NCBI GenBank assembly: GCA_937872895.1
Contig: CALMUP010000019.1
Location: 1 to 64,000, forward strand
Direction: 5' to 3'
From: an uncultured Verrucomicrobiota bacterium
GTDB lineage: Bacteria > Verrucomicrobiota > Kiritimatiellia > CAIVKH01
Length of the DNA: 64,000 nucleotides
A program made the translations under genes and the position numbers. The stretch's first letter is position 1, and each line of letters starts with the position of its first letter. The notes beneath the pieces were generated by a model. That model saw nothing but the letters and a program-made list of their open reading frames with translations, did not search any database and had not been told where the DNA came from. Of this stretch, positions 1 to 64,000 are shown piece by piece.

Positions 1-56
1 TGATGGGGACATTTCTAACGAGTCCGCAAGGGGACATTTTCATAGAGTCACGACAC
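1..56. repeat. Direct repeats, possible insertion-sequence end
   Basis: Two copies of a 20-bp unit start at 5 and 30 (period 25). Both begin GGGGACATTT and both end GAGTC; 16 of 20 positions agree. Such G-GGACATTT repeats resemble terminal transposase-binding repeats of insertion sequences, so an element may end here with its body to the left of the window. No transposase is visible, so the assignment is tentative. Confidence 0.4.
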
Positions 57-72
57 GATCGGCAGGCTCCGG

Positions 73-101
73 TTGCGTTCGGGGCCGTTTCCAATTAGGA
101 T
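73..101 (+). promoter_or_regulatory. Putative promoter of the yeeE/yedE pair
   Basis: TTGCGT (73-78), a 17-nt spacer and TAGGAT (96-101). The -10 form TAGGNT recurs upstream of 2013. A leader of about 20 nt follows with GGAG and AGGAA stretches before the start at 129, so this gene appears to use a normal leader, unlike several others in the window. Confidence 0.5.
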
Positions 102-128
102 GGCCACTTTCTGCGGAGAACAGGAACC

Positions 129-563
129 ATGCTACCAGACCATTGGATACATGCGCTGATCGGCGGTTTGTTGATTGGAGCCAGCGCGACGTTTTTGCTG
201 GTGATGAACGGACGCATCGCCGGGATCAGCGGGATCGCCGGGCAGGTGCTGACCGGGCGCGGCAAGGAACGGTGGGCGGTGATGTTTCTCGTCGGCCTGC
301 TCGCCGGTGGCGCGCTCTATGAGTACGTGCTGGCCGGTGAACCCACCCCGCGGGCCACCGCCCATCCCCTGCTCATGGTGGCCGGCGGCCTGCTCGTGGG
401 CATCGGCTCCCGGATGGGCCACGGCTGCACCAGCGGCCACGGCGTGTGCGGACTGGGCCGCTTTTCCCGGCGCTCCCTGATCGCCGTCCTCGTGTTCATG
501 GGCACCGCAATGATCACCGTTTATGCCATCCGCCACGGCGGATTCCTGCCGGGAGGCGGCTGA
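129..563 (+). CDS. YeeE/YedE family transporter, N-terminal half protein
   Basis: 144 residues with about four hydrophobic segments. The motif GHGCTSGHGVCG near residue 98 is the cysteine-bearing signature of the YeeE/YedE (sulf_transp) family, whose characterised members import thiosulfate or related sulfur compounds across the inner membrane. In this half-size type two short proteins together replace one long YeeE. The stop codon overlaps the next start by one base (TGATG), so the two halves are translationally coupled. The substrate is inferred from the family; nothing nearby shows a sulfur pathway. The first ATG is preceded by an AGGAA stretch. Confidence 0.85.
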   Translation: MLPDHWIHALIGGLLIGASATFLLVMNGRIAGISGIAGQVLTGRGKERWAVMFLVGLLAGGALYEYVLAGEPTPRATAHPLLMVAGGLLVGIGSRMGHGCTSGHGVCGLGRFSRRSLIAVLVFMGTAMITVYAIRHGGFLPGGG

Positions 564-1006
564 TGCGCGCCCTCATCACCGCCCTGCTGGCCGGCCTGCT
601 CTTCGGCGTGGGCCTCGGACTCTCCCAGATGATCAACCCCGCCCGGGTCCTCGGCTTTCTCGATGTCTTTGGCGCCTGGGATCCGACCCTGATGTTCGTG
701 CTCGGCGGCGCGGTCGGGGTGACCACCCTGACCTTCCGCCTGGTCCTGAAACGCACGGCACCGGTGGTTGAACCGCAGTTCCGCGTGCCTACCCGAACCC
801 GCATCGATCGACGCCTGATCGGGGGTGCCGCCCTCTTCGGCCTCGGCTGGGCGCTGACCGGATATTGCCCCGGTCCCGGCCTGGTCGGACTGGTCCTCGG
901 CTCGACCCAGGCGGTGATCTTCGTCGCCGCCTTCGTCGCGGGCGTGCTCCTGTTCGACCGCCTTGGCGGCGAATCCATGCCCGAGAAGAAAAGCGAAGAC
1001 GGCTGA
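563..1006 (+). CDS. YeeE/YedE family transporter, C-terminal half protein
   Basis: 147 residues, polytopic. It starts at the ATG that overlaps the upstream stop codon. The motif TGYCPGPGLVGL near residue 100 is the second conserved cysteine signature of YeeE/YedE proteins, and an early GLSQMINPARV stretch is typical of this half. It should pair with the product of 129-563 in the inner membrane to make a complete sulfur-compound permease. The C-terminus is charged (lysine- and glutamate-rich) and presumably cytoplasmic. Confidence 0.85.
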   Translation: MRALITALLAGLLFGVGLGLSQMINPARVLGFLDVFGAWDPTLMFVLGGAVGVTTLTFRLVLKRTAPVVEPQFRVPTRTRIDRRLIGGAALFGLGWALTGYCPGPGLVGLVLGSTQAVIFVAAFVAGVLLFDRLGGESMPEKKSEDG

Positions 1007-1047
1007 ACCCGCATCCGGTTCGCCCGGCCGGCATACGAGGAAAGCGG

Positions 1048-1911
1048 CTACCGGAAGGTGGCGCGGGTGAAGGCTCCGCTCGGCAGCGGGTAGACCGCCG
1101 GGGCGCCGGTGAGGCACATCTCGCCGGCGTCGAGGCGCGGGTCGAGGCCCTTGAGCGCCTGGTCGAGGATGTTCTGCAGCACGATCGGCGTATACCCCGG
1201 CGTGTGGGCACTGAGCAGGAACAGCACCGGTTGCTCGGTGAGCAGGGACCGGCACAGGGCGAGGGTCTCGGACAGGTCGGCCTCGATCTTGTACAACTCG
1301 CCGCGCTGGCCGCGGCCGAAGGTCGGGGGGTCGAGGATGATCGCATCGTACCGGCGGTCGCGCCGCGTCTCGCGGTGCATGAACTTGTGGGCATCGTCGA
1401 TGATCCACCGGATCGGGGCATCGCCCAGCTTGTTGAGCGCGGCGTTTTCACGCGCCCACTGGACCATGCCGCGCGAGGCGTCGAGGTGGCAGACCTCCGC
1501 GCCGGTGCGCGCCGCGGCCAGGGTCGATCCGCCCGAATAGGCGAACATGTTGAGCACGTGCAGCGGCCGGCCCGGGCGGCGTGCCGCGGCGCGGCCGAGC
1601 GTTTCGGTGATCCATCGCCACAGGGCCCGCTGTTCGGGAAAGATGCCGAGGTGCCCGAAATCGGTGCCCGACAACTTGAAGACCAGGCCGTCCACCTCGA
1701 TGTTCCAGACGTCCGGCAGCGCGGTCCGGTTGTGCCAGCGGTTCCCCTCGTCGCGATCGAACACCGCATCGGCCTTCTTCCAGTACGCCTCCGGGTGCTG
1801 GGGCTGCCAGACCGCCTGGGCGCAGGGACGGTTGAGCACCACGCGGCCGAAGCGTTCGAGCTTCCGGCCGGCGCCGCTGTCGAGCAATTCATAATCGGAT
1901 CGGGCGTGCAT
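1048..1911 (-). CDS. Class I SAM-dependent methyltransferase, RlmI-like
   Basis: 287 residues. A Rossmann methyltransferase core is visible: NMFAYSGGSTLAAA (SAM-binding loop, about residue 125), acidic HLDAS at the end of the second strand, and DPPTFGRG (catalytic-loop DPPxF type) about residue 205. DPP-type loops with this arrangement occur in 23S rRNA cytosine methyltransferases such as RlmI/RlmK, so rRNA is the likely substrate, but no PUA domain is present and the target is not certain. The start at 1911 is chosen because a -10 element ends six bases upstream. An upstream in-frame ATG at 1956 would lie before the predicted promoter. Transcribed alone, convergent with the YeeE pair. Confidence 0.75.
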   Translation of the reverse strand: MHARSDYELLDSGAGRKLERFGRVVLNRPCAQAVWQPQHPEAYWKKADAVFDRDEGNRWHNRTALPDVWNIEVDGLVFKLSGTDFGHLGIFPEQRALWRWITETLGRAAARRPGRPLHVLNMFAYSGGSTLAAARTGAEVCHLDASRGMVQWARENAALNKLGDAPIRWIIDDAHKFMHRETRRDRRYDAIILDPPTFGRGQRGELYKIEADLSETLALCRSLLTEQPVLFLLSAHTPGYTPIVLQNILDQALKGLDPRLDAGEMCLTGAPAVYPLPSGAFTRATFR

Positions 1912-1917
1912 GGGCGG

Positions 1918-1946
1918 AGTATGGCGAAGGTCCCGGATGGAGACAA
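1918..1946 (-). promoter_or_regulatory. Promoter of the methyltransferase gene, leaderless type
   Basis: On the minus strand: TTGTCT (1946-1941), 17-nt spacer, CATACT (1923-1918), then exactly six bases to the ATG at 1911. With a transcription start 6-7 nt after the -10, the mRNA would begin at or next to the start codon. No Shine-Dalgarno is present. Confidence 0.55.
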
Positions 1947-1977
1947 TGACCAACATGGCGCGGCGGATACCCGCGGA

Positions 1978-2006
1978 TTGCCGGGACCGCCTGGCCGTGC
2001 TAGGTT
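1978..2006 (+). promoter_or_regulatory. Promoter of the TolC/HlyD/ABC export operon, leaderless type
   Basis: TTGCCG (1978-1983), 17-nt spacer, TAGGTT (2001-2006), then six bases to the ATG at 2013. Same geometry as the promoters before 1911, 26081, 47261, 52088 and 59389. Confidence 0.6.
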
Positions 2007-2012
2007 CCGCGC

Positions 2013-3428
2013 ATGGTCCGGTTTCTCATCCTCGCGTGCGTGTGGCTGGCGTCGTGGCGCGCCTCCGCCACCAACGGCGTGATCTCGCTGGAGACCGCCA
2101 TCAACACCGCGCTCTCCGGCAACCGCGAACTGGCCGCGCTCGAGCTGGAGCTGAACGGCCGCGTGCTCGCCGCCGAACAGGCGCGCTACCAGTTCGCCTT
2201 CAACCTGCGGCCGATCGCCGCGGCCTCGGCCCGCTCCGATGCGGACTTCCTCCAGGCCGGCCTGGCCGGCTCGCGCCAGTTTCCCGCCGGTACGGAAGTC
2301 GAGGCCGGGGTGCGGATGGATTCGGTCTCGGCCGACGGCGCGGCGCGCGAACGCTCGGGCGTGGTCTTCGCCGAAGTGGTGCAGCCGCTGTTCCGCGACC
2401 TCGGCACGCTGGTGAACCGCGAAGGCATCGTCGCCGCCGACCAGCGCATCCTCGCCGCCCGCCGCGTGCTCGAACTGCGCAAGACCGACCTCGTGGTGCA
2501 GCTCGTCGAGGCCAGCCAGGACCTGCTGCGGCTGGAACGGCTGATCGGGTACGAGACGCGCATCATGGAACGGTACGAGCAACTCGCCCGCCTGACCCGC
2601 GCTCGCGAGAAACAGGGCCGGGCCACCCGGGTGGAACGGCTGCGCGTGGAGTTCCTGCAGGGCCAGGCCGAGGCGCGCCGGGCCAGTGCGATCGAGCAGC
2701 GCATCTCGCGCCAGGCCGATTTCGCCGAACTGCTCGGCCTGCTTCCGGAGACGCCGCTGACCCCGGAGGATACCCCGGACATGCGGCTGGCCGTTCCGGA
2801 ACGCGACGAGGCCGTCGCCCTCGCGCTCGCCAACCGCCTCGATGTCGCCCAGGCGTTGCAGGACATCGCCGATGCGCGCCGCGGCATGGCCATCGCGACC
2901 AAACGGCTGCAACCCGGGATCTCGGTGGTCGGCCGCTACGAACGGTTCGGCCGCGGCACCTCGACCGACGAGGCATGGGCGCTGGACGAGGACGGCTGGA
3001 CCATCGGCCTTTCCACCGACTCGGACCTGCTCCTGCGCGAAGAACGGCTCGGGGTGCGCCAGGCCGCCCTGAACGAGCAATCGGCCGCGCTGCGCCTCGA
3101 GGAGGTCGAGGCCCTGGTCCGCCGCCAGGTCGAACAGGCGCTAAGCGCCCTGCGCCGCGCCGAGGAGGAACGGCGCATCGCCGAAGGCAACCTCGACCTC
3201 GCCACCCAGCGGGCCAACCTCGCCCAGCGGTTGTTCGAAAAGGGACGCATCGACCATACCGCCGCGACCGACGCGGAGACCGAACTGCTCGACGCCCAGA
3301 CCAAGCTGCTCGACGCCCGCGCCGAGGCGGTGGTTGCCGGATACCGATTCTTGCGTATGATGGGCCTGTTGCTCGACGTCCCGGAGGAACTAAAGCCACC
3401 GGCCGCGCGGGCCGCACTACAACCATGA
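2013..3428 (+). CDS. TolC-family outer membrane efflux protein
   Basis: 471 residues. An N-terminal signal peptide (residues 1-19, ending ASA) precedes a protein rich in long amphipathic helices, with two repeated TolC-type halves (coiled-coil regions about 150-230 and 350-440), the usual size for outer-membrane channel proteins of tripartite exporters. It is the first gene of an operon whose next genes encode a periplasmic adaptor, an ABC ATPase and a permease, so it should be the outer-membrane exit duct of that pump. The stop codon overlaps the next ATG. The exported substrate cannot be told from sequence. Confidence 0.88.
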   Translation: MVRFLILACVWLASWRASATNGVISLETAINTALSGNRELAALELELNGRVLAAEQARYQFAFNLRPIAAASARSDADFLQAGLAGSRQFPAGTEVEAGVRMDSVSADGAARERSGVVFAEVVQPLFRDLGTLVNREGIVAADQRILAARRVLELRKTDLVVQLVEASQDLLRLERLIGYETRIMERYEQLARLTRAREKQGRATRVERLRVEFLQGQAEARRASAIEQRISRQADFAELLGLLPETPLTPEDTPDMRLAVPERDEAVALALANRLDVAQALQDIADARRGMAIATKRLQPGISVVGRYERFGRGTSTDEAWALDEDGWTIGLSTDSDLLLREERLGVRQAALNEQSAALRLEEVEALVRRQVEQALSALRRAEEERRIAEGNLDLATQRANLAQRLFEKGRIDHTAATDAETELLDAQTKLLDARAEAVVAGYRFLRMMGLLLDVPEELKPPAARAALQP

Positions 3429-4641
3429 ACCGACGCCGCATCATCCTGTCCGCCGCCCTGTCGCTGGCCGCGCTGCTGGTCCTGTCCAGCGCGTTCCTGC
3501 GCCGCCCCGACGCGGACCTCGCTCTCGCCGAGGTCACCCACGGACCGCTGCGCGTATGGACCACCTACGACGGCGCGATCCAGTCACGCTCGGTACGCGG
3601 TGTCTCGACCCAGCTCGGCGGCGGCGCAACCCTGGTTGAACTGGTGCCCGAAGGCACCCACGTCGCCGCAGGCTCCCCGCTGGCCCGCCTCGACGCCTCG
3701 GCCCTGGAGCGCGACCTCGTCCGCCTCGAGCGCGACCTGACCCTCGCCCGCGCCGAACACGCCAGCCTCGTCAAGGCCAAGCTGCCGCTGGAGCGACGCG
3801 AACTGGAAATGCGCCTGCTCCAGGCGCGCGCCGACCTGCAGGAATCGGAAGACGCCCTGTCCGACCTGAACGAACTGATCGCGGAGAACCTCGTGCCCGC
3901 GCAGGACGCGGTGCAACAGGAGAAGAAGTCCACCCTGCTGCGCACCGCCGTGGAGAACCTCGAACAGCAACTCGCACTCACCCTCGACCACCTGCACCCG
4001 GCCGCCATCGAACGCGCCGACGCCCAGCTCGCCTCGGCCGAACGCGAATACGAACTCGCCGCGCAGCAACTCGCCGACAGCGTGGTCACCGCGCCAAGCG
4101 ACGGTGTGGTCGTGTACCAGCCGGTCGCGGTCGGCTCCGAATTCCGTCCGGTGCGCGTCGGCGACACCGTCTTCCGCAACCAGGTCTTCATCTCCCTGCC
4201 CGACATGAGCAACCTGGTGGTTCAGCTCGATGTGCCGGAACATGAACTGGGCTTCGTCCGGGTCGGCAGCCTGGCGCTGGTGCAGCCGTTCGCATTTCCC
4301 GGCATGAACCTGCGCGGCGTGGTGGAAAGCGTCGGCTCGATGGCCCAGACCCGGCCGGACCGCCCCGGCCGCCAGAAGTTCTTCACCGTCGTGGTGCGCC
4401 TCGACGAGACCCGCCCGGAACTCAAGTCGGGCATGTCGGCGCGCGTACAGGTGTTGTCGGTGGACGAACCCGACGCGCTGCTGGTGCCGCGGGTCGCCAT
4501 CACCTGGGAACACAACGAGGCCTATTGCCGCGTGCTGCGCGACAGCCAGCCGCACCGCGTGCGCGTGGTGACCGGTCCGGCCAGCGCGACCGAGGTGGCG
4601 ATCCGCGACGGACTCGAAGCCGGCCAGCGCGTTGTCCTGCC

Positions 4642-4645
<4 letters not shown>
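3425..4645 (+). CDS. HlyD-family periplasmic adaptor of an ABC exporter
   Basis: 406 residues. One membrane-spanning or signal segment (about 6-24) is followed by the barrel-sandwich half-motif, a long coiled-coil hairpin (about 95-205, many Leu/Glu/Arg heptads), the second lipoyl half (VTAPSDGVVVYQP) and beta-barrel regions. This is the membrane-fusion protein that links an inner-membrane pump to TolC. The ATG at 3425 overlaps the upstream stop (ATGA), and its own stop overlaps the ATPase start, giving tight coupling of the four-gene operon. The coiled coil is mid-length, typical of MacA-like adaptors. Confidence 0.88.
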
Positions 4646-5324
<679 letters not shown>

Positions 5325-5328
<4 letters not shown>

Positions 5329-6509
5329 GCGAAGCCCTCCGCCTGCGCCGCGACGTCGCGGAGAGCCTGCGCTCCCAACCGGCACGCGCCGCGCTCGCCC
5401 TGCTCGCCGTCACCATCGGCGTGACCACGCTGACCCTGCTGCTGGCGATGGTCGGCGGCTTGCGCGCGGAGGCCCGGCGCATGATCGCCGCCTTCGGCGC
5501 ACAGGTCGTCGCCGCCGCACCCGCGCCCGCCGCGGTGCAGGCCGGCGGTTACCGCGGACTCGACCGGTGGCGCGCCCTCTGGGCGGAAGCAGAGCCGGAC
5601 CGGCCCACCGCGCTGATGGTGCGGGTGGGTGCGGAGGCGGAACCGTGGCGCGGTGCGACGGTGTGGGCGGTTGGGGCGGACCTCGCGATCGTCCGTGGAT
5701 GGACCCTTCAGGAGGGCCGGTGGTTCGATGCCCTCGACGAAGCCAACGGCGCCCGCGTCGCGGTGATCACCGATGCAGCCCGGTGGGCCGGCAGTCCCGG
5801 CGTCGGGTCGGTCGGTCGCATCGGCGACCAACCCTACACCGTCATCGGCATCATCCGTGAAGGAGCAGGCGTGCCGGACGGATCGACACGCCATGCCGGC
5901 GGCGAGACCCTGGTGCTGGTGCCCTTCGCCGCCGCGGAGCGGCAGCGCCTGCCGATCGAACCGGGCGGGGCCGCGCTCTTCCTGCGGGCGCCACCGGAGG
6001 GAGCAACGGAAACATTCACCGCACGGCTCGACGCCCTCGCCGCCGACCCGGCCTGGCGGGCCTGGCAACCCCGGTGGATCACGCCGGACAGCCTGCTTGC
6101 CGGGATCCGCTCGTGGCAGCGGATCATCGGCCTCACCGCCGGCAGCATCGCCGCCTTGTGCCTGTTGCTCGGCGGCACGACCCTGATGAGCCTGATGCTC
6201 GCCGAGGTGCGCCAGCGTATCCCGGAGATCGGCTTGCGGCGCGCACTCGGAGCCACCCGGCACGACGTCGCGCGGCTGTTCGTGGCCGAATCGATTGCCA
6301 TCACCGGTGCGGCCGCCGTCATGGGCACGGCGCTCGCCGCCGTGTTGCTTGCCGTGCTCGACGGGCGCGTACCGCTGCCGCTGCAACGCGATTATTTTAC
6401 CTTTGTCATTCCCGCAATTGTCTCTATTGTCATCGGCAGTGTGTTCTCCTTCGCGCCGGCGCGTCTGGCGGCAGGTTTATCGCCGGCCGCGGCACTGCGC
6501 AACGGCTGA
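5325..6509 (+). CDS. ABC transporter permease, MacB/FtsX type
   Basis: 394 residues, starting at a GTG that overlaps the ATPase stop. One N-terminal transmembrane helix (about 20-45) is followed by a periplasmic MacB-PCD-like domain (about 50-260) and a C-terminal FtsX domain with three helices (about 265-390), including the conserved cytoplasmic stretch IPEIGLRRALGAT. This is the four-helix MacB/LolC architecture. Together with the adaptor and TolC protein it forms a complete tripartite exporter for an unknown substrate. The operon ends here. Confidence 0.9.
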
Positions 6510-6557
6510 CCGGAAGGACATGCACAAGGTTGTGAAACCCGAAGGGCTAAGGTTGTT

Positions 6558-7493
6558 ATGAAACAAGGATGGATGCAGGTGGTGGCCGTCGCGTTGACGG
6601 CGATGCTCGCGGTTCCGATGCCGGTGCACGCGGAAAAGGGCGGCCCGATCAAGATCAATCACACACCGGTGACCTGGGCGGTAAAAGGGCAGTCATTAAC
6701 CCTGAAAGCGCGTGTTTCCGGAGGTGTTGGCGGGATCGAAAGCGTCACCTTGTATTACGCCCTGTTCCGCGATGCCGCCCCGTTCCGCGTGGTCATGGTT
6801 TCCTCGGGCATGGACACCTACGTCGGCACCATCGAATCGGGCCTGCTCTCGGGCGTCGAGCACGTCTCGTACTACATCGAGGCGCAGGACAAGGAAGGCA
6901 CGATCGAGGAAACTCCTTGGTATGATGTCAAATTCAAGAACCCGGACGTGGCGCCGGCCGCGCGTGGCGGATCCTCCACCGGCGGGAAAACGGCGGCCCC
7001 TCCGGGTCAAGAGGACGGGTCATCGGCCCTTACCATCGGCTTGATCGCCGGCGGCGCAGCTGCCATCGCTGCCGGTGCATACTTCCTGTCCGACAGCGGC
7101 GGTTCCGACGACGGCGACGGAGGTGGTGGCGGAGGCGGTGGTGGCAACACCGTGACCAATGCGGGTAATTATGCGGGCAATTCGACCTTGTGCCGCAGCG
7201 CGGCGGGCGGCACCCAGTGCGAAACCACCTCGGCCACGTTCGTGATTGATTCCTCGGGCAAGATTTTTTCCGACACCTTGTCGCCAGGCCGTTCCCTTAC
7301 CGGCACCCTCTCCGGCAACGACTTCTCGCTGGTTGCCGACGTCACCGGTTCGCAGGAAGGCTTGACCGGCACCGTGGTGTACAGTGGCACCGTGATTAAC
7401 GGCTCACGCATCATCGGCACGATCACCGGCAACTACGACCAGTTCGGTGTGCCCGGCACCTTCTCCGGAACCTTTTCGGCCACCCGCCAGTAA
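6558..7493 (+). CDS. Secreted protein of unknown function with glycine-rich linker
   Basis: 311 residues. A signal peptide (1-25, ending VHA) precedes an N-terminal immunoglobulin-like region (about 30-130), an alanine-rich hydrophobic segment that may span the membrane (about 155-180), an acidic Gly/Asp-rich linker ending in nine glycines (about 183-200), and a C-terminal beta-rich domain (about 205-311) with alternating Gly/Thr/Ser strands that resemble a small lipocalin- or adhesin-like barrel. I do not recognise a family. The two domains look like an anchored envelope protein with an exposed beta domain. It lies 48 bp after the exporter operon and could be co-transcribed. Confidence 0.7.
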   Translation: MKQGWMQVVAVALTAMLAVPMPVHAEKGGPIKINHTPVTWAVKGQSLTLKARVSGGVGGIESVTLYYALFRDAAPFRVVMVSSGMDTYVGTIESGLLSGVEHVSYYIEAQDKEGTIEETPWYDVKFKNPDVAPAARGGSSTGGKTAAPPGQEDGSSALTIGLIAGGAAAIAAGAYFLSDSGGSDDGDGGGGGGGGGNTVTNAGNYAGNSTLCRSAAGGTQCETTSATFVIDSSGKIFSDTLSPGRSLTGTLSGNDFSLVADVTGSQEGLTGTVVYSGTVINGSRIIGTITGNYDQFGVPGTFSGTFSATRQ

Positions 7494-7515
7494 ACGCGGG
7501 CGGAACCGGGCGGGA

Positions 7516-8616
7516 TCAATCGGCCTTCTTGCGCGCCGTGCCGTCCTTGTAGAACGGCAACGCCGTCACCGTCGCGGGCAGGCGCGTACCCTTCACCTCC
7601 ACCTCGACAACCGATCCCGGCTGGGCATGGGCCCGGTCGAGGTAGGCCATGGCCACGGCCACACCGAGGCTCGGGGCGAGCGATCCGCTGGTGACCACGC
7701 CGACCGTTTTCCCGCCGACCACGATCGCATCCTCGGCGCGGGCCGCGCGTTTCGAGCCGAGGGTCAGCCCGACCAGCACGCGGGGCGTACCCTTGTCGAG
7801 GTCGATCATCACGCCCGAGCGCCCGATGAAGTCCTTGCCGGTCTCGATGAAGTTCTTCCCGAACGCGGAGACCGGGGACTGCCGCTCGTTCAGTTCGTGG
7901 CCGTAGAGCGGGTAGCCGACTTCGAGGCGCAGCGTGTCGCGCGCCCCGAGCCCGACCGGCTTCATGCGCCCGGCGGCCAGGCACTTGTCCCAGAACATCC
8001 GCGTCGATTCGATCGGCATGTACAGCTCATACCCCCACTCGCCGGTGTAGCCGGTGCGGCTGAGCAGGCAGTTCTGGCCGAACAGGGTCATGCGGGTGAA
8101 GTGGAAGTATTTCAACTCGGGGAGCGGGGTGCCGAGGGCCTCCTCGAGGCGGGCGCGCGACTGCGGGCCCTGGATGTCCAGCTTGCCGGTCCAGGCCGAG
8201 ATGTCCTGGAAACGGGTACCGGGCGAAAGACGGTTGGCGATCCACTCGGCATCGCCGGCGCGGGTGCCCGCATTCACCACCAGCATGAACTGGTCGGCGG
8301 CCAGGCGGTAGCAGGTCAGGTCATCGATCACCCCGCCCTTGTCGTTCAGCAGGAAGCCGTATTTGCACTGGCCGATGGCGATCGATTTCACCGACTGGGT
8401 CAGCAGGCGCTCCAGGTCCGCCTCGGCGGTTGGGCCGGACAACTCGAACTCGCCCATGTGGCAGATGTCGAACAGGCCGCACACCGTGCGGGTGTGCTGG
8501 TGCTCGGCCAGGATGCCCTCGTACTGGATCGGCATGTCCCACCCGCCAAACGGAGCCATACGCGCACCCAACCCCACATGCACATCATACAACGGTGTCT
8601 TCATCGTGGATTCCAT
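7516..8616 (-). CDS. gcvT: Aminomethyltransferase, T-protein of the glycine cleavage system
   Basis: 366 residues, the family length. It catalyses release of ammonia from the aminomethyl group carried on H-protein and forms 5,10-methylene-tetrahydrofolate. Conserved features are LGARMAPFGGWDMPIQY near the N-terminus, the tetrahydrofolate-binding region around SRTGYTGEWGYELY (about residue 195), and the C-terminal barrel with LGVAVAMAYLDR. No gcvH or gcvP is next to it, so the rest of the complex must be elsewhere. The ATG at 8616 lies nine bases after a -10 element; an alternative ATG at 8604 fits the family start equally well. No Shine-Dalgarno precedes either. Confidence 0.92.
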   Translation of the reverse strand: MESTMKTPLYDVHVGLGARMAPFGGWDMPIQYEGILAEHQHTRTVCGLFDICHMGEFELSGPTAEADLERLLTQSVKSIAIGQCKYGFLLNDKGGVIDDLTCYRLAADQFMLVVNAGTRAGDAEWIANRLSPGTRFQDISAWTGKLDIQGPQSRARLEEALGTPLPELKYFHFTRMTLFGQNCLLSRTGYTGEWGYELYMPIESTRMFWDKCLAAGRMKPVGLGARDTLRLEVGYPLYGHELNERQSPVSAFGKNFIETGKDFIGRSGVMIDLDKGTPRVLVGLTLGSKRAARAEDAIVVGGKTVGVVTSGSLAPSLGVAVAMAYLDRAHAQPGSVVEVEVKGTRLPATVTALPFYKDGTARKKAD

Positions 8617-8625
8617 AAGGCCAAA

Positions 8626-8655
8626 ACGCTAACACACCCGACCGGACACTGGCAA
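8626..8655 (-). promoter_or_regulatory. Putative gcvT promoter
   Basis: On the minus strand: TTGCCA (8655-8650), 18-nt spacer, TAGCGT (8631-8626), nine bases to the ATG at 8616. The upstream gap is under 80 bp, too short for a glycine riboswitch, and none is visible. Confidence 0.45.
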
Positions 8656-8694
8656 CCGCGCCTATGGGTCAAGGTCATACCGCATTCTCCGGCC

Positions 8695-11600
8695 TCACTT
8701 GCGCGGGGCGCTGGAATACCACCAGGCATTCCAACGGGCGATATCGCTGCCGAAGGACATTCCGGAGAGTGACTCGAGCGCCTTCCCGGCGGCCCTCTTC
8801 TCGTTCGGAAAGGGTGATTTCTCTTCCAGGATGGTGAGTAACACCGGAATGCCCTCCGGATCCCCGATGTTTTCAAGCGCCGTAATGGTTTCATGGCACG
8901 GCCAGCCAGTGCGATCTTGGCGGACAAGCTCGGCCAGGATGGGGACGAAACGGGGCAGAGGAATGCGGTCGCGCACCAGCTTGACCGCACAGGAAGGTGT
9001 CCATGCATTCATGGTTTCGTCCTGGCTGAACGAGCGATCATGTTCATCAACCAGAATGCGCCGCTCAACTAGCTGAAGGGCATCGAGATCACCGGAGAGA
9101 CAGAGGCTGATAAATTCCTCGTTGTATGGAGAAGCCTTGCGCCATGCCCCTCCCTCCTTGATCTCGGCCAGGGCTGCGTGATCGCCCGCAGCGGCGAGTA
9201 CGGTCAGCACCTCGGTGCGGCAGTCATCCTGCATATACGGCAATTCCCGTCGAAGCGCGGCAACCGCAGTCTCGGCGGGAGCCAGGTCCAGCACGGCGCG
9301 AGCGGCAACGACGGATAGCCCGCAATCCCCAAGGTGGTTGTGCAGGAGTTTCGCCATGGACTCGATGTCCTTTGACCAGCGCATCTGTACCAGATGACCG
9401 AGTACCCTCCGGATGAAGTCACTGGAGCCGTATTCCGCGAAGGAAAAAAGCCGGGCGGCCAGGGATTCACCGCATACGGCAACAAGCGCATCCAGGGCGG
9501 CAATCCGAATGAAATCATCCTGCATCACACCCCCGGTTCGCATGATGTCGAGCAGCCGGGCCACCCCATCCGCCCCCTGATCACCGGAAGCTAGCGCGTC
9601 TATCTCGGCAAGCAATTGTTCGCGCGCATCCACGATCGGAACGGGTGGCGCAACCGGGACCGCGACATGACGCGTGATGCGATCCGGCCCGAACGGGATG
9701 TACCCGGGAATTCGCCCCATCTGTTCGACGCGAAGGACGAGCGGATCAAGGGTTTCAACAAGCAACTCAACCGGCTCCATTTCAACGTTGCGATCAGGCG
9801 GGGCACCTTCCGGAGGCAACCAGGACTGCACCAGGCCAGACGACACATCAAGGACCGTCACATCGCCAAATACACTGGCGACATACAACCGACCACCATC
9901 GTGAAGGGGAATGCCCACCGGGCCCCAGAAGTCACGCCGCCAGCGAAGTTCACCGGAGTTCCGATCAAAGGCAAACACGACACCGTTTTCCAGGCTGGGA
10001 ACAACAACCAGCCCGCCCGTCTCGACCACGGACTGCGCGATCGCCGAGCGGACCGATGCGGCTCCGCGGTAGAGGACCCGGCGCGTCACCCACGCCCTGG
10101 CAATGTCGCGCCGAATTATGAGTTCAATCGAATTGGTCCAGGCGGGATGACCGGATGGATCCACGAAACGCAGCAGGTTGTCGGGAGAAACCGTCCATGA
10201 TGGCGCAGGGGACAGGCTCTGCGGGGCCACATCAACCACCACGGAAGCGGGAGTACCGGCTTTTGCTGCCGGATTGGACCGCGACATCGACCGAAGGAAT
10301 TGCCTGGCTTGCGCAACCAAAAACCGGGTCTCGGGTGATGCTGCTTCCATCGATGCCAGGCGCTGAAACAACGCCTCGCTTTCCACCCGGCGGCCTTTGC
10401 GGTAGAGCAGCAACCCGACGGTCTCCATGGCTTTCAGGCGGCCCAGGGTAGGTTCACCCGCTTCAGCCTCGCCCTCCATGCGTTCAAGTACCGACATCGC
10501 CGCATCGACCGATCCGATTCGCCCGGCAGCCATGATCGCTGCAGCCAACACCGGTGACGGGAGCGATGCCTCCTGAATGGCCCGGAACGCCTTGAGCGCT
10601 TGGTGGGGGCGCTTCTCGGCCAGAGCCACAACCATGGCGGAACCGATGTGTTCGCGATACTGCGCCCACTCCGGCAAGACCATGTACCGCACCAAGGCGG
10701 CATAGGCCGGGCCGAGCGGGTCACGTCCTCGGGCATCCTGCTCCATGCAGGCGACCAGACACTCGATCGCCGCAGATGCCTGGCCTGCTCCTTCAAGCAG
10801 GAGGCCTTTCTTGTAGCTCGGATCCGCGACGGCGAGAACATCCATGGCTTCTTGAATCCTGCCTGCTTCAATCAGGGCCGTGGCCAGTTCCTCGCGGGCG
10901 CGTGATTGAGCAGGGCGGTCAACCAGGTGGTTGATCGCTGCGGACCACGTCGCCATGACATCGTTCGTCCGACCCATTGCGGCATACGTGGTGGCGATTG
11001 CGCGATCAAACGCCCAGGTATTTCCGCTTTCGCGTGAACGAGCGAGTCCCTGATACAGGGCGGAGAGCGCATCCTCGAGTCGACCCTCCTTGGCTAAAAG
11101 CTGTCCCACGAGAAGAAAATGGTCAGGCGTACCGGAATCCAGGAAAGCAGCGGTTTGCGCCTGCCCGAGATCCATTGGATCACTGGTCAGCCCGATGGCT
11201 TCTCGTTCTCGCAGCCGAGCGGAGCCCGGATTGGATCCGGCACGCGAGACCACTCGCTCAAGTGCCGCCGCGACCTGCCGGCACAGCGCCATAGGATCAC
11301 GGGCATCGTCGATGACGGTAATCCATTGAAGGACTTGTCCGGTATCGGCATCGATCAACCGACCGGAGAAGAGCATAGCGTCCTCATCCACATCAACGTA
11401 TCCGGAGAGCACGGCATCCGCCCGCACCATGCGGCCGACCTCCAACATGGATGTTCCGGTGCGCCCGGCACTGAAACCGGCCTCCTTGAACAAGGCATCA
11501 ACCATCGCGCGATCCACCACACGCAACGATCGATTTTCCGACAACACAACCGTCATCATATCCGAAAGCGCCTCGGGGGAGATATGCGACGACGCGGCAT

Positions 11601-13677
11601 CCGAAAGCGGGACAAAGGGCGCCAGGACGATCATGTGTGCGCGATCCGTACCAGGTGCCGCCGCGCGCTCCATCGCGGCCAAACGCGGAAACCGGGAAAA
11701 CAGGCTTGATCGCACGATCGCGCTCAACTGATCCGGATCAGCCGTCGCGGCGGGAACACTGACCACCCGCAAACGCTCCGAATTGAGCAGGTCCTCCAAC
11801 CACACGTCCACATGTAAATCCAGCGCAACCATACGCTCGGCAAGGATCAGCCGGACATCGGCGAGGTCGGGAGCATCGGGACGCGGATCCGCATCAACCG
11901 CCGTAGCGAAGTCCTTCATCAACCGTTCACCCGCCAATTCGGCACCGGAATCACGCTCAACCAACACCGCCCAAGACTGGGCCTGCAACTCCGACATGAC
12001 CGCCCGCATCAGCGGCCGGAGCTTCACGCTGGATGCGGGACTCTGGACAACACCGACACGCAGCGGTTCGGGCGGGCCCGGAACAGCCGCCAGCGGAAAT
12101 TGTATTTTTTGATTCCCGAATGGCGCCCCCCCTTGCGGAGAACTCCCCCGCCCCGATGGATGCACGCTCACGGGAATCCCGCATGTGACCGAACCATGAT
12201 CCTCGAACCAGGCGGAAGCCTTTATCGTACCTTCGATCGACAAGGCATAATAAAAGGTGCTTCCATTGATGACATTCGTATCCGTGAACACACCGCTTCC
12301 CGCTGGCACCCGCCCGATGACGGTTCCCGTGGATAGGAATTCAGACGAGGCGCGATCCAGATCCACCTCCTCTTCAACCGCCCTCGACACAACAATGGTC
12401 GGCCCGGCTATCCAGTCATTCGTATCGTGGAGCGGAAGTTCCCAGCGGAGAACAACCCGGCCATCGCCGGACTCGGCCGTCATCGACAAAAACGTCGGCG
12501 GGGTCACGACATGTACGATGGATGTCTGCAGTTCGGCATCACGCGACCAGACGACGGCAATCTCATTGGAAACCGGGTTCCCGGCCAGCACGGAGTAGTT
12601 TGCGAAGATCAAGGATCGGTCATCGATCCGTCTCTCCCTTCCGCGAGGATCGGAAATGATCACCTGCTGCCAACGAACGTTCTTTGTCCCCGTGCTCACC
12701 GCAAAGGCGGCTTCCGGTGACGCGAAACCGAACCTCGGCTCGGTGAAGATGATGCTGGCCAGTGGTGCAAGAGCGTTGCGTGCCGACCGACCACCGGGCA
12801 TGTTGAGTGGCACCACGACGGAGGCGTCAACCCACGACCCGGATAGTCCCGACCCGGAATCCCAGGACTCCTTCCAGATTCGGCCATCAACATGCACCCT
12901 GACGTCCGGTTGATGCCCGACCTTGACGGGAAGGCTTACCCGATGCTCCCCCGGAGGCAACCGCACCAGCTCGGTCAGTCCACCCACCGTTACCCGCCCG
13001 AGCGGCTCGTACACTCCGGCAAAGGACCGTATGGTGGGCGGAATCGTTGCGTCGAGCACGAGGTATCCATGATTGTTGGTTGAAAGCGATGCCTTCACCA
13101 GGGGAGGTGCTTCAATGGCACACGGCAGCGACTCGGCCAGCAAGCCTCCTTTCGCATCCAGAAACCGCACTTGATAGTGTACCGTGCCGCCCGGAGGCGG
13201 GTTGACATCCCGGAGCATGAAGGTATGCGTTACCGGATGGTCAACATCTCCGGTCATTGCGTCGGCCTGATTCGATTGGTCCGAACGGGAAAGAAATCGT
13301 CGATCCTCGGCTTGAACCAGCGTGAAGGAATTCGTGCGACCGACTGCGGACGACCTCAGCAGCTCCACCGCAGCCGCCCCGGGAAAACAGGAGAGCCGTG
13401 ATCCCGGTCCTCGCGATACCGTGCTGACGGAAACCAAAACGAAGCGCTTGTCGGCCTGTTGCCTCAACCCGGCAGGTCCATGTTGCTCGCCAACCAGCCC
13501 GAGGCTGATCGACCAACGCTCCAGGTACGCACCAGCCGCCTCTTCGTCACCATAAGGCAACACGGGCTCGCTTGCCGCATCCCCGACCCGGTACTGGTGA
13601 ATCCGATGGACACTCCATGCGATACCGACACCGCACAGCAGCAGCACGATCGCTTTACCTGACCGGGACCGGACCAT
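8695..13677 (-). CDS. Giant envelope protein: CsgG-like, TPR, PQQ-like and HEAT regions
   Basis: 1660 residues from the ATG at 13677. In order: an N-terminal membrane anchor (about 9-21); a long beta-rich, Ig/fibronectin-like region (about 60-505); a first, degenerate CsgG-like domain (about 539-658, with LVERDSGAEL); a second clearer CsgG/FlgO-like domain (about 681-813, with VVDRAMVDALFKEAG and VGRMVRADAVLSGYVDVDED); TPR-like helical repeats (about 848-1133); two PQQ-type propeller strands (about 1213-1283, VVFAFDRNSGELRWRRD); and HEAT-like repeats to the end (about 1353-1658). CsgG-type domains act at the outer membrane; the rest are protein-binding scaffolds. It is the last gene of an operon whose previous gene encodes a separate CsgG-like protein. 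The function is unknown; a secretion or surface-assembly scaffold is an inference. Confidence 0.75.
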   Translation of the reverse strand: MVRSRSGKAIVLLLCGVGIAWSVHRIHQYRVGDAASEPVLPYGDEEAAGAYLERWSISLGLVGEQHGPAGLRQQADKRFVLVSVSTVSRGPGSRLSCFPGAAAVELLRSSAVGRTNSFTLVQAEDRRFLSRSDQSNQADAMTGDVDHPVTHTFMLRDVNPPPGGTVHYQVRFLDAKGGLLAESLPCAIEAPPLVKASLSTNNHGYLVLDATIPPTIRSFAGVYEPLGRVTVGGLTELVRLPPGEHRVSLPVKVGHQPDVRVHVDGRIWKESWDSGSGLSGSWVDASVVVPLNMPGGRSARNALAPLASIIFTEPRFGFASPEAAFAVSTGTKNVRWQQVIISDPRGRERRIDDRSLIFANYSVLAGNPVSNEIAVVWSRDAELQTSIVHVVTPPTFLSMTAESGDGRVVLRWELPLHDTNDWIAGPTIVVSRAVEEEVDLDRASSEFLSTGTVIGRVPAGSGVFTDTNVINGSTFYYALSIEGTIKASAWFEDHGSVTCGIPVSVHPSGRGSSPQGGAPFGNQKIQFPLAAVPGPPEPLRVGVVQSPASSVKLRPLMRAVMSELQAQSWAVLVERDSGAELAGERLMKDFATAVDADPRPDAPDLADVRLILAERMVALDLHVDVWLEDLLNSERLRVVSVPAATADPDQLSAIVRSSLFSRFPRLAAMERAAAPGTDRAHMIVLAPFVPLSDAASSHISPEALSDMMTVVLSENRSLRVVDRAMVDALFKEAGFSAGRTGTSMLEVGRMVRADAVLSGYVDVDEDAMLFSGRLIDADTGQVLQWITVIDDARDPMALCRQVAAALERVVSRAGSNPGSARLREREAIGLTSDPMDLGQAQTAAFLDSGTPDHFLLVGQLLAKEGRLEDALSALYQGLARSRESGNTWAFDRAIATTYAAMGRTNDVMATWSAAINHLVDRPAQSRAREELATALIEAGRIQEAMDVLAVADPSYKKGLLLEGAGQASAAIECLVACMEQDARGRDPLGPAYAALVRYMVLPEWAQYREHIGSAMVVALAEKRPHQALKAFRAIQEASLPSPVLAAAIMAAGRIGSVDAAMSVLERMEGEAEAGEPTLGRLKAMETVGLLLYRKGRRVESEALFQRLASMEAASPETRFLVAQARQFLRSMSRSNPAAKAGTPASVVVDVAPQSLSPAPSWTVSPDNLLRFVDPSGHPAWTNSIELIIRRDIARAWVTRRVLYRGAASVRSAIAQSVVETGGLVVVPSLENGVVFAFDRNSGELRWRRDFWGPVGIPLHDGGRLYVASVFGDVTVLDVSSGLVQSWLPPEGAPPDRNVEMEPVELLVETLDPLVLRVEQMGRIPGYIPFGPDRITRHVAVPVAPPVPIVDAREQLLAEIDALASGDQGADGVARLLDIMRTGGVMQDDFIRIAALDALVAVCGESLAARLFSFAEYGSSDFIRRVLGHLVQMRWSKDIESMAKLLHNHLGDCGLSVVAARAVLDLAPAETAVAALRRELPYMQDDCRTEVLTVLAAAGDHAALAEIKEGGAWRKASPYNEEFISLCLSGDLDALQLVERRILVDEHDRSFSQDETMNAWTPSCAVKLVRDRIPLPRFVPILAELVRQDRTGWPCHETITALENIGDPEGIPVLLTILEEKSPFPNEKRAAGKALESLSGMSFGSDIARWNAWWYSSAPRK

Positions 13678-13696
13678 GTCCGAATGCCAACCGTCC

Positions 13697-14629
13697 TTAC
13701 CGGCCCGCGATGACGGGCAGCAACCTTTCGGCAATACGCGCCGCCGCCTCCTGGAGCGCGGCCTTGCCGGCAATATGTTCCGTCAGATCAACGACAACGG
13801 CGGTCTGGCGGTCGATGGCGATTACCGTATTGTCGCGGCGGTTCACGGCCTGTAGTTCAACCCGGGCCTTGACGCTGACGAGGTTGCCCCTTCGCATGGC
13901 GAATTCGCTGATGCCTTCCCCCGTAATCACCACATCGGCTTGTTTTTCGCTCCCGGCTCCGGCGGCGATCACCTCGAATCCAACCTGCTTGCTCAGGAGC
14001 ACGAATTCCGTTTGCGCGGCCGGGTCGATGGTCGACTGACCGACATGCTGTTCCTTGATCGAAACCATCAACGTCGGCCTCTCGCCCTCGCCCAGCAGCG
14101 CCTTCAGGTTGGCGACCCGGTCAACTTCCGGAACGCGGGTGGCGACGATGGTCTTTCCCTTCGTTGCGATCGCCTCCGCCACCCGACCCGCCAAGGTCTC
14201 CACCAGCGGACCAAGTTCATCGCTCATGCCACCCTTTACCGACTCGGCCAACACGAGACTTGTTTCCGTGCCGATCATCTTGGCGATCAGGTAGATCGTG
14301 TTGTCCGTCTCGATGACCGATCCGGTGATCAGGATTTTCGCGCCAACAAGTTGTCCGACCTGAGCCGCCTGTCCCGGCGCCACCGCGCCGGACAGGTTCA
14401 ACTCCGCCTCCTGAAGCACCTGATTGATCGCTGAACGCTCGACCAGCCAGATCTCCGGATGGCCAGCCAGCTCGGCATAGAGGATATCAGCCACTTTGCC
14501 GGCATATCCAGCCACCGCCCGCCCACGCTCCTCGAAATTCAGGATGGCGGTTGGATACACCTCCTGACCTCGCAAAGACCCTGCCGCGAGGATTAACATG
14601 ATGATACACGACGCATTAATATGTTTCAT
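13697..14629 (-). CDS. Secreted CsgG/FlgO-like protein
   Basis: 310 residues. A signal peptide (about 1-20) is followed by a CsgG-like domain (about 22-165): AILNFEERG, the helix ending IWLVERSAINQVLQEAELN, and VGQLVGAKILITGSV. CsgG and FlgO relatives are outer-membrane or periplasmic assembly proteins. The C-terminal half (about 180-310) is another alpha/beta unit with VVITGEGISEF and an ending helix pair. A strong Shine-Dalgarno (AAGGAGG, 14638-14644) sits eight bases before the ATG, confirming this start. The start overlaps the end of the upstream gene by 14 bp. No lipobox cysteine is seen after the signal. Confidence 0.75.
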   Translation of the reverse strand: MKHINASCIIMLILAAGSLRGQEVYPTAILNFEERGRAVAGYAGKVADILYAELAGHPEIWLVERSAINQVLQEAELNLSGAVAPGQAAQVGQLVGAKILITGSVIETDNTIYLIAKMIGTETSLVLAESVKGGMSDELGPLVETLAGRVAEAIATKGKTIVATRVPEVDRVANLKALLGEGERPTLMVSIKEQHVGQSTIDPAAQTEFVLLSKQVGFEVIAAGAGSEKQADVVITGEGISEFAMRRGNLVSVKARVELQAVNRRDNTVIAIDRQTAVVVDLTEHIAGKAALQEAAARIAERLLPVIAGR

Positions 14630-15671
14630 GTGAGCCGCCTCCTTGTTTCCTTGATGGGTTTCCCGACAACATCTGTTCAAGCAGTCCGGCAAGCAGCCAC
14701 CGTGCGCAGGGACTTTGATCCCAGTGCCGTATGATGCCGAATCCGCCAACCACCAGTCTACCCTGATCGCCATAACACATCTCAACCCATGCCCAACCGG
14801 ATTGTCCGGGCAATACGCGCGCCATCACCGATTGACGGAAGCTATCCACTTCGATGGATGAAACAACCGATGGGATACCGGGCGCCCAGAGGGCGGTATC
14901 CAGTCGTTTATCGATCTCCCTGATGGCTTCCTCCCGACGGAATATCATGGCGTCGGGAGGCACACCGCCCTGCGATCGTGTTCCCGGAAGAATGAACTCC
15001 CCTTCGCTCGGGGCGAGACACAACACGCGATTCCCGTTGATCGCACACTCGATCATGGCTTCAGCCAGTCCACGGTACTCATGGAACGAAACGCCTTCTC
15101 CGACCACGATCAACCCGTCCGCATGGAGCAGGTCATCGGGTCGGTGCAAACGGCGGTACGGAATACGGGACGAATCCAAGATGACTGCCGTTTGGCCAAC
15201 AGGATCAAAGAGCGACAAGGGTTGCGTGATCAACCGGGACGTGCGTCCCTCGAATGGGTCGAAGGGATAAGCCTTGATCATTCGTTCGATCGACGTTTCT
15301 CCAAGCACAACCTGCAAGGTCCAGGACATGACGACCCCGGGTTTGACGGGCGGAAGATCGAACGACACCGGGGTGGGTCCGTCACGCCGCACCATCACTT
15401 CGCCTCGCGCCACGCTGGATGATTCCGCGGAGAGTCGCCAGCCGAGGTGCGTCCCGTCCGGGTGCTCGCCGGCGACCAGCACATTCACCACCGCCGCTTG
15501 TCCGGCAAAGAATCCCGCATAGGCATCAGCAAAGCGGATCCTGGACGGGTACGGTTCCGCACGGACTCCTTGCAGCACCACCGCAACAACGATGAGCATG
15601 GGGCGAAGAATATGCGCCATGATACAACCAACCCATCCAGCGCGCTCGTGTGAGCGATGTGATTTCCTCAA
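14616..15671 (-). CDS. Secreted protein of unknown function, first gene of CsgG operon
   Basis: 351 residues if it begins at the TTG at 15671, which has AGGAGG (15677-15682) five bases upstream; an ATG start at 15620 (334 residues) has no Shine-Dalgarno. Both give a hydrophobic signal segment ending near GVRAEP. A beta-sandwich-like region (about 60-160) is followed by an alpha/beta region where DGLIVVGEGVSFHEYRGL and a neighbouring strand NRVLCLAPSEGEF resemble the fold of glutamine-amidotransferase-like domains, but no catalytic Cys-His pair is evident. The protein ends GGGSHETY, overlapping the CsgG-like gene. No family is recognised. Confidence 0.65.
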   Translation of the reverse strand: MRKSHRSHERAGWVGCIMAHILRPMLIVVAVVLQGVRAEPYPSRIRFADAYAGFFAGQAAVVNVLVAGEHPDGTHLGWRLSAESSSVARGEVMVRRDGPTPVSFDLPPVKPGVVMSWTLQVVLGETSIERMIKAYPFDPFEGRTSRLITQPLSLFDPVGQTAVILDSSRIPYRRLHRPDDLLHADGLIVVGEGVSFHEYRGLAEAMIECAINGNRVLCLAPSEGEFILPGTRSQGGVPPDAMIFRREEAIREIDKRLDTALWAPGIPSVVSSIEVDSFRQSVMARVLPGQSGWAWVEMCYGDQGRLVVGGFGIIRHWDQSPCARWLLAGLLEQMLSGNPSRKQGGGSHETY

Positions 15672-15938
15672 TGCGGCCTCCTGCCGCTGCTGCCAGCATG
15701 CGCGGACCATGACCTCGCGTCAACATTCACTTGCGCGCCGAGACAACGTGATGGATTCCCCTGTTTAGGCCTAGGCGGACCGATAACCGGAAATGATACA
15801 GGGAACTACTGACGGATTGCATGATGCTGCCGAGACCAGATCGCGCATCACGGCAAGGCGGTTGTGGTTCCCGCCCATCGTTTTCCGGCTTGGGTGCGCG
15901 GGGGATCGGGTGTACAACGGGACGCGAGGAGCATGACC
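15672..15938. other. Divergent intergenic region between the CsgG operon and the exonuclease gene
   Basis: A 267-bp gap between divergent genes. On the minus side a TTGACG hexamer (around 15720) with no convincing -10 is the best candidate for the CsgG operon. On the plus side TTGGGT, 17 nt and TACAAC lie just before the Shine-Dalgarno of 15939. No coding sequence or structured RNA is evident. Confidence 0.4.
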
Positions 15939-16790
15939 ATGTTCAAGACGATTCAACCGCAGGTGTGGGCGTTCGACGCGGAGTGGGCGCCGGACCCGCG
16001 TGCCGGGCGGGTGTTGTACCAGTTGCCGGCGGAGATGAGCGACGCGGAGGTGATGGTGGAGATGTGGCGGCGCGGCGGGGCGACCGAGGAGGAGCCGATG
16101 CCGTTCCTGAAGACCGCCTACTGCCGCATCCTCTCGATCGCCGCGGTGCAGCGCAAGGTGAAGAACAACGAGGTGTCGCTGCACCTGATCTGGCTGCCGC
16201 GCGACGTCGCCGACGAGACCCAGCAGACCGAACGGGCCATCATCAGCACGTTCCTGCAGGCGGTCGGCAAGTTCCACCCGCAACTGGTCGGCTTCAACTC
16301 GCACGGCGCCGACCTGAAGATCCTCGTGCAGCGCGCGGTGATCAACGGGTTGCGCGCACCGGACTTCTGCCGCCGCCCGGACAAGCCGTGGGAGGGCGCG
16401 GACTACTTCGCCCGCGGCAGCGAGTCGAACATCGACCTGCTGGACATCCTCGGCTCGTGGGGCAAGGGCGGCCTCTCCCTGCACGACATCGCCTCGCTCT
16501 CCGGCATCCCCGGCAAGTTCGAGACCGCCGGCGAACAGGTTCCGCAGATGTGGCTGGCCGGACGCTGGCGCGAGATCGTGGAATACAACTGCTACGATGC
16601 GCTGACCACCTACCTGGTCTGGCTGCGGCTGGCCCATTTCGCCGGCCACCTCTCCACCGAACAATACGAGGAGGAACAGGAACTGCTGCGCCACTCGATC
16701 ATGGAGTGGGTGGAAAAACCCGAACTGGCCTTCCTGGAGAAATACCAGGAGGAATGGGACCGGTTGCAGCACGCGACCGGGCAACTGTGA
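15939..16790 (+). CDS. Predicted 3'-5' exonuclease, PolB-like DEDDy family
   Basis: 283 residues. An RNase H-like exonuclease fold with the DEDDy residues is visible: VWAFDAEWAPD (exo I Asp-x-Glu, about residue 10), VGFNSHGADLKIL (exo II, about 115) and YNCYDALTTY (exo III Tyr-xxx-Asp, about 215). This matches the stand-alone exonucleases related to DNA polymerase B proofreading domains, with a role in DNA repair or nucleic-acid trimming inferred. The ATG at 15939 is chosen because GAGGAG lies eight bases upstream; the ATG at 15933 is too close to it. rsmE follows after 16 bp and is probably co-transcribed. Confidence 0.82.
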   Translation: MFKTIQPQVWAFDAEWAPDPRAGRVLYQLPAEMSDAEVMVEMWRRGGATEEEPMPFLKTAYCRILSIAAVQRKVKNNEVSLHLIWLPRDVADETQQTERAIISTFLQAVGKFHPQLVGFNSHGADLKILVQRAVINGLRAPDFCRRPDKPWEGADYFARGSESNIDLLDILGSWGKGGLSLHDIASLSGIPGKFETAGEQVPQMWLAGRWREIVEYNCYDALTTYLVWLRLAHFAGHLSTEQYEEEQELLRHSIMEWVEKPELAFLEKYQEEWDRLQHATGQL

Positions 16791-16806
16791 TCCGGGCCGC
16801 CGCGCG

Positions 16807-17526
16807 ATGAACAGCATCCTGGTGCTCGCGCCCGAACCGGGCGAGGTGGTCCGCCTCGACGCCCGCGCCTCGCGCCATGTGCTCCGCGTGCTCGGCAAGG
16901 GCGTGGGCGATACAGTGGTGGTCGGCCTGCTCCACGGCCCGGTCGCGCCGGTGACGATCCGCGCCGTCGAGGACGGCCTCGTCACGGTCGACCGGCCACG
17001 CGGCCCCACCCCGCCGGTCATCCCGGTCGAACTGATCCTCGCCCTGCCCCGCCCGAAGGCGATGAAGCGGCTGTGGGGGCCGATCGCCTCGCTCGGCGTT
17101 GAACGGATCACCGTGATCGGCGGCGAAAAGGTCGAGGCGAGCTACTTCACCAGCCACGCGGTGGATCCCGATCTGTACCGCGGCCGCCTGGTCGAAGGGC
17201 TGGAACAGGTGCGCGATACCCGGCTGCCCGAGGTGTTCATCGAGCCGTCTTTCAACCGCTTTGCCGAGGCGTTCCTGCCGACCTGGCCCGCGTCGGTGCG
17301 GCTGCTCGCCGATCCGGCGGGGGAACGATCGGTGCGCGAACTGGTGCAGCCCGGCGACACGGTCAGCCTCGCGGTCGGACCGGAAGGCGGATGGACGGAC
17401 CGCGAACGCGCGGCCTTCCTCGCCCACGGCTTCACCCCGGTCAGCCTCGGCCCGCGCACCCTGCGCACCGACACCGCCGTGATCGCGCTGCTCTCCCTGG
17501 TGCGCGAGGCACAGACGAATGCGTGA
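16807..17526 (+). CDS. rsmE: 16S rRNA (uracil1498-N3)-methyltransferase
   Basis: 239 residues, the family length. N-terminal PUA-like barrel (RLDARASRHVLRVL, about 18-31) and C-terminal SPOUT knot with the SAM-binding trefoil motifs LAVGPEGGWTDRER (about 190) and LGPRTLRTDTAVIALL near the end are diagnostic. RsmE methylates U1498 in the 30S decoding region. It lies 16 bp after the exonuclease gene on the same strand and likely shares its promoter. Confidence 0.93.
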   Translation: MNSILVLAPEPGEVVRLDARASRHVLRVLGKGVGDTVVVGLLHGPVAPVTIRAVEDGLVTVDRPRGPTPPVIPVELILALPRPKAMKRLWGPIASLGVERITVIGGEKVEASYFTSHAVDPDLYRGRLVEGLEQVRDTRLPEVFIEPSFNRFAEAFLPTWPASVRLLADPAGERSVRELVQPGDTVSLAVGPEGGWTDRERAAFLAHGFTPVSLGPRTLRTDTAVIALLSLVREAQTNA

Positions 17527-17572
17527 TACACCTACCTGACCGCCAAAGATCGTCTTACGACTTGAGTGCTCG

Positions 17573-17590
17573 ACCTTGTGACATCAAGGT
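17573..17590. promoter_or_regulatory. Perfect inverted repeat upstream of the orphan antitoxin
   Basis: ACCTTG (17573-17578), six bases, CAAGGT (17585-17590), a perfect dyad with its edge seven bases from the ATG at 17598. Ribbon-helix-helix antitoxins usually bind such short dyads and repress their own gene, so this is a likely operator. The right arm (AAGGT) also sits where a Shine-Dalgarno would be, so binding could block translation start too. Confidence 0.5.
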
Positions 17591-17597
17591 GCCATTC

Positions 17598-17822
17598 ATG
17601 AGAACCACCGTCACCGTGGACGACATCATCGACCGAAAGATCCGCCGCCTGGCCGCCGAACAACACATTTCCTACCGGGAGGCCATCAACCGCACCCTGC
17701 GCCTTGGGTTGGACCAACAAACCACCCTGTGCAATCGCAAGCCGTTCATCGTCCGCACCCACCGGGGAGGTTTCAAGCCCGGCGTGGATACGGAAAAATT
17801 GAACCAGATGGATATGAACTGA
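17598..17822 (+). CDS. VapB-type ribbon-helix-helix antitoxin, no toxin partner
   Basis: 74 residues. The N-terminal MRTTVTVDDIIDRKIRRLA strand-helix pattern is the ribbon-helix-helix DNA-binding fold of DUF2191/VapB antitoxins, and the C-terminal half (HRGGFKPGVDTEKLNQM) is the toxin-binding tail typical of the group. Normally a PIN-domain VapC toxin gene follows directly. The 150 bp after the stop hold no such reading frame, and the next gene is a symporter. The gene is therefore either a solitary regulator, a remnant of a lost pair, or an antitoxin acting on a toxin elsewhere. A perfect dyad lies just upstream. Confidence 0.75.
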   Translation: MRTTVTVDDIIDRKIRRLAAEQHISYREAINRTLRLGLDQQTTLCNRKPFIVRTHRGGFKPGVDTEKLNQMDMN

Positions 17823-17935
17823 CCACGGACCTACACCTCGCGGACCCGGCCCTTGAGGGGAGGACCTTGCTCGATTCATAGGATAAAGGACGTGCGCGAC
17901 GTACCGCGCCGGAACGGAAACCTTGTGCATCGGGG

Positions 17936-17965
17936 TTGTAACCGGGCGCATCCTTCCGTTATGCT
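17936..17965 (+). promoter_or_regulatory. Promoter of the DASS symporter gene
   Basis: TTGTAA (17936-17941), 18-nt spacer, TATGCT (17960-17965), eight bases to the ATG at 17974. No Shine-Dalgarno precedes the ATG, so the transcript would be leaderless or nearly so. Confidence 0.5.
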
Positions 17966-17973
17966 TTCGTCCC

Positions 17974-19404
17974 ATGGTTAAAACGTGGGAACCCAAAGCG
18001 GCCCAGTCGGCGACTACGCCGTTCCTGGTGCGGCATCATTACCTGCTGCTGGCGCTCTTCACGGGGCTTGCCGCCTTCGTCGCCTTCGGCCCGCGGCCGG
18101 ACACGCTGCCGGTCGAGGCGCAACGGGTGCTTGGGGTGTTTGTCCTGTGCGCCTGCCTGTGGGTCAGCGGGTTGATCCCGCTGCAGATCACCTCGATGCT
18201 GGCCATCATCCTGCTGCCGCTACTGAACATCCTGACCAGCGCCGAGGCCTTTTCGCTGTTCGGGAACCAGGCGGTCTTCTTCATCCTCGGGGCCTTCATC
18301 ATCTCCGCAGCGCTAATCGACAGCGGGCTATCCACGCGGCTGACCTGCCGGGCATTGAACCTGTTCAGCGACTCGCCGGCCAAGCTGCGCGACGCGATCC
18401 TGTTCATCGCCGCCTTCGCCAGCTTCTGGATGAGCGAACACGCGGTGGCGGCGATGCTGTTCCCGATCGTGCTGAACATCGTGCGCGCGCTCGGCATGAA
18501 GCCGATGCAGAGCCGGTTCGGCCAGAGCTTCTTCTTCGCGCTCGCCTGGGGGTGCATCATCGGGGGCATCGCGACCTACCTCGGCGGTGCGCGCAATCCG
18601 CTGGCTGCGGGCATCCTGTACGCTGAACGCGGCATCGAGATCAGCTTCATGCGGCTGCTCAGCGCATCCTTCCCGATTGTCATCGTGATCCTGGCCGCGG
18701 CCTGGGCGGTATTGCGCCTGCGCTTTCCTGAAGAGCCGGTGGACATCGACGGTGCGCGCAACCAGCTCGCCCGCGAGATGGAGATGATCGGACCGATGTC
18801 GCGCCGCGAGCTCCGCATCGGCCTGGTCGCGCTGGCCACGATTCTCGCCTGGATCTTCGCCTACAAGATCATCGGCCTCGCCACGATCGCCCTGCTCGCG
18901 GTGGCGGTGCTGTTCATGTTCCGTCTGGTGAACTGGTCGGAGATCGAGTCGAACGTGAACTGGGGCATCATCCTGATGTACGGCGGGGCGATCGCCCTCG
19001 GCTCCGCCCTGCATTCCACCGGGGCCTCGTCGTGGATCGTCGAAAACACCTTGGGCCAGTACGCGTTGTCACCGTTCCAGCTTATCGTCATCATCGGCCT
19101 GTTGTCGCTGACCCTGACCGAATTCATCAGCAACGCGGCGGTGGTCTCGGTGATGATGCCGATCGGCCTCGGCCTGGCCCACACCACCGGCCTGTCGCCG
19201 GAGGCGGTGACCCTCGCCATCGCCCTGCCCTCCGGACTTTCCTATGTGTTGCCCATGGGCACGCCGGCCACGGCGATCGCCTACAGCTCGGGCTTCATCA
19301 CCACACGCCGCTTCGTGTTGTACGGCCTGCTGATGAACACCATCAGCATCATCGCCTTCATCCTGGTGACGAAATTCTACTGGCCGCTGATCGGCCTGCA
19401 TTGA
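17974..19404 (+). CDS. DASS/SLC13 family sodium:dicarboxylate or sulfate symporter
   Basis: 476 residues, about 11-12 membrane helices. The SLC13 pattern is present as two inverted halves with hairpin motifs: a first-half FWMSEHAVAAMLFPI segment (about 155-170; family SNTAT-type binding site) and a second-half EFISNAAVVSVMMPI segment (about 385-400), plus LPMGTPATAIAYSSG near the end. These transporters import di- or tricarboxylates or sulfate with sodium. In the first half the usual Ser-Asn-Thr is replaced by Ser-Glu-His, so the substrate may be unusual. The HDAC-family gene follows after six bases. Confidence 0.88.
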   Translation: MVKTWEPKAAQSATTPFLVRHHYLLLALFTGLAAFVAFGPRPDTLPVEAQRVLGVFVLCACLWVSGLIPLQITSMLAIILLPLLNILTSAEAFSLFGNQAVFFILGAFIISAALIDSGLSTRLTCRALNLFSDSPAKLRDAILFIAAFASFWMSEHAVAAMLFPIVLNIVRALGMKPMQSRFGQSFFFALAWGCIIGGIATYLGGARNPLAAGILYAERGIEISFMRLLSASFPIVIVILAAAWAVLRLRFPEEPVDIDGARNQLAREMEMIGPMSRRELRIGLVALATILAWIFAYKIIGLATIALLAVAVLFMFRLVNWSEIESNVNWGIILMYGGAIALGSALHSTGASSWIVENTLGQYALSPFQLIVIIGLLSLTLTEFISNAAVVSVMMPIGLGLAHTTGLSPEAVTLAIALPSGLSYVLPMGTPATAIAYSSGFITTRRFVLYGLLMNTISIIAFILVTKFYWPLIGLH

Positions 19405-19410
19405 CGGCAC

Positions 19411-20364
19411 GTGGACACGTTCCTCCATACCGGACTGGTCGCCGACCCGGTCAGCAAGGAACACGTCACCGGGCCGGATCACCCGGAAAGCACCGACCGC
19501 TACGACGTCGCCTACCTGGCCTTGTGCCGCGCCGGCCTGATCGACCACCTGCAGAAGATCCCCAGCCGCGCCGCGCTCGACGAGGAACTCCTGCTCGCCC
19601 ACCGCCCGGACTACCTTGCGCGGGTCAAGCGGGACATCGCCGCGGGCGCCCACGTGCTGAGCACCGGCGACACCGACCTCTCACCGGGCTCGCTCGAGGC
19701 GGCGCGCCACGCGGTGGGCGGTGTGCTGAACGCGGTGGACGCCACCTGCCGGCGCGCGGTGAAGAACGCGTTCTGCATCGTGCGCCCCCCGGGCCACCAC
19801 GCGACCGCCGATCGCGGCATGGGGTTCTGCCTGTTCAACAACGTGGCCCTCGCCGCGCGCCACGCCCAGCGCCACCACGGCCTCGCGCGGGTGGTCATCG
19901 TGGACTGGGACGTGCACCACGGCAACGGCACGCAGGACATCTTCTACGAGGACGGCTCGGTGTTCTACTTCAGCCTGCACCAGGCCCCGCTGTATCCCTT
20001 CACCGGGGCGGCGACGGAAACCGGCGCGGGGCCGGGGCGCGGGACGACGCTGAACATTCCGCTGCCGGCCGGGGCGGGACGCGCGGAGGTGATGCGCGCG
20101 CTCGACAAGCTGGGGACGGCGATGGTGCCGTTCAAGCCGGAGCTGGTGCTGATCTCCGCCGGATTCGATTCGCGCATCGACGATCCGCTCGGCGGTATGA
20201 CCCTGACCGATGCGGACTTCGCCGACATGACGCGCGTGCTGCTCGACCTCGCCGCGACCCACGCCGGAGGCCGCCTGGTCTCGGTGCTGGAAGGCGGCTA
20301 CAACCTCGGCGGCCTCGCCGCGGCCGTCACCGCACACGTGCAGGCGCTGAGCGAAGCGGACTGA
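19411..20364 (+). CDS. Histone-deacetylase-family amidohydrolase (class II type)
   Basis: 317 residues from a GTG start. All zinc-hydrolase signatures are present: [20 protein letters not shown] (about 128-148), the metal ligands Asp and His in [12 protein letters not shown] (about 170), a metal-binding Asp in [15 protein letters not shown] (about 250) and the tyrosine region [10 protein letters not shown] (about 292). Bacterial members remove acetyl groups from polyamines, acetoin-linked enzymes or lysines. The gene starts six bases after the symporter stop, so it is co-transcribed with it; whether their functions are linked is unclear. Confidence 0.9.
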
Positions 20365-20383
20365 GGTCCGTGCACCAGCACGC

Positions 20384-21601
20384 CTACCGTGGCGCACTCG
20401 TGTAGTAGGCGATGATGCCCTCCGCGACGGCATCGGCATACTCGCGGAAGATGCTGCGGTAGCTGGCGCCGTCGATCTCGCGCTCCCCCTCGTAGTCACC
20501 CGCCTGGATCCGCGCATAGACGGTGCGGTTGTTCATGAAGTAAGGCTCGAGGAAGATCACCGGGCCGAGGAACTGCCGGTTCGCGGCGAGGTTGCGCGCG
20601 TACACGTACTGCGCGTCGTCCATCGGGTGCATCACCCCGCCGGGTCCGACCCGGTACGACGGCGGCAGGCCGCTCGCGGCGGCGAAGGAGGTGGCGATGG
20701 CGCGGGCGAGGCCGAGTTCGGTCTCGTGCGATCGCTCGAGCAGCTTGCGCACGAGGAACCACTTCTGCGTGGCGTTGGCCAGTTCGCCGGCCTGGTAGTT
20801 GCCGTGCACGAAGAAGGTCAGGCCGTTTTCGTCGTACAACGTCTTCTCGTCGCCGTACCCGGTTGCATTGAAGTGGATGCACAGGGTCAGGTCGGGCTTC
20901 AGCTCGTCGTTGATCTTCCCGGCGCGCGCGGCGATTTCCGCGTTGCGGTAGAACTGGCGCTCGATGGCCTTGCGCCGCGCGTCGTGGCGGGAGCTTTCGG
21001 CGAACACGGCAGGCAGGTGGGCGAACCGCGGATCGGCGGGCGGCAAGGCGGTGTCGTTGGTCATCAGCAGGTCGGGCCGCACGGTGGTCATCGGCTCGAA
21101 GTCGTCCTTCACCAGCACGACGTGCGCGCCGGCGGCGGCGAGGCGGTTGCTGAGCAGGTGCGCGACGTGCAGGTTCAGCGCGGCTTCCTGCACCGGCCAG
21201 TCGCGTTCGCGGTCGACCAGGAAAAACCGCTCCTCCATGCGCGACCAGGCACCGCCGATGTGACCGGGATCGAGGGCCACGCGAAGCCCGTGCAGCGGGG
21301 CGCCGTCGCGGCCGACCGGCTTGGCGGCGGGCGCACGGTCCTCGGGGGCGAAACGCAGGGTGAACAGGGGATCGCCCGCCTGGGCCTTGTCGTCGTAGAT
21401 GGCCACGCCGCCGTCGACGTAGCGCAGGTACGGGATCATCCCGCCGCCCGGCGCATAGACGTCGGAGAGCAGACGCGAGAAGGTGTCGGCACTGATCGTG
21501 TCATGGAACGCCGCGAGGTCCGACCAGTTGGTCTGGGCGATGGCGGGAGGGATCAGCAGCAAGGCCGGCACGGCCAGCAGGCATCGAAGTTTGTTGTTCA
21601 T
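20384..21601 (-). CDS. Secreted N-acetylmuramoyl-L-alanine amidase (Amidase_3)
   Basis: 405 residues with a signal peptide (1-22, ending AIA). The catalytic domain (about 108-400) shows the zinc ligands of the Amidase_3 family: His in ALDPGHIGG, Glu in QEAALNLHVA, His in LCIHFNATG, and the catalytic Glu in IFLEPYFMNNR near the C-terminus. It should cleave the bond between muramic acid and L-alanine in peptidoglycan, in the periplasm. An insertion between the second and third ligands makes it longer than a minimal domain, and residues 25-105 form an extra N-terminal region. Divergent from gltX, with TTGGTG-16-TATAAA upstream on the minus strand. Confidence 0.85.
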   Translation of the reverse strand: MNNKLRCLLAVPALLLIPPAIAQTNWSDLAAFHDTISADTFSRLLSDVYAPGGGMIPYLRYVDGGVAIYDDKAQAGDPLFTLRFAPEDRAPAAKPVGRDGAPLHGLRVALDPGHIGGAWSRMEERFFLVDRERDWPVQEAALNLHVAHLLSNRLAAAGAHVVLVKDDFEPMTTVRPDLLMTNDTALPPADPRFAHLPAVFAESSRHDARRKAIERQFYRNAEIAARAGKINDELKPDLTLCIHFNATGYGDEKTLYDENGLTFFVHGNYQAGELANATQKWFLVRKLLERSHETELGLARAIATSFAAASGLPPSYRVGPGGVMHPMDDAQYVYARNLAANRQFLGPVIFLEPYFMNNRTVYARIQAGDYEGEREIDGASYRSIFREYADAVAEGIIAYYTSAPR

Positions 21602-21661
21602 TCGCCGTCCATGGTGGTTTATAAGGGAAAGTTTTCAACCACCAAATCAGGAAGAAGCACC

Positions 21662-22954
21662 ATGACCATTCGATGCCGTTTCGCCCCCAGCCCCACCGGC
21701 AACGTCCACATCGGCAACATGCGCGCGGCCATCTACAACTGGTTGTTCGCGCGGCACCATGGCGGGCAGTTCCTGTTGCGCGTGGAGGACACGGACCGCG
21801 AGCGCTCGACCCCGGAGGCGGTGCAGACGGTGCTGAACGCGATGGACTGGCTCGGGCTGACCGTGGACGAGGTGCCGATGTACCAGTCCACCCAGCGCGA
21901 CGCCCACCTCGCCGCGGCGGAGCAACTGCTCACGGCCGGTCGCGCCTACAAGCTCGACAAGGGCGGGACCGGCAAGGGCGAGGCCATCCTGTTCAGGATG
22001 CCCGGCTCGGACATGACCTACCGTGACCTCATCAAGGGCGACCAGCAGCGGCCGGCCAGCTCGCCGACGATGTCGGACTTCGTGATTGTCCGCTCGGACG
22101 GCAACCCGGTGTTCCACCTCGCCAACATCGTCGACGACATCAACCAGGGCATCACGCACGTCATCCGCGGCGATGACCATGTCGACAACACGTTCCGGCA
22201 CATCGCGCTGATCCAGGCCCTCGGCGCACCGGTACCGACCTACGCGCACCTGCCGATGATCGTCAACCAGCAGGGCAAGCCCTACTCCAAGCGCGACGGC
22301 GCGGCCTTCGTCGGAGACTTCCAGGACCAGGGTTTTCTCGCCGACGCCCTCTTCAACTACCTCGTCCTGCTCGGCTGGTCGCCCGGCGACGACCGCGAAG
22401 TGCTCACCCGCGACGAGCTGGTCACCCTGTTCACCCTCGACCGCGTGCAGTCCAAGCCCGCGCAGTTCGACATGAAAAAATTCCAGTGGATGAACAGCGA
22501 GTACATCCAGCGGTCGCCCGACGCCGAGTGGTCCCGCCGCTTCCGCGACGCGTTTCCCGAAGCCACCGACGACGCCTACCTCGCCCAGGTGATCACCCTG
22601 ATGAAACCGCGCGTGAAGGTCTGGGCCGACATCGCCACCGCCGCCTATTTCTTCCGCGAGGAATTCCCGGTCGATGCCGACGCCTACGCCAAACGCCTCG
22701 GCACCCCCGAAGCCCGGGCCCAACTCGCCGCCCTCACCGCGCAGTACGCCAACCTGCCCAGCTTCGATGCCACCGCACTCGAAACCGCCCTGCGCACCAC
22801 CGCCGAATCGCTCGGCCTCAAACCGGCCGACCTGATCCACCCGGTCCGCCTCGCCGTCAGTGGTCAACCCGGCGGCCCCAGCCTCTTCCACCTGCTCGAA
22901 ACCATCGGCCGCAATCGCGCCCTGAACCGGCTAAACAAGGCCATCCGCGCGTAA
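21662..22954 (+). CDS. gltX: Glutamate--tRNA ligase
   Basis: 430 residues, shorter than the usual 460-490. It activates glutamate and charges tRNA. The class I motifs are clear: PSPTGNVHIGN (HIGH, about residue 9) and PYSKRDGA (KMSKS equivalent, about 205), with VIRGDDHVDNT between them. The shortening is at the C-terminal anticodon-binding domain, so discrimination between tRNA-Glu and tRNA-Gln cannot be predicted. AGGAAG lies eight bases before the ATG, supporting this start. The rest of a long open frame upstream in the same phase is antisense to the amidase gene and not coding. Confidence 0.93.
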   Translation: MTIRCRFAPSPTGNVHIGNMRAAIYNWLFARHHGGQFLLRVEDTDRERSTPEAVQTVLNAMDWLGLTVDEVPMYQSTQRDAHLAAAEQLLTAGRAYKLDKGGTGKGEAILFRMPGSDMTYRDLIKGDQQRPASSPTMSDFVIVRSDGNPVFHLANIVDDINQGITHVIRGDDHVDNTFRHIALIQALGAPVPTYAHLPMIVNQQGKPYSKRDGAAFVGDFQDQGFLADALFNYLVLLGWSPGDDREVLTRDELVTLFTLDRVQSKPAQFDMKKFQWMNSEYIQRSPDAEWSRRFRDAFPEATDDAYLAQVITLMKPRVKVWADIATAAYFFREEFPVDADAYAKRLGTPEARAQLAALTAQYANLPSFDATALETALRTTAESLGLKPADLIHPVRLAVSGQPGGPSLFHLLETIGRNRALNRLNKAIRA

Positions 22955-23007
22955 TGCGGAAATTCTCACGATTGCGCTACGCCTTGATATGCAAAAAATA
23001 ACGATGC

Positions 23008-23037
23008 TTGTTGTGGCTGTTCATTATTTCTTATAAC
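23008..23037 (+). promoter_or_regulatory. Promoter of the secreted metalloprotease gene
   Basis: TTGTTG (23008-23013), 18-nt spacer, TATAAC (23032-23037), inside the most AT-rich intergenic stretch of this region (22980-23050). A leader of about 25 nt precedes the ATG at 23068. Confidence 0.5.
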
Positions 23038-23067
23038 TTTTTTTAGAAATTCCCCGCTACTTTGGTT

Positions 23068-26049
23068 ATGGTAGGGGGCATGGGGCTGGGGCTCTTCAGG
23101 ACGGGAATGCTGGTGGCGGTGTGCGCGTGGGGCGTGGCGTCCGCAGCGGAAACCGGTGGATCTTCGCGCATGCTGGGTGGTGCGCGGCCGATGGCGCTTT
23201 CCGATCTTCCGTCCAGCGTGTTCCGCGATCGGTTATCGGCCTTGCCGGCACCGGCCCAGCAGCGGGCGATGGCGTGGCTGGAGTCGTTCGAGTTCCCGCC
23301 CGAGGATGTGCACGACCTGGCGGTCGATGACGAAGGCGGCGTGTACTACACCTGCGAGTTTCCCGCGACGGACAGCCTCGCCGCGAGCGAACCCGAAGCG
23401 CCGGTTACCCCGGCAGCCTCCATGCCGGTCGGACCCTTCCCGCCCTCGCTGATCTTCCATAGCCGCCCTTCCTCCACCAACGTCATCTTCCTCGACTTCG
23501 ACGGCGCGGTGATCGTCGGCACCGCGTGGAACGCCAGCCTCGGCCGCACCCAGATTGTCGCCCTCGCGTACAGCACCGACACGAACACGGCGGAATACAG
23601 CGACGCCGAGCAGCTCGCGATCAAACGGATCTGGCAACGGGTGGCCGAGGATTTCGCCCCGTTTGACGTGAACGTGACCACCGAAGCCCCGGCTTCTTTC
23701 CACGACCGCGTATCCCATTGCCTGATCACCCGCAACACCGACGCCGCCGGCAACCCGAACCCCTCCTCCACCGCGGGCGGCGTCGCCTACGTCGGCATCT
23801 TCGGCGGATTCAACAACAGCTACTCGTCCCCGGCCTGGGTGTACCACAACAACCTGAGCAACTCCGAAGGCAACATCGCCGAGGCCGCGTCGCACGAGAT
23901 CGGCCACAACCTCGGCCTGAGCCACGACGGCCTGACCAACGGCGTGTCCTACTACAGCGGCCACGGCAGCGGCGTGACCTCGTGGGGTCCGATCATGGGC
24001 ACCGGTTACGGCCGCAACGTCTCGCAGTGGTCGAAAGGCGAATACGCCGGCGCGAACAACACGCAGGACGACCTGCAGATCATCGCGGCGAAGCTGCCCT
24101 ACCTGGCCGACGACGTCGGCGACACCCTCGCCTTGTCCCCGTTCCTGACCCTGACCAGCAACCGGTTCATCCGTGCCACCACCCCGGAAACCGATCCCGC
24201 CCGCATCTCGACCGAGAACAAGGGGTTGATCACCTCGACCAACGATACCGACACCTGGTCGTTCATCACCGGCACCGGCACGGTCTCCCTCGCGGTACGG
24301 CCTTGGATCGGCCCTTCCGGCACGCGCGGCGGCAACCTCGACGTGCGCATCGAGATCCTCACCACCGCCGGCGTGGTCATCGCGAGCAGCAACCCCGACT
24401 CCGAGACCATCGCCTCGATCAACACCACCCTGGCCGCCGGCCAGTACTACCTGCGCATCCAGAGTTCCTCCTTCGGCAATCCGACCTCGGCCACACCGAC
24501 CGGCTTCACCCGCTACGGCAGCATCGGCCAGTACTTCATCACCGGCGTGGTCGCCGATGCCTCGACCGTGATCCTCGCCCCGGCGGCCGAACTGCTCGCC
24601 GCACCCGACGTGGCCGCCGCCGGCGCGCCCTCGTACGCCTTCAGCGTGCGGTACACCGACGAGCGCGCGATCGATACCGCAAGCCTCGGCAACGACGACC
24701 TCACCGTGACCGGTCCCGCGGGCTTCACCGCCGCCGCCTCGCTGATCGCGCTCGACGCCACCACGCCGGGCAGTCCGCGCACCGTCACCTATGCCTTCAC
24801 GCCGCCCGGCGGCATGTGGGACCCCGACGACAACGGCGGCTACACCATCGCGCTGAATCCCGACAGCGTGTACGACGACGGAGGCAGCGCCGCGCCGGCG
24901 GGCACCCTCGGCGCGTTCAACGTGGCCATCACCCCCTTCGTGTACCAGGCCCTGATGAACACGAACCCGGGCTGGTCGCTCAGCGGCTCGTGGTCGTACG
25001 GCAAACCGAACGGCAACAACGGCGATCCTACCCTCGGCGCAAGCGGCACCAACGTCATCGGCTACAACCTGTCCGGTCGCTACGCGCGCAACCTGTCCGC
25101 CAGCTACGCGACCACCCCCGCCTTCACCTGCGCCTTCGCGGAGACGGTGACGTTGCGCTTCCAACGCTGGCTCGGCGTGGCCAACGGCGACAGCGCGACC
25201 CTGCAGATCCTCACCGAGTCGAACACCTGGACCACGATCTGGAGCAGTTCCGGCACCATCAACGATACCAGTTGGCAGACCATGACCTACGACCTCACCC
25301 CGTGGGCGGCCGGCCGCACCAACGTCCAGCTCCGCTGGGGTCAGGCCTCGAACAGCGACAGCACGACGCAGTTCGGCTGGAACATCGACGACGTCGAGAT
25401 TACCGCGACGTTCCAGCCGGCCAGCCTGCCGCTGACCAGCTACGCGCGCGCCGACCTCGCCCCCGCCGAGGCCGTCAACGCCGGCGCGGGCTGGCGTTTC
25501 ACCGCCGCCGCCGAAACGAACTGGATGGAACCGGATGCGGTGGCCGGGCCGCTCGCCGCCGGCACCTACACCGTCACCTTCAAGCCGCTGCCCGGATGGA
25601 TCACCCCCGCCGATGCCGAGGTCACCCTCGCCGCCAACGCCACCACCCTCGTCGCCGCCGCCTACACCCCGCTCACCACCTCCGCCTTCGGTGTTCCCGT
25701 CTGGTGGCTGAACCGGTTCGGTTATACCAACGAGCTGGAGGCGGCGGTGAACGCGAACGGCGCGAACGGCGTGCCGCTCTGGCAGTCGTACATCGCCGGG
25801 CTTGATCCGACCGATCCAACCAGCCGCTTCGAGGCCTTGCCCGCACCGGCGGCGAATGAACAGGACCTCGTCATCCGCTGGAACCCGGTCTCCGGCCGCG
25901 TGTACGCGATCTACCGCTTGCGCGAACCCGGCGCGGATCCGGAACCGCTCGCCGACGCGCAGCACCTGGTCTGGCCGCAGGACAGCTACACCAACCGGCC
26001 CGGCGACGAGCCGAACGGCATCCTCCAACTCCGCGTGCGCCTGCCTTGA
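23068..26049 (+). CDS. Large secreted metzincin-type metalloprotease
   Basis: 993 residues with a signal peptide. The zinc site SHEIGHNLGLSHDG (about 275-288) is the HExxHxxGxxHD metzincin motif, followed by the Met-turn in GPIMGTGYG (about 308). Residues 135-315 form the reprolysin-like catalytic domain; ahead of it is a propeptide-like region. Downstream are a PPC-like beta domain (about 345-480), a beta-sandwich (about 500-620), a CUB/MAM-like jelly roll (about 630-785) and a C-terminal region that resembles the ends of the secreted proteins at 49212 and 55727. It likely digests extracellular protein. Starts at 23068 and 23080 are both possible; neither has a well-placed Shine-Dalgarno. 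Confidence 0.85.
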   Translation: MVGGMGLGLFRTGMLVAVCAWGVASAAETGGSSRMLGGARPMALSDLPSSVFRDRLSALPAPAQQRAMAWLESFEFPPEDVHDLAVDDEGGVYYTCEFPATDSLAASEPEAPVTPAASMPVGPFPPSLIFHSRPSSTNVIFLDFDGAVIVGTAWNASLGRTQIVALAYSTDTNTAEYSDAEQLAIKRIWQRVAEDFAPFDVNVTTEAPASFHDRVSHCLITRNTDAAGNPNPSSTAGGVAYVGIFGGFNNSYSSPAWVYHNNLSNSEGNIAEAASHEIGHNLGLSHDGLTNGVSYYSGHGSGVTSWGPIMGTGYGRNVSQWSKGEYAGANNTQDDLQIIAAKLPYLADDVGDTLALSPFLTLTSNRFIRATTPETDPARISTENKGLITSTNDTDTWSFITGTGTVSLAVRPWIGPSGTRGGNLDVRIEILTTAGVVIASSNPDSETIASINTTLAAGQYYLRIQSSSFGNPTSATPTGFTRYGSIGQYFITGVVADASTVILAPAAELLAAPDVAAAGAPSYAFSVRYTDERAIDTASLGNDDLTVTGPAGFTAAASLIALDATTPGSPRTVTYAFTPPGGMWDPDDNGGYTIALNPDSVYDDGGSAAPAGTLGAFNVAITPFVYQALMNTNPGWSLSGSWSYGKPNGNNGDPTLGASGTNVIGYNLSGRYARNLSASYATTPAFTCAFAETVTLRFQRWLGVANGDSATLQILTESNTWTTIWSSSGTINDTSWQTMTYDLTPWAAGRTNVQLRWGQASNSDSTTQFGWNIDDVEITATFQPASLPLTSYARADLAPAEAVNAGAGWRFTAAAETNWMEPDAVAGPLAAGTYTVTFKPLPGWITPADAEVTLAANATTLVAAAYTPLTTSAFGVPVWWLNRFGYTNELEAAVNANGANGVPLWQSYIAGLDPTDPTSRFEALPAPAANEQDLVIRWNPVSGRVYAIYRLREPGADPEPLADAQHLVWPQDSYTNRPGDEPNGILQLRVRLP

Positions 26050-26074
26050 GTCCGCGCCCCGGCCGCGGTACGAT
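26046..26074 (+). promoter_or_regulatory. Promoter of the phosphatidyltransferase gene, leaderless type
   Basis: TTGAGT (26046-26051, partly in the stop codon of the protease gene), 17-nt spacer, TACGAT (26069-26074), six bases to the ATG at 26081. No Shine-Dalgarno. Confidence 0.55.
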
Positions 26075-26080
26075 CACGCC

Positions 26081-26686
26081 ATGACCCGATCCCCGCCGAT
26101 CACCCTCGCCACCCGCATCACCATCCTCCGCCTGCTCGGCGTGCCGGTATTCGTGGTGCTGGTGATGTACTACCTGGCCAGCCTGCGCGCCGGCGCGCCG
26201 CAGGAACTCTACCGCCAGGCCGCGCTGGCCCTGTTCATCACCGTGGCCGCGACCGATGCGCTGGACGGGTACCTCGCGCGCAAGCGCGGCGAGATCTCGC
26301 GGCTCGGGTCGATCCTCGATCCGATTGCCGACAAGGCGTTGATGTTGTCCGGCCTGATCCTGCTGACCAAGCCGTCGCTGCCGCAGCTTGCCCCGCACAT
26401 CCCGCTGTGGTTCACCGGCCTGGTGATCAGCCGCGACGTGTTCCTCATCGCCGGCGCGTTGCTCATCCATGCCTTCGCCCGCGAGGTCCACGTGAAGCCG
26501 CACCTGACCGGCAAGATCGCCACCGTGCTGCACGTCGTGGTGATCGCCTGGGTGCTCGCGCAGGCCGCGGCCGGCTGGTTCCCGTGGGTGGTCGGCCTCG
26601 CCGCCGCGTTCACCGCGGCCTCGTGGGGCATCTACCTCGTGGCCGGCCTGCGCCAGCTCGAGCAGGCCCACCGCACGGCGGCATGA
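26081..26686 (+). CDS. pgsA: CDP-alcohol phosphatidyltransferase, probable PgsA
   Basis: 201 residues, polytopic. The family motif D-x2-D-G-x2-A-R-x8-G-x3-D-x3-D is complete in DALDGYLARKRG followed by SILDPIADK (about 62-88). Enzymes of this size that have the N-terminal LATRITILRLL signature usually make phosphatidylglycerophosphate from CDP-diacylglycerol in the inner membrane, the first committed step to phosphatidylglycerol and cardiolipin. Other alcohol acceptors cannot be excluded. It is convergent with the haem operon. Confidence 0.82.
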   Translation: MTRSPPITLATRITILRLLGVPVFVVLVMYYLASLRAGAPQELYRQAALALFITVAATDALDGYLARKRGEISRLGSILDPIADKALMLSGLILLTKPSLPQLAPHIPLWFTGLVISRDVFLIAGALLIHAFAREVHVKPHLTGKIATVLHVVVIAWVLAQAAAGWFPWVVGLAAAFTAASWGIYLVAGLRQLEQAHRTAA

Positions 26687-26697
26687 CCCCGCGAGGA

Positions 26698-26748
26698 TTG
26701 TCCAGGGATTGGACCATTGGAAATCAGGATGGTCCAGGCATTGGACAA
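26698..26748. repeat. Tandem imperfect palindromes between pgsA and the haem operon
   Basis: TCCAGGGATTGGA (26701-26713) and TCCAGGCATTGGA (26733-26745) are two copies, 32 bp apart, of a dyad TCCA-N5-TGGA. TTGTCC at the left edge and GGACAA at the right edge also pair. The position between convergent genes suggests a bidirectional terminator or a dispersed intergenic repeat; no T-run follows. Confidence 0.5.
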
Positions 26749-26762
26749 CGCCGTCCGTCGCG

Positions 26763-28181
26763 TCAGGGAGCGGGCACGATCCGGTCGACCGCGCGCAGGG
26801 CGCTCTTGATGCAGTCGGGCATGCCGACGCCGTGGTAGGAGCTGCCGGCGAGGTGCAGGCCGGGCATGGTGGCGGCGATCGCTTCCATCCCGGCCACGCG
26901 GTCGAGGTGGCCGACGTCGTATTGCGGATTGCCCTTGGGCCAGCGGTAGATCTTCGCGAACAGCGGCGGGGCCTTGATGCCGAAGAGCGTGGCGTACTCG
27001 TCGCGCACCATCGCGACCAGCGTTTCGTCGTCCTGCTCGGCGAGCGCCTCGTCGCGGTAACCGCCGACGAAGGCGCGCATCAGCGCGCACCCGGCCGGGG
27101 CGCGGTGCTTGAACTTGGTCGAGGCCCAGGTGCAGGCGATGAGCCGGCGTTTCTCGCGGGGCGGGATGATCACGCCGAATCCGTCGAGCGGCCGTTCCGC
27201 CGGAATGTCGTCGAGCATGTAGGCGAGCGACACGGTGGCGGTGCTGACGAAACGGATGCCGCGCAGCGCCGCGGACAACGCGGGCAGGAACGGCGCAACC
27301 AGCGGCGCGGCGTGGTGCGCGGGCACGGCGAGGATCACGTCATCGACGGTCAGCGAGCCGCGTTCCGCGCCGGCGAGCGACAAGGTCCAGCCATCGTCCC
27401 CGCGCGACAACGCGGCGACCTTCGTGCCGGCAAGCAGGCGCGCGGTGATGCGTTCGCGCAGGGCCTCGACCAGTTGCTGCATGCCGCCGCGCAACGTGTT
27501 GAACATGGCGTTGCCGGCCGCGACCGGCCCGCTGCGTTTCGGCGGATTCCGCTTCATGGCCCTCGCCGCGCGGATCAGGCTTCCGTGTTTCTTCTCCATC
27601 TCGAGGAACGACGGGAAGGTGCTGCGCATGCTCAGCTTGTCGGGATCGCTGACGAAGATGCCGGCCATCAAGGGTCCGGCGAACTGGTCCACCGCCTCGC
27701 GTCCGAGGCGACGGCCGATGAATCCACCGAGCGACTCGTCGCCCTCGACCGGGCGCGGCGGCAACAGCGCCTCGAGGGCCATGCGGATCTTGCCGAACGG
27801 ACTGATCAGCGGCGTGGTCACAAACGGCCAGAGCTTCGTGGGAATGCTCAACCGAAAGCCGCTCGGGAACTGGACCAGCCTGCCGCGGTGCAGCATGTAC
27901 ACCTTGTTTTCCAACTGGTTGTTGGGGATGAGGTGTTCGGACAGACCGAGCTCGTGGCACAAGGCGAGGCACCAGGGCTTGTCGGTCACGAAGGAATCCG
28001 GTCCGCCCTCGACGACGAAATCGCGGTCGACGTCGGTGATGATCTTCCCGCCGATGCGCGGAGCCGCCTCGATCAGGGTCACCTCGAGGGCGAGGCCGGC
28101 CGCGCGGGCGCGTTGCTCCAGGTAGTAGGCTGCCGCCAGGCCGGTGATGCCGGCCCCCACGATGGCGACACGGCGGGCCAT
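26763..28181 (-). CDS. hemY: Protoporphyrinogen/coproporphyrinogen oxidase (HemY/CgoX type)
   Basis: 472 residues. An FAD-binding Rossmann motif VAIVGAGITGLAAAYYLE opens the protein, followed by IGGKI and VEGGPDSF; the C-terminus has LHLAGSSYHGVGMPDCIKS, the second FAD-contact region of the HemG/HemY (PPOX) family. The oxygen-dependent enzyme oxidises protoporphyrinogen IX or, in the coproporphyrin-dependent route, coproporphyrinogen III. The presence of hemQ in the same operon favours the second substrate. Its ATG overlaps the hemE stop by one base, making it the last gene of hemL-hemQ-hemE-hemY. Confidence 0.9.
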   Translation of the reverse strand: MARRVAIVGAGITGLAAAYYLEQRARAAGLALEVTLIEAAPRIGGKIITDVDRDFVVEGGPDSFVTDKPWCLALCHELGLSEHLIPNNQLENKVYMLHRGRLVQFPSGFRLSIPTKLWPFVTTPLISPFGKIRMALEALLPPRPVEGDESLGGFIGRRLGREAVDQFAGPLMAGIFVSDPDKLSMRSTFPSFLEMEKKHGSLIRAARAMKRNPPKRSGPVAAGNAMFNTLRGGMQQLVEALRERITARLLAGTKVAALSRGDDGWTLSLAGAERGSLTVDDVILAVPAHHAAPLVAPFLPALSAALRGIRFVSTATVSLAYMLDDIPAERPLDGFGVIIPPREKRRLIACTWASTKFKHRAPAGCALMRAFVGGYRDEALAEQDDETLVAMVRDEYATLFGIKAPPLFAKIYRWPKGNPQYDVGHLDRVAGMEAIAATMPGLHLAGSSYHGVGMPDCIKSALRAVDRIVPAP

Positions 28182-29233
28182 CAGGGACTTCCCTTCGGCG
28201 AGGCCGCGGCGCGGTAGCCCTGCACGAGGCGCACCAGCTCGGCCACGTGGGCGGGATCGGTCTGCTTGAGCACGCCGTGGCCGAGGTTGAAAATGAAGCC
28301 GGGACGGTGGCCGACCTTGTCGAGGATGGCGCGGGCGCGCCGCTCCATGATCGCACCGCCGGCGACCAGCGTCATCGGGTCCAGGTTGCCCTGCACCGCG
28401 ACGCCCAGACCGAGGCGGTTCCATGCCTCGAGGATGTCCACCCGGTTGTCGATGCCGATCACGGTGCCGCCCGCCTCCTTCAACTCGGCGAGCAGGCCGG
28501 TCGCGCCGGTGGCGAAATGGATGGCCGGGACCTCCGGGTACGACACGGCGAGCCGGTCGAACACGTAGCGCGAATACGGCAGCACGAACTCGCGGTAGTC
28601 GTCGGGCCCGAGCAGACCGGCCCAGCTGTCGAACAGCTGCACGGCCTGCGCCCCGGCCTGGATCTGCGCGAGCAGGTATGCGGCGGCGGCGGTGGCGAGA
28701 CGCTGCATCAACGCATGCCACGCCTTCGGCTCGGAGGCCATCAGGCGGCGGGCCTTCTCGTACTCCTTCGACGACTGGCCCTCGACGGCGTAACAGGCGA
28801 GGGTGAAGGGCGCGCCGCAGAAACCGATCAGCGGCGTCTTGCCGTCGAGCTCGCGGCGCACCACCCGGATCGCATCGAGGGTGAAGGCGGTCGCGGCCGG
28901 ATCGGCGGTCTCCGGCCAGGTGGCGATCATCGCGGCGGTGGCGGGCTGTTCGATCACCGGACCGCGCCCGCTGACGAAGGTGAGTTTCAGGCCGAACCCC
29001 TCGAGGATGGGCAGGATGTCGGAAAAGATGATCGCGGCATCGACCCCGAACGCCCGCACCGGCTGCAGCGTCACCTCGGCGGCCATCGCCGGGTCGCGGA
29101 TCATGTCGAGCAGGCTGTGCTTCTCGCGGATCGCCCGGTACTCCGGCATGTAACGGCCGGCCTGGCGCATCAGCCAGATCGGCACATGGTCGACCGCCTC
29201 GCGGCGGCAGGCGCGCAGGAACCGGTGGCTCAC
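28181..29233 (-). CDS. hemE: Uroporphyrinogen decarboxylase
   Basis: 350 residues, GTG start overlapping the hemQ stop (GTGA). The conserved N-terminal signature PIWLMRQAGRYMPEYR (about 19-34) carries the substrate-binding arginines, FSDIL and GFCGAPFTLA follow, and the C-terminus has FNLGHGVLKQT. The enzyme decarboxylates the four acetate side chains of uroporphyrinogen III to give coproporphyrinogen III, the branch point of haem synthesis in the cytoplasm. Confidence 0.95.
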   Translation of the reverse strand: MSHRFLRACRREAVDHVPIWLMRQAGRYMPEYRAIREKHSLLDMIRDPAMAAEVTLQPVRAFGVDAAIIFSDILPILEGFGLKLTFVSGRGPVIEQPATAAMIATWPETADPAATAFTLDAIRVVRRELDGKTPLIGFCGAPFTLACYAVEGQSSKEYEKARRLMASEPKAWHALMQRLATAAAAYLLAQIQAGAQAVQLFDSWAGLLGPDDYREFVLPYSRYVFDRLAVSYPEVPAIHFATGATGLLAELKEAGGTVIGIDNRVDILEAWNRLGLGVAVQGNLDPMTLVAGGAIMERRARAILDKVGHRPGFIFNLGHGVLKQTDPAHVAELVRLVQGYRAAASPKGSP

Positions 29234-29961
29234 GCCACCACCTGCTGCCACGCGGCCTTGCCGATGAAGAAGGGACCGAGGCTCTCGAGGAACTCCGAGG
29301 TCTGGCGCGTCTTGCGCATCGCCTGCACCATGGCCGAGAGCGGGAACAGGTCCTTGCCGATCAGGCCGATGACGAAGTCGTTGTCGTTCCTGTCGATGCC
29401 GCGGCAATCGAGGCGGATATCGTAGCCGAGGTCGCCCGCGCTGAACAACGCGCCGAGCTGGCCGTGTTCGCCGAGGATGGCCTTCTGCTCCTCGGCGGGC
29501 AGGCGCTCGAAGGCCCCGGCACGGCGCAGCGGGTACCAGACCGCCCACGGCCATTCGGGATTGGTCAGGCGGTGGACCGGGCGGTTGACCAGGACGTGAT
29601 CGAGATCGGCCTCGTAGCCGATCGAGTACGAGCGGCCGAGCATCGTGTATTCCGGTTTCGGCATCAGGTCGGCGAACACCGGGGCATGGAACAGGTCGCG
29701 CCACGGGCCGAGGAGGAAATCCGGATCCTCGCTGGCGGTCATGATGCCGATGCCGAAGGGATCGTTCAGGTCGCGGTACACGGCGATCGGGGCCTTCACC
29801 GCGCGCACCGCATCGATGACCGCGGCGAGGTTCGCGCATTCACCGAAGGCCAGCAGCTGCATGAACAGGCGGCGGTTCGAGCGGATGACCTGGCCGCGCA
29901 CGTCGCGCCCCTTTTCGCTCAGGTCGGGCAGGCCGGTTTTCTCGTCGACAGGAAGGCTCAT
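29230..29961 (-). CDS. hemQ: Chlorite-dismutase-family HemQ, coproheme decarboxylase
   Basis: 243 residues. The C-terminal half matches HemQ: VWYPLRRAGAFERLPAEEQ, then the haem-ligand histidine in EHG (His166), and the ending LGPFFIGK. Tyr143 of WYP is in the place of the catalytic tyrosine of coproheme decarboxylases. HemQ converts iron-coproporphyrin III to haem b with peroxide. It sits between hemL and hemE, with four-base overlaps on both sides. HemQ is best known from Gram-positive bacteria; here it occurs with lipid A genes in the same window. No hemH is in the window. Confidence 0.85.
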   Translation of the reverse strand: MSLPVDEKTGLPDLSEKGRDVRGQVIRSNRRLFMQLLAFGECANLAAVIDAVRAVKAPIAVYRDLNDPFGIGIMTASEDPDFLLGPWRDLFHAPVFADLMPKPEYTMLGRSYSIGYEADLDHVLVNRPVHRLTNPEWPWAVWYPLRRAGAFERLPAEEQKAILGEHGQLGALFSAGDLGYDIRLDCRGIDRNDNDFVIGLIGKDLFPLSAMVQAMRKTRQTSEFLESLGPFFIGKAAWQQVVA

Positions 29962-31241
29962 GATGCAAGGTCCTCGAAGGCGGCGTTCCAGGCCGCGATG
30001 GTTCGCTCCAGGTGTTCGTCGGTGTGGGCGATGGACAGGAAACTGACCTCGAAGGCCGAGGGCGGCATGTACACGCCGCGGTCGAGCAGCGCGTGGAAGG
30101 CGCGCACGTAGCGGTCCTTGTCGGTGCGCAGGACGTCGTCGAAGTCGCGCACGGCGAGGTCGCCGAAGAACACCGAGAACACGCTGCCGATGGTCGGGAT
30201 GGTCACCGGGATGCCGCGGCGCGAGGCCCCGATCTTCAACGCGGCGACGAGGGTCTCGGTCTTCTGGCGCAGCGCGGCGTAGGGCGGATTCTCCTTGAGA
30301 TACCGCAGCGTGGCGAGGCCGCCCGCGACCGACACCGGGTTGCCGCTGAGCGTGCCGGCCTGGTACACGTCGCCGAGCGGGGCGAGGCGTTCCATGATGT
30401 CGGCGCGGCCGCCGATCGCCCCGACCGGCAAGCCACCGCCGATGATCTTGCCGAGGCAGGTCAGGTCCGGGTTGACCCCGCACAGGTTCTGGTAGCCGCC
30501 GAAGGTGAAGCGGAACCCGTTGATCACCTCGTCGAAGATCAGCAACGCCCCGGCGCGGGTTGCGCGTTCGCGCAGGCCGGTCAGGAAATCGGCATCGGGC
30601 AGGATCAGCCCGACATTCGCGGCCACCGGTTCGACCACGATCGCGGCGAGGTCCGAGCCGTGCGCGGCCAGCACCGCATCGACATCCTCGAGGTGGTTGT
30701 AGCGGGCGACCAGCGTGTTCGCCGCGCAGCCCTGCGGCACGCCGGCCGAGGAGGCCGAGGCGATCCCGGCGACACCGCTGCCCGCCTTGACCAGCATGCA
30801 ATCGGCGTGGCCGTGGTAGCAGCCGCTGAACTTCAACACCTTCTCGCGGCCGGTGAAGCCGCGGGCCAGCCGGATCGCGGTCATGCAGGCCTCGGTGCCC
30901 GAACTGACCAGGCGCACCCGTTCCATCGACGGGATGGCCTCGCGGATCAGCTCCGCCATCTCGATCTCCGCCTCGGTGGTCACCGCGTAGCTCGTACCGA
31001 GGGTCACCGCCTCCTGCACCGCCCCGACCACCGACGGGTGGGCGTGGCCCAGGATCAGCGGTCCGAAGGAGAGGCAGTAGTCGATCAGACGGCGGCCATC
31101 GGTCGTCTCGAGCTCCGCCCCCTCCGCGCGTTTCGCGTAAATGGGATTCCCGCCCACGGATCGGAACGCGCGGACCGGGCTGTTCACCCCGCCCGGCATC
31201 GCGTTTTCAGCCCTGCGCTTCAACTCGGTTTGCGTCGTCAT
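29958..31241 (-). CDS. hemL: Glutamate-1-semialdehyde 2,1-aminomutase
   Basis: 427 residues. A fold-type I PLP enzyme: the N-terminal PGGVNSPVRAF is diagnostic, LVSSGTEACMTAIRLAR binds cofactor phosphate, LLIFDEVINGFR holds the Asp that pairs with PLP nitrogen, and the Schiff-base lysine is in TCLGKIIGGGLPVGA. It makes 5-aminolevulinate in the C5 pathway. First gene of the haem operon. A weak -10 (TATCGT) lies ten bases before the ATG. An open frame extends further upstream but lacks the family signature. Confidence 0.95.
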   Translation of the reverse strand: MTTQTELKRRAENAMPGGVNSPVRAFRSVGGNPIYAKRAEGAELETTDGRRLIDYCLSFGPLILGHAHPSVVGAVQEAVTLGTSYAVTTEAEIEMAELIREAIPSMERVRLVSSGTEACMTAIRLARGFTGREKVLKFSGCYHGHADCMLVKAGSGVAGIASASSAGVPQGCAANTLVARYNHLEDVDAVLAAHGSDLAAIVVEPVAANVGLILPDADFLTGLRERATRAGALLIFDEVINGFRFTFGGYQNLCGVNPDLTCLGKIIGGGLPVGAIGGRADIMERLAPLGDVYQAGTLSGNPVSVAGGLATLRYLKENPPYAALRQKTETLVAALKIGASRRGIPVTIPTIGSVFSVFFGDLAVRDFDDVLRTDKDRYVRAFHALLDRGVYMPPSAFEVSFLSIAHTDEHLERTIAAWNAAFEDLAS

Positions 31242-31330
31242 AGAGGCGTAAACGATACTCCATCGCACGGCACGGGGCGAAGAAAAAAACGATTGCCGGG
31301 CCGGTCGGTTCTGCCCGAATATAGATCTAC

Positions 31331-31543
31331 ATGAATCCTGATCACATACTCTCCGCCCAACTTGTTCGTGAAGAATCCGCCAAGCGGGACCGCCATCTCG
31401 ATCAGGCCGGGCATGTGCGCTCGCTGCTGCGTTTCCTTGCGGATTTCGACCGGAACCAACCCATGCCGAGGAATTCGATTCCCGCGTGCTGGGCCAACGA
31501 GGAACGGATCCTGCGCCGCCGGCAACGTGTAACCCCGCACTGA
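31331..31543 (+). CDS. Small hypothetical protein
   Basis: 70 residues, no signal peptide or membrane helix, rich in Arg, Asp and His. TATAGA (31320-31325) lies five bases before the ATG, similar to the leaderless promoters of neighbouring genes, which is the main support for expression. It precedes another small ORF by a few bases. Nothing recognised; it could be spurious. Confidence 0.4.
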   Translation: MNPDHILSAQLVREESAKRDRHLDQAGHVRSLLRFLADFDRNQPMPRNSIPACWANEERILRRRQRVTPH

Positions 31544-31548
31544 CCACC

Positions 31549-31701
31549 ATGGATGCACGACTCAAGGATTTCCTGCAGGGCCTGCTGCACCGGGCCATCC
31601 ACTCCGCCATCTTCGCGGCTTTCTGGAAGATGCCGCTGACCTGGGTGCTGATCGCGCTGGCCGCGATGATCGGCATCGCCATCGCGTTCGGGCTGTATTA
31701 G
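31549..31701 (+). CDS. Small single-pass membrane protein
   Basis: 50 residues. A basic, amphipathic N-terminal helix (MDARLKDFLQGLLHRAIHS) is followed by one transmembrane helix (about 28-48, WVLIALAAMIGIAIAFGLY), a layout common for small envelope proteins of unknown role. It begins five bases after the preceding small ORF stops and its end overlaps the rlmF stop on the other strand by four bases. Too short for a firm family call. Confidence 0.55.
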   Translation: MDARLKDFLQGLLHRAIHSAIFAAFWKMPLTWVLIALAAMIGIAIAFGLY

Positions 31702-32588
31702 GTGGCCGCCGGCTCGAAGGTCCACGCGAGCAGGCGTGTCGGTTTGACCCCCAGCGCCCACCCGATGACCCGGACCTCCGCCGCGCCCGCCGCGACCAGC
31801 CGTCGCCGCAGCGCGGGCAGGCGTCCATCGCTCGAGACCAGCGTCGTGAACCACCGGCACAACCGCGGCCGCGCCGCGCTCTCGTCGATCATCCGCCCGA
31901 GAAATCCGTCCTCCCCGCCCGCGCACCACAACTCGTGCGCGCTTCCGCCGAAATGGCGTGCCGGAGGTCCGGCATCCGACACACCCAGGGCGCGCAGCTT
32001 GCGCCGCGTGGCCGCATCCGCCTCCTCCTCGCTGGCGAAGAACGGCGGATTGCACAACGAGGCGGCGAAGCGCTCGCCCGGCCGGGTCACCCCGGCGAAG
32101 ACCTGCAGCGGGTCGGGCTGCCGGCGGATCTCCACCCTTCCCGCGAGCACCGGATTGCGCGCGACCAGGTCGCCCGCCCACGCGGCGGCGGCCGGATCGC
32201 ATTCCGTGCCGACGAAACGCCATCCGTAGGCTGCGGCACCGATCGCCGGATAGATCACGCTCGCCCCGGTGCCGATGTCGAGCAGTGCGGCCTCGCGGGC
32301 GTCCGGTCCGAGCAGGTCGGCAAGGTGGTGGATCAGGTCGGCCCGGCCCGGCACCGGCGGACACAATGCGCCCGGCGGCAACGACCAGTCGTCGAGCCCG
32401 TACCCGGTCAGCAACAGCGCCCGGTTCAGGGCGCGCACGGATTCCGGGTCGGTGAAATCGATGGTCGGTCCGCCGCGTACATGTTCGACCACCCGCGCGG
32501 CGAGTTCCGGGCAGCGCGCGGTCAGCACGGTGTAGTCGTAGCCGTCGCGGTGGAGGTTGCGTGGATGGTGGCCTGGATGAATCGGCAT
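31698..32588 (-). CDS. rlmF: 23S rRNA (adenine1618-N6)-methyltransferase
   Basis: 296 residues. A Rossmann methyltransferase with LLDIGTGASVIYPAIGA (SAM loop, about 100), GTECDP on the second strand and CNPPFFAS (NPPF catalytic motif for N6-adenine, about 170). The N-terminal start HPGHHPRNLHRDGYDY and the ENGGEDGFLGRMIDES-like stretch after the NPPF motif (here GGEDGFLGRMIDES) are characteristic of RlmF, which modifies A1618 of 23S rRNA. Transcribed divergently from the SPFH pair. Confidence 0.9.
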   Translation of the reverse strand: MPIHPGHHPRNLHRDGYDYTVLTARCPELAARVVEHVRGGPTIDFTDPESVRALNRALLLTGYGLDDWSLPPGALCPPVPGRADLIHHLADLLGPDAREAALLDIGTGASVIYPAIGAAAYGWRFVGTECDPAAAAWAGDLVARNPVLAGRVEIRRQPDPLQVFAGVTRPGERFAASLCNPPFFASEEEADAATRRKLRALGVSDAGPPARHFGGSAHELWCAGGEDGFLGRMIDESAARPRLCRWFTTLVSSDGRLPALRRRLVAAGAAEVRVIGWALGVKPTRLLAWTFEPAAT

Positions 32589-32604
32589 CGGTGACACGCT
32601 GCGT

Positions 32605-32633
32605 GTTATGCGGCGGGGTGGCCTGACGCACAA
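32605..32633 (-). promoter_or_regulatory. Putative rlmF promoter
   Basis: On the minus strand: TTGTGC (32633-32628), 17-nt spacer, CATAAC (32610-32605), then 16 bases to the ATG at 32588. Confidence 0.4.
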
Positions 32634-32663
32634 GCCCAAACCGCGGACGGCGGGGCGGTAGGT

Positions 32664-32693
32664 TTGGACAGCGCCTCCCCGGTTTGCTACGGT
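32664..32693 (+). promoter_or_regulatory. Putative promoter of the SPFH/CaCA operon
   Basis: TTGGAC (32664-32669), 18-nt spacer, TACGGT (32688-32693). A leader of about 25 nt follows, with AAAGG before the ATG at 32725, so this operon seems to use a normal ribosome-binding site. Confidence 0.45.
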
Positions 32694-32724
32694 GTGCGGC
32701 ACCAAGGACAGAAAGGTTGACTGT

Positions 32725-34257
32725 ATGAACACACCCACCCAACCCACCCGGCCGTGGCAGACGCGGCGGAGCGGGAACCTCCAGTTGCCGGCCTTGCCGA
32801 TCGGTGCGTTGCTCATCGTGCTGGCCCTCGGCGGCCTGCCGGTCTTCTTCTGGTTCTTCTGCCGCATCGAACCCGGCGCGGACCAGATCGCGGTCCTGGT
32901 CCGCAAGACCGGCGACAACCTGCCGAGCGGGCAGATCATCGCCACCGAACCGGGCCAGAAGGGCATCCAGCTCGAGGTGCTTTCGGCCGGCCGTTATTTC
33001 CGCAACCCCTACACCTGGGGTTGGGAGATCCAGCGGGTCACCGACATCCCGGCCGGACAGCTCGGTGTGATGACGCGGCTCCATGGCCAGGATCTACCGC
33101 CCGGCCAGATCATCGCCGGCGACGGCACGAAGGGCATCCTCCCCGACATCCTCGGCCCCGGCAAATACTTCCTCAACCCCTATGCGTTCCACATCGAGGT
33201 GTACGACGCGATCTCGATCCGCCCCGGCCATGTCGGCGTCACCATCGCGCTGATCGGCGACGACGTGCTCAGCGCCGAACTCGCCGCCGAACAACGCAAC
33301 ACCATGCTCGTCGCCCCCGGCATCAAGGGCGTGCGCGACGAGGTGCTCGATCCCGGCACCTACTACCTCAACCCGTACATGGTCGATGTGGTGGAGGTGA
33401 ACCTGCAGAGCCAGCGCTACGGGATGAGCGGCGACGACTCGATCAGCTTCCTCACCCTCGACGGCTTCAACGTCACCGTCGAAGGCACGATCGAGTACGG
33501 GATCCAGCGCGACGCCGCCGCCCTGCTGACCCACCGCGTCGGCGACATGGATGACATCATCAAGAAGATCATCCTGCCGCGCGCCCGCGGCTTCAGCCGC
33601 ATCGAGGGCAGCAAGCACCCGGCCATCAACTTCATCGTCGGCGAGACCCGCCAGGGGTTCCAGCGCGACCTCGAGACCCACCTGCGCGAGAAGTGCACCC
33701 CGTGGGGCGTGGACATCAAGTCCGTCCTCGTCCGCAAGATCATCGTGCCCGACGAGATCGCCAGCATCAGCCGCGACCGCGAAGTCGCCGTGCAGAACGC
33801 GTTGAAGTTCGAGCAGCAGATCGACCAGGCCAAGTCGCAGGCCGAGCTGGTGCGCCAGGAGATGCTGGCCGTGCAGAACAAGGAAAAGGTCCAGTCCGAC
33901 ACCGAACGCATCCGCGCGGTGATCAACGCCCAGCAGGTGATGGCGGTGCGGGTCATCGACGCCGAACGCGAACGCGAGGTCGCCCGCCTCGAGGAACAGG
34001 CCGCCTCGCTGCAGGCCGAAGCGGTGATCAAGACCGCCGAGGGCGAACGCGACGCGATCCGCGCCCGCAACGAGGCCGAGGCCTCGGTGCTGCGCGACCA
34101 GGTCGCCGCGTTCAAGGGCGGCATGCCGCTCGCCCGTTACCGTTTCTACCAGCAGGTCGGTCCGCGCATCCAGACGGTGCTCAGCGGCGACCAGGACGGC
34201 GCACTCGGCGCATTGTTCCAGCCGTTCATGCCGGTGAAGCAAGGAGCCACGCCATGA
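32725..34257 (+). CDS. SPFH/Band-7 membrane protein with triplicated N-terminal module
   Basis: 510 residues. One transmembrane helix (about 25-47) is followed by three copies of a roughly 55-65-residue module (about 55-225). Each carries a variant of KTGDNLPSGQIIA, then a KGI-x-x-D/E-V/I-L core, then GPGKYFLNPY. A Band-7/SPFH domain (about 235-370) and an Ala/Glu-rich coiled coil (about 365-470) follow, as in flotillins and stomatins, which form oligomeric membrane scaffolds. Its stop overlaps the start of a second protein of the same plan. Start chosen at MNTPTQ, behind AAAGG. The repeats suggest an elongated external stalk or ring. Confidence 0.82.
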   Translation: MNTPTQPTRPWQTRRSGNLQLPALPIGALLIVLALGGLPVFFWFFCRIEPGADQIAVLVRKTGDNLPSGQIIATEPGQKGIQLEVLSAGRYFRNPYTWGWEIQRVTDIPAGQLGVMTRLHGQDLPPGQIIAGDGTKGILPDILGPGKYFLNPYAFHIEVYDAISIRPGHVGVTIALIGDDVLSAELAAEQRNTMLVAPGIKGVRDEVLDPGTYYLNPYMVDVVEVNLQSQRYGMSGDDSISFLTLDGFNVTVEGTIEYGIQRDAAALLTHRVGDMDDIIKKIILPRARGFSRIEGSKHPAINFIVGETRQGFQRDLETHLREKCTPWGVDIKSVLVRKIIVPDEIASISRDREVAVQNALKFEQQIDQAKSQAELVRQEMLAVQNKEKVQSDTERIRAVINAQQVMAVRVIDAEREREVARLEEQAASLQAEAVIKTAEGERDAIRARNEAEASVLRDQVAAFKGGMPLARYRFYQQVGPRIQTVLSGDQDGALGALFQPFMPVKQGATP

Positions 34258-35960
34258 AGAAGATCAAACCCCTGTTGTCCATCCTCGCCGCCGTGGCCAT
34301 TGCCTACGGCTTCTGGCTCTGGTTCTTCTGCCGGTTCTACGTCCGCCCGAACGAGATGGCGGTGATCATCGCCAAGACCGGCGACCCGCTGCCGCCCGGC
34401 CAGATCCTCGCCCGTGAAGGGCAGAAGGGCGTACAAGCCGATGTGCTCGGCGAAGGCCGCCACTTCCTCGACCCGATCCGGTACGAGCGCCAGATCATGC
34501 CGGCGGTGATGATCCCGCCCGGCAAGGTCGGCGTGGTGACCTCGAAGGTCGGCGACGACCTGCCGCCCGGCGAATTCCTCGCCGACGAAAACCAGAAGGG
34601 GATCTGGCGGCGTGTGCTCGGTCCCGGCAAGTACCGCCTGAACCCCATCGGCTACAACATCACCATCGTCGACGCGATCAGCATCCCGATCGGCTACGCC
34701 GGCGTGGTGACCTCGCTTTCCGGCGAGCAGTCGAAGCCCGGCGCGTTCGCCGAGGCCCGCCAGAAGGGCGTGCGCCGAGACATCCTGCAACCCGGCCTCT
34801 ACTTCGTGAACCCGAAGGAATACAAGGTCGACGTGCTGGAGATCGGCGTGAACCAGGTCTCGCTGCTCGGCAAGGAGGGCGGCGAGGTGATCACCAAGAC
34901 GATGATGGCCGCGCAGAACCAGGCGATGGAGCGGCTGCAGAGCAACGTGCTGGAGCAGCAGCGGCAGAGCCGCCTCGACTACCTGGCGGATGCGGCCCAG
35001 TCGGTGATGCGCCTGCCTCTCGACAAATCCGCGCCGCGCGAGGCCGCCGTGCCCGGACGGAAAACCCGCTCGGTGCAATCCGCCGGCGACTCGATGCCAA
35101 CCCTCGGCCTGGCCCAGTTCGTGGAGTTCCCGTCGCGTGACGGCTTCGAGATCAGCCTCGACATGACCGTCGAGTTCGAGCTGCTGCCCGACCACATCGC
35201 CTCGATCTTCAGCAGCTACGGCGACCTTCCCGCAGTGGTGGACAAGGTGATCATGCCGCAGATCACCTCGATCTCCCGCAACAAGGGCTCGGAGTACCGC
35301 GCCAAGGACTTCATCGTCGGCGAAGGCCGCGAGATCTTCCAGAACGAACTGACCCGCTCGCTTGCCGCCACGCTGAAGTCGAAAAACATCATTGTGCACA
35401 ACGCATTGATCCGCCACGTCGGGGTGCCGATGCAGATCCTTGATCCGATCCAGCAGGCGAGTATCGCCATCGAACAGGACCTGACCAACAAGGAGAAGCA
35501 GAACACCGCGAAGAAACAGGCGGAACTGAACACCGAGCAGACCTTGATCGAGCAACGCCGCCAGCAGGTCGCGCAGGAGACGAGCAAACTCAAGGCGGAG
35601 ATTGCCGCCGACCAGCAGAAGCAGGTCGCGGAGATCGAGGCGGCCACGATGAAGAAAGTCGCCGACATCGCCCGTGAAACCGCAGCGATCCGGGCCGACC
35701 GCGTCCGTAAACTGGCCGACGCCGAAGCCGCCTCGATCAAGATGGTTGAAGGCGAAAAGGCCGGCGGCCTGAAGCTGAAGGCCGGTGCGTTTGGCGACCC
35801 CCAGGCCTTTGCATTGTGGGAATTAGCCTTGAACCTGAACCCGGCCATCACCTTCAACATCCTGCATACCGGACCCGGCACCTTGTGGACCGACCTGCAG
35901 AAGGCCAGGTTGAGCGACGTCGGCGGCGCGGAAGCCGTCAGCGGAAAATCCCCGCAATGA
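34254..35960 (+). CDS. Second SPFH/Band-7 membrane protein with triplicated N-terminal module
   Basis: 568 residues, same layout as its neighbour: an N-terminal transmembrane helix (about 8-26), three modules (about 35-205) with KTGDPLPPGQILA, VGDDLPPGEFLA and a degenerate third copy, each ending in a G-x-Y/H-F/R-L-N/D-P turn, then an SPFH domain interrupted by a charged insertion (about 220-275, glutamine- and alanine-rich), and a coiled coil (about 405-510) rich in Lys, Glu and Gln. The ATG overlaps the previous stop (ATGA). Two non-identical subunits from one operon suggest a hetero-oligomer, as in HflK/HflC. Its own stop overlaps the antiporter start. Confidence 0.82.
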   Translation: MKKIKPLLSILAAVAIAYGFWLWFFCRFYVRPNEMAVIIAKTGDPLPPGQILAREGQKGVQADVLGEGRHFLDPIRYERQIMPAVMIPPGKVGVVTSKVGDDLPPGEFLADENQKGIWRRVLGPGKYRLNPIGYNITIVDAISIPIGYAGVVTSLSGEQSKPGAFAEARQKGVRRDILQPGLYFVNPKEYKVDVLEIGVNQVSLLGKEGGEVITKTMMAAQNQAMERLQSNVLEQQRQSRLDYLADAAQSVMRLPLDKSAPREAAVPGRKTRSVQSAGDSMPTLGLAQFVEFPSRDGFEISLDMTVEFELLPDHIASIFSSYGDLPAVVDKVIMPQITSISRNKGSEYRAKDFIVGEGREIFQNELTRSLAATLKSKNIIVHNALIRHVGVPMQILDPIQQASIAIEQDLTNKEKQNTAKKQAELNTEQTLIEQRRQQVAQETSKLKAEIAADQQKQVAEIEAATMKKVADIARETAAIRADRVRKLADAEAASIKMVEGEKAGGLKLKAGAFGDPQAFALWELALNLNPAITFNILHTGPGTLWTDLQKARLSDVGGAEAVSGKSPQ

Positions 35961-36913
35961 TGCTGCTGTATGCTGCATGCATCGCGGGGGGATTCGTCCT
36001 GCTGTCGATCGGCGCGGATGCGCTGATTCGCGGCAGCGTGCGCCTGTCCCTGCGCTCCGGCATCTCGCCGCTGGTCATCGGCCTGACCGTGGTCGCATTC
36101 GGCACCAGCACGCCGGAACTGTTCGTGAGCCTGAAGGCGAACCTCGGCGGCAGCGGCGACATCGCGGTGGGCAACATTGTCGGGTCGAACATCTTCAACA
36201 TCGCGGTCATCCTCGGTCTGGCCGCACTGATCCAGCCGATCCGCGTTCAGTCGCAACTGATCCGCCAGGATGTGCCGGTGATGATCGCCGCCAGCCTGTT
36301 GTTCTACGTGATGGTCTTCGATCGCGAGGTGAGCCGCATCGAAGGCATCGTGCTCTTCACCCTGCTGATCGGCTACATCGTGCTGACCATCCGCCAGGCA
36401 CGGCAAGGCGGCGAAGACGAACTGGCCGAGGAGATCACCCACCACATGCCCGCGGCAACCACCCGGCCGATCGGCGACTCGGCATGGATCATCGGCGGGA
36501 TCCTGCTGCTGGTTGGCGGCTCCCAGCTGCTGGTGCAAGGCGCGGTCGGCCTGGCGCGCGAGGCGAAGGTCAGCGAGGCGATCATCGCCCTGACCATCGT
36601 CGCCGCCGGAACGGGTTTGCCGGAACTGGCCACCTCCATTGCCGCCGCGCTGAAGAAGGAATCCGACCTGGCGGTCGGCAACGTCATCGGTTCGAACATC
36701 TTCAACCTGCTTTGCATCGGTGGTTTTTCGGCATCGATCAAACCCTTGCGCGCGCCGGACATTGAAGCCGTGGACCTGTCCACGATGGCGGTGCTGGCGG
36801 TCCTGCTCCTGCCCGTCCTTCGGATCGGGATGCGGGTCGGTCGGATCGAGGGTGTTCTTCTGCTGGCCAGTTACGGCGCGTACCTTTACTACATCTGGCC
36901 GGTTCCACACTGA
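35957..36913 (+). CDS. Calcium/sodium antiporter, CaCA family (YrbG-like)
   Basis: 318 residues, about ten membrane helices arranged as two inverted repeats. The alpha-1 motif VAFGTSTPELFVSL with GNIVGSNIFN (about 45-80) and the alpha-2 motif VAAGTGLPELATSI with GNVIGSNIFN (about 215-250) are the ion-binding signatures of K-dependent Na/Ca-exchanger-like proteins. Both carry the conserved glutamate of the PEL triplet. The ATG overlaps the stop of the second SPFH gene, so the antiporter is co-translated with the scaffold pair; that the scaffold organises this transporter is an inference. Confidence 0.9.
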   Translation: MMLLYAACIAGGFVLLSIGADALIRGSVRLSLRSGISPLVIGLTVVAFGTSTPELFVSLKANLGGSGDIAVGNIVGSNIFNIAVILGLAALIQPIRVQSQLIRQDVPVMIAASLLFYVMVFDREVSRIEGIVLFTLLIGYIVLTIRQARQGGEDELAEEITHHMPAATTRPIGDSAWIIGGILLLVGGSQLLVQGAVGLAREAKVSEAIIALTIVAAGTGLPELATSIAAALKKESDLAVGNVIGSNIFNLLCIGGFSASIKPLRAPDIEAVDLSTMAVLAVLLLPVLRIGMRVGRIEGVLLLASYGAYLYYIWPVPH

Positions 36914-36926
36914 TCCGGAACGTCGC

Positions 36927-38246
36927 TCATGGCGCAACCGGCGGAGGTTCCTCCCACCGGTCAAGCAAGGCATCGAGCGCACCACCTTCGGCCGCCACCT
37001 CATGCCGCTGCAGCAAGGCGGACCGGGCCTGGTATTCGGCCAGATAAGTGCGCCACGCCGTATCGGCCTCGGCCCAGGTGCGTTCGAGCCAGCGGGCCGA
37101 GCGGGGTTGTACCGGCTTGCCACGGTGACGGGTTTCGCCTGGTGCAGCCAGCGCATCAAAGAACACCAGGTAGGCGCGGATTCGCTCAACGATTTCGGGC
37201 GGTTGACCGATACCTTCCTGGCGCAGGCGCCAGGCGACTGCTTTGGCATACCGTTGTACCCACAAGGATGCACGGTGTTGGATCAACAATTCGGCATCAA
37301 GGGTTCTTCTCCCGAACGACGCGGGTAGCTCAAGCCCGAACATCTCGGCGGGCAGCGCAACCACCCGGGCGATGGCTTCGGGGTCGGTTGCCTGCACCCC
37401 CGGCATGAAACGGCGATCCTGTCGCGCCATCCAGACATCCCACGCCATGTTCACGGATCGCGGATCCGGCAGTCCCGCCAGCTCCTGGATGAATGCCACA
37501 TCCACCGGAAGTCCGACCACCACCCGTTCCGCACAGGACGCGAGCAACCGCTCAGGCCCGATCGTTTCGGAAAGCCACGCAACCACCAGACCGGCACGCG
37601 CTTTCTCCGGCCAACGCCCGGGGGGAAGGAACCGCATATCGAATACCGTGGCGGCGGGATGGTAACTACCGGCCTGCTCCATCGCCACCACCTCCCCGTA
37701 GTTCCTCACCCGGAGTTCCGGATAGAGATTTTGGGCAATCCCCACGGTCAACCAGTCGGGCAGCACCGGTACGTTCCGGCTCCGCTCCGCCATGCGCACC
37801 ACGACCCAGCGATGGGCCAGAAGCCAGCTCAACGCCTCAAGAACATCCTCCTGGTCCATGTCGGCCGGATTGACCATGGTGAGCTCCTGGCGCAGGGAGC
37901 CGTCGGAGGCGCGGTCCAGCGCGCGCAGGACACGACCGCCCGGTTCCTCCGCGCGCAGCGAAGCGGTGATCACCACCGGGTACGCGCGGCCGTGGGGAAG
38001 CGGCGAACCAACCCAGCCCATGAAGCGTTCGCGCACCGATTCGGCCCACACGGCAATCTCCACCGCATCGCGCTTGGGCATGTCGGCAACGAGGAAATTT
38101 CGCTGGTGGGAGGTGACCGTCGGCCATCGGTTCGACGCGACTCGCGGTTCGGCCGCCGCCGTCATCTCGGCTTGGACCGCCGGCAGGAAGGCCATCACGC
38201 CGGCGACAAGCAGGAGCGAACGAGCCGCACCAGGGCCGGTTTTCAT
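36927..38246 (-). CDS. Secreted protein of unknown function
   Basis: 439 residues with a signal peptide (about 1-26, ending VQA). The body is mixed alpha/beta with a layout like peptidase-MA-type proteins (strand YPVVITASLR, then helices around ALSWLLAHRWVVVRM), but the HExxH zinc motif is absent; at that place the sequence reads LLAHRW. The C-terminal third is helical and Arg/Ala-rich. No family is recognised. The start overlaps the dtd stop by four bases (ATGA), so it is the last gene of the fmdB operon. Confidence 0.65.
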   Translation of the reverse strand: MKTGPGAARSLLLVAGVMAFLPAVQAEMTAAAEPRVASNRWPTVTSHQRNFLVADMPKRDAVEIAVWAESVRERFMGWVGSPLPHGRAYPVVITASLRAEEPGGRVLRALDRASDGSLRQELTMVNPADMDQEDVLEALSWLLAHRWVVVRMAERSRNVPVLPDWLTVGIAQNLYPELRVRNYGEVVAMEQAGSYHPAATVFDMRFLPPGRWPEKARAGLVVAWLSETIGPERLLASCAERVVVGLPVDVAFIQELAGLPDPRSVNMAWDVWMARQDRRFMPGVQATDPEAIARVVALPAEMFGLELPASFGRRTLDAELLIQHRASLWVQRYAKAVAWRLRQEGIGQPPEIVERIRAYLVFFDALAAPGETRHRGKPVQPRSARWLERTWAEADTAWRTYLAEYQARSALLQRHEVAAEGGALDALLDRWEEPPPVAP

Positions 38247-38704
38247 GCTCCGGCCGCCTGCCGGTCCCGGCTATCCATCAGGATGGTCACCGGTCCGTCA
38301 TTGACCAGCTCCACCGCCATCATCGTGCGGAAGCGTCCGGTCTGCACGGACAGGCCCTGCACACGCAGGGCGGCCACGTAGGACTCGTACCAGCGCTCGC
38401 CATCCGCCGGTCCGGCCGCCTCGATGTAGCTCGGACGGTTTCCCTTGCGGCAGTCGGCGTAGAGGGTGAATTGGCTGACCACGATGATTTCGGCGCCGAC
38501 CTCTGCCGGACCAAGGTTCATCCGGCCCTCGGCATCATCGAAGACCCGCAGACGGGCGGTTTTCTGGGCAAGATACTCCACATCGGCCGCGGCATCGTCA
38601 CGGTGCACACCGCAGAGGATCAGAAAGCCGCGGCCGATCGAGGCGACGACCGAACCCTCGACGGAAACCGAGGCGCGGGAGACGCGTTGGATCACCAGCC
38701 GCAT
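38243..38704 (-). CDS. dtd: D-aminoacyl-tRNA deacylase
   Basis: 153 residues, family length. MRLVIQRVSRASVSVEG at the N-terminus, the catalytic VSQFTLYADCRKGNRPSY (SQxT motif, about 77-95) and a C-terminal variant of the NGPVT motif (here VNDGPVTILMD) are diagnostic. The enzyme frees tRNAs mischarged with D-amino acids or glycine. It follows the ABC-class ATPase gene by 25 bp and overlaps the next gene. Confidence 0.95.
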   Translation of the reverse strand: MRLVIQRVSRASVSVEGSVVASIGRGFLILCGVHRDDAAADVEYLAQKTARLRVFDDAEGRMNLGPAEVGAEIIVVSQFTLYADCRKGNRPSYIEAAGPADGERWYESYVAALRVQGLSVQTGRFRTMMAVELVNDGPVTILMDSRDRQAAGA

Positions 38705-38729
38705 CGGGTTCCGGCTCCGGTACCCGCGG

Positions 38730-40424
38730 TTACAGCGCGGCGCGGGCGACGCGCAGCGACGGCAGGCGGTTCAGTGCGGCAGCGATTTCATAGCGGCGGG
38801 GACGGGCCAGGTCGCCGCGCAACTCGCGTGTAACCTGCTCCAGCCCTTCCATGCTCAGGTCGCGTTCGACCAGGTCGAGCAACTCGCGCATCGGGCGCGC
38901 CTTGTCGAGGTAACGCTGGCGCGCATACTCGATGATCAGGCCAAGGGTGAGCGCTTGCTGCGGATCGGCGATCTGGTGGTTGCTGCCGAGGTCGATCGTG
39001 TACCGGCCGAACCGGATCTTCCAGCCATCCTCGATGCCGATGACCCCGTCATGACGGCCGATGCTCGCATCAATGCTCGACGGAACCACCCAGCGGGCGG
39101 TCTCGATCAGGCGGGTGAAGTCGTACTCGGGCACGCTGGCGGTGGCCGCACCGTCGAAGGCCTCCTTCGCCTCGCGGGTAATATCGGAGACCACCCCGTC
39201 GCGTACGGCAAGGATGGTGTCTGCCACCGGAATGAAGGACGACACCGAGACGTTGCCCGAGACGATGGTGGAAACGCCAAGCTCCTGGGCGAGCTGGCGG
39301 ACGCGCGCGGACAACGGCGTCATGCCCGGCGTACGGCCGAGCAACCGCTCCACGCGGTCATCCCCGCCGAGGAAACCAGGGCACGAATCCGCCTCATCCA
39401 ACAGAATGACCCGCGCACCAGCCTCGAGAGCCTCGACCAGCGAGGCAACCTGGGCATGGCACGCGCCGGCGCTGGCCGAGGAATAATCCTCCTCGGCCAG
39501 CATGCTGCCGACATCCACCCGGTGCACGCTGCGGCCGGGCTCGGCAGGGATGTACACCGAGTCGGGCATGGTGACGATGTATTCGCGGCCATCACCCGGT
39601 ACATGGTTGTAGATGCCCGAGGCCAGGGCCCGCATCAATTCGACGCGCCCGGAAAAGGCATCGCCCAGGATCAGGGTGATACCGGAGTGAATGCCGAGCC
39701 CCTCGACCGCACCACGGTGGGGCGTATCCAGCGAGATCAGCAGGGAGGGATCAACGGTGATCGCCGTGTCGGCCGCCACATCCGGCTGGTCCGAGCCGGG
39801 CAGGCGGGCCACCAGCGAACCGCTGGCCACAAACCCGATCAAGCCGCGGCCCGGCAAGGATTGGCGGAGCTGGTCGGCATCCTCCATCAGTCCGACAAAC
39901 GCCTCGACCTCCGAAGTGTCCATGTTGCAGTAAATCAACGCGTCCTGCACCACCATGGGCAGGTCGTCAAAGAACACCGTCTGGAAGGCCTGCCCGTCGA
40001 GTCGACCGCGCTGGGTCGGGATGAGCACGGACAAGCGGACGTCGGTGAAATCGTCGGTGATCTGCACGGTCGACCGCGGCAGGATCTTCTGGCCGGGCCG
40101 CGGGGCGACAAGACGGCGACGCGCCACCCCGTTCGCATCAAAGGTGGCCTGGCCCTCAATCGCCGCCGCCAGTTTCCGGGTAAGCAAATCCTCCAGCGCG
40201 GTGCGTCGAATCGGCGTCGAGATCAACCCCTCGGGAAAACCCGCGACCGCATGGGTCACCCGGACCACCACCGACAGGCCCGTCTCCTCGGTGCTTTGCG
40301 GCACGTGGCCGATCTTCACGATGTAGCGGTTGAAGTCGTAATCCCCCATCAGACGGGCCAGGTCCGCGTACTCGCGGCCATCGACCTCGCCGAGAATGGT
40401 GTAGAACTCAAGTTTGTCTTTCAT
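38730..40424 (-). CDS. Predicted ATPase of the ABC class with degenerate Walker A
   Basis: 564 residues, the size of the Pfam ABC_ATPase family (PF09818). Family landmarks are present: YNHVPGDGREYIV, a Walker B of ARVILLDEAD preceded by LVEALEAG, and RVRQLAQELGVSTIVSGN. But the nucleotide loop reads GDAFSGRVEL where active members have G-x4-GKST, so the invariant lysine is arginine and the Ser/Thr is valine; the signature helix (SSASAGACHAQ) also departs from ASGSTSQ. ATP binding is probably weakened or lost. Gene context (zinc-ribbon protein upstream, dtd downstream) gives no function. Confidence 0.8.
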   Translation of the reverse strand: MKDKLEFYTILGEVDGREYADLARLMGDYDFNRYIVKIGHVPQSTEETGLSVVVRVTHAVAGFPEGLISTPIRRTALEDLLTRKLAAAIEGQATFDANGVARRRLVAPRPGQKILPRSTVQITDDFTDVRLSVLIPTQRGRLDGQAFQTVFFDDLPMVVQDALIYCNMDTSEVEAFVGLMEDADQLRQSLPGRGLIGFVASGSLVARLPGSDQPDVAADTAITVDPSLLISLDTPHRGAVEGLGIHSGITLILGDAFSGRVELMRALASGIYNHVPGDGREYIVTMPDSVYIPAEPGRSVHRVDVGSMLAEEDYSSASAGACHAQVASLVEALEAGARVILLDEADSCPGFLGGDDRVERLLGRTPGMTPLSARVRQLAQELGVSTIVSGNVSVSSFIPVADTILAVRDGVVSDITREAKEAFDGAATASVPEYDFTRLIETARWVVPSSIDASIGRHDGVIGIEDGWKIRFGRYTIDLGSNHQIADPQQALTLGLIIEYARQRYLDKARPMRELLDLVERDLSMEGLEQVTRELRGDLARPRRYEIAAALNRLPSLRVARAAL

Positions 40425-40437
40425 GCGGATCCGGGGG

Positions 40438-41151
40438 TTACGGGGCGGCGGTGGCGGTATGAACGGCGCCGTCCACGAGTTCAACCGTGGCGAGGCGCTG
40501 GAGCAACAACTGCTCCTCCTGCAGCATCTGGAACATCGAGGCCAGCTGGCCGACCACCCGGTCGCGCAGCGGTCCGGGCAAGGGAAGATGTCCGATCCGG
40601 GCGTCTGTGGCACGGAAGGTCTTGCGGCCACCCGCCCCCTCCTCCACGCGGGCCAGGCTGGAGTAGGTGATGGTCAATGGCCCGAGCGAGGAACGAGTCC
40701 ACGCCTCCACCGCTCCATCGCGCAGATCAATCCGCACCTCACGCAACTGCAGGTTCATCCCGCCGCCGGTTCCGCCGTTGCGGATCACCGCGTTGAGGTG
40801 TGCATTCAGGTCCGCTTCGGAAAACGTCTCCCGCTTCTCCACCTTGCGCATGATCGCCACCCGCAACGCGGACATCTGGTCCTTGACGATTCCCGACCCG
40901 TTCACCGAAGGAGGATCACCGGCCGGCGCAGCCGGCCAGCACAACAGGCCGAGCACGGCCAGCAGACCGAGGAACAGGGCGAGGCGGACAATCCGGGCCG
41001 CCACGGCCGCCGGATTGATCGCGCGGTTCTCGCGTGCCACCTGTTCGGGCGTGAGTTTGCTCAAGTCAAGTTTGGCCCCGCAGGCATGACAAAACAACTG
41101 GCCGAGCCGGTTGTCGGCCCCGCATTTCTGGCAACGGACGGTGACAGCCAT
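40438..41151 (-). CDS. Membrane-anchored zinc-ribbon protein
   Basis: 237 residues. Two CxxC pairs (CQKCGADNRLGQLFCHACG, residues 7-25) make an N-terminal zinc ribbon on the cytoplasmic side; one transmembrane helix follows (about 53-73); the rest (about 85-237) is a periplasmic alpha/beta domain with a helix-rich start and a long ending helix full of Gln and Leu. The function is unknown. It lies between fmdB and the ABC-class ATPase in one operon, seven to thirteen bases from each. Confidence 0.75.
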   Translation of the reverse strand: MAVTVRCQKCGADNRLGQLFCHACGAKLDLSKLTPEQVARENRAINPAAVAARIVRLALFLGLLAVLGLLCWPAAPAGDPPSVNGSGIVKDQMSALRVAIMRKVEKRETFSEADLNAHLNAVIRNGGTGGGMNLQLREVRIDLRDGAVEAWTRSSLGPLTITYSSLARVEEGAGGRKTFRATDARIGHLPLPGPLRDRVVGQLASMFQMLQEEQLLLQRLATVELVDGAVHTATAAP

Positions 41152-41158
41152 GGAATTC

Positions 41159-41482
41159 CTACTTCTTGGCCGATGCGGCCTTGGCGGACGTGGTGGTGCT
41201 GGTACTGGACGATGACGGGGTGGTTGCCGGAGCCGCCGCCGGCGCAGACGCAGGCGTGGACGAGGTGGTCGAGTCGGATTTGGCCGCGCTCTTGTACCCC
41301 TCGCTGCGGTAATCGGTAATGTAGAAGCCCGAACCCTTGAACAACAGACCCGCCCCCGAGCTGAACTTCTTCACAACCTTGCCCTTGCAGGTCGGACACC
41401 GCTTGACCGGTTCGTCCTTGATGCTCTGGAACTTCTCGAATTCGTAGCCGCACTTCTGGCAGGCATACTCATAGGTCGGCAT
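41159..41482 (-). CDS. FmdB-family zinc-ribbon protein
   Basis: 107 residues. The N-terminal MPTYEYACQKCGYEFEKFQS with a second pair CPTCKG (about 29) is the FmdB/CxxC_CXXC_SSSS regulatory-protein signature, followed by the serine stretch and LFKGSGFYITDY typical of the family. The last 35 residues are a low-complexity Ser/Thr/Ala/Pro tail ending in lysine. Members are small zinc-binding proteins proposed as regulators; no target is known. First gene of a five-gene minus-strand operon behind a strong promoter. Confidence 0.88.
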   Translation of the reverse strand: MPTYEYACQKCGYEFEKFQSIKDEPVKRCPTCKGKVVKKFSSGAGLLFKGSGFYITDYRSEGYKSAAKSDSTTSSTPASAPAAAPATTPSSSSTSTTTSAKAASAKK

Positions 41483-41520
41483 GGCGATTCTCTACCCTTC
41501 CGGAAAATAGTGATTACGAC

Positions 41521-41549
41521 ACTATAGGCAAACACCCGGAGCGCGTCAA
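41521..41549 (-). promoter_or_regulatory. Strong sigma-70-like promoter of the fmdB operon
   Basis: On the minus strand: TTGACG (41549-41544), 17-nt spacer, TATAGT (41526-41521); both boxes match the consensus in five of six positions, the best match in the window. About 38 bp separate the -10 from the fmdB ATG, and GGAAGGG lies within that leader. Confidence 0.7.
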
Positions 41550-41574
41550 ACCCACTGATAACGCGTAATTTCCA

Positions 41575-41603
41575 TTGCCCTGCACGTCGCTGCGCCCTAT
41601 ACG
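41575..41603 (+). promoter_or_regulatory. ispA promoter, near-leaderless type
   Basis: TTGCCC (41575-41580), 17-nt spacer, TATACG (41598-41603), then seven bases to the ATG at 41611. No Shine-Dalgarno is present between them. Confidence 0.5.
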
Positions 41604-41610
41604 TGGCTTT

Positions 41611-42495
41611 ATGTTCGCCATCACGTCCTATCTGGAGGAACGCACCGCACGGATCGATGCCGCACTGGACCGGATGCTTCCCTCCGCCTCCACCCCACCC
41701 GCCCGCCTCCACGAAGCGATGCGCTACAGCGTATTCGGACCCGGAAAACGCCTGCGCCCGATCCTCTGCCTCGCCGCCGCCGAAGCAGTCAGCGGTGACC
41801 CCGCCGCCGCCCTGCCCCCTGCCGCCGCCGTGGAAATCCTCCACACCTACACCCTGATCCATGACGACCTGCCCGCCATGGACGACGACGCCCTGCGCCG
41901 CGGCCGCGCCACCTGCCACATCGCCTTCGACGAGGCCACCGCCATCCTTGCCGGCGATGCCCTGCTGACCATGGCCTTCGCCTGGTTGGCCGATTCACAC
42001 CCCGCCCCGCCCTACACCCCCGCCGACCTCGTACGCGAACTCGCCTCCGCCAGTGGCAGCACCGGCGTGATCGGCGGCCAGATGGCCGACATCGCCGGCG
42101 AAGGCCAGCACCTGACCATCGAGCAATTGACCTACATCCATACCCACAAGACCGGCGACCTGATCCGCGCCGCCACCCGCCTCGGCGCCATGACCGCCGG
42201 AGCAATGCCCGCCGCCCTCGCCGCCCTGACCCTCTATGCAGAGAAGATCGGCCTCGCCTTCCAGATCGCCGACGATGTCCTCAACGCCACCAGCACCGCC
42301 GATGTGCTCGGCAAGGCCACCGGCACCGATGCCGCCCTCGGCAAGATGACCTACGTCGCGGCCTACGGCGTGGACGGCGCCCGCACCCGCGCCGCCTCCC
42401 TCATTGACGAAGCGAAATCCGCGCTACACCACCTACCCGGGCCCACCGAAGCTCTCGCCGCCCTCGCCGACTATGTCATCATCCGCCGCAAATGA
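41611..42495 (+). CDS. ispA: Polyprenyl synthetase, probable farnesyl diphosphate synthase
   Basis: 294 residues. All-alpha prenyltransferase with the first Asp-rich motif in LIHDDLPAMDDD (about 85-96) and the typical GKRLRPIL and GQMADI stretches. The six-residue spacing in the first motif (DDxxxxD) is the short-chain bacterial FPP/GPP type. The second Asp-rich motif reads FQIADDVLN instead of DDxxD, so its last acidic residue is Asn. It should make C15 (or C10/C20) isoprenyl diphosphates for quinones, undecaprenyl carriers or carotenoids. Convergent to nothing; divergent from fmdB. Confidence 0.88.
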   Translation: MFAITSYLEERTARIDAALDRMLPSASTPPARLHEAMRYSVFGPGKRLRPILCLAAAEAVSGDPAAALPPAAAVEILHTYTLIHDDLPAMDDDALRRGRATCHIAFDEATAILAGDALLTMAFAWLADSHPAPPYTPADLVRELASASGSTGVIGGQMADIAGEGQHLTIEQLTYIHTHKTGDLIRAATRLGAMTAGAMPAALAALTLYAEKIGLAFQIADDVLNATSTADVLGKATGTDAALGKMTYVAAYGVDGARTRAASLIDEAKSALHHLPGPTEALAALADYVIIRRK

Positions 42496-42532
42496 AGCCC
42501 CCCGCCCACCGCATCCGCCCGGAGCACGCACC

Positions 42533-43615
42533 ATGAAATGGATTCCACACCTCCGTTTCCGCTACGCCCACAAACTGTTCATCAGCCACATCATCGCCGT
42601 GTTCCTCGTCTCCGGCAGCGTCGGCACCTTTTTCTACGTACGCGCCCTCGACAACCTGATGCGCAGCCTGAAGTCACGCCTGCAGAACAGCGCCGCGCTG
42701 CTCAGCCACAGCATCGATGCCCGCAACCTCGAGTCCGTCACCGGCCCGGAATCCACGGAAAACCCCGCCTACCGTGCCGCCCTGGACCAGATGCGTCGCA
42801 TTCGCCGCACCAACCCGGACATCGCCTACCTCTACATCATGCGCAAGGATGCCGACGCCGTGTCGTTCGTCATCGACTCCGACGAGACCGACGCCCAGGC
42901 CATGCCCGGCGAGGTGTACGAGGACGTCGTACCCTCCATGCTGATCGGGTTCCACGAAGCCTCCGTGGACGATGACCTGACCGAGGACGAGTGGGGAGTC
43001 TTCCTCTCCGGCTACGCCCCGCTGGTGAACGGCGATGGCCGCTACCTGGTCGGCATCGACATGCGCGCCGACGAGGTGAGGAACAAGTTGCGGGAACTGC
43101 AGTTGACCGGACTCGCCTCGTTGTTCGCCTCGATCCTGCTCGCCCTGCTCTTCGCCCTGTACCTGTCCCGCGGCCTGACCCGGCGCATCGAGACCCTATC
43201 CGCCCACTGCCGCGAATTGTCCCGAGGCCGCCTCGATGTCCGCATCGAAGGCCGGACCTTCGACGAATTCGACGACCTCGCCGGTGCCTTCAACCACATG
43301 GGCGAAGTGCTCGGCGAAACCCGCACGAACCTCGAAACCGCGGTGCGCGACCTGCAAACCGCCCGCGATGAATTACAGCAACGCGTGGAGGAACGCACCC
43401 GCGAACTGGAGAAGAAGAACCGCCGCCTGGAAGTGATGAGCGGTCTGTTGCCGATCTGCAGCTCGTGCAAGAAGATTCGCGATGACCAGGGCTACTGGAA
43501 ACAGGTCGAGCAATTCGTCGCCGAACACTCCAGCGCACGCTTTACCCACGGCATCTGCCCCGAATGCATGGTCCGCGTCTACGGCCACCTGCTGAAGGAG
43601 GACGAGAAGTCCTGA
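42533..43615 (+). CDS. HAMP-domain membrane sensor with C-terminal CxxC/CPEC zinc domain
   Basis: 360 residues. Transmembrane helices at about 15-37 and 190-212 flank a periplasmic sensor region (about 40-185). A HAMP domain (about 212-265), a coiled coil (about 265-310) and a short domain with ICSSCKKIRDD, then HGICPEC, follow. That ending is known as a small metal-binding unit found beside PAS domains and kinases in sensory proteins. Here there is no kinase, cyclase or methyl-accepting output, so the zinc unit is the only output domain. It lies 37 bp after ispA on the same strand. Confidence 0.75.
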   Translation: MKWIPHLRFRYAHKLFISHIIAVFLVSGSVGTFFYVRALDNLMRSLKSRLQNSAALLSHSIDARNLESVTGPESTENPAYRAALDQMRRIRRTNPDIAYLYIMRKDADAVSFVIDSDETDAQAMPGEVYEDVVPSMLIGFHEASVDDDLTEDEWGVFLSGYAPLVNGDGRYLVGIDMRADEVRNKLRELQLTGLASLFASILLALLFALYLSRGLTRRIETLSAHCRELSRGRLDVRIEGRTFDEFDDLAGAFNHMGEVLGETRTNLETAVRDLQTARDELQQRVEERTRELEKKNRRLEVMSGLLPICSSCKKIRDDQGYWKQVEQFVAEHSSARFTHGICPECMVRVYGHLLKEDEKS

Positions 43616-43633
43616 CCGTCCACCGGCCTTACA

Positions 43634-44245
43634 TCACCGCGAGATGATCAGCCACAAGCCGACCACCGCCAGCATCGCGCCACACCCGCGCGTGAGCCAG
43701 GCCGCGCGACCGGATGACAACCACGCCGCCGCACGTCCGGCCAACGCGGCATAGACCAGCTTGACTCCGCCGACACAGACCGCCGTGACCGCAACAATCA
43801 CGGCGATCTCGCCGGCGCCAAGTGCCGGCACGTCGAAAAACGCAGGAAAGAACCCCAGATAGAAAAGGATCGCTTTCTGGTCCGCCAAGGTCAGCACCAG
43901 GCCAGCCACGAGGCTCGACCAACACGATCCCGTCCCCTCCTGCTCCACCGGTATCCCGGGCGACGACGCCCGCGCCATGGTCCACCCGAGCCATACCAGG
44001 TACAAGCCGCAGCCAACACGCACCCAGGACAACACATCCCCGAACCGGGCCACCAACGCATGCAGGCCGCCGAGGGCCAACAGGATGTACACGAAATCGC
44101 CAAGGACCACCCCCGCCGCCGCAGCCGCCCCGTGACGGAATCCACCCGCCACCGACCGCGCCACCACGGTGAGCACACTCGTGCCGGGCAGCGCTGCCAA
44201 CACCAGCATCGCCCCGGCGAACGCGAACAACGACGCGAGGGTCAC
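43634..44245 (-). CDS. LysE-family amino-acid exporter
   Basis: 203 residues with about six membrane helices. The N-terminal LAALPGTSVLTVVARSVAGG stretch matches the G-P/T-x4-x10-GG pattern of LysE/RhtB translocators, and GAAAAAGVVLGDFVY is the following conserved helix. These proteins export amino acids such as lysine, threonine or homoserine lactone. The ATG overlaps the lpxB stop by four bases, so it is transcribed with the lipid A genes; no functional link is evident. Confidence 0.85.
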   Translation of the reverse strand: MTLASLFAFAGAMLVLAALPGTSVLTVVARSVAGGFRHGAAAAAGVVLGDFVYILLALGGLHALVARFGDVLSWVRVGCGLYLVWLGWTMARASSPGIPVEQEGTGSCWSSLVAGLVLTLADQKAILFYLGFFPAFFDVPALGAGEIAVIVAVTAVCVGGVKLVYAALAGRAAAWLSSGRAAWLTRGCGAMLAVVGLWLIISR

Positions 44246-45393
44246 GACGCGAACTCGTCCGCCAGCACTCCGGCCACCCGCGCGGCGGCACCACCCGACC
44301 CGAGCGAGGCCTTGACCGCACGCAAGCCCTCCACCATGGCCGACCGCTCCGGCGTGTCATCAAGCAGCGGCGCGATTGCCGCCACCAGCGCGTCCGGCGC
44401 GACCGCCTGCTGGATCAATTCGGGACACAGCTCCCGACCCGCCAGCAGGTTGACCATCCCGAGGTACGGGACCCGCACCAACCGCTTGCCGATGTGGTAG
44501 GTCATCGCCGCCGTGCGGTACACCACGACCATCGGACACTCCATCAACGCCGTCTCCAGCGTGGCCGTGCCCGACGCCACCCACGCCGCCCTGGCCTGGC
44601 GCAGGATCTCACGCGTCCGGCCCGCAACGATGGCGAGCTTTTCCGGCCGCTCCTTTGCGTCCGCCAGGATGCGCCGCGCCAACTGCTCCATCTCCGGCGT
44701 GGCCGCCGGCAACAGGAAGCCCGCCTCCGGCCGCGCCCGCTCCAACCGCGCCGCCGCCGCCAGCAAATCCGGCAACAACCGCTCCAACTCCTGACGGCGA
44801 CTGCCCGGCAACAGCGCGACGTTCAAGGACCCCGGCCACGGCAAGGCCTCCGGCGGCCGCGCCAACACCGCCGCCGCCTGCTCGACCAGCGGATGCCCGA
44901 CAAATTGCACATCCAGCCCGGTGCCCCGGAAAATCTCCACCTCGAACGGAAAGATCACGCACAACCGGTCGATGATCTTCGCCATCTTGGGAATCCGCGA
45001 CCGGTGCCACGCCCACACCTGCGGACACACGTAGTAGATCACCCGCACCCCGCGCCGCTTGAGTTGCGCAGCGAGGCGGAGGTTGAAGCCGGGATAATCG
45101 ATCAGCAACGCGGCGGCCGGCCTGCGGCGATCCACCTCGTCGAGCAACGCGCGGAACACCCGCCGGAAAAATCCGTAGCGCTTGAGCACCTCGACCAACC
45201 CGAGCACCGCGAGGTCGCGCACATGCTGGCGCAACGAGACCCCCTGCGCGGCGAGTCCATCGCCCCCGAGACCCCACACATCAACCCCGGGCCGAGCCGC
45301 ACGGAACGCCTCGATCACCCGCGCGGCATGCATGTCGCCGGACAATTCGCCGGCCACCACCAGCAGGTTCGGCGCTGACGCGTCCCCGCTCAT
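44242..45393 (-). CDS. lpxB: Lipid-A-disaccharide synthase
   Basis: 383 residues, family length. GT19 glycosyltransferase: AGELSGDMHAARVIEA at the N-terminus, IDYPGFNLRLA, CPQVWAWHRSRI (about 122), LLPGSRRQE (UDP-sugar site, about 185) and SGTATLE in the C-terminal Rossmann half. It joins UDP-diacylglucosamine and lipid X to the lipid A disaccharide at the inner membrane. The ATG overlaps the stop of the oxidoreductase gene by one base. With lpxI two genes upstream this implies a lipopolysaccharide outer membrane. Confidence 0.94.
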   Translation of the reverse strand: MSGDASAPNLLVVAGELSGDMHAARVIEAFRAARPGVDVWGLGGDGLAAQGVSLRQHVRDLAVLGLVEVLKRYGFFRRVFRALLDEVDRRRPAAALLIDYPGFNLRLAAQLKRRGVRVIYYVCPQVWAWHRSRIPKMAKIIDRLCVIFPFEVEIFRGTGLDVQFVGHPLVEQAAAVLARPPEALPWPGSLNVALLPGSRRQELERLLPDLLAAAARLERARPEAGFLLPAATPEMEQLARRILADAKERPEKLAIVAGRTREILRQARAAWVASGTATLETALMECPMVVVYRTAAMTYHIGKRLVRVPYLGMVNLLAGRELCPELIQQAVAPDALVAAIAPLLDDTPERSAMVEGLRAVKASLGSGGAAARVAGVLADEFAS

Positions 45394-46346
45394 CAGTTCT
45401 GCTGCCGGCGGCGCATCAACTGGGTGATGTGCGCGGCGAGCTTGAGCGCCTCGGCCGCATGCACGCCGCTGACCTTCGGCGTGCCCTGGGTGGCCACACA
45501 CTCGACGAACGAACGCAGCTCGTTGGCGAGCGGCTCGCCCTTCTGGATCGGCACATCCTCGCCGGCAATGCCCTGCGCGGTCTTGCGAAACACCTCGCCC
45601 GCCTGCTTCTGGTAATCGAGCGAAATGTAGGCGTCCTCGACGAAGACCCGGATCTTGCGCATCCGCTCCGGACTGATCCGGCTCGCCGTGATGTTTGCCA
45701 CGCACCCGTTCTCGAACTCGAGCCGCACGTTGGCGATGTCCTCGCTGCCGCTCAATACCGGCACCCCGACCGCGCGGACCTCCTTCACCGGGGACCGCAC
45801 GAGGTGCAGGATGACCTCGATATCATGGATCATCAGGTCGAGCACGACATTGACCTCCGTGCCGCGCGGATGCATCCCCTCGCGCGGCGGCGGGAACGGG
45901 GCCAGCCGATGCGCCTCGATGAACTTCGGATGCCGCGCCGCCTTCTCCAGGTACTCCATCACCGGGTTGAACCGCTCGATGTGCCCCACCTGCAACACCA
46001 CCTTGTGCTCGTCGGCAAGGCGCACCAGCTCCTCCGCCTCCGAGGTGGTCGAGGTGATCGGCTTCTCCACCAGCAGGTGCTTGCCCTGCCGGATCAACTG
46101 CGAGGCGACGTCGAAATGCAGGTGTGTCGGCACCACGATGCTCGCCGCATCGACCCGCGCCGACAACTCGTCGAGCGACGCGCAGGCCGTCGTCCCGTAC
46201 TGCGCCGCCACCTCGCCCGCCCGTTTCACATCGGTGTCGAAAATGCCCGCAAGCTCGCAGCCCGGCAACTCCGCGTAGATGCGCGCGTGGTTGATGCCCA
46301 GGCTGCCGACCCCGGCAACACCGACCCTGATCTTCTTGTCATGCAT
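45393..46346 (-). CDS. Gfo/Idh/MocA-family sugar oxidoreductase in the lipid A operon
   Basis: 317 residues. An NAD-binding Rossmann start VGVAGVGSLGINHARIY, the conserved VEKPI (about 93-97, catalytic-lysine motif EKP) and the C-terminal beta-sheet domain with LMIHDIEVILHL (HDI/HD-type motif, about 170) define the family. It lies between lpxI and lpxB, overlapping lpxB. GnnA, which oxidises UDP-GlcNAc before transamination in amide-linked lipid A, belongs to this family, so a nucleotide-sugar role is plausible, but no GnnB aminotransferase is in the window. Confidence 0.85.
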   Translation of the reverse strand: MHDKKIRVGVAGVGSLGINHARIYAELPGCELAGIFDTDVKRAGEVAAQYGTTACASLDELSARVDAASIVVPTHLHFDVASQLIRQGKHLLVEKPITSTTSEAEELVRLADEHKVVLQVGHIERFNPVMEYLEKAARHPKFIEAHRLAPFPPPREGMHPRGTEVNVVLDLMIHDIEVILHLVRSPVKEVRAVGVPVLSGSEDIANVRLEFENGCVANITASRISPERMRKIRVFVEDAYISLDYQKQAGEVFRKTAQGIAGEDVPIQKGEPLANELRSFVECVATQGTPKVSGVHAAEALKLAAHITQLMRRRQQN

Positions 46347-46385
46347 ACTCGATTCTCCAGAACGTGTGCGCGCCCGGCCGCGACG

Positions 46386-47213
46386 CTACGACTCCATCTC
46401 CACCGCGAGGAAAGCCACCCCCCGCCGGTCGGCCAGCTTCACCAGGGCCTCGCGGTCGAGCAGGATCGACCGCCGCGCCTCCACGGCCAGCACCGCCGCC
46501 CCGCTCTTCTTCATGCTGTCGAACGTGCGCTCGCCGATGACCGGGATATCAAACCGCATGTCATGCCCGCGCTTCGCCACCTTGACCACAACCGAGCCCG
46601 GACCGCCCAGCTCGCCGGCGCGGAGGATCGTCGCATCCGTTCCCTCGAACGCCTCGACCGCCAGCACCGTGCCCTCCTTGATGACCACGGTCTGCCCGAT
46701 GTCGAGCCCGCTGGTCGCCTTGGCCACCCGCAACCCGAGGCGGATGTCGTCCCATTGCTGCGGCGTCGGCGGAAGGTGGCCGATCGGTCCGGGCTCCGGC
46801 ATCGTCGACTCCATGAACCGGCTGGCCTGCAGCAACTCGATCCCGACCGATTTCAACTCCTCGCCGACCGCGCCAAAAATCGTCTCGGCGTTGCGTTCCT
46901 TCAGGCGCGCCAGCAGGTCGAACATCCGCTTGTCCGGCCGGATGTTGAACAGGTGCGTCGGCTTGATCTGCCCGGCCATGACCACGCGCGGGATCCTGAA
47001 GGCCACCAGCGCATCCAGCATCGCCTGCAACTGGCCGATGTGCACCCAGGTCACCTCGTCGGCGACCTTCTCGATCACCGCATCGGTCTCCTTCTTGAAC
47101 GCCACCGCGGCGATGCGCGACACCCCCTGCTTGCGGGCACTCTCGGCCAGCACACGGGGATAGGCGCCGCGACCGGCGATGATACTCAAGCTGTCAGGCG
47201 TGGATTCCGTCAT
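46386..47213 (-). CDS. lpxI: UDP-2,3-diacylglucosamine pyrophosphatase LpxI
   Basis: 275 residues. The DUF1009/LpxI landmarks are IIAGRGAYPRVLAESAR at the N-terminus, GQIKPTHLFNIRPDKRM (about 92-108) and, in the C-terminal domain, VVIKEGTVLAVEAFEGTDATI (quoted in part: EGTVLAVEAFEGTD, about 190) and KRGHDMRFDIPVIG. LpxI hydrolyses UDP-diacylglucosamine to lipid X, replacing LpxH. First gene of lpxI-oxidoreductase-lpxB-lysE. The ATG at 47213 lies nine bases after the -10; an upstream in-frame start at 47249 would lie inside the promoter. Confidence 0.93.
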   Translation of the reverse strand: MTESTPDSLSIIAGRGAYPRVLAESARKQGVSRIAAVAFKKETDAVIEKVADEVTWVHIGQLQAMLDALVAFRIPRVVMAGQIKPTHLFNIRPDKRMFDLLARLKERNAETIFGAVGEELKSVGIELLQASRFMESTMPEPGPIGHLPPTPQQWDDIRLGLRVAKATSGLDIGQTVVIKEGTVLAVEAFEGTDATILRAGELGGPGSVVVKVAKRGHDMRFDIPVIGERTFDSMKKSGAAVLAVEARRSILLDREALVKLADRRGVAFLAVEMES

Positions 47214-47222
47214 AAAGTAGCC

Positions 47223-47251
47223 ATCTTGCCAAAGCTGCGGAAATGACACAA
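47223..47251 (-). promoter_or_regulatory. lpxI operon promoter, overlapping the alkD promoter
   Basis: On the minus strand: TTGTGT (47251-47246), 17-nt spacer, CAAGAT (47228-47223), nine bases to the ATG at 47213. It occupies almost the same bases as the plus-strand promoter at 47226-47254. Confidence 0.5.
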
Positions 47252-47254
47252 GCT
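47226..47254 (+). promoter_or_regulatory. alkD-like gene promoter, leaderless type, overlapping the lpxI promoter
   Basis: TTGCCA (47226-47231), 17-nt spacer, CAAGCT (47249-47254), six bases to the ATG at 47261. The -35 of each promoter covers the -10 of the opposite one, so polymerase can occupy only one at a time. Confidence 0.5.
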
Positions 47255-47260
47255 GCGAGC

Positions 47261-47986
47261 ATGACCCGCGCCGCCGACATCCAACGCATCCTCGCCGGCC
47301 TGGCGAATCCGGACGACGCCCGCAAGTACCAGCGCTTCTTCAAGACCGGCCCCGGCGAATACGGCGAAGGCGACCGGTTCCGCGGCATCCGCGTTCCCGC
47401 CCTCCGCCAACTCACCCGCACCCTCGCCGACCTCCCCCTCGACCAGACCGAGCGCCTCCTGGCCAGCGCGTTCCACGAGGACCGGCTGCTCGCCCTGTTC
47501 ATCCTCGTGCGCCAGTACCCGCGCGGCGACGAGGCAACCCGGCGCGCCATCTACCGGAGCTACGTGGACCACCGCGACCGGGTGAACAACTGGGATCTCG
47601 TGGACGCCTCCGCGCCCTACCTCGCCGGCCCGCACCTCGCCACCCGCGACCGCGGCATTCTCGACCGCTGGGCCGCCTCATCGCACCTCTGGACCCGCCG
47701 CATCGCCATCATGGCCACCTTCCACTTCATCCGCCTCGGCCAGTTCGCCGACACCCTGCGCCTCGCCGAACAATTGCTCGACGACCCCGAAGACCTGATG
47801 CACAAGGCCACCGGCTGGATGCTGCGCGAAGTCGGCAACCGCGACCGCCCCGCGCTGCGCCACTTCCTCGACGACCACGCCTCCGCCATGCCGCGCACCA
47901 TGCTCCGCTACGCCATCGAGAAGCTCCCGCCCCCGGAACGCCTTGCCTACCTAAGGGTGCCCAACCGCTTAGGGGTCAGCCCTTGA
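47261..47986 (+). CDS. DNA alkylation repair enzyme, AlkD-like
   Basis: 241 residues, made of HEAT-like helical repeats as in AlkD glycosylases that release N3- and N7-alkylpurines. Conserved stretches are FFKTGPGEYGEGDRFRGIRV, NNWDLVDASAPYLAG (with the catalytic-region Trp-Asp) and RYAIEKLP near the end. The ATG at 47261 is chosen from the promoter position; an ATG at 47243 lies inside the promoter. The last four residues (GVSP) and the stop codon are encoded by the left terminal repeat of the neighbouring transposon, so insertion trimmed only the extreme C-terminus. Confidence 0.87.
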   Translation: MTRAADIQRILAGLANPDDARKYQRFFKTGPGEYGEGDRFRGIRVPALRQLTRTLADLPLDQTERLLASAFHEDRLLALFILVRQYPRGDEATRRAIYRSYVDHRDRVNNWDLVDASAPYLAGPHLATRDRGILDRWAASSHLWTRRIAIMATFHFIRLGQFADTLRLAEQLLDDPEDLMHKATGWMLREVGNRDRPALRHFLDDHASAMPRTMLRYAIEKLPPPERLAYLRVPNRLGVSP

Positions 47987-49062
47987 CTTATGACTTTTTG
48001 TGCGCGCCATCCCGCCGCGTTAACCGCGCTACGGCAGAATGCATACGGCTGGCCAGGGACGGATCTTTTTCAATTCGGATCATGAGCCGACTGATCGCGC
48101 GGCAGACGGCCGAGCCGGTACCCGCATGGAGCAGGTCCGCCACCTCGCGCTGGGTTATCCCTGCATGCTGGATCAACAACCGCATGGCAACGGGGCGGGC
48201 AGCCTGATGACGTCCTTTGACCAACATATCAGCCCGCGACACCCCGAACGCGTGGGTCACAGCTTCAAGCACCTCATCAGCGGTGTTCCACGTTCCGGCA
48301 CGCCGGAAGGATATATCTTCCGGTCGCCGTGCGGACGCGGCGATATGAAGATAAGCATGCTTCATCTTTTCCTGAAAGGCTTCGTCACCAATACCCCACG
48401 CGGATCCATGCAATAGATCGGCTACCGTTTCGTCCGGCTTGGTCAATCCCTCCTCAACAAACCGCTGATACGCCGATTGCCGACGCGGTGGCGCACCGGG
48501 CATCATCGCCAGCAACGGCTCCCGTTCCAGGCCGACCAAGGGCTTGACCAGCCCGATGAACGACAGGTAACTGCTCCAGGGATAAACGCGCAATGCCGCG
48601 CGTCGTGCCGGTAGCGGCTGGCTGATCCAGGCCATCGTGAAAACCGGATTCAGATGGATGTAACGGCTGACCTGCAACAGGTAGGCATCGCCATGAACGG
48701 GTTTTGCCGCAAACCGACCCTGCATCAGGTGCCCTACCCGACGGTGCCGCCGATTGAAGTACACGGTATACGCAGTTTGAAGCCGATGCATGAACGCGCT
48801 CAGGTTGGCCCTGGGTGTCTCCACCAGCAGGTGCACATGGTTGGGCATCAGACAGAAGCCATACAGTCGGACACCGAAGCGCTCGATGGATTCAGCCAAT
48901 TGCGCCATAAACCGCTCACGATCCGCATCATGTCGAAAGATCGCCCGGCGCTCCACCCCGCGCATCGTCACATGGTAGATCGCCCCGACAAACTGAATCC
49001 GTCGCTTTCGAGCCATGGGATCATGTTCAAACATGAATTGTCATTTGTCAAGGGCTGACCCC
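47972..49062. mobile_element. REP-associated transposase element with 23-bp terminal inverted repeats
   Basis: A 23-bp sequence starting GGGGTCAGCCCTTGAC at 47972-47994 recurs as its reverse complement at 49040-49062, matching in 21 of 23 positions. Between them lies only the Y1-type transposase gene. The left repeat contains the stop codon of the alkD-like gene. More copies of the right-end sequence follow in tandem at 49051-49113. Confidence 0.75.
47988..49016 (-). CDS. REP-associated tyrosine transposase (RAYT, Y1 family) with DnaA-like C-terminus
   Basis: 342 residues from the ATG at 49016 (an ATG at 49034 is also open). The IS200/REP-transposase catalytic parts are intact: HVHLL with the metal-binding His60-x-His62 and the tyrosine helix YLLQVSRYIHLNP (Tyr112 or Tyr119). 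The C-terminal third (about 250-340) is a helical DnaA domain-IV-like DNA-binding region, as in many transposases of this group. Single-strand cleavage at palindromic REP ends is the expected activity. It is complete with no frameshift, so the element may still be active. Confidence 0.87.
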   Translation of the reverse strand: MARKRRIQFVGAIYHVTMRGVERRAIFRHDADRERFMAQLAESIERFGVRLYGFCLMPNHVHLLVETPRANLSAFMHRLQTAYTVYFNRRHRRVGHLMQGRFAAKPVHGDAYLLQVSRYIHLNPVFTMAWISQPLPARRAALRVYPWSSYLSFIGLVKPLVGLEREPLLAMMPGAPPRRQSAYQRFVEEGLTKPDETVADLLHGSAWGIGDEAFQEKMKHAYLHIAASARRPEDISFRRAGTWNTADEVLEAVTHAFGVSRADMLVKGRHQAARPVAMRLLIQHAGITQREVADLLHAGTGSAVCRAISRLMIRIEKDPSLASRMHSAVARLTRRDGAHKKS

Positions 49063-49211
49063 ATGTGGCCGACCCCATGTGGCGCATGTGGCCCAGGGCT
49101 GACCCCATGTGGCGAGTGGCCGCAGCGATGAAAATTCAGACAAAAGGGGTCAAACCTATAATTTTCTCATCACGCCTTTATCGCCCCGGGGCGGGTGGGC
49201 CCAAACGGGGG
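49035..49211. repeat. REP-like repeat cluster
   Basis: AGGGCTGACCCCATGTGGC occurs at 49051-49069 and 49095-49113 (period 44). A partial copy GACCCCATGTGGC starts at 49071, and further GGGGTC cores occur at about 49146 and 49190-49210, the last touching the end of the subtilase gene. These are likely targets or products of the adjacent REP-type transposase. No gene is present in this gap. Confidence 0.65.
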
Positions 49212-52088
49212 TCAAGGGGTCTGCACGCGGACGCGGAAGATGCGTTCGGTGGTGACGTTGGTGTCCTGCAGCAGTAGCGGCGCACCGGTGCCGGGAATGT
49301 TGGTCATGCCGCTGACCGGCCACCAGGCGGGTTGCAGCAGGTTGGTGGAGACGTCGAGGTGGTAGAGGCGACCGGTGATCGACGGGACTTGCACCGGGGA
49401 TCCTGCGTCGAGCGCGGTGGCACGGAAGAACGAGGCCGCGCTGGTCGGCTGCGTGCCGGCAATCCACTCGGCCCGGTCGGACTGCCCGTCGCCATCGCTA
49501 TCCACGGCACCCGAGGTGTTGGTGACCGATCCGAAGAACTGCACCTCCCACGCGTCAGGCAGGCCGTCGTTGTCGAGGTCGGAGAGGTCAACCGCATGCG
49601 GCTCCAGCACGATGAACCCGAAGCCGTAGTTCCCGAACGGATCGAGACCGGCTGGACTGATGACCGAACGCGCCAGCACGTTGGCGGACAGATAACGATC
49701 GGGTCCATTGACCCCGTCACTGGCGATGACCCCGGCGATGGTGAGCGAAGTGAGTGCGGCAGCATTGCTGGCGTTGAGGTTGCTCCACGGGATGGCCAGC
49801 TCCCAGCGATCGGTCAGTCGGTTGGCGTCGTCGTTCGAGGTGGTGATGGCCGTCGTTCCCGATCCGTCAAACTGGGTGAGCTTGATGTTCGGCATCGGGA
49901 AGAACGTGCCGCCACCCGAGAGGTAGTAGACGCCCTGTCCGAAGTTGTAGCCATTGCCGAGGTTGAAGTTGGTGAAGGTGCCGTCACCGTACTCGTCGCC
50001 GAGCACGATGGCGAAATCCATCGGGCCGGTGAAGGATACGTTGTGCAGGTTGTCGAGGCCGAGCGGCAGGCCATTGAGATCCCACAGGTTGAGCCGGTCG
50101 TCGGTGAGGGTGTTGACCCCGACGAACAGGATCAACCCGTTGTTGTCCCCGGCCATGTCCACTCCGGTGCCGCCGAGGTAAAGGTTAGTGGCGTCGTGGT
50201 TGACATAAACCAGGCCGAAATCCCCGAATCCGCATTGCTCAAGCGTGCCGACCGGGCCACCTGAGGCCGCGAGATCGAAGTTTTCCCCGGGCGTGTTGGG
50301 CGATCCGGTGAGGGTCGGGATCACCGGCGAGCCGGGAACGAGCCGGGGGGCAAAGAGTGGCTGGACAAACGTGCAGGTATCACAGGCGTCGCCGAGGCCG
50401 TCGCCATCCTGGTCAGCCTGATCGGGATTCGCCACGTCAGGGCAATTGTCATTGGCATTGGCCACGCCGTCACCATCGCGGTCGGGGTCGCACACGTCAC
50501 CGAGCTGGTCTCCATCGAGATCCTCCTGCCCCGGGTTGAATACGGAGGGACAGTTGTCGCAGGCATCGCCCACGCCATCCCCGTCGATGTCGGCTTGTGC
50601 GGCATTGGTGACGGCGGGGCAGTTGTCGCTCCAGTCGGGTACGCCGTCGCCATCGGAATCAACCGGGTTCTGGATGGCCGCGATCGCCGCCTTTAAATCA
50701 GGAAAGGGGCCGATGATGTCGCTGCCGGCCTGCGGGGTTCCGGTGGCGCGGATGATCTGACGCACCAACGCGGGTGGTGCGGCATTGGTGAATTTCTGCC
50801 GGTAGGCCTGCTGGATCACCGCAGCAGCGCCAGCGACCATTGGCGAGGCGCTCGATGTCCCCGAGAAGGTCGCGGTGAACCAGGCGTTCTTGCCCTCGCT
50901 GTTGAAGAGGTCGCCGTACCCGCTGGTCAGCACGGTAAAACCCCAACCTTGTGCATCGACGGTCTGCCCGTAGTTGGAGAAGTCGAGGCGCGAACGCGGA
51001 TTCGGAAAACTTGGGGGCGCACCGGCCCCGACCAGGATGGCCCCGGAATCATTCTGGGGCAGGAAGGGATAATGCCCGCCGTTGCCGGTACTGTAGATCG
51101 GGTCATCGAGGTTCTGCGAGCCGTTGCCGGCTGCCTCGACCACGACCACGCCCTTGGCCACTGCGGCAACGATAGCGTCGTAATACGGCTCATACCACTC
51201 GACCGGCACGTAATCGAACGTCCCATTGGGTCCGGAGATCTGCAACTCGAGCAGGATCACATCGCCGGTGCTGAACCGTGCCGCGGCGGCGGCGATGGCG
51301 TTGGCTACGTTGAAGCTGTTGGAGACATACGCGCCGGCAAAGTGGAACGATGCGCCGTGGGCGATACCGCGCACGCCGGTGTTGTTGTTCAGCGCGGCCA
51401 TCTGGCCGAGCACCGCGGTTCCGTGGTCGTCACCGAACCCGGCATCGGTGTGGCCTACCACGATATTGGTCACGAACGGAAGGTCCACATGGTTTTCATT
51501 CCAGTCGAATTCGATGTCGCAGACGCGTACGCCCGCCCCATTGTAACCATTCGACCAGGCATGGCGGGCATCGACACCACTCGGAGCGGCATCGACATAC
51601 CGTTGCCAGACGCCGCTTCCATTGGCGGGATTCAGGTAATCCGGCGCAGCGGGCAGGAACAGGCGGGGAACCCGGTAAACCTTCTCCACCTCGGGCAGGG
51701 CCAGTAGCAGCGCCTCCAATTCCTCCACTGGAAGTGCCGGATCAAACGTCACCCGTGCATACCGGTTCAAGTCGGGCACGGCACGCTGCCGGGCCATCAC
51801 GGCCGGCGCACCCTGACCTCGCCACTTCTCCAAGGTGCGTTCATCGACCGAGGTAATGGATCGCGACCAGGCCACGCCGTGCCGAGACAGCTCGTCTAGG
51901 GCGTGGCGAGCCTCGGCGGACTGCAATACCGGGGAACCGGGACTCACCGATGCCGGCTGGCCGTTGCGCACCCGGACCGGCGTTTCCTCGCGGAAACGAA
52001 CCTCCAGCACGCCATCCACGGTGGCCGCATGGAGTGGCACGGCAACAACACCCAACACAACAACAGTAGCCAACAGGAGACGAATCAT
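49212..52088 (-). CDS. Secreted subtilisin-like serine protease with thrombospondin type 3 repeats
   Basis: 958 residues, signal peptide 1-21. Residues 25-145 look like an inhibitor-type propeptide. The S8 domain (about 155-470) has the triad Asp191 (VCDIEFDWN), His222 (GDDHGTAVLGQ) and Ser412 (FSGTSSASPMVAG), with Asn321 of AAGNGS for the oxyanion hole. Five acidic DxDGDGxxD thrombospondin type 3 calcium repeats follow (about 476-572), then a beta-rich region and a C-terminal tail with DSDGDGQSDRAEW and a final GRLYHLDVSTNLL...FRVRV pattern shared with other secreted proteins here. The promoter lies six bases before the ATG. It probably acts outside the cell or on the surface. Confidence 0.9.
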   Translation of the reverse strand: MIRLLLATVVVLGVVAVPLHAATVDGVLEVRFREETPVRVRNGQPASVSPGSPVLQSAEARHALDELSRHGVAWSRSITSVDERTLEKWRGQGAPAVMARQRAVPDLNRYARVTFDPALPVEELEALLLALPEVEKVYRVPRLFLPAAPDYLNPANGSGVWQRYVDAAPSGVDARHAWSNGYNGAGVRVCDIEFDWNENHVDLPFVTNIVVGHTDAGFGDDHGTAVLGQMAALNNNTGVRGIAHGASFHFAGAYVSNSFNVANAIAAAAARFSTGDVILLELQISGPNGTFDYVPVEWYEPYYDAIVAAVAKGVVVVEAAGNGSQNLDDPIYSTGNGGHYPFLPQNDSGAILVGAGAPPSFPNPRSRLDFSNYGQTVDAQGWGFTVLTSGYGDLFNSEGKNAWFTATFSGTSSASPMVAGAAAVIQQAYRQKFTNAAPPALVRQIIRATGTPQAGSDIIGPFPDLKAAIAAIQNPVDSDGDGVPDWSDNCPAVTNAAQADIDGDGVGDACDNCPSVFNPGQEDLDGDQLGDVCDPDRDGDGVANANDNCPDVANPDQADQDGDGLGDACDTCTFVQPLFAPRLVPGSPVIPTLTGSPNTPGENFDLAASGGPVGTLEQCGFGDFGLVYVNHDATNLYLGGTGVDMAGDNNGLILFVGVNTLTDDRLNLWDLNGLPLGLDNLHNVSFTGPMDFAIVLGDEYGDGTFTNFNLGNGYNFGQGVYYLSGGGTFFPMPNIKLTQFDGSGTTAITTSNDDANRLTDRWELAIPWSNLNASNAAALTSLTIAGVIASDGVNGPDRYLSANVLARSVISPAGLDPFGNYGFGFIVLEPHAVDLSDLDNDGLPDAWEVQFFGSVTNTSGAVDSDGDGQSDRAEWIAGTQPTSAASFFRATALDAGSPVQVPSITGRLYHLDVSTNLLQPAWWPVSGMTNIPGTGAPLLLQDTNVTTERIFRVRVQTP

Positions 52089-52094
52089 GGGTGA

Positions 52095-52123
52095 ACTATA
52101 CCCCAGCGCCGTCGCTTTGGCGA
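52095..52123 (-). promoter_or_regulatory. Promoter of the subtilase gene, leaderless type
   Basis: On the minus strand: TCGCCA (52123-52118), 17-nt spacer, TATAGT (52100-52095), six bases to the ATG at 52088. The -10 is a five-of-six match. No Shine-Dalgarno. Confidence 0.6.
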
Positions 52124-52162
52124 TGCGACAACGAAAATCCGGAGCGCCGCATCACCCGCTGT

Positions 52163-54738
52163 TCAAGGCCCGGCGCCAAGCGGCGTGCTGGAGGCACCAC
52201 CGAACTGGATGCGGACTACCTGACCGGGTCCCTTGCCGCTGAATATCCACTCCGCGGTCAGCGGCAGGAACACCACGGCCTCGGCCTTGTTGTTGCCGTT
52301 GTAATCCCCGGTGACGGGCAAACCGCCCGCCGCCTGGGGCATGGCGACCTTGAACGAACCCATCCTGCTGCCCGATATCGTCCACCATCCGGTAGGGGCA
52401 TGGAAGGTGGCGAGGTCGGCCCTGCCGTCGCCATCGTAATCGGTGGCCAGGCCCCTGGCGTTGGTATCGCCAAATACACGGTTGATGACGCCGCCGGCCT
52501 GCAACTGGATCTTCCACTTGGCGGAGGACGGCTGGTACACGGCGAAGTCGGCGGCGCGGTCGCCGTCAAAATCGCCTACCACCGGTTGGCCCCCGGGGAG
52601 GAAGGCGCGCTTGTAGAATTTGCCTCGGCGGCTGCCGTTCACATAGAAGAGGCCGAGCCGTCCATGGTAAACGGCGAGGTCAGTGCGGCCATCGCCGTCG
52701 TAGTCGGCCGGGACGGGCACGGTGCCGCGGAAGCCCCATTGGAGGATGACCGCCTTGCCGGCACTGCCGTTGATGTACCAGACGGCGTTCGCGGGATCGT
52801 ACACGGCAAGATCGGCCTTGCCGTCGCCATCGTAATCACCGGGCACCGGCGTGGTGCCGAAGAACCCGTACTGGGCGGAGGTGTAGCCGTCGCGGCTGCG
52901 CAACAGGTGCCAGGTTCCACTGAGGTGATCGTACACGCCGAGGTCGGAGATGGCGTCACCGTCGAAGTCGTTGCGCACGAAGGTCGGGAACAGGTCCACA
53001 ACCAGCGGATTGGTGCCGCGCTCGACTTCGAGGCCATCGTTGCGGCCATCGCCGTCGGTATCCGCCTTGTTCGGATTCGTACCGAGGATCTTCTCCTCGC
53101 TGTCGAGCAGTCCGTCGCCGTCCGAATCGCGGTCGGGAACCCCGGCCGCCAGGACGGTGATGACCTGGGTCGCGGACACGCTGTTGCCGCACGAATCGGT
53201 AGCCGACCATACGCGGGTGATGGTGGCCGGGCAATCGCCATTGCGGGTTTCGGAGAAAACCACCCCCACGCCGGGGCGTGCTGGTAGAGCACACGGACCT
53301 CATCCGCGGAAAAGGCTCGCGGATAAATGCGTACATCATCGATGGATCCGACAAAACGCCAGCCTCTCCCGGCGGCGGTATCGCCGATGGCAAAGGTCAC
53401 CTGGTTGGAGCGGATGGGTTGCGATGCGGTGAAGGTTTCCTGCCCGACGAGCACACCTTGCACAAATAGCCGGATGGTCCGGCCATCGTAGGTGCCGACC
53501 AGGTGTTGCCACCTGGCGTGCTCGACCACGTTGGTCGCTTCGGCAATTCGTTCCTCGGCGCGCGAAGTCGGCACGACGTAAGAACGGGTTTTCCCAACTC
53601 GTGCATCGTGGACAAGGTACATGCTTTCATTGAACGCTACGGTGTTTCCCATGATGCCGTACAAGCCTGCAGGATCGGGCGACAACTTGATCCAGGCGCT
53701 CCAGGTGAGCGCCGTCGCACCCGAGATGCCGACCATGTCCGGGATCGAAATGGAGGCCGAGCCGTCAAAATACGCCGCGCCACCATCGATGCCGTCAGGG
53801 TCGAACGACACCCCCGAGGAAACACCGTGCTGAGCCAGGGGACTGCTATCCAACGCCAGATCCTCTTCCACATCAAAGCGGTAGTGCAGCAACGGTGCTT
53901 CCGGTTTGCCCATCCCCGCTTGTTCCATGGCATGGAGGCTCGCCACCTCCTCCGGGGTAAGCGCACGGTCATACATGCGGACCTCGTCGATCATGCCGGT
54001 AAACGGATGTTGCGAAAAAGCATGCGGCCCGATGCGCAGCAGACCCGACAGCACGGTGTCGAAACCGCCGCCCTCGGAAAACCCTGACGCGTCAATTCCA
54101 TCCAGGTAGAATTTCTTCCCTCCCTGCCCGTCATAGGTGAACACCGCATGGTACCAGGTGTCGGGTTCGGTGATCGGTGCGCTCATCAGGAACACCCATC
54201 CCCAGGGCGAAAAGGCGATCTGCCTGCGGCCATCGCGCCAGTCGATGCCGAAATAGAAGTAGTTCCCCGGCGATTGCGTGCCATACGAGAACAGGTCGCT
54301 GCCGCCATCGGCATGAAGGGCCGGCGTGGTGAACCACCAACTGACGGAACGTGCGGCATTGCCGGATGGCAAACCGGCATCGGTCGCACCGATCCAGGCC
54401 TCCGCATGATCAAACCGGTAGGCTCCGCCACCTACACCCTCGGGCATCCAGGTCGCACCGTGGACAATCCCCGTGCGTCCGAATCCGGAAAGGTCCATCA
54501 CCATGCCACCATCATCCCGATCGAACCCGTAATGCAGCACCAGGCCATCCAGAAGCATCGGGTCAACCCCACAGGTCTGGATCGCCACGACCGGGGCGGC
54601 GACCGGAACCGGATCATCACACCCGATGGCCCTGTCGGGCGGCACTCCGCTCAGGGTCAACGCGGACACACGGGTCGCAAGAAGCCACACCACGCACACC
54701 CCACCCAAAGAACACCCCGTTGATGGCCGCATGCGCAT
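52163..54738 (-). pseudogene. Secreted LamG/FG-GAP protein broken by a frameshift near 53270
   Basis: One protein in two frames. Part 1 (54738 to about 53270): signal peptide, a short SGVPPDRAIGCDDPVPVA start of a HYR-like domain, then two LamG jelly rolls (one ends MIDEVRMYDRALTPEEV, the other SIDDVRIYPRAFSADEV). Part 2 (about 53270 to 52163): the second half of a HYR-like domain (SETRNGDCPATITRVWSATD), thrombospondin type 3 acidic repeats, and six FG-GAP-type blades with DYDGDGxxDLAVY. The frames meet at a C5 run (53263-53267) and G4 run (53273-53276); one extra base in either would restore a continuous protein of about 858 residues. GGAGG lies eight bases before the ATG at 54738. It may be a real mutation, an assembly error or programmed shifting. 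Confidence 0.75.
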
Positions 54739-54852
54739 AAACAAATCCTCCATGGGCAAAGCGTGGACCGATCCGGTAGCATTCACAACGCCAATTGTGA
54801 CCAAACACGCACGCCCAGTTGGCAATGGGGCCAATCTGACGGATGGTATCCC

Positions 54853-55602
54853 ATGAAAACCGTCGTCCGATTGCTCGTTGTTGTGCTTGTGGCGTTACCG
54901 TTGCTCGCTCGGGCTCAACCGGCCTCCTATCCGGCCACCCCGGAGGCCCTGACTGCGCTGATTTCCACGCCAGATGTCACCATAACCTCCCTGCGTGACC
55001 AGCTTTACACCTTTCGACCGACCTCCGGCGCACCGACCACCGGGATCATCCTGTACCCCGGCGGCTTCGTCGATTTCCGAGCGTATGCCCTGCTCGCCCG
55101 CGACCTGGCGCGGGAGGGTTACGTGGCGGTCATCGTCAAAATGCCACTCGATATCGCCTTTCTTGGATACAAGCGGGCTTTGCTCGCCCAGTTCGTCAAC
55201 CGCGACATCCGTCGTTGGCTGATTGGCGGACATTCACTCGGTGGTGTCGCCTCGTGTACCTATGCCCGGGAGTTCCCGCAATTCGTCGAAGGTGTTGCCC
55301 TGCTTGCCGCCTACCCCTCCTCGTCCGACTCGCTTCGTTTCTCCCGGCTCAAGGTTGCCTCCATCTATGGCACGCGCGACGGATTGACCACAGCCACGGA
55401 TATCTCTCGTTCGGCCAGACTCCTCCCCCCCTCCACGGCCTTTGTCCCGGTGGAGGGCGGTAACCACACCCAATTTGGCGCCTACTGGGATGGAACAACG
55501 CCCGGCTTTGTGCAACCCGGCGACCAACCCGCCACCATCACGCCCGAAGCCCAACGCGCGGCGGTGGTTGAAGCCATCGCGGATTTGGCCGATCGACGGT
55601 AA
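54853..55602 (+). CDS. Secreted alpha/beta hydrolase
   Basis: 249 residues with a signal peptide (about 1-21, ending ARA). The nucleophile elbow GGHSLGGVAS (about residue 130), the acid in YGTRDGLTT (about 176) and the histidine in EGGNHTQFGAY (about 202) complete a Ser-Asp-His triad; the size and IILYPGGFVDFRAYA oxyanion strand fit the Abhydrolase_5 (PF12695) group. The substrate is unknown; it should act in the periplasm or outside. Divergent from the LamG/FG-GAP gene. Confidence 0.83.
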   Translation: MKTVVRLLVVVLVALPLLARAQPASYPATPEALTALISTPDVTITSLRDQLYTFRPTSGAPTTGIILYPGGFVDFRAYALLARDLAREGYVAVIVKMPLDIAFLGYKRALLAQFVNRDIRRWLIGGHSLGGVASCTYAREFPQFVEGVALLAAYPSSSDSLRFSRLKVASIYGTRDGLTTATDISRSARLLPPSTAFVPVEGGNHTQFGAYWDGTTPGFVQPGDQPATITPEAQRAAVVEAIADLADRR

Positions 55603-55726
55603 CGCACCGCCGGTACGTCACATGCGAAGACCGCGTTGTTCAAAACTGTCATGCTTTAAGCAAGAAATGACCTATTCGTGGTATTCCTGACCGTGTAGAT
55701 TGGGTCAGAATTCGATGAGGTTTATC
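55603..55726. other. Intergenic region before the phosphatase gene
   Basis: 124 bp, relatively AT-rich. GATGAGG sits six bases before the ATG at 55727 and acts as ribosome-binding site. TGTAGATT at about 55693 is a possible -10, without a clear -35. No terminator hairpin is evident after the hydrolase gene. Confidence 0.35.
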
Positions 55727-58700
55727 ATGCACACCCGCCTTCTGCTGACCTTGTTCGCCATCACAACCCTTGCATTGTCCGGCACAGCCAGGGGCCAGTT
55801 AACCGCAACCGATGATTTCGAAAGTTATACCGGGAGCCCCCTCGGGGTCGCCGGGGGAACCGGTGACTGGATCGGCTTCTGGGGTCCCAACAGCCAGCAG
55901 GATGGCGGAGCCTTCCTGAGTAGCGCCTCCAAAATCAGCGGAACCAAGAGCGTCGGCCTGTTCGGCAACGGAGGCAGTTCCGGCACCTCGATCAGCCGCC
56001 CGTTTCCGTCCTGCGCCAGCAATATGACGGTCTCGTTCAGCATGCGCGCCGACTTTAACGCAAACAGCACCAACGCCCCGACCCGTCGCATGGCCTTCAC
56101 CATCCGCGCCGGCAATGATGCCAGCCATTTCAGCAACCAGCGCTTGTCCTTCTTTTTTGCCGCCGGATCCACGAGTTTTCAGTGGTATGACGGCACCGAC
56201 CGCGCCACCAACGCCGTTACCTTCACCCTCGGCCACATCTACGACATCACGGTCAGCCTCCAACCGGGCAACCGCTCCTACTCATTGCTCGCCAGCAACC
56301 GCAACAACGGGGGCTGGTTCAGCTACAACGGCTCGTGGACACTCGGCTCCAACGGAGAAGGCCTGGGCTCGGTGGCCTTCATGATCCGTGGACCGACCGG
56401 AGCTGGCAACGATGCCTTCCTCGACAATGTCAGCATCAGCGCGCCCACGTATGTGCCGCCTCCGCCGCCCGGCCCCTCCATCCGCGAAGGCGATACCTGG
56501 CGCTACTTCAAGGGAACCTCGACCCCCGCTGTCCAAGGCACCCAGACCTGGTCGAGTATCGCCTACAACGATAGTTCATGGCTCGGTCCCGCGCCATCGG
56601 GTTTCGGATTCGGCGATTGCGACGATGGCACCACGCTCGGCGACATGCAGAACAACTACCTGTCCGTCTTCACCCGCAAGACGTTCGTGGTGGACAATCC
56701 GGCCAGCATCACCCGGCTATCCATCGCGGTTGATTACGACGACGGAGCCATGGTCTACCTCAACGGCGCGGAAGTGGCCCGCCTGAGCATGCCCGCCGGC
56801 ACGGTCACCCACAGTACCGCCGGCCTGAATCACGAATCCTCGCGTGGCGAAGGCGCATCCAACCCCAATCCGAAGGAATTTGTCACCATCGACGCCTCGC
56901 TGCTGGTCGCCGGCACCAATGTCCTCGCCGCCTCGATGCACAACTCATCCATCGGCAGTTCCGACGCCAGCCTGATCGTCGAGCTCTACACCAACACCGC
57001 CCTGACCCGCGGGCCTTTCATCCAGATGCCCAATCCCGGCAACGCCGCCGCCATCGCCTGGCAGACCGCCGCCCCGGGCGACAGCGTGGTGGATTTCGGC
57101 CTCGACCTGTCCTACAGCAGCGGCACCGTTTCAAACGGCGGCGCAACCCGGGACCACACCGTATACCTCAACGGGCTCCTCCCCGGAACGACCTACTATT
57201 ACCGCGTGCGCAGCAACGGCGAAGTCCTGCTGGAAGGCCAACCGTTCCGCACCCGTCCATCCGCCGACCAACCCTTCCGGGTCGTGCTCATCGGCGACCA
57301 CGGACAGGGCACTGCGGGCATGTACGCCATCGCCAACCGGATCAACGCCCGCCAGGACATCGACGCGATCTTCACGTCCGGCGACAACGTGTACGGCATC
57401 GACCCCTGCAACATGGACGGCGCACCGGGGTGGTACGATCCGTTCTTCTTCCGGCTCTATGGACCAAGCATGCGCCGCGTCCCGCTGTTCCCCGCGCTCG
57501 GCAACCACGACTGGGACACCGCCTCCGGACAGTACATGGTGGACTACTTCCGCCTCCCGACCAATGGCCCGGCAGACCATATCGGCAAGAATTATTCGTT
57601 CGAGTACGGCAACCTGCACGTCTCCGTCATCGACACGGAACCGTACGAGGACAACACCACCGCCACCATGAACCAGATCAACGCCTGGTTGAACGCCGAC
57701 CTGGCCGCCGCCACCCAGCGTTGGCGCGTGGTCGTCCTGCACCGCCCCCCCTACACCAGCCAGGGCAACCACAACGACAACGTGCGCGTGAAGGACAACA
57801 TCGTCCCCATCCTGAAAACCCACGGGGTCCACCTCGTCGTGCAGGGTCATAACCACTTCTACGAACGCATCAACGCCATCAACGGCACCCACTACCTGAA
57901 TACCGCCGGGGGTGGCGCATTCCTCTACCCGCTCACCAACATCAAGGAATATTCCGCCGCCGCCTACAACGCGCGCCACAGCTACGCCATCATCGAGGTG
58001 CAGGGAAGCCGCATGAAGGTTCAGGCTTTCAACGACCTCGACGAACTGATCGACAACCACACCATCGACATCGGCCCTCCGTTCAACCTGGACGGCCTGC
58101 TCGACAATCCGGCCTGGCAGCGCGCCTCCAACGGACTGAACCTGTTTGCCGCCATCCGCGGCAATACCCTCTACGCCGCCACCCAGGACGCCGGTGAAGG
58201 CAACGACCACTTCCTTTACGTCGCCTCCACCACCAGCACCCAGCGCCCGGCCAACTGGGCCAAGTCCGGCACCATCATGCAATGGAGCGCCTTCATGGCC
58301 GACGAGAACGATAGCGGCTTCCACGGCTGGTTCGGTCCCACCGGAGCCGCCCAGACGGATCAGGCCACCTACAACACCATGACCGCCGGCCTGAACAACA
58401 ATGGCACCAACGGCAACGGCGTGCTCGAAGGAACCCTCAACATACCCGCCCACTTCGGATCCTGGCCCACCCAACTCCTGTTCGCCGCCGCTCCCTACGG
58501 CAACAACGACGGCGGCGCCCTGTTCTCCGGAGCCCAGGTACCGGCCGGCAACGGCGACGGCGACATCCAGGCCAACGAGTTCTTCGCCATCGCCACCCGC
58601 GATCTCGCCCTCGACCTGCCCGTCGCCGAGGCGGGCTCCGCCCAGACCGTCGAGGCCGGCATGTGGGCCGTGGTCAACGGAACCGCCTCCACCAGCCCGG

Positions 58701-59302
58701 CCAACCTGCCGCTGACCTATCAATGGACGCAGATCGCCGGCCCCGCCACCGCCACCGCCAACCTCGACCAACCCTTCGCCGCCTTCGTGCTGACCAACAA
58801 TGTCGCCACCAACACCGTGGTGACCTTCCGGTTGACCGTGAACGATGGACGCTTCGACAGCGATGGCGACGATGTGAGCGTGACCTTCACGCCGATGGTG
58901 GATACCGATGGCGACGGACTTTCCGACGCGGAGGAGCTGACCGGGTTCGACAACACCCTGACCCCGATCAATCCCGCCGGCCAGACCAGCAACCCGACCC
59001 TGCCCGACACCGATGGCGACGGCATGGACGACGGCGACGAGATCCGCGCCGGCACCGACCCCACCAACGCGAACTCGGTTTTCAAGATCCTCGACCAGCA
59101 ACCGGACGCCGGCAGCGCCATCCGCATCGACTGGTCCACCGTTTCCGGTCGCGCCTACACCGTCAGCTTTGTCAACGGAAGCCTGACCAATCCGTGGTTC
59201 GATCTTGTGAACTTTACCGCCACCTCGCCGGTTAGCCGCATCACCGACACCAATACCGCACCATTCACCAACCGGTTCTACCGGATCACCGTCGGGTATT
59301 GA
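55727..59302 (+). CDS. Large secreted purple-acid-phosphatase-type metallophosphatase
   Basis: 1191 residues, signal peptide about 1-24. Order: a jelly-roll domain (about 25-240); a second lectin-like domain (about 250-425); a fibronectin-like PAP N-domain (about 430-515); and the metallophosphatase domain (about 517-780) with all five metal blocks: GDHGQG, SGDNVYG, GNHDWD, VVLHRPPY and GHNHFYER. Then come a DOMON-like beta domain (about 785-960), a PKD-like domain (about 965-1055), thrombospondin type 3 repeats (about 1058-1115) and a C-terminal tail shared with other secreted proteins here. It should release phosphate from extracellular esters using a dinuclear metal site. Start chosen at 55727 from the Shine-Dalgarno. 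Confidence 0.87.
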   Translation: MHTRLLLTLFAITTLALSGTARGQLTATDDFESYTGSPLGVAGGTGDWIGFWGPNSQQDGGAFLSSASKISGTKSVGLFGNGGSSGTSISRPFPSCASNMTVSFSMRADFNANSTNAPTRRMAFTIRAGNDASHFSNQRLSFFFAAGSTSFQWYDGTDRATNAVTFTLGHIYDITVSLQPGNRSYSLLASNRNNGGWFSYNGSWTLGSNGEGLGSVAFMIRGPTGAGNDAFLDNVSISAPTYVPPPPPGPSIREGDTWRYFKGTSTPAVQGTQTWSSIAYNDSSWLGPAPSGFGFGDCDDGTTLGDMQNNYLSVFTRKTFVVDNPASITRLSIAVDYDDGAMVYLNGAEVARLSMPAGTVTHSTAGLNHESSRGEGASNPNPKEFVTIDASLLVAGTNVLAASMHNSSIGSSDASLIVELYTNTALTRGPFIQMPNPGNAAAIAWQTAAPGDSVVDFGLDLSYSSGTVSNGGATRDHTVYLNGLLPGTTYYYRVRSNGEVLLEGQPFRTRPSADQPFRVVLIGDHGQGTAGMYAIANRINARQDIDAIFTSGDNVYGIDPCNMDGAPGWYDPFFFRLYGPSMRRVPLFPALGNHDWDTASGQYMVDYFRLPTNGPADHIGKNYSFEYGNLHVSVIDTEPYEDNTTATMNQINAWLNADLAAATQRWRVVVLHRPPYTSQGNHNDNVRVKDNIVPILKTHGVHLVVQGHNHFYERINAINGTHYLNTAGGGAFLYPLTNIKEYSAAAYNARHSYAIIEVQGSRMKVQAFNDLDELIDNHTIDIGPPFNLDGLLDNPAWQRASNGLNLFAAIRGNTLYAATQDAGEGNDHFLYVASTTSTQRPANWAKSGTIMQWSAFMADENDSGFHGWFGPTGAAQTDQATYNTMTAGLNNNGTNGNGVLEGTLNIPAHFGSWPTQLLFAAAPYGNNDGGALFSGAQVPAGNGDGDIQANEFFAIATRDLALDLPVAEAGSAQTVEAGMWAVVNGTASTSPANLPLTYQWTQIAGPATATANLDQPFAAFVLTNNVATNTVVTFRLTVNDGRFDSDGDDVSVTFTPMVDTDGDGLSDAEELTGFDNTLTPINPAGQTSNPTLPDTDGDGMDDGDEIRAGTDPTNANSVFKILDQQPDAGSAIRIDWSTVSGRAYTVSFVNGSLTNPWFDLVNFTATSPVSRITDTNTAPFTNRFYRITVGY

Positions 59303-59353
59303 CCATGCCGCGATGGCTGATCGCGGACCTTCCACCAGCCGCGATCAGCCGCA

Positions 59354-59382
59354 TTGTCTTGCACCGTGCCACGGGCTAAGAT
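59354..59382 (+). promoter_or_regulatory. Promoter of the histidine kinase gene, leaderless type
   Basis: TTGTCT (59354-59359), 17-nt spacer, TAAGAT (59377-59382), six bases to the ATG at 59389. No Shine-Dalgarno. Confidence 0.6.
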
Positions 59383-59388
59383 GCCCGC

Positions 59389-61074
59389 ATGGCTATTCCT
59401 ACCCAAAGCGGAACCACCCTGCTGGCCCGCGCCGTGGCGCTGCTGATCCTGATCGGCGGCCTCGGCGCAACCTGGATCGGGTCGCGCATCAGCGGGAACC
59501 GGCACCACGAGGAGATCCGCCGGATCTTCACCGCCGAGGCGACATCCATGCGCAACCTCGTCGCCCGCCAGGTTGAAACCTACCAGGAGGTGCTCCAAGC
59601 CATCGGCCTGCTGCACGACCTGTCCGCCCAGATCACCGAGCGCGACTTCGAGGAGTTCTCCAGCAAGGGACTGGCCTTCCAGCGCAACATCCTCGGTGCC
59701 TACGGCTTTGCCCAGCGCATGCCGCATGCGGTGCGCGCCGAACTCGAACGCACCGGTCAACCGGCCTTGACCGTGCTGGATCCGGCCGGGGACGGCACCT
59801 TCCGCCCCGCCGCCACACGCCCGGAATACTTTCCTCTCGTCCATGAACAACCCGCTGAAGCCCTGGGCTTCCCCGTCGGCGCCGACCTCGCCAGCCTCCC
59901 CGGATTCGCCGATGCCATCGTACGGCTGTCGAGCCGCGATAGCCCGGTTCTCGTGCACCAGATACGCCTGCAGCAAAACGATGGATCCGTCGGCCACTTC
60001 ATGCTGTCCCCCTTGTACCAGGACGCCGGCGCCCGCGTCCTCTCCGGCTTTACCCTCGCCGTGCTCTGGCCACAACAGATCCTCGAACGAGCCCTCGCCG
60101 ACATCGCGGTCAAGGACGTGCTGGTCCGGTTCTACGACCCGGCCATGCACGCCGATCCGGATCCGCACAACCCGTCCGGAATCGCCGTCACGCAAACCAT
60201 CCCGGTCGCGGATGCGGTATGGCGGTTCGAGGCCCGGGCCGCCGACGAATACCTGCGGGCCCGCTCCACCGCCCTGCCCGGCCTCATCCTCGGCGCCGGA
60301 TCGGCCATCACCCTGCTGCTCGCCGCTACCATCGCCATCCTCGCCGGCCGGACCCGCCGCATCGAGACCGCAGTTTCCCAGCGAACCCGCGAACTGAAGG
60401 AGGCCAACGCGCGCCTGTCCGACGCGATGCACGAACGGATGCGCCTGGAAAGCGAAATCCTGGAAATCAGCGAGCGCGAAAAACAACGCGTCGGCCAGGA
60501 CCTGCACGACTCCCTCGGCCAGAAACTAACCGGCGCGGTATTCCTCAGCCGCGCCCTCGCCGCGCAGGTGCGCGAGGGCGATGCCGGAGCCGGCGACCAG
60601 GCGGCCCGGATCAACGAGATCCTGAAGGAATCCGTCGCCCAGGTTCGCCGCATGGCCCGGGGCCTGTCGCCCGTGGACCTCGGCGAGGACGGCCTGAGCG
60701 GCGCCCTCCAACGCCTCGCCGACGAAACCTCGTCGGTGTACGGCATCACCTGCGTGTTCCACCACGGCGATGATCCACCCGCGCCAACCTCGCACCACGC
60801 CCACCACCTCTATGCCATCGCCCTGGAAGCCGTCAACAACGCCATCCGCCACGGCCAGGCAAAGGAAATCGTTCTGGAATGTGCGGGCGAAAACGGGCGC
60901 GGACGCCTGACCATCGAGGATGACGGCAACGGCTTCGACCCTTCCTCAACCCAACGCGGCGGCATGGGCCTGCGCATCATGAAATACCGGGCCACCATGA
61001 TCGGCGGCACCTTCGACCTGCAACGACGCCCCAGCGGCGGCATGCACATCTCCTGCTACTACCCGCTCGGCTAA
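59389..61074 (+). CDS. Orphan NarL-type sensor histidine kinase with CHASE domain
   Basis: 561 residues. Two membrane helices (about 10-32 and 296-318) bound a periplasmic CHASE domain (about 45-285; NILGAYGFAQRMP is typical). A coiled coil (about 325-365) leads to a HisKA_3 dimerisation domain with EKQRVGQDLHDSLGQKLTG, His373 being the phospho-acceptor, and an HATPase domain with EAVNNAIRHG (N box), DDGNGF (G1) and RGGMGLRIMKYRA (G2). Kinases of this type normally act on a LuxR/NarL response regulator, but none is next to it. The signal is unknown. Confidence 0.9.
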   Translation: MAIPTQSGTTLLARAVALLILIGGLGATWIGSRISGNRHHEEIRRIFTAEATSMRNLVARQVETYQEVLQAIGLLHDLSAQITERDFEEFSSKGLAFQRNILGAYGFAQRMPHAVRAELERTGQPALTVLDPAGDGTFRPAATRPEYFPLVHEQPAEALGFPVGADLASLPGFADAIVRLSSRDSPVLVHQIRLQQNDGSVGHFMLSPLYQDAGARVLSGFTLAVLWPQQILERALADIAVKDVLVRFYDPAMHADPDPHNPSGIAVTQTIPVADAVWRFEARAADEYLRARSTALPGLILGAGSAITLLLAATIAILAGRTRRIETAVSQRTRELKEANARLSDAMHERMRLESEILEISEREKQRVGQDLHDSLGQKLTGAVFLSRALAAQVREGDAGAGDQAARINEILKESVAQVRRMARGLSPVDLGEDGLSGALQRLADETSSVYGITCVFHHGDDPPAPTSHHAHHLYAIALEAVNNAIRHGQAKEIVLECAGENGRGRLTIEDDGNGFDPSSTQRGGMGLRIMKYRATMIGGTFDLQRRPSGGMHISCYYPLG

Positions 61075-61127
61075 ACCGGCGACCGGAAACCGGAAGCCCC
61101 GCATCCGCCGCCGGAACCAATCCGAAA

Positions 61128-61142
61128 CTTTGTCTTGCAAAG
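61128..61142. promoter_or_regulatory. Inverted repeat operator before the membrane protein/regulator pair
   Basis: CTTTG-TCTTG-CAAAG is a perfect 5-bp dyad. It overlaps TTGTCT (61130-61135), a candidate -35 followed by 17 nt and TGTAGT. A regulator bound here would block transcription, and a winged-helix regulator gene is the second gene of this operon, so autoregulation is likely. Confidence 0.5.
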
Positions 61143-61170
61143 CACTTCGACCTGTAGTATCCATGGCGGC

Positions 61171-61767
61171 ATGAACGACCCTTCCATCGACGATGCACTG
61201 GCGCAATTCCGCAGCGTGCGGGACATCGTGATGCGGCGCCGCCGGTTCCACGGCTACTCGGGCAAGGCGCGCATGGCCTGCGGCGTGGTGGCGCTGGCCG
61301 GGGCGCTGGTGATGGCGTTCGGACCCGTCCCCGCGACCACGTCCGCGCACTTGTTGGGCTGGGGTGTGGTCCTCGCCACCGCACTCGTCCTGAACTACGG
61401 CGCACTGGCGTGGTGGTTCATCAGCCATCCCGAGGTGCGCGCCGAGCCCGCGCTGGTGAAGCCCGCACTTGATGCCGTGCCGGCCCTGGCCGGCGGCGCG
61501 GTGCTGACCGTGGCCCTGATCGCCGCGAAACAATTCCAGTTGTTGTCCGGCGCGTGGATGCTGCTCTACGGCCTGGCCCAGACCACCTACCGCAGCGCCC
61601 TGCCCCGCGGCGTGTTCCTCACCGGGCTGGTGTACATGGCCTGCGGTTCCCTGCTCCTGCTCTTCCCGCAACCGTTCACCAACCCCCTGCCCATGGGCAC
61701 GGTCTTCTGCCTCGGCGAACTCGTCGGCGGTCTGTGCCTGCTCAAGCCGGAGGACGATCTGGTATGA
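61171..61767 (+). CDS. Polytopic membrane protein paired with a winged-helix regulator
   Basis: 198 residues. After a cytoplasmic N-terminus of about 32 residues (charged, MRRRRFHGYSG) there are about five to six membrane helices with little charge between them. No transporter motif is seen. It is followed after 58 bp by a small HTH regulator, a pairing that recurs in many bacterial genomes with unknown function. The ATG at 61171 is the first in frame after the -10-like TGTAGTAT. Confidence 0.7.
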   Translation: MNDPSIDDALAQFRSVRDIVMRRRRFHGYSGKARMACGVVALAGALVMAFGPVPATTSAHLLGWGVVLATALVLNYGALAWWFISHPEVRAEPALVKPALDAVPALAGGAVLTVALIAAKQFQLLSGAWMLLYGLAQTTYRSALPRGVFLTGLVYMACGSLLLLFPQPFTNPLPMGTVFCLGELVGGLCLLKPEDDLV

Positions 61768-61780
61768 GCGCGCATGGCTT

Positions 61781-61797
61781 GCGCCTCGCGGAGGCGC
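61781..61797 (+). other. Intercistronic hairpin
   Basis: GCGCCTC-GCG-GAGGCGC is a perfect 7-bp stem with a 3-nt loop between the membrane protein gene and the regulator gene. No T-run follows, so it is more likely an mRNA-stabilising or attenuating hairpin than a full terminator. Confidence 0.4.
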
Positions 61798-61825
61798 TAC
61801 TACAACGATAGGAAGGATGACCAGA

Positions 61826-62173
61826 ATGCCACCTGTTACCAATCTCGACCGCGTATTCCACGAACCCAACCGGCTGGCCATCCTGTCGGCGCTTTGCGCG
61901 TCCGATGAACCGGTGGCCTTCACCGTGCTGCGCGACACCTGCGACCTGACCGACGGCAACCTGAACCGCCACCTGAAGGCGCTGGAGGATGACGGCATCG
62001 TCGCCATCCGCAAGGCCTTCGTGGACCGCAAACCGCGCACGACCATCGCCCTCACCACGCGCGGCCTCGCCCGCTTCCAGGCCTACATCGACACCCTCGG
62101 CGCGACCCTGAAGCAGGTGCGCCGCCACCTGCCCGACCCCGCACCCTCCCGCGCGAAACCACAAACCGCCTGA
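61826..62173 (+). CDS. Winged-helix transcriptional regulator (HTH_34-like)
   Basis: 115 residues. A MarR/ArsR-like winged helix: HEPNRLAILSALCASDEP, the recognition helix DLTDGNLNRHLKALEDDG and the wing VDRKPRTTIALTTRGLARF match the HTH_34 group of small regulators. The ATG at 61826 is preferred because GGAAGG (61811-61816) lies nine bases upstream; an ATG at 61817 directly abuts that element. It likely controls its own operon through the dyad at 61128. Confidence 0.85.
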   Translation: MPPVTNLDRVFHEPNRLAILSALCASDEPVAFTVLRDTCDLTDGNLNRHLKALEDDGIVAIRKAFVDRKPRTTIALTTRGLARFQAYIDTLGATLKQVRRHLPDPAPSRAKPQTA

Positions 62174-62238
62174 CCGTTTTGAACAGGCACGCCGACACGC
62201 CGTCCAACCCTATACTTTGCATAACAGAGCGCTTTTCC

Positions 62239-62382
62239 ATGAAGACACAAACCCGAACCCATCGACCGACCCGTCGCCGCCCCGTCGTCCGCCGCCGTGC
62301 AACCCTGCACCTGCCGCCGCTGCCCGTTCCGGTGGACGTGATGACCCGTTGTCTGCGATACTTCAGGGAGGAGGCGTTGTGA
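62239..62382 (+). CDS. Small arginine-rich protein, first gene of the exosortase locus
   Basis: 47 residues, with a run of Arg/Thr/Pro/His in the first 28 positions (about ten arginines) and a hydrophobic-basic tail (MTRCLRYFREEAL). TATACT at 62211-62216 could be the -10. Its stop overlaps the next start (TGATG), which supports real translation and coupling. It resembles nothing I know; it could be nucleic-acid binding or merely a leader peptide. Confidence 0.45.
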   Translation: MKTQTRTHRPTRRRPVVRRRATLHLPPLPVPVDVMTRCLRYFREEAL

Positions 62383-63428
62383 TGACGATCCGTTCGTTGC
62401 GCTGGTTCGCGGGTCTGGCCTTGCTGCTGGGCCTGCCGTGGGCGGGCATCCTGCTGGCCGACCTTCCGGTGGCGCGGTACCTGGAGTTTCCGCCGCATAC
62501 GCTGTACATCACCCACGCCCCGTTTTCGTGGCCGGTCTTTGTCGGGTTGGCGGTGGTGGAGGCGGGCGCGATCCTGCTGGCGGTGCGCGCGGCACGGCGC
62601 GGTCGCGGCTCGCGACCGGCCGGCACGCGGCACGCCTTCCCGTGGTGGGGCTGGTTGTCGCTCGGCTGGATCGCCTTCTGGTGGTGGATCGCCTGGACGC
62701 GCCTGCCGGGGTTCGCATTCATCCAGGGCCACACCTTCACCCCGCTGTGGCTCGGGTACATTGTTGCGGTGAATGCCCTGACCTTCGCGCGCTCCGGTCG
62801 CTGCCTGATGACCCACGACCCGCGCCACCTGCTGCGGTTGTTCCCGTGGAGCGCGGGGTTCTGGTGGTTCTTTGAATACCTGAACCGGTTCGTGCAGAAC
62901 TGGATGTATGAAGGCGTCTCGGCCTGGTCCCCGCTGGAATACTTCGTCCTGGCGACGCTGTCGTTCTCGACCGTGCTTCCGGCCGTGTCGAGTACGGAGG
63001 AGTGCCTGCGGGCCTTCGGGGTGGCCCACCGGGCCGATGACCGGCCGGTCGGCATGCCGGGCACGGCGGTCCGTGCGTCCTGGCTGGTGGTGTCGGTAGC
63101 CAGCCTCGCGTTCCTCGCCGTCGCCCCCGACCTCCTGTTCCCGTTCCTCTGGCTCGCGCCGCTCGGCCTGCTGGTGCTGCTGCATCCGAAGGAACACATC
63201 CACACCGTGTTCCCGTCGGTCGGTGCCCTGCTCCGCTTCTCCGTCGCCGCGCTGGTGTGCGGTTTCTTCTGGGAGCTATGGAACCTGCACAGCCTGGCCA
63301 AGTGGGTGTACCACGTGCCCTTCGTCCAGCGTTTCCACCTCTTCGAGATGCCGATGCTCGGCTATTTCGGCTATCTCCCGTTCGGCTGGGAATGCGCGTG
63401 GCTGGCCACGATGGCGAGGCGATCATGA
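62382..63428 (+). CDS. Polytopic membrane protein with internal repeat, next to exosortase
   Basis: 348 residues, about eight membrane helices. Two stretches resemble each other: GFWWFFEYLNRFVQNWMYEG (about 163-182) and GFFWELWNLHSLAKWVYHVP (about 291-310), each W-x-x-x-E/N-Y/W-N-x5-W-x-Y, suggesting an internal duplication. A GGAGG-rich ribosome-binding site lies ahead of the ATG. Its stop overlaps the exosortase start (ATGA), so the two are made together. The aromatic Glu/Asn-containing helices may form a membrane active or binding site. No named family recognised. Confidence 0.7.
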   Translation: MTIRSLRWFAGLALLLGLPWAGILLADLPVARYLEFPPHTLYITHAPFSWPVFVGLAVVEAGAILLAVRAARRGRGSRPAGTRHAFPWWGWLSLGWIAFWWWIAWTRLPGFAFIQGHTFTPLWLGYIVAVNALTFARSGRCLMTHDPRHLLRLFPWSAGFWWFFEYLNRFVQNWMYEGVSAWSPLEYFVLATLSFSTVLPAVSSTEECLRAFGVAHRADDRPVGMPGTAVRASWLVVSVASLAFLAVAPDLLFPFLWLAPLGLLVLLHPKEHIHTVFPSVGALLRFSVAALVCGFFWELWNLHSLAKWVYHVPFVQRFHLFEMPMLGYFGYLPFGWECAWLATMARRS

Positions 63429-63958
63429 GTGCGATCCGAGCGTCCCGCACGGCGGCCGGACTGCTGGTCACGGCCACGCTCCTGCCGTTGCTCGTGGTGC
63501 TTCTGGAGTCGATGCCCTCCGTGCAGATCGCGGTCTTTTGTGCGCCGGCGGCGCGGGTCACGGCGGCGTTCATCGGCGCACCGGTCGAGGCCATTCCGGA
63601 CGGATTCCGCATCCCGACCGCGCTCCCGATCGATGTGACCGCGGCCTGTAGCGGCATCCGGTTCTTCAGCCTGACCGCTGCCGTGCTGGCGGGCCTGGCG
63701 GTGGAACAACGGCGCGGTTGGCGGTTCGCACTGGCCGTTCCCGTACTGGCCTACCTCGGCACCCTCGGCGCAAACGCCAGCCGCATCCTCTGCACCTGGT
63801 ACGCCGACGCCCTCTTCGCACCGCACCTGCCGCTGAAGTTCCAGGCCGGTGCCCACGGACTCATCGGCGCCCTCGTCTTCACCACCATCCTCGCCTTGCT
63901 GTACGCAACCCTCTGGAGGACACACCATGAACACCGAAACGAAACGCCTGCTGCCTGA
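63425..63958 (+). CDS. Exosortase/archaeosortase-family transpeptidase, short type
   Basis: 177 residues, about five membrane helices. The three catalytic residues of exosortases are present: Cys75 in TAACSGIRF, Arg120 in GANASRIL and His144 in GAHGLIG, in the right order and spacing. Exosortases cleave C-terminal sorting signals (such as PEP-CTERM) in the inner membrane and pass the protein to a surface polymer. The short length fits single-domain types such as exosortase K, but this subtype is not certain. None of the secreted proteins in the window ends in a recognisable sorting signal, so its substrate lies elsewhere. Confidence 0.85.
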   Translation: MSAIRASRTAAGLLVTATLLPLLVVLLESMPSVQIAVFCAPAARVTAAFIGAPVEAIPDGFRIPTALPIDVTAACSGIRFFSLTAAVLAGLAVEQRRGWRFALAVPVLAYLGTLGANASRILCTWYADALFAPHLPLKFQAGAHGLIGALVFTTILALLYATLWRTHHEHRNETPAA

Positions 63959-64000
63959 CCTCGTTTACCACCCGCTGCTGCTGCTTCTGCTGTGCACGCT
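63927..64000 (+). CDS. Start of a membrane protein gene, cut by the window end
   Basis: CTGGAGGA (63913-63920) lies six bases before an ATG at 63927, in a different frame from the exosortase, whose last 32 bases it overlaps. The 24 visible residues run MNTETKRLLPDLVYHPLLLL and on into more leucines, a likely first membrane helix. A third component of the exosortase locus, partial at this edge. Confidence 0.6.
   Translation, partial: MNTETKRLLPDLVYHPLLLLLLCT

Follow-up and report, generated by a model that had tools for sequence, protein, structure and literature searches.

What a 1660-residue giant, a stand-alone CsgG-like protein and an exported protein of a function-unknown family might do together is the question raised by one locus in a 64,000-nucleotide window (the whole stretch of DNA analysed) from an uncultured Verrucomicrobiota bacterium. 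Judged from the ORF positions, the three genes form a tightly packed operon on the minus strand (8695-15620): the P0003 and P0002 genes overlap by 14 nt, and P0002 is separated from P0001 by 19 nt. The ATG of P0003 lies at 15620, and position 15671 is a TTG further upstream. Each of the predicted products starts with a hydrophobic segment for export or anchoring. RNA genes and tRNA were looked for near the operon and none was found.

The middle gene (13697..14629, minus strand) encodes P0002, a CsgG-like protein of 310 aa with a signal peptide. An earlier note on this DNA had read it as a stand-alone CsgG-like protein, and the match to CsgG (PF03783, 35.7 bits for a cut-off of 20.8) agrees, stopping at model position 102 of 210. 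The match to LpoB (PF13036) reaches 17.2 bits, below the cut-off of 22.3. Among the family members scanned, with E values up to 1, a CsgG match was found in all 24, an LpoB-family match in 18 and a TolB_N match in six. The window P0002 carries no lipobox and the family has none consistently, since any match at all occurs in 7 of 78 relatives and lies mostly inside the hydrophobic core. Two candidates for the second half of the protein were rejected. A second CsgG domain gave weak, scattered matches and only 1-10% in the profile comparison, and an LptE-like match was seen in only two of the 24 members.

The giant, P0001 (8695..13677, minus strand), has a hydrophobic segment at its N-terminus (signal or anchor), a head made of two CsgG-like domains in tandem, and a tail rich in repeats. 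The two head domains span aa 533-671 (11665..12081, minus strand) and aa 695-809 (11251..11595, minus strand; profile E 4e-19). The Pfam matches of P0001 to CsgG, FlgO and HEAT_2 are all below cut-off. A profile made from the first domain of other giants, and built without P0001, matched aa 533-671 (E 8.6e-10 on the isolated domain) and aa 698-819 (E 3.7e-18), and the homologue L046 has both domains as well (E 5e-11 and 1e-21). The P0002 domain and the giant-head domains are related to each other (hhalign 97-99%). An AlphaFold model of aa 528-830 (pLDDT 78, pTM 0.61) shows two beta-alpha-beta-alpha-beta-beta-beta-alpha units, of which the first is less confident than the second. Foldseek matched this model to TolB, LpoB, PelC and CsgG (E 4e-6 to 5e-4), and also to FlgT and GNA1162, with TolB and LpoB at the top (TM 0.70 by target for LpoB). 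The V-[ED]-R motif that the earlier note had seen in all three CsgG-like units holds across 50 giants: in domain 1 the R and a later E never vary, and in domain 2 both are more than 90% conserved. Both additional CsgG-like domains of P0001 are real.

The tail carries a TPR region (about aa 855-1110; 10348..11115, minus strand), where TPR_14 and TPR_19 rise above cut-off once aa 835-1160 are scanned alone, followed by PQQ/BamB-type strands of a partial propeller (aa 1168-1283; 9829..10176, minus strand; PQQ_2 PF13360, 35.1 bits, cut-off 27.6). At its C-terminus are HEAT repeats (aa 1578-1634; 8776..8946, minus strand), for which HEAT_2 reaches E 6e-5 on the fragment scanned alone and stays below cut-off. 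All three parts had been recognised in the earlier note, as had the operon and the CsgG-like tandem. An FN3-like stretch precedes the head (aa 396-515; 12133..12492, minus strand); it was seen by eye, its pattern is kept in L046 and L094, the only close relatives of P0001, and a Pfam scan of the stretch gave no match. A second tandem-CsgG giant of the window's own genome, a stand-alone protein of 1022 aa with TPRs, is encoded away from the operon (L150:6374-9442, that is C51:52373-55441, minus strand).

The CsgG/TolB/LpoB fold is part of several key envelope machines in well-studied bacteria, and its members include ring-formers (CsgG, PelC, FlgT) as well as partner-binders (LpoB, TolB). A periplasmic hub role is therefore reasonable for P0002, although not proven. 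The proteins nearest to the head, namely the TolB N-terminal domain, LpoB, PelC, GNA1162 and FlgO/FlgT, belong, as single proteins, to machines of the wall, Tol, polysaccharide or flagellar kind; the head of the giant shares their fold, but is doubled and followed by variable tails. Because TolB-N, LpoB and PelC are among these nearest folds, a CsgG-like fold alone is not indicative of secretion. Outer-membrane secretion or attachment, drawn from the analogy with CsgG, is thus not supported: these other folds are also among the nearest, the lipobox is not consistent, and CsgE and CsgF are absent from all six genomes searched, the window's own included, with a positive E. coli control. A curli system was rejected on the absence of CsgE and CsgF, and no curli subunits are adjacent to P0002.

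It is conceivable that P0002 is nevertheless a CsgG-like outer-membrane export channel, with the giants or P0003 as cargo or gate. The CsgG match in every family member scanned, with the window protein above cut-off, and the Foldseek matches of the giant head to CsgG structures are in line with such a channel. However, the partial model match, the lack of a consistent lipobox, the missing CsgE and CsgF and the scaffold-like rather than curli-like character of the giants make this reading quite improbable. Since P0002 lacks a lipobox and both accessory proteins are absent, secretion by P0002 is unlikely. The same fold matches could also be read as cell-wall regulation, in which P0002 and the giant heads would bind wall synthases or parts of Tol-Pal under stress, as LpoB and TolB do. 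The LpoB-family and TolB_N matches of the P0002 family point this way, as does the top rank of TolB and LpoB for the giant head, but the sequence matches are mostly weak, the window P0002 falls short of the LpoB cut-off, and the conserved neighbourhood showed no gene for wall synthesis, so that we regard this role as unlikely.

The first gene (14616..15620, minus strand) encodes P0003, an exported protein of 334 aa. Its AlphaFold model, made with 57 sequences, is of high quality (pLDDT 93.5, pTM 0.90) and shows an Ig-like beta-sandwich and, after it, an alpha/beta (Rossmann-like) domain. Nothing in Pfam matched P0003 above cut-off; family members have weak matches to LacZ_4 and DUF4350, the latter in four of 57. 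The alpha/beta fold of the C-terminal half and these DUF4350 matches recall DUF4350/GATase-like proteins, but in P0003 this half is fused to an Ig-like domain and the matches are all weak. A known enzyme was rejected, as there is no full-length PDB match and only Ig-like and beta-galactosidase domains were matched.

The trio recurs in related genomes. P0003 has homologues in 20 of 116 genomes of the class, and strong P0002 matches occur in 26 of 289 genomes of the phylum. P0002 is the most conserved gene of the set (43-59% identity to 19 relatives). A scan of GTDB gave 141 relatives of P0002, 80 of which were kept; they fall in Kiritimatiellota, Lentisphaerota, Planctomycetota and Verrucomicrobiota, apart from outliers in Gilvimarinus, Colwellia, Desulfobacteria and Omnitrophota. 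The conserved order is an ECF sigma factor, a single-pass membrane protein, P0003, P0002 and then one or two giants. At testable loci, the P0003 family lies directly upstream of the P0002 family in 58 of 65, and a protein with a CsgG domain just downstream of P0002 in 51 of 65 (in 42 of 65 it has at least two such domains); the sigma gene is found upstream in 27 of 44, the membrane-protein gene in 25 of 44, and no sigma gene was called near by in 17 of 44. The counts of genes found come from a simple gene caller and so are probably lower bounds. The earlier note had named a fold other than CsgG/FlgO in the head, or a trio not conserved in related genomes, as grounds against its proposal; a CsgG-type fold was found and the order of the trio is conserved, so neither ground is present.

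An iterated profile of the P0002 family showed tandem domains in most giants of the related loci, and a CsgG match with an E value of at most 0.01 was obtained for 26 of 38 giants. The head is the only part that the giants have in common. Their tails vary widely and comprise TPR, ankyrin, FG-GAP and HEAT repeats, propellers of the PQQ and WD40 type, FGE-sulfatase, 3-keto-disaccharide hydrolase and DUF4350 domains. One head joined to so many unrelated tails is a pattern that deserves explanation.

Several loci depart from the common layout. In a 507-aa module protein (L086:7665-9188), a single CsgG-like domain is combined with TPRs and with DUF1266 (E 1e-32), which was not seen among the domains listed for other giants. 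In a genome of Verrucomicrobia subdivision 3 (L122, about 3.5-9.7 kb), the sigma, membrane-protein, P0003 and first P0002 genes are followed by several more P0002-family copies in a row, and there are smaller tandem duplications in L086, L125 and L131. The gammaproteobacterial copies from Gilvimarinus (L099) and Colwellia (L119) have FG-GAP tails and no linked sigma gene; they group with a Desulfobacteraceae copy in the P0002 tree, which suggests transfer across phyla.

The sigma factors of the relatives are of the ECF type, with Sigma70_r2 and r4_2 above cut-off and only those regions. The co-encoded membrane protein has exactly one transmembrane segment in 33 of 33 cases, after about 45-87 residues. 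This layout is like that of membrane-bound anti-sigma factors (PMC8999054), and by that likeness the protein is a probable anti-sigma factor; it differs from known anti-sigma factors in that no anti-sigma family in Pfam matched it.

Nearly every module sigma gene is preceded by the promoter motif AAGA-N16-GTCTAA. When spaced word pairs were counted upstream of 35 sigma genes, they were shared by up to nine regions, compared with at most three in shuffles. The refined motif, CaAAGATTTt and GTCTAAt with AAGA 21 nt before TCTA, is present in 34 of the 35 upstream regions, and 29 of the 35 score 10 or more, compared with 3, 4 and 7 in the reversed, shuffled and reverse-complement controls (the set contains no near-identical upstream pairs). 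As the matrix was trained on the sigma upstream regions, its independent support comes from this comparison and from a scan over 1.08 Mb, in which the motif also directly precedes four unlinked giants with a CsgG tandem and some of the genes for P0002, P0003 and the membrane protein. The strict pattern gave 13 matches in 13 genomes, of which about eight are at module sigma genes or giants and the rest look like chance. The sequence differs from the typical ECF promoter pattern, AAC/CGT (PMC8103513). The position of the motif suggests that the operon may be autoregulated, as other ECF sigma operons are. One genome has a further sigma gene of this family outside its main module (L166:36-627, G106:C99), and the same motif lies just upstream of it.

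Hence, the relatives point to an apparently undescribed gene set that is widespread in PVC bacteria and usually headed by its own sigma factor. In the literature searched, no paper joined CsgG with an ECF sigma factor in Planctomycetes or with Kiritimatiellota; a 2012 planctomycete survey lay outside the scope of this search. The parts belong to known superfamilies and it is their combination that appears undescribed, for which a prior mention is possible. Of the two functions offered in the earlier note, stress sensing was well guessed, given that in relatives the genes of an ECF sigma and of a probable anti-sigma factor stand at the head of the operon, together with a common promoter motif; a role in secretion or attachment at the outer membrane, as for CsgG, is not supported. 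The sigma connection was not part of that note, nor were the FN3-like stretch, the variable tails and the detachment of the window copy from the sigma system.

In the window, the sigma and membrane-protein genes and the promoter are missing. The region in which relatives have them (15621..15863, minus strand) contains none, and neither gene adjoins the trio. A search of the window's own genome found no homologue of the membrane protein, while the same search scored in seven control genomes. The best promoter-matrix score in the window, 12.8 bits, lies elsewhere than at the operon (relatives mostly score 15-32), and the strict pattern has no match in the own genome. The five ECF sigma factors of this genome were rejected as the missing partner, being distant and none of them beside a P0003-, P0002- or membrane-protein-like gene. 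In the P0002 tree, sigma-free and sigma-linked copies are interspersed, and the window copy falls among sigma-linked ones with moderate support (88/86).

The codon usage of the operon looks foreign. GC3 is 0.67 for P0001, 0.74 for P0002 and 0.64 for P0003, compared with 0.89-0.91 in the neighbouring genes and a mean of 0.85 (sd 0.05) in a sample of 49 genes that favours typical codon usage. The foreign composition may partly reflect low expression. The other sampled members of the genus and family have no P0003 match and no strong P0002 match; no clean empty site could be shown in a sister species, because the flanks are not syntenic there. The missing sigma, membrane protein and promoter together with this codon usage mark a sigma-free, probably imported copy, and composition, absence of the pair and lack of matches in relatives suggest that the trio was acquired horizontally without the sigma pair, or lost the pair afterwards.

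This bears on the possibility that the giants, through their tails, are sensors feeding the membrane protein, so that the operon would be mainly for signalling instead of making a structural or repair product. The gene order places the giants in line with the sigma and the membrane protein, and ligand binding is conceivable for tails with propellers, TPRs, FN3-like parts or enzymes. However, the window trio has been kept with no such sigma or membrane protein to signal to, as have some other sigma-free copies, and we consider a mainly sensory operon improbable.

We prefer to read the trio as one copy, without its sigma, of an envelope module that is widespread and would provide a periplasmic hub, induced by the sigma, for interchangeable giants, and give this reading an even chance. 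In the module as it may work in relatives, the single-pass membrane protein would hold the ECF sigma until an envelope signal leads to its release. The free sigma would then transcribe its own operon and the scattered giant genes from AAGA-N16-GTCTAA, and P0003, P0002 and the giants would be exported. P0002 would serve as the common hub in the periplasm and would probably form oligomers, as other proteins with this fold do; on this hub the giants may dock through their tandem CsgG-like heads and so present their interchangeable TPR, ankyrin, HEAT, propeller or enzyme tails. P0003, to judge from its conserved position, would be a near-obligate periplasmic partner. The window set, having probably been acquired without the sigma pair or having lost it, would run from another promoter.

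More tentatively, and with some doubt, the module could represent a new multi-phylum envelope-response system, with a dedicated sigma factor, a CsgG-like hub and swappable giants that combine a docking head with sensor or effector tails. If so, lineages would customise one response by exchanging giants. To our knowledge, little is known of envelope stress responses in Planctomycetota, Verrucomicrobiota and Kiritimatiellota, and a conserved sigma with a recognisable promoter and fixed exported partners offers a direct, testable entry to them: the regulon can be predicted from the promoter, and the member giants from the tandem head.

Outside the operon, the window encodes a glycine-rich secreted protein (6558-7493). 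Over its N-terminal 120 aa it shares 35% identity with the product of a gene in another genome of the family (L159:4662-5663); that gene lies some 0.5 kb downstream of two genes with a weak likeness to CsgG.
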